DNA from: Verrucomicrobiota bacterium
Lineage (GTDB): Bacteria > Verrucomicrobiota > Verrucomicrobiia > Limisphaerales > JAHEOI01
Length of the DNA stretch: 34,957 nucleotides
Direction of reading: 5' to 3'
Assembly: GCA_018610125.1 (NCBI GenBank)
Contig: JAHEOI010000344.1
Span: 1-34,957, forward strand
Position numbers and translations under genes: made by a program. The notes under the pieces are model-generated. The model saw only the letters and a program-made list of their open reading frames with translations, was not told the origin of the DNA and did not search any database. Shown piece by piece: positions 1-34,957 of the stretch (positions are counted from its first letter, which is position 1; every line of letters starts with the position of its first letter).

Positions 1-157
1 AGAGCATGCTGGCGAGGATGGCGATGATTGCAATGACGACCAGCAGCTCAATCAGGGTAAACCCGCTCGTATCATTTCGAGGGCGGGCTCTTCGGGACAA
101 CTCGGTAGGACGCACTCCTTTGTTGCTCTCTTCTAGGGCACACTTGAGGTTTTTCAT
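1..157 (-). CDS. Prepilin-type N-terminal cleavage/methylation domain protein (type II pseudopilin/pilin-like), truncated by window edge
   Basis: Reverse-strand translation MKNLKCALEESNKGVRPTELSRRARPRNDTSGFTLIELLVVIAIIAILASML: canonical GFTLIELLVVIAIIAILA prepilin motif; not in the ORF track because it runs off the edge. Confidence 0.9.
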   Translation of the reverse strand, partial: MKNLKCALEESNKGVRPTELSRRARPRNDTSGFTLIELLVVIAIIAILASML

Positions 158-390
158 AAGCTAACGACAATCTTCCTGGCAGTTGAGACTCTCCGCATTT
201 GGACTTCAACCAAATAAAAAGCGGGAAAAGGCCCGACGCAAGGAAATTTTGGTTCAGGATTGTTCAAGGAATTTAGCCGGCACCTGATGGAGAAGGCTTT
301 TCGAAACGGATTTATCTTGTCGAAAAAGTCAAGTCCCGGTTATGGTCGCGGATATTCATGGGGAAACAGACGATCGTATGGGATTAAGTT

Positions 391-540
391 GACCTCGGGG
401 AAGAAAACGACTTGGCCGGTCAGTATCCGCAGCGGGTTGATCGGATGCGCCAACGATTCGAGAAATGGGAACGGGACGTCAATGCCGATGCCACGGCTCA
501 GCCCAAAGAGAAGTTGACCCCGCCGGAATGGCTGCGATGA
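391..540 (+). pseudogene. C-terminal remnant of a sulfatase (arylsulfatase-like)
   Basis: Frame starting at 391 reads DLGEENDLAGQYPQRVDRMRQRFEKWERDVNADATAQPKEKLTPPEWLR*, like the C-terminal tail of sulfatases; in-frame TAA at 385-387 immediately upstream and no recognisable sulfatase body. Confidence 0.55.
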
Positions 541-605
541 CCCGGCACCAAGTCCCGTTTGAGATGACCTGACAGCGAGCCAACATAGATGGAAAATAGC
601 AAGGG

Positions 606-3600
606 ATGAACGAGTCAAACGCAAGGAGCTTGAAACGAGTAAGTAAGGGGTTACGAAAATGCCGCGCTGGCGGGGCGTTTTCGCTGTCCCTGCTCGGTTT
701 TTTGGCTGGTCCGGTTTTGGTGACGGGGGAGTCGCCTCAGCAAATCGATTATAACTTTGATATTAAACCGATCCTTTCTGACCGCTGTTATGCCTGCCAT
801 GGACCGGACGAGGGCGCCAGAAAGGCCGATCTTCGACTCGACAAGCAGGAAGGACTCTTTTCCGAGCTTGAAAATGGGCGTCAGCCGATCCAGCCCGGCA
901 ATCCCAAAGCAAGTGAGGTTTACCGACGGATCACAGCTGAAGACCCGGATTATCGGATGCCGCCACCGAGCTCCAACCTCGAATTGAGCTCGAAGGAGAT
1001 AGCCCTGATCCGCAAGTGGATCAAGCAAGGGGGCGAATGGAAGCCGCATTGGGCCTTTATCCCGGTCGAGCGTCCCAGCCTGCCTCCGGTCGAAAATGAA
1101 GACTGGGTAAGAAACCCGATCGATCGGTTTGTGCTCGCGCGGCTTGAGGCGGAAGGGCGAGAGCCGGCTCCCGTGGCCGACAAGGCCCAATTGGCTCGGA
1201 GGGCTACCTTTGGCTTGACCGGCTTGCCGCCCACTGTCCGGGAAGTCCGTCACTTCCGCAACAATCAATCACCCGATGCTTACCCTCGACTCGTCGATCG
1301 ACTTTTGGCCTCACCGGCTTATGGAGAGCGCATGGCGGTGGCCTGGCTCGATTTAGCCCGATACGCCGACACGCATGGATACCATTCCGATGAATATCGC
1401 CGCACATGGCCTTGGCGCGATTGGGTGATCGACGCCTTTAATCGGAACATGCCGTATGACCGGTTTGTGACATGGCAGCTTGCCGGTGACCTCTTACCGA
1501 ATGCCAATCAAGAGCAAAAATTGGCGACGGCATTCAACCGGTTGCATCCACAAACCAACGAGGGCGGGGTCGTGGAAGAGGAATTTCGAGTCTCTTACGT
1601 GGCCGACCGGGTGGATACGTTTGGAAAGGCCTTTCTCGGACTGACGGTTAAATGCGCCCGCTGTCACGACCACAAGTTCGACCCGATTTCCCAGAAGGAA
1701 TATTACCAGCTCTTTAGCTTTTTCGATAACATTGATGAGACTGGTCAATACTCCTTCTTTACCGACGCAACCCCGCCTCCGACGTTGCTGCTTTCCGATG
1801 ATCAAGAGGAGAAGAAGCTGGCGGATTTGCGTAAGGCGATTAAAGAAAAGGAATCCGAGGCTTCCGAGCTGAGGCAAAAGTTATGGCCGGCATTCCGGAA
1901 ATGGCTCAAAGAGGAGAACGCGAGCGAGGTCCGACCTCCACCGGGAGTAGGCGATTTTCGGCTGGATAAAATCGATGGGAAGAAGGTCAAGAACCATGCC
2001 AACCCGGAAACACCGGGCAAGTCGGGCGATAGTCCCAAGCTGGTCCCAGGCGTAAGGGGCAAAGCGGTCAAATTGAATGGGGAGAACGGGCTCGTCTTTG
2101 ACAAGTTGGGTCGGTTTAGTCGGACAGATCCCTTTTCACTGAGCCTTTGGGTAAAACAGACGCAGCCGCTCGAGAACGCGGTGTTGGTGCACCATACGCG
2201 TGCCGGTATCGATGCCGGGAACCGGGGATATGAGGTCTACCTGGCTCATGGCCGGATTGCGGTGAGTCTGACCCATATGTGGCCGTATAACGCGATTAAG
2301 CTTAAGAGCCGTCGCACGCTGCCGGTCGGTGAGTGGGTCCATTTGACGATGACCTACGATGGCTCGAGCAGGGCCGAAGGACTTCGGCTGTATTGGAACG
2401 GCAAGAAAGCGAAAACGGAAACCATCCGGGATAATCTGTTTAAGGATATTCTTTATAGTGGGAGTGGTGTTCCCTTGAAGGTCGGCCAGCGGTTCCGAGA
2501 TCATGGATTCAAAAACGGTGTGGTCGATGAGATCAAGCTCTTCGAGCGTAAGCTGACACCGCTTGAGGTCCGTGACATCAGAGGGGGGGAAGATATGGCA
2601 AGCGTTGTCGAGCAAGCCCAAAAGGGGGAGCTATCGGATAAGAAGCGCCAGTGGTTGTTTGACTATTACTTGCTAAACGAAAGCTCTGAATATCGAGACT
2701 ATTTGGAGCAATTGAGAGCCCTGCGGTCTGCCGAGAATGAGCTTGTCAATGAAATCCCTGAAATCATGGTCATGGAGGAAATGGACGAGCCAAGGCCGAC
2801 ATATTTCCTCAAGCGGGGGGCTTACGATGCCAAAGGAGAACGGGTCCACCCTGGGACCCCCAAGGCGGTGATGCCGTTTAATAAGGAGAGATTCGCTTCA
2901 AATCGCTTGGGCTTGGCGCGATGGCTGACCGACCGAAAGAATCCGCTGACGGCAAGGGTTGCGGTGAACCGGTACTGGCAGATGCATTTTGGCCGGGGAC
3001 TGGTCCCGACGCCCGCGGATTTTGGGAGTCAAGGCGACTTGCCGTCGCATCCGAAGTTGCTCGACTGGCTGGCGGCCGAGTTCATGGAATCGGGCTGGGA
3101 TGTTAAAGGGTTGCATCGACTGATTGTGACATCAGCAACCTATCGGCAATCCTCGAAGACCGATCCGAAATGGCGGAAAAAGGACCCCAAAAACGAGCTA
3201 TTGGCTCGGGGACCGAAGCAACGGTTGTCGGCGGAGATGCTTCGGGACCAGGCATTGGCTGCGGGCGAGCTCTTGACCAGGAAGATTGGCGGTCGGGCAG
3301 TGAAGCCTTATCAGCCGAAAGGGCTTTGGAAAGAGAAATCGGGAAAGACATACAAGGAAGACAAGGGGGCTGCTCTCTATCGGCGAAGCATCTATTCCTA
3401 TTGGAAACGTACCTCCCCGTTACCGAACATGTTGATCTTTGATGCCGCCAGGCGGAGCCATTGTGTCGTGAAACGGCAAGAAACGACGACGCCGCTCCAA
3501 GCGTTGGTGCTGTTGAATGATCCGCAATTTGTGGAAGCCTCCCGGAAAATGGGTAAGCGCATGCTGACAGAGGGGGGTAAGACGGTTGAGGCGCAAATCC

Positions 3601-3836
3601 GATTCCTTTTCCGCTTGGTAACAAGCCGTTTGCCAAATGAGCAAGAGCTTAAAAATCTCGAGGCACTCTACCGAAAACAGAGGGCGCGATTTGAATCCAA
3701 TCCGGAGAAAGCGAAGGCATTCTTAAAGGTTGGGCAGAGCGGCTATGATGACAGGCTCCGGTTGTCGCGCTTGGCAGCGGCTTCGGTGCTGGCCAATGCC
3801 TTGCTGAATTTTGATGAAGCGGTCGTGCTGCGATAA
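606..3836 (+). CDS. PSD1 / DUF1549-DUF1553 domain protein with planctomycete cytochrome C-like (CxxCH) N-terminus and internal LamG-like domain
   Basis: 1076 aa ORF; CYACHGPDEGARKADLRLD, NPIDRFVLARLEAEG, ARYADTHGYHSDEYR, CARCHDHKFDPISQKEYYQL, NRYWQMHFGRGLVPTPADFGSQG motifs. Confidence 0.92.
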   Translation: MNESNARSLKRVSKGLRKCRAGGAFSLSLLGFLAGPVLVTGESPQQIDYNFDIKPILSDRCYACHGPDEGARKADLRLDKQEGLFSELENGRQPIQPGNPKASEVYRRITAEDPDYRMPPPSSNLELSSKEIALIRKWIKQGGEWKPHWAFIPVERPSLPPVENEDWVRNPIDRFVLARLEAEGREPAPVADKAQLARRATFGLTGLPPTVREVRHFRNNQSPDAYPRLVDRLLASPAYGERMAVAWLDLARYADTHGYHSDEYRRTWPWRDWVIDAFNRNMPYDRFVTWQLAGDLLPNANQEQKLATAFNRLHPQTNEGGVVEEEFRVSYVADRVDTFGKAFLGLTVKCARCHDHKFDPISQKEYYQLFSFFDNIDETGQYSFFTDATPPPTLLLSDDQEEKKLADLRKAIKEKESEASELRQKLWPAFRKWLKEENASEVRPPPGVGDFRLDKIDGKKVKNHANPETPGKSGDSPKLVPGVRGKAVKLNGENGLVFDKLGRFSRTDPFSLSLWVKQTQPLENAVLVHHTRAGIDAGNRGYEVYLAHGRIAVSLTHMWPYNAIKLKSRRTLPVGEWVHLTMTYDGSSRAEGLRLYWNGKKAKTETIRDNLFKDILYSGSGVPLKVGQRFRDHGFKNGVVDEIKLFERKLTPLEVRDIRGGEDMASVVEQAQKGELSDKKRQWLFDYYLLNESSEYRDYLEQLRALRSAENELVNEIPEIMVMEEMDEPRPTYFLKRGAYDAKGERVHPGTPKAVMPFNKERFASNRLGLARWLTDRKNPLTARVAVNRYWQMHFGRGLVPTPADFGSQGDLPSHPKLLDWLAAEFMESGWDVKGLHRLIVTSATYRQSSKTDPKWRKKDPKNELLARGPKQRLSAEMLRDQALAAGELLTRKIGGRAVKPYQPKGLWKEKSGKTYKEDKGAALYRRSIYSYWKRTSPLPNMLIFDAARRSHCVVKRQETTTPLQALVLLNDPQFVEASRKMGKRMLTEGGKTVEAQIRFLFRLVTSRLPNEQELKNLEALYRKQRARFESNPEKAKAFLKVGQSGYDDRLRLSRLAAASVLANALLNFDEAVVLR

Positions 3837-3984
3837 AGGGCCGACAAGGGTAAAAGAAGAGCGTTACTGATCGGCCAGTTGTTGGAGGGTACCAAGACGG
3901 TGGGGTGAGCTGTAAGTGACCGCGGTTCATTGGTATCCCCATGCAAGAATTTCCTGAACGATTCATACGGAAGAAAGGCTTAAT

Positions 3985-5457
3985 ATGGCGACAAATGATA
4001 TGAGCGGTTGCGGCAGTTTCAACTTCGAGATGAATCGAAGAGATTTCTTCTCACGGTTCGGCTATGGCCTGGGCGGGATGGCGCTCGCTCACCTATTGGG
4101 GGATTCGGTGAGCGCGTCAAGCGTGCTGTCGGATATGGCGGCCTCCGGGGCGGCATTGGATGCGCCCCACTTTGAGCCGAAGGCAAAGCGCGTCATTTAC
4201 CTCTTTCAGAGCGGCGGTCCGTCGCAGCTCGACTTGTTCGACTATAAGCCGCTGCTTAATGAAATGAACGGGCAGGATCTGCCCGACTCGGTCCGGATGG
4301 GACAGCGGCTGACCGGCATGTCCGCGAACCAAGCGTCGTTGCCGTTGGCGGGGTCCATCTTTGACTTCAAGCGCCGGGGAAAATCCGGTGCCTGGGTGAG
4401 TGACCTATTGCCCTATACAGCGGGGATTGCCGATGATCTCTGCTTTGTGAAATCGCTTTACACGGAAGCGATCAATCACGATCCGGCCATGACATTCTTT
4501 CAGACCGGGGCGCAACAGCCCGGTCGGCCCGCCATGGGATCTTGGCTTAGCTATGGACTCGGTAGCGAGAACGCCAACCTGCCATCCTTTATCGTCATGA
4601 TCTCCAAAAACGGGTCCGGCCAGCCACTTTATTCCCGGCTTTGGGGTAACGGCTTTCTCCCCTCGAGTCATCAAGGGGTGCAATTCCGGGCAGGGAAGGA
4701 TCCGGTGCTTTATCTTGGCAACCCTCCCGGGATTTCCATGTCGAGCCGGCGTGAAGTAATGGATCATTTGGCGCGCCTGCACGAGCAGCAGTACCAGGAT
4801 TTGGGTGATCCCGCCATCAACTCACGCGTCGCTCAATATGAAATGGCTTTCCGGATGCAGACTTCGGTCCCCGAAGTGATGGACACCTCGGATGAGCCGG
4901 AAGCCATTCTGGACATGTACGGGGAGGATGCACGGAATCCCGGCACTTACGCGGCCAACTGCTTATTGGCGCGTCGGCTTGCTGAACGTGGAGTGAGATT
5001 CATTCAGCTCTACCATCAAGGATGGGATCACCATGGGGGATTGCCGAACGGTATTCGATCTCAGAGCAAGAAGACAGACCAAGCATCGGCGGCACTTATC
5101 AAAGACCTCAAGCAGCGTGGCCTGCTCGACGATACAATCGTCATATGGGGTGGCGAATTCGGTCGGACTAACTATTCCCAAGGCGCGCTGACGGAAGACA
5201 ATTACGGACGTGATCACCATCCGCGTTGCTTTACCCAATGGATCGCCGGGGGTGGATTCAAGCCTGGAATAAGCTACGGCGAAACCGATGAATTCGGTTA
5301 CAATGTCGCGAGGAATCCGGTGCATGTGCACGATCTTCAAGCCACCCTGCTGCAGCAGCTCGGTATCGACCACAAGCGCCTGACCTTTAAGCATCAAGGG
5401 CGGCGTTATCGTTTGACCGACGTCGGCGGTCACGTGGTCAACGAGATCATTTCCTGA
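3985..5457 (+). CDS. DUF1501 domain-containing protein
   Basis: 490 aa; N-terminal [22 protein letters not shown] (Tat-like), [53 protein letters not shown]; directly downstream of the PSD1 gene, the usual pairing. Confidence 0.93.
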
Positions 5458-5573
5458 ATCACGTGAAGATGGAAAAAACCGCTTATTTCGATGCCGCCTC
5501 CCAGATACGGACGTCATCCCAATTTTTCTGCCCTCGTTGATAGGGACATGGTCCACCTCTTCTACCCCTCCCT

Positions 5574-5599
5574 TGATAGGGACATCGTGCCCGACATCC
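5574..5599 (+). repeat. Dispersed REP-like intergenic repeat, consensus TGATAGGGACGTCGTCCCCGGCGTCC
   Basis: tgatagggacatcgtgcccgacatcc; a degenerate partial copy lies at 5538-5555 (tgatagggacatggtcca). Confidence 0.7.
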
Positions 5600-5726
5600 A
5601 ATGCCGGTCATAGAGGACTGTGACGTCCTCGGCATCCAAGCTCTTCAACGGTCGACGCTGAATTCGACCCACAAGAAAAGGGAATTGAACTTTACTTTCG
5701 GGGACGAAAGGTTTTTATTGCCTGCC

Positions 5727-7013
5727 ATGGTCACAATGGTAACGAATCGGAGCTGGATTGGCGTGTGGTTTCTCGCCGGAGCGATGGGGATGGCGACGTC
5801 TGCAGAGGCGTTGGATTGGCCGCAGTGGCAAGGACCCGATCGCGATAATAAGTCGGACGAAACGGGGTTGATGCAGCAATGGCCGGAAGGCGGTCCGGAG
5901 ATGGTCTGGAAGGCTGACGAGCTCGGGGGAGGTTATACGACTCCTTCGGTGGCGGATGGCCGAGTCTTTGGGATGGGCTATGAACGCGCCTACGAAGTGG
6001 TCTGGGCTCTTGACGAAGAGACCGGCGAGACACTCTGGAAGACGCGTAACGGACGTGCCAATCGGAATATCAGAAAGGAGGAGGGACCCCGATGCACGCC
6101 CACGGTTGATGGGGACCGAATTTACACCTTGAGCGTTGGCGGGCAGCTCGTCTGCTTCAATGCGACCAATGGCGAGGTGATTTGGCAGCGTCACCTTAAA
6201 GAGGACTTTTCGGGGAACATGATGTCAGGGTGGGGCTATTCCGAATCACCCCTGATTGATGGCAACAAGTTAATCTGCACACCGGGTGGTCCGGAGGGAA
6301 CGCTGCTGGCACTGAACAAAAAGACGGGCAAGCGGATCTGGCAAAGCCAAGAATGGACCGATGATGCCGCTTATTCTTCAATTATTGTTCGGGAGTGGAA
6401 CGGTTTCCGGCAATACATTCAGCTCACCGAAAAGCATGTGGCCGGTGTTGCCGCTGAGGATGGAAGCGTATTGTGGCAGGTGCCGCGCGATGGGAGCAGT
6501 CCCGCTGTGATCCCCACCCCTGTCGCGGAGGATCATAAGGTCTATGTGACCTCCGGCTATGGTGTGGGCTGTAACCTTTTCGATGTGAGCCACCGCGGCG
6601 GAAAATTCATGGCTGAAGAGGTGTATTCGAATAAGGTGATGGACAACAAACACGGTGGCGTCGTGCTGGTGGATGGTTATATCTATGGATACTCCGATGG
6701 GAGGGGATGGGTCTGCCAAGATTTCGATACCGGAGAGATGGTCTGGCAGGAGCGGGATAAGCTCCGCCGCGGCTCAATCACCTACGCGGATGGCCGGCTT
6801 TATCTAAGGAGCGAAGGCTCCAAGGGGACTGTGGTTCTCGCCAAGGCGACACCGGAAGGGTATCGTGAGACAGGGCGATTTCAGCAGCCTGACCGCAGTG
6901 ACAAGAGGAGCTGGCCTCATCCTGTGGTCGCCAATGGGAAGCTCTTCTTAAGGGACCAAGGGATCTTGCTTTGCTACGACGTCTCAAAGAAGAAGGAACT
7001 GAGCATGCGGTAA
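5727..7013 (+). CDS. PQQ-binding-like beta-propeller repeat protein (secreted)
   Basis: Repeated W-x-G-type blades (DWPQWQGPDRDNKSDE, VWALDEETGETLWKTRNG, VCFNATNGEVIWQRH); track ORF begins at 5601 but the signal-peptide-like start MVTMVTNRSWIGVWFLAGAMGMATSAEA is at 5727. Confidence 0.88.
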   Translation: MVTMVTNRSWIGVWFLAGAMGMATSAEALDWPQWQGPDRDNKSDETGLMQQWPEGGPEMVWKADELGGGYTTPSVADGRVFGMGYERAYEVVWALDEETGETLWKTRNGRANRNIRKEEGPRCTPTVDGDRIYTLSVGGQLVCFNATNGEVIWQRHLKEDFSGNMMSGWGYSESPLIDGNKLICTPGGPEGTLLALNKKTGKRIWQSQEWTDDAAYSSIIVREWNGFRQYIQLTEKHVAGVAAEDGSVLWQVPRDGSSPAVIPTPVAEDHKVYVTSGYGVGCNLFDVSHRGGKFMAEEVYSNKVMDNKHGGVVLVDGYIYGYSDGRGWVCQDFDTGEMVWQERDKLRRGSITYADGRLYLRSEGSKGTVVLAKATPEGYRETGRFQQPDRSDKRSWPHPVVANGKLFLRDQGILLCYDVSKKKELSMR

Positions 7014-7071
7014 GCGTTGAAAAGTGGGTGTCCGCAGGGATCTCGTCCCCGAGGTCCGATTTCTCCTTCTT

Positions 7072-7097
7072 TGATAGGGACGCCGTCGCCGGCGTCC
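7072..7097 (+). repeat. Dispersed REP-like intergenic repeat
   Basis: tgatagggacgccgtcgccggcgtcc; related partial unit agggatctcgtccccgaggtcc just upstream. Confidence 0.7.
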
Positions 7098-7296
7098 AGG
7101 AGCGCAGCGCCGTCCCACGAGCGCTAACTTGTCTCTGCTGCCGGTGCCGCAGGTTGTCGAGGCTGCGTGACGATTCACGCGCACTCCATAAGCTGGCGCG
7201 CGTAAGGGGGTGCTCGGCTGGGCGAGTCTGCCGTCGATTAATTCAGGGAGTATAGGGTCGGCAGACCCCGGCGGTGGAAGCCACACAAGTTATCTG

Positions 7297-7392
7297 ACCT
7301 TCCTACCTTCCTACCTTCCCACCTTCCTACCTTCTTACCTTCGCACCTTCCCACGTTCCCACCTTCCCACGTTCCCACCTTCCCACCTTCCC
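7297..7392. repeat. Tandem 8-bp repeat, 12 contiguous copies, consensus ACCTTCCC/T (other strand GGGAAGGT)
   Basis: Direct reading: accttcct accttcct accttccc accttcct accttctt accttcgc accttccc acgttccc accttccc acgttccc accttccc accttccc. Confidence 0.95.
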
Positions 7393-7405
7393 ACTTATCG
7401 CCGCC

Positions 7406-8266
7406 TTACGCCTCAGCGAGCTCCGACTCTCGGACGGCTAACGCTTGGAGCCATGACTCCACTTCTTGGATGGTGCTATCGGGAGTTGATGTCCCCGCCG
7501 TAATCCCGACTGTGTCGTGGCGATTGAACCATTCTTCCTTGAGCTCGTTGGCCGTTTGGACCTTGTAGACCCGAGCGCCATAAACCGCGGTGGTTTGGGC
7601 CAGCTCATGTGTGTTGTTGCTGTTGGCACCGCCAATCACCACAACGGCATCAGCCTTTAACGCCAGTTCCTCGGCCGCACTTTGACGCTTTTTTGTCGGG
7701 TGACAAACGGTATCGATGAAGTGGACCTCCGACTCCGGAAAACGGTTTCGGAGCGCCTCGACCAACGCGTGCACTCGATGAGTCGGCTGAGTCGTTTGCG
7801 AGACGACCCCGAAGCGTGACCGTGGCCGGAGTTGATGGATGTCGGATTCGGAAAGAATGACGTCGTAGTCAGCCAGGTCCTCGGTCATTCCTCTCACCTC
7901 GACGTGATCGCGCTTACCGACAATCACGGGGTGACAATCCTTTGCCACCAGTTTCTGGAGCGCTTTGTGCGCGGTATGCACGAGCGGACAGGTCGCCTCG
8001 ATCACATTGAATCCACGGCGCCGGACCTCTTGCATCCGCTTTTCAGAGGCCCCGTGAGCGGTGATCATCACCGTGTTTGATTTGACTTGGTCGGTATGGG
8101 TAGCGATTTGCACCCCGCGCTCCTTTAAGGAGTCAAGCACGGTTTGATTGTGCACGAGCTGCCCGAGTATAGTCGGGGCCGATTCCTCCGATTCCTTATT
8201 GGCAAGGTTGATGGCGTCTCGAACGCCAAAACACATGCCTAAGTGATTCGCTCGAATGATTTTCAT
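7406..8266 (-). CDS. ispH: 4-hydroxy-3-methylbut-2-enyl diphosphate reductase (IspH/LytB)
   Basis: MKIIRANHLGMCFGVRDAI, GQLVHNQTVLDSL, TCPLVHTAHKALQ, DTVCHPTKKRQSAAEELA, VIGGANSNNTHELAQ, GITAGTSTPDSTIQEVE; three conserved cysteines; start at MKII rather than the longer ORF start at 8296. Confidence 0.96.
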   Translation of the reverse strand: MKIIRANHLGMCFGVRDAINLANKESEESAPTILGQLVHNQTVLDSLKERGVQIATHTDQVKSNTVMITAHGASEKRMQEVRRRGFNVIEATCPLVHTAHKALQKLVAKDCHPVIVGKRDHVEVRGMTEDLADYDVILSESDIHQLRPRSRFGVVSQTTQPTHRVHALVEALRNRFPESEVHFIDTVCHPTKKRQSAAEELALKADAVVVIGGANSNNTHELAQTTAVYGARVYKVQTANELKEEWFNRHDTVGITAGTSTPDSTIQEVESWLQALAVRESELAEA

Positions 8267-8341
8267 ATCAGTCTCCTTATTGGCTTTGTGTTGCAAAGTC
8301 CCGGCGAAGCAATCTCTCCCGCCGCTGTAAAATCTCGGTCA

Positions 8342-8653
8342 TTAGGATTCATCCTTGTTTTGTCGGACGATGTCTTCGATAAGGCTCAGATAGGTGTCGA
8401 AGGCCTCTCTCCCTGTTTCGGTCAACGCATACGTCGTGATCGGCTTCCCTTTGCAGAACACCTTGCTTGAGGTTACATAGCCGGCCTGTTGAAGTGTTCG
8501 CGTATGCGCTGTGAGGTTGCCGTCGGTCATTTTGAGCATATCGCGCATTTCGACGAACGAGAGATTGGGCGAGGCGGCCAGCAGGGAGACGATCGCCAGT
8601 CGCCCTTTCTCGTGAATGATTCGGTCCAGTCGGAAAAACGATTCGGGATTCAC
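8342..8653 (-). CDS. Winged-helix transcriptional regulator (HTH_34-like)
   Basis: 103 aa MNPESFFRLDRIIHEKGRLAIVSLLAASPNLSFVEMRDMLKMTDGNLTAHTRTLQQAGYVTSSKVFCKGKPITTYALTETGREAFDTYL: wHTH pattern. Confidence 0.85.
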   Translation of the reverse strand: MNPESFFRLDRIIHEKGRLAIVSLLAASPNLSFVEMRDMLKMTDGNLTAHTRTLQQAGYVTSSKVFCKGKPITTYALTETGREAFDTYLSLIEDIVRQNKDES

Positions 8654-9288
8654 ACTTCATTCTTTTGCTGTTCGGTAAATAGGAGATAAAGCCCGTAAGC
8701 CAGGTGGAGTCCTCCGAATGTGGCCCCCATAATCAAATGGGCATGCTTGACCGGCGGCACGCTGTTGGGCGAGGCCGCAACGGTGTTGACGCCTAGGAAT
8801 AAGAAGCACCCTCCGATGACGAAAATCCATCCAAACAGCTTGATGCCCCGGGGCATAAAAAATCCGGCCGCATGGAGCGCACAGCCATAGAGCGCCATCC
8901 AAATCGGTGGAAGCCACCATACATGGATAAGCGGCGCTTCCAGCCGGAATAACAGCATCAGCCCGAGCGTTAGCCCGACAAGCAATGCGGGAAGGAGCGC
9001 TTGCGTGACACGGCGAGTGGGCGGCGACCAAAACGGCTCGGATTCGCGTAGGGCCTGTCGACGGACGATTAAATAGGCGCCGATGAGGCCGATCAGGCTG
9101 ATCGTCAGCCAATAAATGCTGAATTCCCGAGGCGAACGGATGGGGAATACCATCGCGATGACGGCTGCCGCAACGCCAAGGCCACCTGTCATCAGGGTCG
9201 TCGGCGCAAGAGCACGGCGATAAATCGTCGCACGCTCCATCAACGTGCGGATCACCTTCAGATTTTCTTCAGCCCAGCTCGGTGGCAT
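8650..9288 (-). CDS. Multi-pass membrane protein of unknown function, translationally coupled to the downstream wHTH regulator
   Basis: 212 aa with several hydrophobic segments; 4-nt ATGA overlap (8650-8653) with the regulator. Confidence 0.75.
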   Translation of the reverse strand: MPPSWAEENLKVIRTLMERATIYRRALAPTTLMTGGLGVAAAVIAMVFPIRSPREFSIYWLTISLIGLIGAYLIVRRQALRESEPFWSPPTRRVTQALLPALLVGLTLGLMLLFRLEAPLIHVWWLPPIWMALYGCALHAAGFFMPRGIKLFGWIFVIGGCFLFLGVNTVAASPNSVPPVKHAHLIMGATFGGLHLAYGLYLLFTEQQKNEV

Positions 9289-9400
9289 CGTCCTTCACTT
9301 TGCACGGCAAAGTCGTAGATTGTCAATCTCATTGAAGGCCGCTATCGAGGGCGGGCCAGCGGACCAATCGCGCCGCAGCAACCGAGCTGCGGTCCATCCC

Positions 9401-9429
9401 TGGACCTCGGGGACGACGTCCCTATCAGG
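9401..9429 (-). repeat. Dispersed REP-like intergenic repeat (inverse orientation)
   Basis: tggacctcggggacgacgtccctatcagg = reverse complement of cctgatagggacgtcgtccccgaggtcca. Confidence 0.7.
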
Positions 9430-9505
9430 GAAGGAAGAGTGGACCTTTGGGAGCGGCGAAACAAAAGTCAGGGGGAGGCTTGATGCCAATCTCGGGTCCG
9501 AAGAA

Positions 9506-9536
9506 AGCCCCCGCCCCCAAGGCAGGGGCGGGGGCT
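9506..9536 (-). terminator. Rho-independent terminator for the DUF5069 gene
   Basis: 12-bp perfect GC stem AGCCCCCGCCCC / GGGGCGGGGGCT with 7-nt loop, followed on the minus strand by TTTCTT; lies 34 nt downstream of the minus-strand stop at 9570. Confidence 0.8.
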
Positions 9537-9569
9537 CAAGGGAGGAGCAGCAATTTTGGAAAGATTGGC

Positions 9570-10019
9570 TTAACTGCTCTGGAACGAGGCGCGGTCGTCG
9601 GCCTCAAGCCACTCAAAGAGGGTGGTCGAGGCCGGGTCCAATCCAAGCTTGCGACATTCCTCCGAGAACCATTCACGCTTTTCGGGGTCGTCGTAGAGGC
9701 TTACCTTTTCCATCTGATCGGACCATTCTTGGATTTCGGCGTCGCTTTTCGGAGTGCCGTTTTGCTTCAGCCACGTGACGACCTCCTCATCGCTTGAGGT
9801 GTTCGCAACAGCCTGTTTGAGCTGGACGCCGTCAATCCCCTTGAATTCGAACAGGTTTTGATCGAGCGGGCAGTCGTACTTGTACTCCCCAAGGGTGCCG
9901 GCCATTTCAGCACGGCATTTATCGATCGTTCGCCCCAGCACGACGAATCCGCCCAGACGTTCCCGGGGACTACGTGGTGGCGCTTTTGTCAGGTCTTTTG
10001 TTTTGGTTTCAAATGCCAT
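9570..10019 (-). CDS. DUF5069 domain-containing protein
   Basis: MAFETKTKDLTKAPPRSPRERLGGFVVLGRTIDKCRAEMAGTLGEYKYDCPLDQNLFEFKGID, characteristic DUF5069 N-terminus. Confidence 0.85.
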   Translation of the reverse strand: MAFETKTKDLTKAPPRSPRERLGGFVVLGRTIDKCRAEMAGTLGEYKYDCPLDQNLFEFKGIDGVQLKQAVANTSSDEEVVTWLKQNGTPKSDAEIQEWSDQMEKVSLYDDPEKREWFSEECRKLGLDPASTTLFEWLEADDRASFQSS

Positions 10020-10192
10020 AAGCTTTTCTTGTGCTCGTTCGTTTCGTGAATGATTGATGACAGATCGCGGTCACTTATTCCAATCTGCTCTGCAGTCGTT
10101 TCCGAGGATGCTCTCGTCGATACCGGAATTCAATGAGAACGTTATCCCGGTAAGTCGTCAAGCGCAGCGAAAGGAACGGGGAGGGCGGAAGA

Positions 10193-10233
10193 CCAAAACT
10201 TGACACAATTGCATCAAATTTTGTTGGACAAGG
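10193..10233 (+). promoter_or_regulatory. Copy 1 of a 41-bp upstream element (contains TTGACA)
   Basis: CCAAAACTTGACACAATTGCATCAAATTTTGTTGGACAAGG; 37/41 identical to 27805-27845; 56 bp upstream of tdh start. Confidence 0.6.
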
Positions 10234-10288
10234 AATCCGGTGTGGTTCGATTTTGGGAGCAAAACAGGTGGCAAGAGGAGATCGACAA

Positions 10289-11317
10289 ATGAAGGCACTG
10301 GTCAAGAGGAAGGCGGAGCCCGGATTTTGGCTGGAGGAGGTCCCGGAGCCCGAGCTCGGGTTGAACGACGTGTTGATCCGTGTTGATCGGACGGGGATTT
10401 GCGGTACGGACCTGCACATTTACAACTGGGACGAGTGGGCCCAAAAGACCGTGCCGGTGCCACTGATCGTCGGCCACGAATTTGTCGGTGAGGTCGTCGA
10501 GGTCGGCTCGAATGTTAAGGATTTCTTTCCGGGGGACCTGGTCAGCGGCGAGGGCCATGTGGTATGCGGGCGATGTCGGAATTGCCTGGCTGGGAGGCGG
10601 CACCTCTGTGCCGAGACAAAGGGCATCGGGGTGAACCGCCCGGGGGCCTTTGCCGAATATTTGGTGCTTCCCATGACCAATGTTTGGCACCACGCCCCGT
10701 TTATTGAACGGGATATCGGTGCGATCTTTGATCCGTTCGGCAACGCCGTGCATACGGCGATGTCGTTTCCCGTATTGGGTGAGGATGTCCTCATAACCGG
10801 TGCCGGTCCGATCGGGGTAATGGCGACCGCGGTGGCTCGTCATGCCGGTGCCAGGCATGTGGTCGTGACGGATGTCAATCCGACCCGACTGAAGCTCGCT
10901 AAAAAGGTCGGTGCGACGATAACCTTGGACGCACGGCATGACACGATTGCCGAGATGCAAAAGACGCTCGGCATGAAAGAAGGATTCGACGTGGGTCTTG
11001 AAATGTCCGGAAATGACAATGCGTGTCGAGACATGATCGCCAATATGTGTCATGGGGGAAAGATTGCGATGCTCGGGATTCCGGACAACGAGATGAAGAT
11101 TGATTGGCAGACGGTGGTATTTAATATGCTGACGATCAAGGGGATTTATGGGCGGGAAATGTACGAGACCTGGTATAAAATGACAGTGATGCTTGAGTCC
11201 GGTCTGAATATTTGGCCTGTCATTACCCATCGTTTCCATTACACAGAATATGAAAAGGCGATCGAGGTCATGAAATCGGGGCAATCCGGCAAGGTGCTCC
11301 TCTATTGGAAGGATTAA
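10289..11317 (+). CDS. tdh: L-threonine 3-dehydrogenase
   Basis: [84 protein letters not shown] zinc site; adjacent to kbl. Confidence 0.96.
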
Positions 11318-11372
11318 ACGGTATCCCGGCCAATTCCAGTTGTTTGATAAGTGATACCATTAAAAGCAAGCT

Positions 11373-12557
11373 ATGTACGGTGCCATCCGTAACCATCTAA
11401 AAGACGAGATCGAGAAGATTCGCGAAGGCGGCTTATATAAAGACGAACGGGTCATGACCACGCCGCAGGACGCTTACGTGCGTGTCGCCGAAAAAAAAGA
11501 GGTGCTAAACCTTTGTGCCAACAATTATCTGGGACTCGCCAAGCATCCGGAAGTGATTCAAGCCGCCCATGAGGGGTTGGACCGATGGGGGTATGGGCTC
11601 GCTTCGGTCCGGTTCATTTGCGGGACACAATCCTTGCACAAGGATTTGGAGCGCCGAATCACCGATTTCCTGGGCACAGAGGACACGCTCTTATATAGCT
11701 CCTGCTTCGACGCGAATGGGGGACTCTTCGAATCGCTGCTCGGTCCGGAAGATGCCGTCATATCGGACGAGCTAAACCATGCCAGCATCATTGACGGGAT
11801 TCGACTCTGTAAGGCGCAGCGGTTTCGGTATCGAAATGACGACATGGGCGATCTCGAAGCCAAGCTTCAAGAGGCCCGGACGGCTCGTTTCCGGATGATT
11901 GCCACCGATGGCGTCTTTTCGATGGATGGCTATGTCGCTGATCTCTCGAGGATCTGCGATTTGGCCGAGCGGTATGACGCGCTGGTCATGGTCGACGACT
12001 CGCATGCGACGGGAGTCATGGGAAGGCACGGACGAGGGACTCATGAGCACCATGGCGTTATGAATCGAGTCGACATTATCACGAGCACACTGGGAAAAGC
12101 TTTAGGCGGCGCCAGCGGCGGCTTCACAAGCGGCAAACAGGAAATCGTTGAGTATCTGCGTCAGCGGTCTCGTCCCTATCTCTTTTCGAATACGGTGGCT
12201 CCTCCGGTGGTTTCGGGAGCTATCAAGGCATTGGAGCTGGTTTCGGCCTCGACCTCACTGCGGGACCGATTGGAAGACAACACGCGGTACTTTCGACAGA
12301 GAATGCAAGAAACAGGCTTTGAGATTCTTCCAGGGGAGCACCCGATTGTTCCGATCATGATTGGGGATGCGGCGACGGCCGCTCGGATTGCCGATGCGAT
12401 GCTCGAAAAAGGCGTTTATGTGATCGGATTTTCCTACCCGGTGGTCCCAAAGGGGAAAGCTCGCATCCGGACTCAAATCTCGGCGGCACACAGTCGTGAC
12501 GATTTGGAGCAGGCGGTTCAGAAATTTGGGGAGGTCAAGTCCGAGTTTGGGATCTAG
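11373..12557 (+). CDS. kbl: Glycine C-acetyltransferase (2-amino-3-ketobutyrate CoA ligase)
   Basis: [73 protein letters not shown]; tdh-kbl order. Confidence 0.96.
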
Positions 12558-12647
12558 GGAGCCAACCTGGATGATCCTCGTCGGTTGGCGAAGTGGCGGG
12601 CCAGGCTCCGATTTCGGCTTTGCCTATTGACGGGGTAGGGATTATCA

Positions 12648-13892
12648 ATGACAGGGATAATGGGTTTTCTCCCAATCATGGCGCTGGTGGGGGTGTTGGT
12701 CTTTGCCGGCGTGAGCTTTTTATTTGCCATCGCCGAGACCGCGTTGTTTGCCCTTGGCAAGTGGCAGGCCCGGAAACTGGCCGAGCGTCATCCCGATAAT
12801 GGCACCATTGTCCTTGGCTTGCTGGCCAAACCGCATGATTTACTGGCAACGATCGTCCTGGGCGACTCGATCGCCAACGGGGCGGTTGTCGTCTTGGGAC
12901 TTTGGCCCGCTTTCGGGAGGGACTGGCCCATCACCTTGATCTTGGTCGGGTTGTTTGTCCTCATCCTCGTCGGTTGCGAGGTCATGCCCAAGACGCTGGC
13001 CGTACGCTTGCCCGAGGTGTGGTCGCTGCGAATCGCCCGGCCGATGCGGTTTTGCCTTACGTTGACGACTCCGTTACGACGTATTGTACAAGATTTCAAC
13101 GCAACCATTTTGAACCGGCTTATCCCGGAATCGGTCCAGCCCCACGCCAGCCTGACCGACGAAGATTATGAAGAGCTCATCGAGCTCGCTTACCAACAAG
13201 GCACACTCGACCAGTCGGAACGGGAGATTATCTTCAGCATTGTCAATCTCGATCAGGAAACGGTCGGCGACGTGATGCAGCCGCGAGCGCAAATTATCGG
13301 AGTCCCTGTCGGCACACCGCACGAAGAGATCGTTGAAATGGCTCGTCGCTACAAGCATCGACGCCTGGTGCTTTACGAGGACTCCCTGGATACGATTGTC
13401 GGCTTCATCAATACCCGGACGCTGCTGTTGAATTCCGGCACCGACCTCGAACCGGCGACCGAATTCCCTTTCTTTGTTCCGGAAAGCATGAATGTGCTTC
13501 AATTGTGGAAAAACATGCAGCGGCAACAACGGGGGATGGTGGTGGTGTTGGATGAGTTTGGTGGGACCGCGGGCCTTGTGACCATGGAAGACATCGTTGA
13601 AGAAATGCTTGGTGAGATCCGGAGTGAAGGCGAATCGGAAGGATTTACTTTGGAGAAGCTTGGCGAAGGCCGATGGCGGGTCAATGGAACGACTCAGATT
13701 GAGGACTTCGCCAAGGAATGTCCGGCGATCGGGGAAACGGAAGAGGTGGACACAGTCGGGGGACTGGTGACGGCGCAGATGGAAGTCGTGCCAAAAGTCG
13801 GCGAGACGATGGAGTATCGGGGGCTGCGCTTCACGGTTCTGGCGGCCGATGAGCGGCGGGTTCGAGAGGTGCTGGTGGAACGGATCGATTAG
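12648..13892 (+). CDS. CNNM/CBS-domain membrane protein (HlyC/CorC-type hemolysin family)
   Basis: N-terminal TM helices; EREIIFSIVNLDQETVGDVMQPRAQI; VVVLDEFGGTAGLVTMEDIVEEMLGEI; C-terminal CorC_HlyC domain. Confidence 0.9.
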   Translation: MTGIMGFLPIMALVGVLVFAGVSFLFAIAETALFALGKWQARKLAERHPDNGTIVLGLLAKPHDLLATIVLGDSIANGAVVVLGLWPAFGRDWPITLILVGLFVLILVGCEVMPKTLAVRLPEVWSLRIARPMRFCLTLTTPLRRIVQDFNATILNRLIPESVQPHASLTDEDYEELIELAYQQGTLDQSEREIIFSIVNLDQETVGDVMQPRAQIIGVPVGTPHEEIVEMARRYKHRRLVLYEDSLDTIVGFINTRTLLLNSGTDLEPATEFPFFVPESMNVLQLWKNMQRQQRGMVVVLDEFGGTAGLVTMEDIVEEMLGEIRSEGESEGFTLEKLGEGRWRVNGTTQIEDFAKECPAIGETEEVDTVGGLVTAQMEVVPKVGETMEYRGLRFTVLAADERRVREVLVERID

Positions 13893-13907
13893 GGAGGGAG
13901 GCCTTAT

Positions 13908-14897
13908 ATGCAGAATACTACCGGACTGATCCTCTTCATGCTGCTTTGCCTGGCCGTTTCGTTTCTCCTTTCGGGGATGGAGACGGGCGTCTTTGCGTTG
14001 AGCAGGCTACGGATCCGGCAATACATGCGTGCCGGAAACCGGCAGGCCAAGGTGCTCCAGGGCTATTTGGACGATTCCGAGGATTTCCTTTGGACCATCC
14101 TGGTCGGGAATACGATGGCGAATTTTGTCCTGATGAGCCTGACCTTCATCGCACTTTACAATTGGCTCGCTCAATGGCCGCTGTTGCTCCTGGCCGCATT
14201 GATCGCGGTCGGATTTCTATTCTATAGCTTCGGAGATCTACTTCCAAAGATGCTTTTTCAACGGTTTCCAAATCGCCTTTGTTTGGCATTGGCGCGGCCG
14301 TTTCGGATGCTGCATATCGGCTTGAGGCCGCTCGTGCGGCTCGTGAAGGCCTTCACCAAGCTGTCGCTCTTAACGGCAGGAAAAGACAAGGCCCAAGGTT
14401 ATCTTTTCGGAAATCGCGAAGAGCTGCGACTTGTGATGCAGGAATCGTCAAGGGTCTTGACCACTCAAGAGCGGAGTATTATTAACCGGGTCCTCGACCT
14501 GCAGCATTTGACAGTGAAGTCCGTGACTGTCCCGATCTCCAAAGTTGTGACGATTGACGCTCAGACACCGATTAGTGAGGCATTGCGGATTTGTCGCGAG
14601 AGTCAAGTGACACGCCTTCCTGTTTGGCAGCAATTTGCTCAGCAGCGACGGCTTGTCGGATTGATCAGTCTTAAGACACTCCTTTATAACGAGGAGATCC
14701 CGGTAACCAAAACCGTTAAAGCGTACATTTCTCCGGTTTTGTATCTTGATGAAAACCTCAGGCTCAAGGAAGGGCTTCGCCGAATGCAGCGAAGCGGGCA
14801 ACGACTGGCGATTGTCCTGGCCCGAGATGGTCACGAGCTTGGGCTGATTAGCCTGCAGGACATATTGAGGGTGGTCTTTGGAGAAGTCAGTTTGTAA
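13908..14897 (+). CDS. CNNM/CBS-domain protein, second tandem paralog, lacking the C-terminal CorC_HlyC domain
   Basis: SFLLSGMETGVFALSRLRIRQYMRAGNRQAK (CNNM), TTQERSIINRVLDLQHLTVKSVTVPISKVV, ends after CBS pair (GLISLQDILRVVFGEVSL). Confidence 0.88.
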   Translation: MQNTTGLILFMLLCLAVSFLLSGMETGVFALSRLRIRQYMRAGNRQAKVLQGYLDDSEDFLWTILVGNTMANFVLMSLTFIALYNWLAQWPLLLLAALIAVGFLFYSFGDLLPKMLFQRFPNRLCLALARPFRMLHIGLRPLVRLVKAFTKLSLLTAGKDKAQGYLFGNREELRLVMQESSRVLTTQERSIINRVLDLQHLTVKSVTVPISKVVTIDAQTPISEALRICRESQVTRLPVWQQFAQQRRLVGLISLKTLLYNEEIPVTKTVKAYISPVLYLDENLRLKEGLRRMQRSGQRLAIVLARDGHELGLISLQDILRVVFGEVSL

Positions 14898-14900
14898 GCC

Positions 14901-16250
14901 ATGGAGATTGAAGAGATCATTTTCCAGATCTTCGAGCGCGGCTTTGAGCTCGCATTGGTCATGGCTCTGGTTTTGATGAACTCGTTTTTTGTGGCGGCCG
15001 AGTTCGCCCTGGTCAAAATCCGGGATACCCAATTGGACAGCCTGGTGCGAGCGGGTCATCGTCGGGCCAAAGTCGCGCGAAGGGTGGTGCAAAACCTGGA
15101 TGCCTCGCTGAGTGCGACCCAATTGGGAATTACCTTGGCGAGTCTCGGCTTGGGTTGGTATGCGGAGCCACTGTTTGAGCAACTGCTCCACCCGGTAATG
15201 GACGGACTCGGAATTCAATCGCCCCACCTGCAGCATGCCATGGCGTTTGCGGTCGGCTTTTCGATCATCACCTTTCTCCATATCGTGATCGGGGAGCTGG
15301 CTCCGAAATCGTTGGCAATCCAAAAGCCGCTGCCGACGAGTCTCTGGGTCGCCCATCCATTACTCTGGTTCTACAAGGCCTCCTACCCGTTCATCTGGCT
15401 TTTAAACCATACGGCGAATTGGTTTTTACATCGTGTCGGCCTGGAGACGGTAAGCGAGTCCGAAATGGTCCATTCGGAGGAGGAGCTGAGATTGCTTTTC
15501 TCGGCGGCGCAGCAACGCACTGGCGGGACCACGCTGGGACGGGATATCGTTTTGAATGCCATGACCCTCAAGCGTCGGATCGTGCGTGAGGTGATGCAGC
15601 CCCGGCGGGAGATCGTCGTCTTGGATACGGAGGCGACGATCTCGCAATGCCTGGAGATCGCGGAGAAGACTCGCTATTCTCGATTCCCCCTCTGTGAAAA
15701 CGGCGATCTTGATGAAACAGTTGGTGTGATCCATTTCAAGGACTTGATCGGCCTGCGTTCCAAGGTTTCGAAAGGATCGGAGCTGGTGGTTGTCGCCAGG
15801 AAGCTGATTTATGTCCCGGAAACCGCACGACTCGAAAAGGTGCTGGAGCTCTTTCTGAATCGGAAGCTCCACTTTGCCATTGTGGTCGACGAATATGGCG
15901 GCACTGTCGGGATGGTGACGTTGGAGGATATTCTCGAAGAGCTCGTGGGGGAGATCCAGGACGAGTTCGATCAAGAGCCCCCCATGATCAGCAAGAAAGG
16001 GGAGAACCAGTGGGAAATCCAAGGGAGCTTGCCGTTGCATGAGCTGGGCGCCTTTATGGGGGTTGAGCTTCAGGAGGAAGACGTCACAACGACAAGCGGC
16101 TGGATCACCCATCAGTTGGAAGGATTTCCCAAAATCGGGGACGTTATTCGTGTTGGCGAGTACGAATTTCGGGTCGAGGAGATTGACGGGCCTGTCGTTG
16201 AGCGCCTCTCTGTTCGACGCTACCCGAAGCCGCGTGAGGAGAAAGAGTGA
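14901..16250 (+). CDS. CNNM/CBS-domain membrane protein (HlyC/CorC-type), third tandem paralog
   Basis: NSFFVAAEFALVKIRDTQLDSLVRAGHRRAK, RIVREVMQPRREIVVLD, AIVVDEYGGTVGMVTLEDILEELVGEIQDEFD, C-terminal CorC_HlyC; starts 3 nt after the previous stop. Confidence 0.93.
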   Translation: MEIEEIIFQIFERGFELALVMALVLMNSFFVAAEFALVKIRDTQLDSLVRAGHRRAKVARRVVQNLDASLSATQLGITLASLGLGWYAEPLFEQLLHPVMDGLGIQSPHLQHAMAFAVGFSIITFLHIVIGELAPKSLAIQKPLPTSLWVAHPLLWFYKASYPFIWLLNHTANWFLHRVGLETVSESEMVHSEEELRLLFSAAQQRTGGTTLGRDIVLNAMTLKRRIVREVMQPRREIVVLDTEATISQCLEIAEKTRYSRFPLCENGDLDETVGVIHFKDLIGLRSKVSKGSELVVVARKLIYVPETARLEKVLELFLNRKLHFAIVVDEYGGTVGMVTLEDILEELVGEIQDEFDQEPPMISKKGENQWEIQGSLPLHELGAFMGVELQEEDVTTTSGWITHQLEGFPKIGDVIRVGEYEFRVEEIDGPVVERLSVRRYPKPREEKE

Positions 16251-16386
16251 ATGTCCTGATTGTCTCTCGGGACGAGCTCCATGAGCCTGCCTGTGGTGCG
16301 GCGATACAGGCGACCAGATGAAAATCATAGAGACTGCGGAGATACCTATTGAATCCCGAAGCGCTTCAGGACAAGAGAGCTCAGGG

Positions 16387-17058
16387 TCACGGCTGGGAAG
16401 ACAGACCGAGGCTGTCAGAAACGCGAGGGATCTCAGGCAATTGGGAGACTTGACTTGCGGCTTCGCTCAGGAGTCTTTTGATTTCAGAAGGGAGATGGGG
16501 AAGGTCGCCGTCCTCGAAATAACTGAGGGCCTTGAGGCTGATCATTGGATTGAAGGTGTCAGGGTAGAGGGCGCGCGCGGCGCCAAGGGCATAAGCGAGG
16601 GAGATACCGTCTTTAAGAATCGCGGCGATATCCAGATAATCTTTTTGCTCCGCCCTTTGCTGGATGATCGCCACCTTGGTTGCCGCCAGGTCAAGTAGGG
16701 CGGCAACGATGAGAGATCCGTCGCTGGTGAGTTGAGGCTCGCCGACGCGTCCGATTCGAAGTGCTCCAAAAAAGGATAACCGGATAACTCCTTCCTTGTC
16801 GGCAATAACACTCAGGGTATTGGGCTTGGCCTGTGAGCGCTCACACTGTTCAAGCCACGGGATCGTACGAAACAGCTCCTCGACTTGAAATTTTTCGCTG
16901 CTGAAGAAATCGAAATCGAACGATTGTCGGTGTCCGAGGCGAAGCGCGAGGGCGGTGCCACCGTAAAGTATGAAATGTGGGGAGACATGACGTAATAAAG
17001 GCCAGAACGCCTGTTGAGCTTGCGGCAGCACATCGAGTTGTGGAACAAACGTGGTCAT
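16387..17058 (-). CDS. AbiEii-type nucleotidyltransferase (toxin-like)
   Basis: FILYGGTALALRLGHRQSFDFDFFSSEKF (GGTxL..R..HR.S.DFDFF), DLAATKVAIIQQRAEQKDYLDIAAIL. Confidence 0.85.
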   Translation of the reverse strand: MTTFVPQLDVLPQAQQAFWPLLRHVSPHFILYGGTALALRLGHRQSFDFDFFSSEKFQVEELFRTIPWLEQCERSQAKPNTLSVIADKEGVIRLSFFGALRIGRVGEPQLTSDGSLIVAALLDLAATKVAIIQQRAEQKDYLDIAAILKDGISLAYALGAARALYPDTFNPMISLKALSYFEDGDLPHLPSEIKRLLSEAASQVSQLPEIPRVSDSLGLSSQP

Positions 17059-17354
17059 CCGAATCGGCGCGGAAGAGGGGGTGTTGGCCTTCGGCCATAC
17101 ACGTTATTCCAGTAGACCCACGAGGCTTGGTCGAATACCCCGGGTGGGGGGGTATCCAAGACGGATACGAAAATTTCGCTGCCAAAGTGGTGTCGGGTGA
17201 CTTGAACGTCCTCCCAATTGCCCCAAACCATGACCTGAGCGATAAATCGTTCCGGGTATGCCAGAGCCTCCTCGGGTGGTTTCCACCAAACAACTTTTCT
17301 CGCTACCCGAATAAGCTTGGGCTCGCCCCCTACAGCTTGCTCATTATCTCCCAT
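17055..17354 (-). CDS. Small partner protein of the AbiEii-type gene (putative antitoxin)
   Basis: MGDNEQAVGGEPKLIRVARKVVWWKPPEEALAYPERFIAQVMVWGNWEDVQVTRHHFGSEIFVSVLDTPPPGVFDQASWVYWNNVYG; 4-nt overlap with the toxin-like gene; recurrent partner pattern recalled for AbiEii-like genes. Confidence 0.7.
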   Translation of the reverse strand: MGDNEQAVGGEPKLIRVARKVVWWKPPEEALAYPERFIAQVMVWGNWEDVQVTRHHFGSEIFVSVLDTPPPGVFDQASWVYWNNVYGRRPTPPLPRRFG

Positions 17355-17765
17355 CCACCTTATTTTAGCATATCCCAGGCACGATCTCATCCTCTTCCTT
17401 CCGTCGGAGGTGCAAGCGAGACCAGGTTCCTGGCAACGGGGATTCTTATCTAGAATGCGGTATCGTAGCAATCGATGCTTGCGGAAGACGTCACGGTTTG
17501 ATTGTATTTTCCTGTCTACTCGTTGTAAAGTTTCTGTAACAGAGATAAGACTGTTCCTTCGCGTGATAACCTCCCAGGTGCTCGAGGCTGCGTGGGGGAA
17601 AGGGCTGGCGAGGCGTTTGGCTTAGACTCGGCAAGGCATGGGACCGGAAAATTGCCCGCGAACGAGCGCGAAATGACGCTTAAGCAGAAGACAAAGAGGC
17701 TGCTGCATCGGCGCTACCGTTTGCGGCTTGGCGAAGCGGTCCGCACGCTTTCTCTGGGTCGGTTG

Positions 17766-18425
17766 TTACGGTGCCAACCGATCGATCCGCCAATGCCCGT
17801 CCTCCGTTCGCGTATAGACAAAGCGATCGTGCAGCCGATTGGGACGCCCCTGCCAGAATTCAATCCGTTCGGGTGCCAGGACAAAGCCTCCCCAGTTGTC
17901 GGGAGTGGGGATGTCAGCGTCCGGGTATTGGTCTTGGAGCTCCTGGAACCGCTGCTCAAGCACTTGCCGGTCGGTGATGACCTGATCTTGAGAAGAGGCC
18001 CAAGCACCGAGGCGACTCCCTCGAGGTCGTGATTGAAAGTAATCGATGGATTCTTGCCGCGACAACTGTTGGGTCTGGCCGATAATACACACCTGGCGCT
18101 CAAGCTGAGACCAATAGAAGACCAGAGCCGCATTCGGATTCGTCTCAAGTTCGCGCGCCTTGCGCGAGGTGTAATTGGTAAAGAATTGAAAGCCGCGCTC
18201 GTCCATGCCTTTGAGAAGCACGATGCGGGCCGACGGGACGCCGTCGGCATCGGCGGTGGCAAGGGTCATGGCATTGGCGTCCTGCCCCACGGCATTAATT
18301 GCTTCCTGGAACCACCGCTGAAATTGCGCCAGCGGATCGGCGCTGAGATCGTCTCGCTCCAGTCCGCGGCTGGAATAATCGCGTCTTATATCACCAATGC
18401 TCATTGAAGCTTTATTGACCGACAT
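17766..18425 (-). CDS. pdxH: Pyridoxamine 5'-phosphate oxidase
   Basis: DPLAQFQRWFQEAI, AMTLATADADGVPSARIVLLKGMDERGFQFFTNYTSRKARELETNP, SRLGAWASSQDQVI, GGFVLAPERIEFWQGRPNRLHDRFVY, WRIDRLAP C-terminus. Confidence 0.97.
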   Translation of the reverse strand: MSVNKASMSIGDIRRDYSSRGLERDDLSADPLAQFQRWFQEAINAVGQDANAMTLATADADGVPSARIVLLKGMDERGFQFFTNYTSRKARELETNPNAALVFYWSQLERQVCIIGQTQQLSRQESIDYFQSRPRGSRLGAWASSQDQVITDRQVLEQRFQELQDQYPDADIPTPDNWGGFVLAPERIEFWQGRPNRLHDRFVYTRTEDGHWRIDRLAP

Positions 18426-18504
18426 GCGCGAAAGCGCACCAGTACCGACAATAAGCCGAAACGCTCGCGCGAGTAAAGCAACGATAAAATCGCAGAGCTG
18501 GAAA

Positions 18505-18530
18505 CGATAGGGACGTCGTCCCCGGCGTTC
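18505..18530 (+). repeat. Dispersed REP-like intergenic repeat
   Basis: cgatagggacgtcgtccccggcgttc. Confidence 0.7.
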
Positions 18531-18598
18531 AGCGGCGGCCCGCAGCGGGTGCGGGCCTTACCACAACGGAGGTCGGAGGTAGGCGGGGGAGCTCTCGA

Positions 18599-19390
18599 TC
18601 ACACGGAGTAGCCTTTTCTCTCGGCAATCTGTTTGACAGGAGGCGTATAGAAGCGCTCGATGAAATTAGGATCTTCGAGAAGGTGACCGGTGGCCTTGTT
18701 GTCTTTGTCGATCAAGTATTTCAATTGGTCCATATCATCGGTCCAGTCGAAGCCATTGAAGAATTCCGCGCCGCCGAATTGGGTCTTGTAAAGGGCGTTC
18801 CGATTGTAAACCGTCCCGAGATAGCACCGTTCAATCCCTTGCCCGGCAAAGAATCGGATGGCGGCCGTCATCATGTAGATCCCTAAATGTTGGCGGATCA
18901 GATCGAGGTCATAGAAGGCGTAGTAATAGTAGACAAGGTGAGGCGGCTCGAGGTAGAGCGTCGCGGCGCCGACTTCACGATCCGATTCGGTATCGTGAAA
19001 TAAAAGTAAGTGGGTGGTCACGGCCCCGCGGAAAAGTCGATCGAGCCGATCGTAAGGCATTTTATCGGTACCGAATCGGCGATCGGCGTACTCCTTGAAA
19101 AAACGCCGCCTGGCGTCGGTGTACTCAAAGTCCGATCGGGCGACGAGCTGCATGCGAAACCGCGCTCCTTTGCGAAGGATGCGGCGATTTTCGGAGGAGG
19201 GATAAAATCGATCGAGTGCGACCCGGACGTGACGGCAGAGATAAAAGCGATCCAAGTTGGGCGAGCTCGGAAGAAACCCGCGTCCCATGATGTCGGCCGG
19301 TGTCTCTCCTTCTTCGGGGAAGGCCCAGACGGCATATGGAAAGGTGTAGCTTGCGTAATCGGGACGAGCTTCTGAAAAGAGTATCTTCAT
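18599..19390 (-). CDS. Arginyl-tRNA--protein transferase-like (ATE_C-like, GNAT-fold) protein
   Basis: HLVYYYYAFYDLDLIRQHLGIYMMTAAIRFFAGQGIERCYLGTVYNRNALYKTQFGGAEFFNGFDW resembles the ATE C-terminal pattern (YYYDP...SLGxY...E...A...YLYLGY...YK.QF.P.E....W). Confidence 0.55.
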   Translation of the reverse strand: MKILFSEARPDYASYTFPYAVWAFPEEGETPADIMGRGFLPSSPNLDRFYLCRHVRVALDRFYPSSENRRILRKGARFRMQLVARSDFEYTDARRRFFKEYADRRFGTDKMPYDRLDRLFRGAVTTHLLLFHDTESDREVGAATLYLEPPHLVYYYYAFYDLDLIRQHLGIYMMTAAIRFFAGQGIERCYLGTVYNRNALYKTQFGGAEFFNGFDWTDDMDQLKYLIDKDNKATGHLLEDPNFIERFYTPPVKQIAERKGYSV

Positions 19391-20580
19391 GAGCTTGACT
19401 CGACGGCTTGGGTCGAATGATCGACTTCAATCCTGGGTAATCGAAGGCGCCAGCCGCAAAGGACCTCGTAAGAGACGGTCCCTTTCAACGCAGCCATTTC
19501 GTCAACGGAAATCACCTCGTCTTTCTGGCGGCCTTGGATGACGACATCGTCTCCCTCCCGAGCGTCCGGCAGGCCGGTCAGGTCGACCATCGTCGCGTCC
19601 ATCGCGTTGGCACCGACTATGGGGGTCCGTTGGCCATGGATCAATACCTCGCCTTGATTCCGGACACGCGGAAATCCGTCGCCGTAACCGATCGGCATGA
19701 CTCCGATGCGGCGTTTCGAAGGGGCTCGGTAACGCATCCCGTACCCGACGCTATCGCCCTTTTGGATGTTTTGGATCCGCATTATCTTCGACTTGACGGT
19801 CATGACAGGTGAAACCCCCGGTATTCGTCGGCACACCTTGGAGGGATATACCCCGAGTGGCAGAATGCCAAGGCGGACAAGATCGAAGTGGGCCTCCGGC
19901 AAGTCCAGGAATCCTCCGGAATTGCAAAGATGACGAACGGGGGCACGGATTCCCATGGTGTTGAGCCGGTCGAGGCATTGACGGAACCGATCGAGCTGCA
20001 GCAAGGCAAAGTGTTTATCGAGCTCGTCCGACATGGCGAAGTGACTCATCACACCGGCCAATTCAAGCCACTCAAAGCGCTGGAAGGCAGCCATCCATTG
20101 TTGCCGGGTATCCCATCGGATTCCGTAGCGGCTCATGCCGGTATCGATTTCAAGATGCACCGGATGGCGGCGTCGATTTCCCGCAGCAAGGGCGTTGAGC
20201 CTTTCCGCGGTTTCAAGATCATCCACACACGGGATCAACGAATATTCAAGACAACACGGGAGCTCGGCGAAGGGACGCGTGCCGAAAATGAGGATAGGCT
20301 CAACAATCCCGCTGTGCCGTAGGTGGAGCGCTTCATCGAGATTGCTGACAGCCAAGGCTTTGGCACCGACATCGATAGCACACCGGGCAACGGTCAATGC
20401 GCCATGGCCATAGGCATTATCCTTGACCACGGAGAGCATCGCCACATCGCTCGGCTTATCGGCATGAATCAATCGAAAATTTTTTCGCAATTGCCCGAGG
20501 TCGACTTCGACCCAGGCCGGCCTTAAAGGCGCCGAGGTAAGCTGTGCGCCCACTCGTTGAGCTGATGCCGGTTGGCCCAT
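19387..20580 (-). CDS. alr: Alanine racemase
   Basis: RPAWVEVDLGQLRKNFRLIH, MLSVVKDNAYGHGALTVAR (PLP lysine), HLEIDTGMSRYGIRW, GYGMRYRAPSKRRIGVMPIGYGDGFPR; track ORF extends to 20640, alternative start at 20580. Confidence 0.95.
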   Translation of the reverse strand: MGQPASAQRVGAQLTSAPLRPAWVEVDLGQLRKNFRLIHADKPSDVAMLSVVKDNAYGHGALTVARCAIDVGAKALAVSNLDEALHLRHSGIVEPILIFGTRPFAELPCCLEYSLIPCVDDLETAERLNALAAGNRRRHPVHLEIDTGMSRYGIRWDTRQQWMAAFQRFEWLELAGVMSHFAMSDELDKHFALLQLDRFRQCLDRLNTMGIRAPVRHLCNSGGFLDLPEAHFDLVRLGILPLGVYPSKVCRRIPGVSPVMTVKSKIMRIQNIQKGDSVGYGMRYRAPSKRRIGVMPIGYGDGFPRVRNQGEVLIHGQRTPIVGANAMDATMVDLTGLPDAREGDDVVIQGRQKDEVISVDEMAALKGTVSYEVLCGWRLRLPRIEVDHSTQAVESSS

Positions 20581-20627
20581 ATTGACGTTTGGAGTAACCC
20601 TTTGTATTTCCCGGGTGTTTCGGCTCC

Positions 20628-20666
20628 GCGGGGTAACCATCGGGTCACAGTTCTCCGTTACCCCGC
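20628..20666. promoter_or_regulatory. 10-bp inverted repeat in the divergent alr / helicase intergenic region
   Basis: GCGGGGTAAC (20628-20637) and its exact reverse complement GTTACCCCGC (20657-20666), 19-bp spacer. Confidence 0.5.
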
Positions 20667-20828
20667 TATTTACCCTTATCGCGCAGACCCAATGAAACAG
20701 GGCGGCTACCAGCCTAACATCATCACTTTCCTATGCGAAGCGAGCTGTTTATATTCCGTTTGTCGTATCGTGCCTTAGATCAAGCAGTTTGCCATAAAAG
20801 CATCGGCCAAATTCCGTACTAAAATGGA

Positions 20829-23800
20829 ATGCTAAGCGAGGAATCCAGAAGCGCGCGCCCGACCGAGTCTTCGCTGAGCCCTGCGGCGGAGCGGTCCCGC
20901 ACGGAAGAAAAGATGAATTCGTTTTTGGCCGGATGCGCGTTTCTCGATCTCGAGGCCACAGCGGATGGCAAGATCCGCCAAATCGGCGCGATCCGGGGTG
21001 ATACGACCTTTCATCGAAAGATTGGCGGGGATCCGAGTGAGGCGCTCAGAGAGCTTGCCGGCTTCCTGGAAGGTGCTCAATTCCTTGTTGGGCACAATGT
21101 GATCGGGCATGACCTTCTGATTTTGGGGGCTTATTGGGAACAGTGCGACCTGGCCAAGTATCCCGTGATCGATACCCTCTATCTGTCACCTCTCGCGTTC
21201 CCGGAAAACCCGTATCACCACCTCGTTAAGGATTACAAGCTGGTCCGAATGGCCAAGAGTGACCCGGTTGCCGATGCGCAACTGGCGGCAATGCTTTTTC
21301 GCGACCAATGGGAGCAATTCGCTGTCGATCAGGAACGGGATCCGGATCGACTGAGGCTTTATCATTTTTGCTTGGGCCGGGCGGGTTTGGGAGGAGATGG
21401 CCCGCTCCAAAGCGGCATGCCAACGTTTTTCGAGGCATTGGGAGCGACGCCGGAGTGCCATCCAGAAACGGCGTTCGAATTGTTTCGCGCTCGTGCCGAG
21501 GACCGTGTCTGCCGAACGGCGCTCGACCGGGAAATAATGCCCTATTTCCAAACGGCCCAGCTCCGTCCCGCGATGGCTTATGTCGATGCATGGCTCGCGG
21601 TGGCCGGTGCCAATTCCGTTTTGCCGCCATGGACGCGCCATCGCTTTCCCTCGATCGCTCCCGTCATTCATGCCTTGCGTGAGCGCCCATGCGGCCAATC
21701 GGAGTGTCCTTATTGCCGTGTCACCCATGATCCGGACGAGCAGCTTAAACGATTCTTCGGTTTTGAGGGGTTTCGCTCCCACCCCGCGACCCCGGACGGG
21801 ACCAGCCTTCAAAGGGAAATCGTTGCCGAGGGAATGCGGGATCAGCCGCTTTTGGCGATTCTTCCGACAGGCGGTGGTAAATCCCTCGGTTACCAAGTCC
21901 CCGCCCTCGTCCGTCATTATCGCCGCGGCTCCCTCACCGTCGTTATCTCGCCGTTGCAGGCACTCATGAAGGATCAGGTCGAAAACCTGATTGAACGGAC
22001 CGGAACGCTTTTTGCGGGGGCGCTCTACGGCATGCAGACCCCGCCTGAGCGAGGTGAGGTCATGCAGCGAGTCCGGTTAGGGGACATCGCCATCCTTTAT
22101 GTTTCGCCTGAGCAGCTCCGCAATAGCTCGCTTTGGCACGCGTTATCGCAACGGGAAATCGGCGGGTGGGTCTTTGATGAGGCTCACTGCCTGTCGAAGT
22201 GGGGCCATGACTTTCGTCCGGATTACCTTTATGCCGCCCGCTTCATACGAGAGTTTTCCCGGCACCAAGGGGTGAACGTGGCGCCGGTGTCGTGCTTCAC
22301 GGCCACTGCGAAACCGGATGTGATCAACGAAATCCGCAGCCATTTTCAAGATCACCTCCAACAGGAGCTTGAGGTCCTTCGCGGCGGAACCGAGCGCGAC
22401 AACCTCCGCTTTGAAGTACGCCCGATTCAACCGGCAGAAAAGTTGAGTCGCATCGCCGAAATCCTCGAAGATCGGTTGACCAGCTTACCGGGCGGAAGCG
22501 CTATCATCTACACCGCTACCCAACGCCACACCGAGGAAATCGCCGAATACTTAAGCAAGAAGGGCCTGACGGCGGAAGCGTTTCACGCGGGACTTGAAGC
22601 CCCACGAAAACGAGAAATCCAAGACAGCTTTATCCAAGGCACGCTGCCGATTGTTTGCGCCACCAATGCCTTCGGCATGGGGATCGATAAAGAGGATGTG
22701 CGCCTGGTTATTCATGCGGATATCCCGGGCTCGCTGGAGAACTATTTACAGGAAGCGGGCCGGGCGGGGAGAGACCTGAAGGCATCGGAATGCATTCTCC
22801 TTCACGCTGCGCAGGACATCGAGACCCAATTCAAGCTGCAAGCATTGTCGGAAATTGAGCGTCGCGATATTGCGCAAATCTTGAGAGGGCTACGGCGGGC
22901 GCAGCGAAAACCGGATCAAGAGGTCGTGATCACCTCGGGCGAGCTTTTGCGGGACGAGGAGGTGGCTACCGAATTCGACAGTCAGGACCGGATGGCCGAC
23001 ACCAAGGTGAAGACCGCCATCGCTTGGCTCGAACGTGCCGGCTACCTTGAGCGTAACCAGAATCGAACCCGCGTCTTTCAAGGGCGTCCGCTTTTGACGA
23101 TGGAAAAGGCCAAGGAGAAAATTGCCGGCTTCAATCTCTCGCCCGATACTCAGCGGCAATGGGAAGCGGTTTTTTTGGCGATTCTGAGCGCCTCCGTGGA
23201 TCAAGGGGTGAGTGCCGACGAATTGGCGGAATTGCCGGCATTCAAGCAAAAGCGGCAGGATCCGGACGCTGCCGGGGGCAGCCAGAGTGAGAGCGACACC
23301 CAGCGGGTATTGAGGATCCTCCACGAAATGGCCGAAACCGGGCTGATTCAGAGCGGGATCGAGCTGACGGCCTTTGTGCGGCCACGGGGTAAAAATCACG
23401 CCCGGGTCTGCTTCGATCGGATTTGCCGAATCGAGCGGGCGATGCTTGGGCTGATGCAGGAGCTCGATCCCGACGCCGAGGATGGCGAGCCTGTCTCGCT
23501 CAATCTTAGTCGACTCAATCAGCGGCTCAAAGACGATGGGATGGAGTGCAACCCGGAAACGCTGCGCAACCTTTTAAAGAGCCTGACCTACGATGGCAAA
23601 GGGTTTGCCGGTCATAAGGGAAGCCTGGAGCTGCGTCACTTGTCGCGAGACTGTTACCGGGTGCGTCTGCAGCGTGGGTGGAATGCATTGGTGGCGACCT
23701 CGGAGAGGCGACGGGCGATTGCGAGCCTGCTCCTTGAAACGTTGTTGTCCAAGGCTTCCGCCAAGCAGGGCCAAGAAAGCGGGGAGGTGCTGGTGAGCTT

Positions 23801-26123
23801 TTCGACCAATGAGCTCACCGAGGCCATCAAAAACGACATGGCCTTGGGCGGACAGATTCGCAAGCCTCTGGCGGCGATTGACCGAGGCCTGATGTTTCTC
23901 CATGAGCATAAGGTGATCATTCTTCAGCAGGGACTCGCGGTCTTTCGGCAAGCCATGCGTATCCGGATATTCCCGGAGAAGGTCCGTCACGGTTATACGA
24001 AAGGCGATTACGAACCCCTTTCCCGACACTATGGCGAGCGGATTTTCCAAATCCATGTCATCAATCGCTACGCGGAGATGGGGCGTCAACGGATTAAAGA
24101 CGCACTGGATTTGGTCTCTTGCTATTTTGCCTGGGACAAACGGCGCTTCGTTCAGCGGTTCTTTAAGGATCGAAAGGAGATCCTCGAACGGGCAACGAGC
24201 CAGGAATCGTATCGGGCAATTGTCGAATCACTCGCCAATCCGGACCAGATACGGATTGTGTCGGCCCCCATCGATGAAAACGCGCTTGTCTTGGCCGGGC
24301 CGGGCTCGGGAAAGACCAAGGTGGTGGTGCATCGATGCGCCTACCTCTTACGGGTGCGGAGGGTTGCCGGCAAACGTATCCTGGTGCTCTGCTTTAACCA
24401 CAAGGCCTCACTCTCGCTCCGGCGGCGGCTTTACGAGCTTGTCGGCGAGGATGCCAAGGCCGTGACAATCCTGACTTACCATGCCATGGCAATGCACTTG
24501 ACCGGGACCTCGTTTGCGGAGCAAGCCGAGAGCCGGGAGGAGAAGCCGATCGACTTCGACGAAGTCTTGAAGCAGGCAATCGCTCTCCTTCGCGGTGAGC
24601 AGGAAGTCCTCGGTCTCGAGCCGGATGAGACACGTGAGCGTCTCCTTGGCTCCTACACCCATATCTTGGTCGATGAATACCAGGACATTGATAAGCTCCA
24701 ATATGAGCTTGTGAGCGCCTTGGCAGGCCGCCGGCAATCCGACAGCGATCGCAAGCTTAGTATCTTGGCAGTGGGCGACGACGACCAGAATATTTACGCC
24801 TTTAGAGGGGCCAATGTCGCGTTTATTCGGCGGTTTCAGGAAGATTACAAGGCCAAGGTCCATTACCTGGTGGAAAACTACCGCTCGACGCAGAACATTA
24901 TTCAGGCAGCGAATGACGTGATCCGGGAAAACCGGGACCGAATGAAGCAGCGGCAACCGATTCGGGTGAATCGCCGGCGCGAGATCGAGTCGGCTGGGGG
25001 CGTCTGGCAAGAGCGAGATCCGGTAGCGTCCGGACGCGCTCACATTCTTGAAGTGGATGGGGAGTCAATGCAGGCGGCTGCCATCGTCGATGAAATCGAG
25101 CGGCTCAACGCGTTGGCCGCAGATGGGGATTGGAGTGACTTCGCGGTGCTGGGACGTGTTAAACGGCTCCTCAGTCCCGTACGAGCCGTCTGTGAGTCAC
25201 GTGACATCCCGGTGAATTGGGGGCCGGCTCGCGACCAGTTGCCCAAGCTCCATCGGATCCGCGAGATTGCCCGGTTTTTTGATGTCATGCGCGCCGAGCG
25301 CAATACGGTCCAGCGCGCCTCGACCCTCGAGGAATGGGCGGAATCCCTGTCCACGGGAGAAGAGGAGAACCGTTGGTGCCGACTCTTGAAAAGGCTGTTA
25401 CAAGACTACCGTGAAGCGACCGCTGACGCGGAGCTCCCGGTGAGTCTGGCGATCGATTCCCTATATGACAGCCTGGCGGAGCAACGACGGGAACATCTGC
25501 CTGGAACCGGGGTGTTTCTGGGGACAATCCATGCGGCCAAGGGAATGGAATTCCCCCATGTGCTGATCCCCGATGGCGGCTGGCAAGCGTCCGACGATGC
25601 CGCCGTTAACGAGGAAGAGCGTCGTACCTTTTATGTCGCAATGACCCGAGCTCAAGCCACATTGACGCTCTGTCGCCGAACCGATATTGTGTCATCGGTT
25701 TTACCCAGCATCGAGGGGGAGCACGCACTATCACGGCGCCCGACCTTGTCTCGAGATTCCCATCCGGATGACTCCCAAAGGCAATATTGCCTCCTTCAGC
25801 TCAAGGATCTCCATCTCGGGTTTGCCGGGAACAAACCGCCTTACGATCCTATCCATCAGCATCTGGGACGCCTCAAGCCGGGTGATCCCCTTGTCCTTTC
25901 TCCCGTCGGGGAGAACCTCGAGCTCAAGGATGGCCGGGGCCATACCGTGGCCCGCTTGTCAAAGCATGCCTGCCTGACGTGGCGATCCCATTTGAGTCGA
26001 ATTCGTGATATCCGAGTTGTGGCGATGGTCCAGCGCTATCGAGCGGACTTTCGCCAGGAATATCAAAAGCTCCCAAGATGCCGGCAATGGGAGGTGCCTC
26101 TTGTCGAGATCGTTTTTGAGTAG
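20829..26123 (+). CDS. Fusion protein: DEDD-type exonuclease + RecQ-family (SF2) helicase + UvrD/Rep-like (SF1) helicase
   Basis: 1764 aa. Exonuclease: FLDLEAT, VGHNVIGHDLLIL, DPVADAQLA. RecQ: LPTGGGKSLGYQ, VFDEAHCLSKWGHDFRPDY, CFTATAKPDV, GMGIDKEDVRLVIHADIPGSLENYLQEAGRAGRD. SF1: LAGPGSGKTKVVVHR, ILVDEYQDIDKLQYEL, AVGDDDQNIYAFRGA, VENYRSTQNI, GTIHAAKGMEFPHVLIPDG, RRTFYVAMTRAQ. More likely start is 20913 (MNSFLAGCAFLDLEAT, preceded by GGAAGAAAAG). Confidence 0.95.
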   Translation: MLSEESRSARPTESSLSPAAERSRTEEKMNSFLAGCAFLDLEATADGKIRQIGAIRGDTTFHRKIGGDPSEALRELAGFLEGAQFLVGHNVIGHDLLILGAYWEQCDLAKYPVIDTLYLSPLAFPENPYHHLVKDYKLVRMAKSDPVADAQLAAMLFRDQWEQFAVDQERDPDRLRLYHFCLGRAGLGGDGPLQSGMPTFFEALGATPECHPETAFELFRARAEDRVCRTALDREIMPYFQTAQLRPAMAYVDAWLAVAGANSVLPPWTRHRFPSIAPVIHALRERPCGQSECPYCRVTHDPDEQLKRFFGFEGFRSHPATPDGTSLQREIVAEGMRDQPLLAILPTGGGKSLGYQVPALVRHYRRGSLTVVISPLQALMKDQVENLIERTGTLFAGALYGMQTPPERGEVMQRVRLGDIAILYVSPEQLRNSSLWHALSQREIGGWVFDEAHCLSKWGHDFRPDYLYAARFIREFSRHQGVNVAPVSCFTATAKPDVINEIRSHFQDHLQQELEVLRGGTERDNLRFEVRPIQPAEKLSRIAEILEDRLTSLPGGSAIIYTATQRHTEEIAEYLSKKGLTAEAFHAGLEAPRKREIQDSFIQGTLPIVCATNAFGMGIDKEDVRLVIHADIPGSLENYLQEAGRAGRDLKASECILLHAAQDIETQFKLQALSEIERRDIAQILRGLRRAQRKPDQEVVITSGELLRDEEVATEFDSQDRMADTKVKTAIAWLERAGYLERNQNRTRVFQGRPLLTMEKAKEKIAGFNLSPDTQRQWEAVFLAILSASVDQGVSADELAELPAFKQKRQDPDAAGGSQSESDTQRVLRILHEMAETGLIQSGIELTAFVRPRGKNHARVCFDRICRIERAMLGLMQELDPDAEDGEPVSLNLSRLNQRLKDDGMECNPETLRNLLKSLTYDGKGFAGHKGSLELRHLSRDCYRVRLQRGWNALVATSERRRAIASLLLETLLSKASAKQGQESGEVLVSFSTNELTEAIKNDMALGGQIRKPLAAIDRGLMFLHEHKVIILQQGLAVFRQAMRIRIFPEKVRHGYTKGDYEPLSRHYGERIFQIHVINRYAEMGRQRIKDALDLVSCYFAWDKRRFVQRFFKDRKEILERATSQESYRAIVESLANPDQIRIVSAPIDENALVLAGPGSGKTKVVVHRCAYLLRVRRVAGKRILVLCFNHKASLSLRRRLYELVGEDAKAVTILTYHAMAMHLTGTSFAEQAESREEKPIDFDEVLKQAIALLRGEQEVLGLEPDETRERLLGSYTHILVDEYQDIDKLQYELVSALAGRRQSDSDRKLSILAVGDDDQNIYAFRGANVAFIRRFQEDYKAKVHYLVENYRSTQNIIQAANDVIRENRDRMKQRQPIRVNRRREIESAGGVWQERDPVASGRAHILEVDGESMQAAAIVDEIERLNALAADGDWSDFAVLGRVKRLLSPVRAVCESRDIPVNWGPARDQLPKLHRIREIARFFDVMRAERNTVQRASTLEEWAESLSTGEEENRWCRLLKRLLQDYREATADAELPVSLAIDSLYDSLAEQRREHLPGTGVFLGTIHAAKGMEFPHVLIPDGGWQASDDAAVNEEERRTFYVAMTRAQATLTLCRRTDIVSSVLPSIEGEHALSRRPTLSRDSHPDDSQRQYCLLQLKDLHLGFAGNKPPYDPIHQHLGRLKPGDPLVLSPVGENLELKDGRGHTVARLSKHACLTWRSHLSRIRDIRVVAMVQRYRADFRQEYQKLPRCRQWEVPLVEIVFE

Positions 26124-26212
26124 GGTGCCCGCGAATGGCCGAATACGATGATCTCGTCAAGGAGGGCTGTGACCGGTACCCGAGATGGAGACCGCCACCC
26201 TGTAGATCTTCG

Positions 26213-26239
26213 CTGATAGGGACGTCGTCCTCGATGTCC
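26213..26239 (+). repeat. Dispersed REP-like intergenic repeat
   Basis: ctgatagggacgtcgtcctcgatgtcc. Confidence 0.7.
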
Positions 26240-26324
26240 CATTTCTTAAGAAGGGACATTACTGCGGGAAAATGGTGTTGCCATCGTGGTTGTTTGAGTC
26301 GGCGGACCGGGGTTACATTCAACA

Positions 26325-27737
26325 ATGGCAGTGCCGGTTATAAGTGTCGAACAGATGCGGGAGTGGGAGCAGGCGACTTGGGCCACGGGAAAGAAGGAGG
26401 GCCAGGTTATCCGGCAAGTCGGGGAGATCCTTGGTGAGCGGATCCGCGGGCTGACCGAGCCCGAGGACCGTATCCTCCTTGTCGCGGGCAAGGGACATAA
26501 CGGAGACGATGCCCTTTATTGCCGGGCCTCGTTGCTTGACCGGAATGTCAGTTGGATCCGCGTCCGAAATCCGGAGCAGGATTGGAAGGCGATTGCCGCC
26601 GAGCTGGAGAGCCAACGGCCTGCGTGGATCGTTGAGGGTTTGTTTGGCATCGGATTGAATCGTCCTTTAAAGGCCGGTTGGGACACGTTGATCGACCGAC
26701 TGAACCAGACCGGAATCCCGATGCTTTCGGTCGACGTTCCTTCCGGCCTGAATGCGGATACAGGAGAGCCGCAGCCGACCGCAATCCGCGCCGCTGTCAC
26801 GCTCACATTGGGCGCAATCAAGGTCGGGATGATCCGGCCAAATGCCACTCCCTATGTCGGGCGCTTGGAGGTAGCTCCGGAAATTGGATTGACCCCATGC
26901 CCATGCTCCAGCCGGCTCTATTGGTCCCGCGCGGATGATTTTGAAGGCTTTCCGCCGCGCCGAGAGGTGACTAGTCACAAGGGGCGTTTCGGGCATCTCG
27001 GAATCCTCGCCGGCAGTCTTGGATACCATGGCGCTTCGGTCCTGGCAACAAGCGGGGCCTTAAAAGCACAGCCGGGATTGGTAACGCTCCACCCCCAACC
27101 GGATGTCTATCAGCCGGTAGCAGCGCAGATGCGGGCGGCGATGGTACGTCCTTGGAAGCGCGATGATATGCCGTCGTCGCAGTATACCGCCTATCTGGTC
27201 GGCCCCGGATTGGCCGGGGAAAACTTATCGGAGGGTGTTCGCGAGGAGGTGGAACGCTTATGGAAGGAATCCGACGCGCCTGTCGTCGTCGACGCAAGTG
27301 CACTGGATTGGCTACCGCAGGGCGACATTGACTCGAATACGTTGCGCGTGGTGACACCTCATCCCGGTGAGGCGGCGCGAATGCTCCAATGGTCAACGCG
27401 GTCGGTGCAGGCAAATCGGATAGATGCCGTCAAAGAGATCTCCCGAGCGTACGGAAATTGCTGGGTGGTCTTGAAGGGGCATCAAACGGTGATTGGTCAA
27501 TACAGTCGAGATGATGAACGATCCTTTATCAATGCATCGGGAAATCCGTTATTGGCGCAAGGAGGGAGTGGCGACGTGCTAAGCGGTCTCCTTGGGGGAT
27601 TGCTCGCGCAGCCATTCTGTCAAGCTCAACCGGAAATGGCGATGCGCTACGGCGTTTGGCTCCATGGGGCCACAGCTGATCGTTTGTCGCTTGAATGCCC
27701 AACCTTTACGGTCGAAGACCTCCTCAAAGCGATTTGA
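26325..27737 (+). CDS. nnrD: Bifunctional NAD(P)H-hydrate epimerase / ADP-dependent dehydratase
   Basis: LLVAGKGHNGDDALYCRASLL, VDVPSGLNADTGEPQPTAIRAAVTLTLGAIK, GHLGILAGSLGYHGASVLATSGALKAQPGLVTL, ASGNPLLAQGGSGDVLSGLLGGLLAQ. Confidence 0.92.
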   Translation: MAVPVISVEQMREWEQATWATGKKEGQVIRQVGEILGERIRGLTEPEDRILLVAGKGHNGDDALYCRASLLDRNVSWIRVRNPEQDWKAIAAELESQRPAWIVEGLFGIGLNRPLKAGWDTLIDRLNQTGIPMLSVDVPSGLNADTGEPQPTAIRAAVTLTLGAIKVGMIRPNATPYVGRLEVAPEIGLTPCPCSSRLYWSRADDFEGFPPRREVTSHKGRFGHLGILAGSLGYHGASVLATSGALKAQPGLVTLHPQPDVYQPVAAQMRAAMVRPWKRDDMPSSQYTAYLVGPGLAGENLSEGVREEVERLWKESDAPVVVDASALDWLPQGDIDSNTLRVVTPHPGEAARMLQWSTRSVQANRIDAVKEISRAYGNCWVVLKGHQTVIGQYSRDDERSFINASGNPLLAQGGSGDVLSGLLGGLLAQPFCQAQPEMAMRYGVWLHGATADRLSLECPTFTVEDLLKAI

Positions 27738-27804
27738 GCGTGATCGTTAACAAGGGCCCGGCCTCCAGCCGTTAAGCGATCCGATGATTCAAAGATGGCA
27801 AAGG

Positions 27805-27845
27805 CCAAAACTTGACAGAAATGCATCAAATTTTGCTGGAGAAGG
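27805..27845 (+). promoter_or_regulatory. Copy 2 of the 41-bp upstream element (contains TTGACA)
   Basis: CCAAAACTTGACAGAAATGCATCAAATTTTGCTGGAGAAGG; 37/41 identical to 10193-10233; upstream of the gene at 27974. Confidence 0.6.
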
Positions 27846-27973
27846 GGGCTGGTGGCTATGATCTCGAATGGATCGTTTGATTTTCGTTGCGCCAGTAGGA
27901 TAGTGTACGGCACAATACGGTCATTCGACCCGACGGAGGTTGGATCGAGCGTGGCCGCGGAGAGCTGGAATAT

Positions 27974-29614
27974 ATGATGACGAGTGTGAGAGAGATTTTG
28001 ACAAGCGGGGTCTCGGTCCTGGTCTTGTTAACGGCAACTGTTTGCGCGAGTGGGGCTGTTGGAAATGGGGCTGTTTCTAATGGTGAAGTGTCGAATTCCA
28101 CGCCGCGAGCGACCGTTCAATCCTTTGTCGAGGCAGTCGAGAGCGGGAATGTCGCCTCCGCGAAAAGCTTGGTCGACCAAAGCACGGAGCAAGGCAAGCA
28201 GGCTACTGTCATGGTCGAGGGGTTGGTGACAATCGCCGGGGCCATGGACGAGTTCAAACAAGCGGTGATTGATAAGTTTGGCGAATCGGCTTGGGCCAAA
28301 AATTTTGCGCAACAGGCCCAGGACACAATGGACGTTTCCGGGCTGGCCGATGGGTTGAAAGTGCAGCAAAAGGGCAACGAGGCGATGGTTTCGGTCGAAG
28401 GCCAAGATCAGAAGTTGCGGCTGGTGAAGTCGAACGGGAATGGCTGGAAGCTCGATCTTGCCGCCACGTTTGGTCCCGGCTCGGGCCAGAGTATGGATAA
28501 GGTCGCGAAGGTGGTCAACGGCATGGCCGGAGCCTTTAAGGGCCTTGATACCCTGGTGGCCGATTACGATGACGTGCAAGCCTTGAAAGGAGCCTTTGCC
28601 AAGCGGCTGATGCAACAGGCGTTCAGCTCGATGCTTTCCGGCACTTCCGCAAGCGGCGGCACTGGAGGCGCTGGCAGCCAGACAAAGAATCTTCCCAATG
28701 AAATTCACTTGCTCAGCGGTGATGTCATTCGCGGGCAAATTATCCATATCAATAAAAATGGTATCGTGATCCAGCCTGCTACCGGTGGTCCGCCTTCCGG
28801 TCGAATCCATTGGAGTGAGCTCAGTCAAAGAACACTGAAAGACCTTTCCGACAATCCGCAGGCTGAGAAGTTCACTTTCCCCTATATTGAGATTCCTCCC
28901 AAAAAAGAGAATCCGGACGATGATGTCGTGGTGAGCGAGGTGGAGCACCTTGACAGAACAGAGGTACCGACCGGCATGTTTGCGGCCTTTGGGACTCAGG
29001 TCGGACTCTTTCTGCTTGGAATCCTATTCATCACGAATATTTATGCCGGCTATGCGGTTGCCAACTACCGGGATCATCCTCCGGCTTTGGCCGGAGCAAT
29101 CTCCGCGGTCTTTCCAGTATTGGGTCCGATCATCTTCTTGAGCCTCCCGACCCGAAGCTTCCAGTCGATGGAGGAGGGAGTCCATCCCGAGGCAGAAGGC
29201 GAAGCGACAATGGCTGAAGGAAGCGAGGTCCCGGAGGCCGAACCGGTCGGTGAGCCGGCCGAGGGAGCCGGCGCTGCAACGAATGCCGGCGGGCTGAGCA
29301 TCAATCAAAAGCAGGCAGCGGCGAGTGGCGGTGGTGACGACCAGTCGCAGCTCTATTCCCGGGACGATTACGAGTTTGACCGTAACTTCTTTGAAACTTC
29401 GTTCCCGAATTTCTTTAGGGTCATTAGGACCGGTTCAGATAAAGATTTGGTCATGGTGATTCGAACCCCCAAGACCGAGTACGTCGGCAAGAGAATCAGC
29501 CGAATATCAGGGAAAGAGCTGCACCTGCAGCTTCAACAAGGGACAAAAGAGGTCAAGGTGCCATTTGGTGAGATCACCGAGGTGGAGCTAAGGCGTAAGG
29601 ATGCCAAGAAGTAA
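27974..29614 (+). CDS. Secreted/membrane protein of unknown function, two transmembrane segments, possible SH3-like modules
   Basis: 546 aa with N-terminal signal-like segment (VREILTSGVSVLVLLTATVCASGA), NTF2/DUF4878-like start (TPRATVQSFVEAVESGNVASAKSLVD), TM VGLFLLGILFITNIYAGYAV and PPALAGAISAVFPVLGPIIFLSLP. Confidence 0.75.
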   Translation: MMTSVREILTSGVSVLVLLTATVCASGAVGNGAVSNGEVSNSTPRATVQSFVEAVESGNVASAKSLVDQSTEQGKQATVMVEGLVTIAGAMDEFKQAVIDKFGESAWAKNFAQQAQDTMDVSGLADGLKVQQKGNEAMVSVEGQDQKLRLVKSNGNGWKLDLAATFGPGSGQSMDKVAKVVNGMAGAFKGLDTLVADYDDVQALKGAFAKRLMQQAFSSMLSGTSASGGTGGAGSQTKNLPNEIHLLSGDVIRGQIIHINKNGIVIQPATGGPPSGRIHWSELSQRTLKDLSDNPQAEKFTFPYIEIPPKKENPDDDVVVSEVEHLDRTEVPTGMFAAFGTQVGLFLLGILFITNIYAGYAVANYRDHPPALAGAISAVFPVLGPIIFLSLPTRSFQSMEEGVHPEAEGEATMAEGSEVPEAEPVGEPAEGAGAATNAGGLSINQKQAAASGGGDDQSQLYSRDDYEFDRNFFETSFPNFFRVIRTGSDKDLVMVIRTPKTEYVGKRISRISGKELHLQLQQGTKEVKVPFGEITEVELRRKDAKK

Positions 29615-29645
29615 GAGTCGAGATCGAAAACGCTAGGGCAGCGTC

Positions 29646-30263
29646 ATGAAGTACAAAACAATCTTGCTGTTTGGCCCGCCAGGTGCGGGGAAAGGAACTC
29701 AAGGAAAGATTCTCGGCACAATCCCGAATTTCTTTCACTGTGCGTGCGGAGACGTGTTTCGCAACCTAAGGGTCAATAGCGAGCTGGGGCGAACCTTTAT
29801 CGAGTATAGCAGCCGGGGCGAGCTCGTGCCGGATGAGTTCACCGTCCGTCTGTGGCGCGAGAATATCGATGCGATGCAGGATTCCGGTGCGTTTGATCCC
29901 GGGAACGATACGTTGGTGCTCGATGGGATCCCGCGGAGCGTTTCCCAAGCCAAGATGCTCGATGAAACCCTGGAGGTCCGAGCGATATTTAACCTTGTTT
30001 GTAGCGACATGAACAAGGTCATTGAGCGGTTACAACGCCGTGCTCTTCGAGAAAATCGCTTGGATGACGCCAATCTAAAGGTCATCCATGATCGCCTCGA
30101 GACGTATGAGCGGGAAACAAGACCGGTCCTTAACTATTATGGAGACGAGCTGGTCCATACAATCGACTCAAACCAATCGCCGGTCAACGTTTTGAAAGAC
30201 ATCCTGGAAGTGATTTCCAGTGCCGAACGGGTCGAGGAACCGGCCTATGAGCGGACCCCATAA
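29646..30263 (+). CDS. Adenylate kinase-like nucleoside monophosphate kinase (short LID)
   Basis: TILLFGPPGAGKGTQGKIL (P-loop), GDVFRNL, LVLDGIPRSVSQAKML, RRALRENRLDDANLKVIHDRLETYERETRPVLNYY. Confidence 0.85.
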   Translation: MKYKTILLFGPPGAGKGTQGKILGTIPNFFHCACGDVFRNLRVNSELGRTFIEYSSRGELVPDEFTVRLWRENIDAMQDSGAFDPGNDTLVLDGIPRSVSQAKMLDETLEVRAIFNLVCSDMNKVIERLQRRALRENRLDDANLKVIHDRLETYERETRPVLNYYGDELVHTIDSNQSPVNVLKDILEVISSAERVEEPAYERTP

Positions 30264-30293
30264 TGGATGAGAGTTTATCGATGATCGTTTTTT

Positions 30294-31259
30294 GTGACGA
30301 ATGGGCGTGAATTGGCGATCCGGGTAGTATTCATGGGCACGGCGGAATTGGCGCGTCCGCCGTTGAATGCACTCATCCAAGACAGTCGATTCGAGATCTT
30401 GGGGGTGGTGACGCAGCCTGACCGTCCGGCAGGTAGAAAGTTGAAACCACGCCCATCACCCGTGAAGCAGCTAGCGGAAGATTTTTCCCTACCTGTCTGG
30501 CAGCCGAGCAAGGTAGGAGCCAAGACCTTCGTCAATGAGCTGGCGGAACTGCAGCCGGACGTTATTGGCGTCACTGCCTATGGCCAGTTGTTGCCCGCCT
30601 CGGTGCTAAATCTCCCAAAATGGGGCTGCGTCAACGTCCATACCTCATTGCTGCCAAAGTACCGGGGGGCAGCCCCGATACAATGGGCGTTGCTGGAGGG
30701 CGAAGCGGAAACCGGCGTGACAATCATGAAGATGGACACCGGCTTGGATACAGGAGACATCCTGGCACAAGGGGTTATTCCCATCCGGGACGACGATACC
30801 GCTCCCTCATTGCACGACCGCTTGGCTTCCCTCGGAGCGGACCTGTTGATTCAGACACTTCCACGCTACATTGAAGGGGAAATTAGTCCGAAGGCCCAGC
30901 CCTCGGAAGGTGCTTCCGTTGCCGGCAAGATCCCGAAAGAAGCCGGCAAGATCGATTGGGGCCTTTCCGCGCGCCGAATTCGGAATATGGTCCGCGCTTT
31001 CATTCCATGGCCCGGAGCCTATACCCACCGGTCCGGCGAACGCGGTCAACAATTGATCAAGATTTGGCAAGCCGATGTGGTTGACGTGGCCGACCATAAC
31101 CCCGGTGAAGTCATTTCGGTCGGTAAAGATGGAATAAAAATTGCTTGTGGAGAGAGAGGGCTTAATGTAACTCAGCTCCAGATTGAAGGGGGCAAGCGGC
31201 TTTCTGCCTCAGACTTCTTGGCCGGTCATAAAATTTTACCCGGCGAAATCTGGTATTAG
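30294..31259 (+). CDS. fmt: Methionyl-tRNA formyltransferase
   Basis: RVVFMGTAELARPPLNALI, VVTQPDRPAGRKLKPRPSPVKQLA, GVTAYGQLLPASVLNLPKWGCVNVHTSLLPKYRGAAPIQWALLEGEAETGVTIMKMDTGLDTGDILAQ. Confidence 0.97.
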   Translation: MTNGRELAIRVVFMGTAELARPPLNALIQDSRFEILGVVTQPDRPAGRKLKPRPSPVKQLAEDFSLPVWQPSKVGAKTFVNELAELQPDVIGVTAYGQLLPASVLNLPKWGCVNVHTSLLPKYRGAAPIQWALLEGEAETGVTIMKMDTGLDTGDILAQGVIPIRDDDTAPSLHDRLASLGADLLIQTLPRYIEGEISPKAQPSEGASVAGKIPKEAGKIDWGLSARRIRNMVRAFIPWPGAYTHRSGERGQQLIKIWQADVVDVADHNPGEVISVGKDGIKIACGERGLNVTQLQIEGGKRLSASDFLAGHKILPGEIWY

Positions 31260-31287
31260 GCCCCCCATTATTGATTTTGACCCCGCC

Positions 31288-32823
31288 ATGACCGATAAAC
31301 CGAACTTGCGCGTGCTCGTCGTCGAGGATTCGGAGTTTGATACCCGAATGCTGATTAATCTGCTCCGTCAAGGGGGCTATCAGCCATCTTATGAGCGGGT
31401 GGAAACCTCCGAAGAATTCCGCGAGTCACTGCAGGATCCTTCGCTTGAGGTCATTCTGTCCGATTACAACCTGCCGGGATTCAGCGCGTTGGATGCCCTC
31501 CATGAGCTGAAATCGAGCGGCCGGGACATCCCCTTCATCATCGTTTCGGGAGGGATCGGTGAAGATACGGCGGTGGCGGCCATGAAAAGCGGGGCGCACG
31601 ACTACGTGATGAAGGGCAACCTTGCTCGGCTGGTCCCCGCTGTTGAAAGAGAGCTCCGGGAGGCCGAAAGCCGGGCCGCTCGGCGAAAAGCCGAGGAAGC
31701 GCGCCGTGAAAGTGAGCTTCGATACCGAACGCTTTGGGAGAACTCCACAGACGCCGTCCTGATGATGGATGAAAAAGGATCCATCTCCTTCGCGAACCCC
31801 GCGGTTGAATCGGTCTTTGGCTACGCCCAGGAAGATGTGGTCGGGAAGCGGCTCGACTCCCTCCTTCCGGATCATTCAGGCTTTTCAGTACAGCATTTTA
31901 TTGAGCGCCTGCGTGCCCGAGAGCATGCCGAGAATTTGACCGCAGTGGAGACCGTCGGCCAAAGGGCTGATCGTTCGGAAGTGAGCGTCGAGATTGCCTT
32001 CAGCGACATGGACCTGCATGGGTGGCGATGGTATGTGGCGTTCATTCGCGATGTTACCGCACGCAAGAAGGCCGAAAAGGAGCTCAGGGAGACACAGGAG
32101 CAATTCCGCGTGGCAAGGGAAGTGCAGCAGCGACTGTTTCCTAAGCAGGCGCCCGAAGTCGAAGGACTCGAGATTGCCGGTGGCACGTTTCCGGCAGAAG
32201 CGACCGGTGGCGATTATTTTGATTATCTCACAATGCTTGATGGCAGCACGGGGATTGTGGTGGCCGACGTTACCGGTCATGGCATTGGACCGGCCCTGCT
32301 AATGGCCGAAACCAGGGCCTACTTGAGGATCCTGTCCAACAACGCCTCCGATACGGGGGATATCCTGAGCCGAACGAACCAGGTTTTGGCCGAGGATGTC
32401 GATTACGAACGGTACGTTACCATAGCCCTCACCAAAATCGACGCCGAGAACCGTACCTTGATCTACTCGAGCGCCGGGCATCCATGTGGCTTCCTGCTCG
32501 ATGCCAATGGGGAGGTGCGCTCGCGGCTTCGCCGGACCGGCTCCCCCCTAGGCATACAACCGGAAATTCCCTTCGCATCAAGCGAGCCGATCTCTCTCAA
32601 AGCGGGCGACACTGTGCTGTTGCTGACAGATGGACTCGAAGAAGCAATGTCCCCGGACGAAGAGTTCTTTGGAATAGAGCGGGTGCTGAACCTCGTCCGC
32701 GAGCATACCCAACAGAGTGCTCGCGAGATTGTCGACATCCTCTACCAAAACGTCCTGACATTCTCGGGTGACGCCGGACTCTCCGACGACCTCACTGTCG
32801 TCGTCATTAAGGTGCTGAGTTAA
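31288..32823 (+). CDS. Response regulator receiver - PAS - SpoIIE/RsbU-type (PP2C) phosphatase
   Basis: Receiver LRVLVVEDSEFDTRML...VILSDYNLPGFSALD; PAS YRTLWENSTDAVLMMDEKGSISFANPAVESVFGY; SpoIIE REVQQRLFPKQAPEVEGLEIAGGTFPAEATGGDYFDYL, VVADVTGHGIGPALLMAETRA, LLLTDGLEEAMSPDEEFFG. Confidence 0.94.
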   Translation: MTDKPNLRVLVVEDSEFDTRMLINLLRQGGYQPSYERVETSEEFRESLQDPSLEVILSDYNLPGFSALDALHELKSSGRDIPFIIVSGGIGEDTAVAAMKSGAHDYVMKGNLARLVPAVERELREAESRAARRKAEEARRESELRYRTLWENSTDAVLMMDEKGSISFANPAVESVFGYAQEDVVGKRLDSLLPDHSGFSVQHFIERLRAREHAENLTAVETVGQRADRSEVSVEIAFSDMDLHGWRWYVAFIRDVTARKKAEKELRETQEQFRVAREVQQRLFPKQAPEVEGLEIAGGTFPAEATGGDYFDYLTMLDGSTGIVVADVTGHGIGPALLMAETRAYLRILSNNASDTGDILSRTNQVLAEDVDYERYVTIALTKIDAENRTLIYSSAGHPCGFLLDANGEVRSRLRRTGSPLGIQPEIPFASSEPISLKAGDTVLLLTDGLEEAMSPDEEFFGIERVLNLVREHTQQSAREIVDILYQNVLTFSGDAGLSDDLTVVVIKVLS

Positions 32824-32853
32824 GAGAAAAGCCGACCACCGCTGTTGCGGTAA

Positions 32854-32875
32854 GGACCGCACTCCGCTGCGGTCC
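32854..32875 (+). terminator. Putative terminator after the receiver-PAS-phosphatase gene
   Basis: GGACCGCA-CTCCGC-TGCGGTCC, 8-bp perfect stem, 6-nt loop, followed by GTTCCTTTCTT; 30 nt after stop at 32823. Confidence 0.55.
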
Positions 32876-32917
32876 GTTCCTTTCTTGCGGTCTTGGGGAT
32901 AGGCTTCTTTTTCGCCC

Positions 32918-32947
32918 TTGCGATCTCCCGGTTCGGGGGAGTATACT
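32918..32947 (+). promoter_or_regulatory. Putative sigma70-type promoter of tRNA-Pro
   Basis: TTGCGA - 18 bp - TATACT upstream of the tRNA. Confidence 0.5.
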
Positions 32948-32986
32948 GCTTGGCGGCGCTTCGATGAGAATGTCGCCACAATTGGT

Positions 32987-33063
32987 CGGGGCGTAGCGTA
33001 GCCTGGAAGCGCGCTTGAATGGGGTTCAAGAAGTCGCCGGTTCGAATCCGGCCGCCCCGACCA
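32987..33063 (+). tRNA. tRNA-Pro(GGG), CCA encoded
   Basis: Folded by eye: acceptor CGGGGCG/CGCCCCG, D-stem GCGT/GCGC, anticodon stem CTTGA/TCAAG with loop ATGGGGT (anticodon GGG), T-arm GCCGG-TTCGAAT-CCGGC, discriminator A, CCA. Confidence 0.95.
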
Positions 33064-33593
33064 CTGCTTCAGATCCCACCGGATTCCATTATCAGCTCGA
33101 CCTTCCAGAAGGTTCAGGTCCTTCAGGATGACGACCGGAACCTTTTCCTGGCATTCTTCCTGGCCGTTGGTGCGGGTTTGCGCAAGAACGAGATTGCTAG
33201 GGCGCGCTGGGAGTGGATCACGGAGGTTGATGGGCAGCTTTGGTGCCAGACCGATGAGCTTGGAAAGGATGGCCAGCCCATCTCCGTCCCGATCATCACA
33301 GGGCAGGAGCAAATCGGGCAGTTTCGGAAGGACACGGGACCAGTCCTTGAAGGGCACAAGACCGAAGCGATCGAGGGGTCTTCCGTCGTATCGGGTCACT
33401 GATGGGGGAGCTCGGCTGGCAAACTCAAAAGCGCATCCACGAGCTACGGGCCTGGGCAGGAAGCAAGGTCCTCGAGCGCTACGGGGTCTACGAGGCAAGC
33501 CAGTTCCTCCGCCACAAAGACGTGCGAACGACCCAGAAGTATTACCTCCGCTATATCCAGATGAAGGGACTCAAGGTCGAGATGCCGGGGTGA
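33064..33593 (+). pseudogene. Tyrosine recombinase/phage integrase, N-terminally truncated and frameshifted
   Basis: Frame 1: LFLAFFLAVGAGLRKNEIARARWEWI (catalytic Arg block); frame 0: FRRIGSLMGELGWQTQKRIHELRAWAGSKVLERYGVYEASQFLRHKDVRTTQKYYLRY (HxLR, LRHKD, Tyr). The two halves are in different frames (shift near 33345-33370) and no core-binding domain precedes them. Confidence 0.82.
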
Positions 33594-33645
33594 GGGCTCA
33601 TTACGCTTTGCCGGACAATCGAGGTGTCGCAATGTGGTGAACAAC

Positions 33646-34278
33646 TTACCTGCACGATCGTTCGTGAAGCCACCTTCGGATGAAATTGATGAATTCGGCC
33701 ACCGGCATCATTTCTAAATCCTTTTCTCGAAATCCCTCCCTCTGCCTGTCTTGGTAAAAATCTGCCATGAACTCGTTAAAAAAACTCCAGATCTGAGTTC
33801 CGCTGGGAATGTTTTTGTCCCCCGTTTGCACGAACCAATTTCGCACTTCTAACACAAGATTCTCCGGATCGTTATTATGACTCTTGATATCGGAACCTGA
33901 AAGGTCCGAGAGTGCTTGTTGGTAGGTATAGGGCTCTTTTTCGAGAATGAGACAGCACCTCTTTGCCGCTCCGCGCTTTGAGAGGCGATAGCCCATGTCT
34001 AACCCAAGTTCAAATGGCATGTTAAGCCGAAAGACTTCATCTTTTTCTTGCGCTTTAATACGAGACAAATCGTGTATACTCAACGAAGATTTACTTATGA
34101 GCTCGACGATTTTTGAAATGCGTGCTTCGCCTGAGTCGAACCGCTCCGACGCGATACGTGGGTCATAGCCGGCGCAAACAACCGTAAAAAGGAGCGGTCG
34201 AAGAAGCGGAATGTAATCGTCGTCGAAAGGACAGTTGATGAAAACGTTAGTGGGAGATTTCTTGCCTCCTCGGCTCAT
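33646..34278 (-). CDS. TIR-like Rossmannoid protein (hypothetical; putative defence effector)
   Basis: 210 aa: NVFINCPFDDDYIPLLRPLLFTVVCAGYDPRIASERFDSGEARISKIVELISKSSLSIHDLSRIKAQEKDEVFRLNMPFELGLDMGYRLS; N-terminal VFINCPFD strand, SLSIHDLSR strand and NMPFELGL helix with a conserved-looking Glu parallel the TIR layout. Confidence 0.65.
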   Translation of the reverse strand: MSRGGKKSPTNVFINCPFDDDYIPLLRPLLFTVVCAGYDPRIASERFDSGEARISKIVELISKSSLSIHDLSRIKAQEKDEVFRLNMPFELGLDMGYRLSKRGAAKRCCLILEKEPYTYQQALSDLSGSDIKSHNNDPENLVLEVRNWFVQTGDKNIPSGTQIWSFFNEFMADFYQDRQREGFREKDLEMMPVAEFINFIRRWLHERSCR

Positions 34279-34502
34279 TTCTCTGGCTTACTCCACTTGT
34301 CGATCGAGCCGTCTTTTCGATGCACGATGACGTCCCAATCGTTGGATGCAATCTTCTTGGCTCCCTTTACGGCCGCCTGTTTATTCGCGTAGATCCTGCT
34401 CGCCCTTGTGGTTCCCTCTTTCTTGACCGCCCACTGATCCTTTCTGGAGATCACATGCACCCTTTTCGCATTTCTTTTCGCGCTCTTTCTTGCTGTTTTC
34501 AT
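34275..34502 (-). CDS. DUF2188 domain-containing protein
   Basis: MKTARKSAKRNAKRVHVISRKDQWAVKKEGTTRASRIYANKQAAVKGAKKIASNDWDVIVHRKDGSIDKWSKPEK: VHVxxRxDxWAVKxEGxxRAS...A...A.......VIVHxxDGxI pattern; track ORF overextends to 34736; ATGA overlap with TIR-like gene. Confidence 0.8.
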   Translation of the reverse strand: MKTARKSAKRNAKRVHVISRKDQWAVKKEGTTRASRIYANKQAAVKGAKKIASNDWDVIVHRKDGSIDKWSKPEK

Positions 34503-34587
34503 GCTCACACCTTCTTCAAAATATCGCCGAATCACGCGATTGCCAATCCTCCGTTGCCACCCTGCTTGTTTTGTTTGACATCCCGCG

Positions 34588-34615
34588 TTTATGCCGGCAA
34601 ACTTGCCGGCATAAA
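34588..34615. promoter_or_regulatory. Perfect 13-bp inverted repeat (2-bp spacer) in the divergent DUF2188 / BrxA-like intergenic region
   Basis: TTTATGCCGGCAA-AC-TTGCCGGCATAAA; each arm contains the self-palindrome TGCCGGCA. Confidence 0.8.
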
Positions 34616-34957
34616 TGGCAGCACCCTTCCCAGAGAGCTTGGGCTTCCGAGTGGGTGATCGGGGAACCCATACGAGTCGGACCTTGATGCTGAAGGAGTT
34701 GACGGCGTTACTGGCCGTCTGCCCTTCCGAGGCCACCCGCGACGATTATTGGCGGGCAGTCGTCGAGGAGAACGTTCTAGACAAGGCGACTGCGTCAACG
34801 AGGCGATGGACGGTTCAGAGGCTATCGGAGCTGTATGCTTTGGACCTCTCGGTTGTCATCTTCCGGGGCCTACGCTTTTTCCGAGATCGGGATCCGAATT
34901 CAGTGCCTTTGCTCGCCCTGTTGTGTGGTCTGGCCCGTGACCCTTTGCTGCGGAACA
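34615..34957 (+). CDS. BrxA-like (DUF1819-like) protein, N-terminal part, truncated by window edge; likely first gene of a BREX-type locus
   Basis: Open frame to the edge: MAAPFPESLGFRVGDRGTHTSRTLMLKELTALLAVCPSEATRDDYWRAVVEENVLDKATASTRRWTVQRLSELYALDLSVVIFRGLRFFRDRDPNSVPLLALLCGLARDPLLRN. VEENVLxKxTxSTRR...RLxELYxLD...PLLALLCxLARDPLLR recalls DUF1819/BrxA relatives. Start uncertain (in-frame TAA at 34612). Confidence 0.55.
   Translation, partial: MAAPFPESLGFRVGDRGTHTSRTLMLKELTALLAVCPSEATRDDYWRAVVEENVLDKATASTRRWTVQRLSELYALDLSVVIFRGLRFFRDRDPNSVPLLALLCGLARDPLLRN

What the first reader, a model, noticed from the sequence alone, without database searches (positions are those of the whole stretch)
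34615..34957. Truncated ORF at the right edge looks like BrxA (DUF1819): a BREX-type locus may begin here
This ORF is absent from the supplied track because it has no stop before the edge. It reads open for 114 codons with a family-like pattern (HTSRTLMLKEL, VEENVLDKATASTRRWTVQRLSELYALD, PLLALLCGLARDPLLR) that I associate with DUF1819/BrxA relatives. If correct, brxB (DUF1788), brxC, pglX and pglZ should follow, and the divergent DUF2188/TIR-like pair would be a BREX-associated accessory.
Basis: partly seen in the sequence, partly recalled or inferred. Interest (0 to 1): 0.8.

Follow-up and report, generated by a model that had tools for sequence, protein, structure and literature searches.

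The report
BREX defence operon with conserved operator
The cut-off gene at the right edge is the first gene (brxA) of an anti-phage BREX defence operon, and just before it lies a short mirror-image DNA site that every close relative of this brxA also carries, which suggests that the BrxA protein switches its own operon on and off.

Summary
The open frame 34615-34957 is the first 114 codons of brxA (PADLOC BrxA, E 3.6e-43; Pfam DUF1819/BrxA only 15 bits, below its 23-bit cut-off). The window is a whole contig of a 72.6%-complete metagenome assembly, so the gene is cut by the contig end and brxB-brxC cannot be read. A second 5.4 kb contig of the same assembly carries the 3' end of pglX and the 5' end of pglZ, so a type 1 BREX locus is almost certainly present.

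The new part is a perfect palindrome (34588-34615) touching the brxA start codon. Its core GCCGGCAANNTTGCCGGC occurs once in this genome. Of 50 brxA loci compared, 19 form one well-supported BrxA clade. All 19 have the palindrome at or near the brxA start; none of the 31 others does. Four of the 19 were gathered after the rule was formed. The site is a conserved island in unalignable DNA, sits at recurring distances from a -35-like box, and has no common regulator gene beside it. I infer that BrxA, a two-HTH DNA-binding protein, is its ligand and autoregulates the operon. Binding is untested.

The parts
34615..34957 (+). brxA, first 114 codons, cut by the contig end
   Evidence: open frame; PADLOC BrxA E 3.6e-43; falls in a BrxA clade with support 100/99
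34588..34615 (.). perfect palindrome TTTATGCCGGCAA-AC-TTGCCGGCATAAA, proposed brxA operator; its last base is the A of the brxA ATG
   Evidence: 13-bp arms, 2-nt centre; core once in the 3.7 Mb genome; same core near brxA in all 19 clade members, 0 of 31 others
34575..34580 (+). -35-like TTGACA, 18 bp before the palindrome core; would place the -10 region inside the palindrome
   Evidence: sequence; same box at -17 in L016, L017, L018. The -10-like CAAACT is weak (3 of 6) and the promoter scan did not list it
34275..34502 (-). DUF2188 protein, divergent from brxA; not shown to belong to BREX
   Evidence: Pfam PF09954 E 7e-13; PADLOC PDC-S16 E 2e-13
33646..34278 (-). 210-aa protein (VFINCPFDDDY start), function unknown; overlaps the DUF2188 gene end
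   Evidence: no Pfam match, no PADLOC match; relatives on alphaproteobacterial plasmids
33064..33593 (+). broken tyrosine-recombinase (integrase) remnant next to the tRNA, suggesting a tRNA-Pro integration island
   Evidence: weak Phage_integrase matches in two frames
32987..33063 (+). tRNA-Pro(GGG), left border of the probable island
   Evidence: ARAGORN

Best explanation
The right edge is the start of a type 1 BREX anti-phage operon inserted beside tRNA-Pro. The 28-bp palindrome in front of brxA is a dedicated operator of this operon. Most likely BrxA itself, a monomer with two helix-turn-helix units facing opposite ways, binds the near-symmetric site GCCGGC-AAAYYW-GCCGGC. In this window that would block RNA polymerase at the -10/start region, so BREX levels are set by free BrxA; the operon would be relieved when BrxA is drawn into the BREX complex or onto invading DNA. 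Shown by sequence: BrxA identity, the conserved palindrome, its tie to one BrxA clade, its recurring promoter positions. Inferred: that it is an operator, that BrxA is the binder, that the sign is repression.
For: BrxA identity; the model of a close relative matches solved BrxA 7zge and 3bhw as its top three hits, with the BpuJI recognition domain at rank 9. Palindrome: 19 of 19 loci of one BrxA clade, 0 of 31 others, one change on the tree at 100/99 support, including 4 of 4 and 0 of 10 in loci gathered after the rule was formed. A pattern-only scan of viral contigs found 64 stretches, 2 of them with the site directly before brxA. In 388 genomes of the phylum 11 held the exact core; 3 sites lie beside brxA and the other 8 lie in long reading frames. 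Information is 1.64 bits per base inside the site against 0.15 in the flanks, while BrxA identity falls to 38%. A TTGACN box recurs at -17/-18, +22/+23 and +33/+35 from the core. No shared regulator gene lies beside brxA. Clade-typical residues fall in both HTH helices: Q79 (18 of 19 against 0 of 31) and K163 (17 of 17 against 4 of 30); K163 aligns with 7ZGE K147 (weak alignment), which PMC9240713 superposes on a DNA-contact residue of BpuJI.
Against: No binding or expression data. Operon genes are inherited together, so the palindrome would track any BREX core protein as well as BrxA, and clade-typical residues are expected from descent alone. Bases outside the core vary but stay symmetric more than chance (76 of 140 against 51.5 expected), which a plain protein site does not need. 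Several loci (L002, L003, L106, L108, L109, L126, one copy of L056) have the site upstream of the -35-like box, which fits activation as well as repression. Promoter boxes are consensus matches only. BrxA of E. fergusonii shifted lambda DNA at 250-500 nM without a shown specific site (PMC9240713).
Confidence: 0.5

Rival explanations
1. The palindrome is the operator of the BREX operon, but another protein binds it: another BREX component (BrxB, BrxC, PglX, PglZ, BrxL) or a regulator encoded elsewhere in the genome.
For: Known BREX operators are bound by a separate WYL protein, BrxR (PMC9122589, PMC9122601). Co-inheritance cannot tell core proteins apart. In L018 an HTH-like gene appears to be read divergently upstream (my reading of the sequence, not tested).
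Against: No regulator is shared beside brxA in the clade; the core occurs once in this genome and in the two other clade genomes scanned, G060 and G170, which speaks against a general host regulator; the clade spans Acidobacteriota and an Azospirillum plasmid.
Confidence: 0.33
2. The element works as a folded strand (DNA cruciform or mRNA leader hairpin) rather than as a double-stranded protein site.
For: Compensated arm changes (GACGGC..GCCGTC, ACCGGC..GCCGGT) and excess symmetry of the outer arms; the single strand folds well, z -4.1.
Against: The loop occurs in both orientations relative to brxA and its place relative to the -35-like box ranges from upstream to downstream, so in many loci it would not be transcribed; the inner CGGC/GCCG never varies in sequence.
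Confidence: 0.12
3. The palindrome is neutral baggage inherited with brxA, without function.
For: It maps to one clade with a single change.
Against: Flanks have lost all similarity (0.15 bits) while the site keeps 1.64 bits per base with BrxA identity down to 38%.
Confidence: 0.03

Closest known systems
Type 1 BREX (brxA, brxB, brxC, pglX, pglZ, brxL)
   Same: BrxA, with pglX and pglZ fragments of matching PADLOC subfamilies in the assembly; relatives carry the set in order
   Different: Only part of brxA is in the window; on contig C118 an AAA-ATPase (PADLOC Ppl) and a Schlafen/AlbA_2 protein sit between pglX and pglZ
BrxR operators of BREX (Acinetobacter PMC9122589; E. fergusonii R-BOX1/2 PMC9122601)
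   Same: Inverted repeats at the promoter of a BREX operon
   Different: Known ones are imperfect 10-11 bp repeats 5 bp apart, before brxR (and a weaker second one before brxA in E. fergusonii), bound by a WYL protein; here a near-perfect palindrome with a 2-nt centre directly at brxA, with no WYL gene beside it
BrxA of E. fergusonii, 7ZGE (PMC9240713)
   Same: Fold match by model; that protein has two HTH units, is a monomer and binds DNA
   Different: Sequence similarity nearly gone (E 0.27); no specific site is known for it

Membership tests
Type 1 BREX | BrxA (DUF1819) gene | tested here: met
   PADLOC E 3.6e-43; Pfam below cut-off; fold of a relative matches 7zge/3bhw
Type 1 BREX | BrxB (DUF1788) gene next to brxA | tested here: inconclusive
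   contig ends inside brxA; no Pfam BrxB in the 72.6%-complete assembly; present in relatives
Type 1 BREX | BrxC ATPase | tested here: inconclusive
   none in the assembly; would lie in the assembly gap
Type 1 BREX | PglX methyltransferase | tested here: met
   C-terminal 261 aa on contig C118, PDLC02528 E 4.6e-95; not physically linked to the window
Type 1 BREX | PglZ | tested here: met
   N-terminal 170 aa on contig C118, PDLC02566 E 4.5e-62; the rest lies beyond the contig end and was not found
Type 1 BREX | BrxL | not tested
BrxR-controlled BREX operon | WYL-domain regulator upstream of brxA | tested here: not met
   the two genes upstream of brxA are DUF2188 and a 210-aa protein without Pfam match
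Transcription operator | conserved, near a promoter-like box, specific to the operon | tested here: met
Transcription operator | bound by a regulator that changes expression | not testable with these tools
   needs binding and reporter assays

The most novel reading that the evidence does not exclude
BrxA of this clade is a sequence-specific autoregulator: it recognises GCCGGC-AAAYYW-GCCGGC at its own promoter. This would, as far as my paper searches show, be the first defined DNA target of a BrxA and a BREX control circuit without BrxR.
Probability: 0.48. Interest if true: 0.72.

Novelty: new variant of a known kind. Interest (0 to 1): 0.55.

Why it matters
BrxA is a core BREX protein whose job is unsettled: needed in some systems and dispensable in others (PMC12839542), able to bind DNA without a known site (PMC9240713), with a regulatory role only mentioned as not ruled out (PMC12839542). 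A conserved candidate site, with many relatives to choose from, makes that question directly testable. It also gives a way to recognise BREX operons of this clade from 18 bases, and a possible explanation of how BREX loci without BrxR are kept in check after moving to a new host.

Tried and rejected
Repeat element (REP-like): rejected, one exact core in 3.7 Mb. Terminator: none found by the scan in 34500-34957. mRNA leader hairpin as sole explanation: loop orientation and promoter position vary. DUF2188 pair as BREX accessory: not found in other brxA loci. A second palindrome (GCCCAGGC..CCTGGGC) near brxA in the L111/L129/L131/L134 group: it lies inside the reading frame, so not pursued. Two scans of viral contigs with variant palindromes (26 stretches) gave no brxA. 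BrxA was not found in the phage collection. Pfam searches for PglZ and BrxB in the assembly were negative. Sequence search against solved structures gave nothing below E 0.01. A viral-contig search with one BrxA protein found nothing.

Full report
What is there. The open frame from ATG 34615 to the right edge codes 114 residues without a stop. It matches the PADLOC BrxA model PDLC02450 from residue 7 to 113 at E 3.6e-43, and a second BrxA model at 1.9e-26. Pfam's BrxA/DUF1819 model gives 15 bits, below its cut-off of 23, and NCBIfam gives nothing useful. The window is a complete contig, G000:C344, of an assembly that is 72.6% complete with 0.21% contamination, so brxA is cut by the contig end.

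Is there a BREX locus. The nearest relatives found were two acidobacterial metagenome contigs at 63% and 60% identity. Long stretches from eight further genomes of the phylum, and L002, show brxA, then a gene of about 185 codons, then one of about 1150 codons; [quoted passage not shown] In the window's own genome there is no other BrxA, no BrxB or PglZ by Pfam and no BrxC. There is a PglX match on contig C118. That contig is 5429 bases and reads, in order on the minus strand: the last 261 residues of PglX (E 4.6e-95), a 935-residue AAA-ATPase (PADLOC Ppl, E 2e-142), a 426-residue Schlafen/AlbA_2 protein, and the first 170 residues of PglZ (E 4.5e-62). The PglX piece is closest to those of loci L017, L018, L016 and L014, and the PglZ piece to those of L014, L018 and L016; all four loci have a BrxA of the same clade as the window's. 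The simplest reading is one type 1 BREX operon broken by the assembly, with about 7 kb missing. Physical linkage is not shown.

Surroundings. tRNA-Pro lies at 32987-33063. After it come weak matches to phage integrase in two frames, which I read as a broken integrase. Then, on the minus strand, a 210-residue protein without Pfam match and a DUF2188 protein. This looks like an island beside a tRNA gene. The DUF2188 and 210-residue proteins were not found in the other brxA loci, although many of these have only short flanks. On a Sphingomonas plasmid the 210-residue relative is preceded by a different small protein.

The palindrome. Positions 34588-34615 read TTTATGCCGGCAA-AC-TTGCCGGCATAAA, 13-bp arms with full complementarity; its last base is the A of the brxA start codon. 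The core GCCGGCAANNTTGCCGGC occurs exactly once in the genome. I then looked before brxA elsewhere. Among 37 loci, 15 carry the core with at most 3 mismatches, against 10 of 1025 background stretches of equal length in the same loci. In a maximum-likelihood tree of 36 BrxA, those 15 are one side of a single branch with support 100/99, and none of the other 21 has the site.

Test on new loci. A later search of 320 genomes of the order gave 14 further BrxA. Four fall in the clade (support 99/99) and all four have the palindrome; ten fall outside and none does. Two of the four needed a looser form: L124 GCCGGCTGGTTTGCCGGC (2 mismatches) and L125 TTTGACGGCAAACCAGCCGTCAAA (4 mismatches, both arms changed together). 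L125 lies beyond the 3-mismatch limit of the first round; I count it because its arms are symmetric and it shares the GACGGC..GCCGTC form of L107. Among the ten outside, L130 also reaches 4 mismatches, but without symmetric arms. The placement and the scan were run in one script, so the assignment was by tree but not formally blinded. In total 19 of 19 inside and 0 of 31 outside. The Fisher value (3e-14) is not a probability, since the loci share descent.

Specificity from the other direction. The exact core was sought in 388 genomes of the phylum: 11 genomes hold it. Three sites are directly at brxA; the other eight lie in long reading frames such as dnaK. The reversed control pattern was found in 4 of the genomes. 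In 2.9 million viral contigs 64 stretches hold the core, and 2 of them (L050, and L056 with two copies) have it directly before brxA. A separate scan with the BrxA alignment found only 4 BrxA loci in that collection. Variant patterns in the viral collection gave 26 stretches and no brxA.

Form of the site. The consensus is GCCGGC-AAAYYW-GCCGGC or its reverse complement; the inner CGGC/GCCG never varies and the outermost core pairs vary together. Information averages 1.64 bits per base inside the site and 0.15 in the flanks, although BrxA pairs in the clade are as little as 38% identical, so it appears to be under selection. Outside the 18-mer, bases are complementary more often than when partners are shuffled: 76 of 140 against 51.5, and 49 of 98 against 34.0 in a thinned set (p about 0.0007). 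I have no full explanation for that excess.

Promoter geometry. A TTGACN box starts 17-18 bp before the core in the window, L016, L017 and L018; 22-23 bp after the core's first base in L003, L106, L108, L109 and L126; and 33-35 bp after it in L002 and in one copy of L056. So the site lies over the -10 region, or just upstream of the -35-like box with a second class about one helical turn further away; a few loci have it downstream. This is the pattern expected of a protein site placed relative to RNA polymerase. In the window the -10-like hexamer is poor and the scan tool does not list this promoter.

Who binds. No regulator is common to the genes beside brxA in the clade. A host-wide regulator is unlikely with one exact site per genome in the three clade genomes scanned. 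BrxA is the core protein with two HTH units; the solved BrxA is a monomer with the two units turned by 180 degrees and binds DNA (PMC9240713), which would suit a near-symmetric site with one strict and one looser half. A model of the L002 protein (mean pLDDT 83) has 7zge (two chains) and 3bhw as its top hits. Residues typical of the clade include Q79 and K163, in the two helices that correspond to the recognition helices; K163 aligns with K147 of 7ZGE in a weak alignment. Descent alone could produce such residues, so this is supporting, not decisive. A 2026 survey says a regulatory role of BrxA cannot be ruled out (PMC12839542), and my paper searches found no report of a BrxA operator.

Verdict. 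The finding as given is correct and by itself ordinary: a new BREX locus, incomplete. The palindrome turns it into a testable statement about BREX control. Confidence: brxA 0.98; BREX locus in this genome 0.95; conserved regulatory site 0.9; BrxA as binder about 0.5; repression rather than activation about 0.4 overall.

Noticed in passing
L139 (G000:C118) 507-4598: Between pglX and pglZ lie a 935-aa AAA-ATPase (PADLOC Ppl E 2e-142) and a 426-aa Schlafen/AlbA_2 protein; Schlafen-type proteins are reported as BREX-linked effectors (PMC12839542).
   Followed up: partly
L014 8487-9557, L017 7049-8092, L018 9731-10756: TIR-type proteins between brxC and pglX; those of L017 and L018 match PADLOC spbK, that of L014 was seen by its start sequence only.
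   Followed up: partly
L056 6718-6799: Two copies of the palindrome, one on each side of a TTGACA promoter-like box before brxA.
   Followed up: partly
window 34588-34615 and the other sites: Outer arms differ in sequence between loci but remain symmetric more than expected; not explained by a simple protein site.
   Followed up: partly
window 33646-34278: 210-aa protein starting MSRGGKKSPTNVFINCPFDDDY, with relatives on Sphingomonas, Bradyrhizobium and Rhizobium plasmids, has no Pfam or PADLOC family.
   Followed up: partly
L003 9926-10432: brxA reads only 168 codons although the palindrome is intact; possible frameshift or decayed copy.
   Followed up: no
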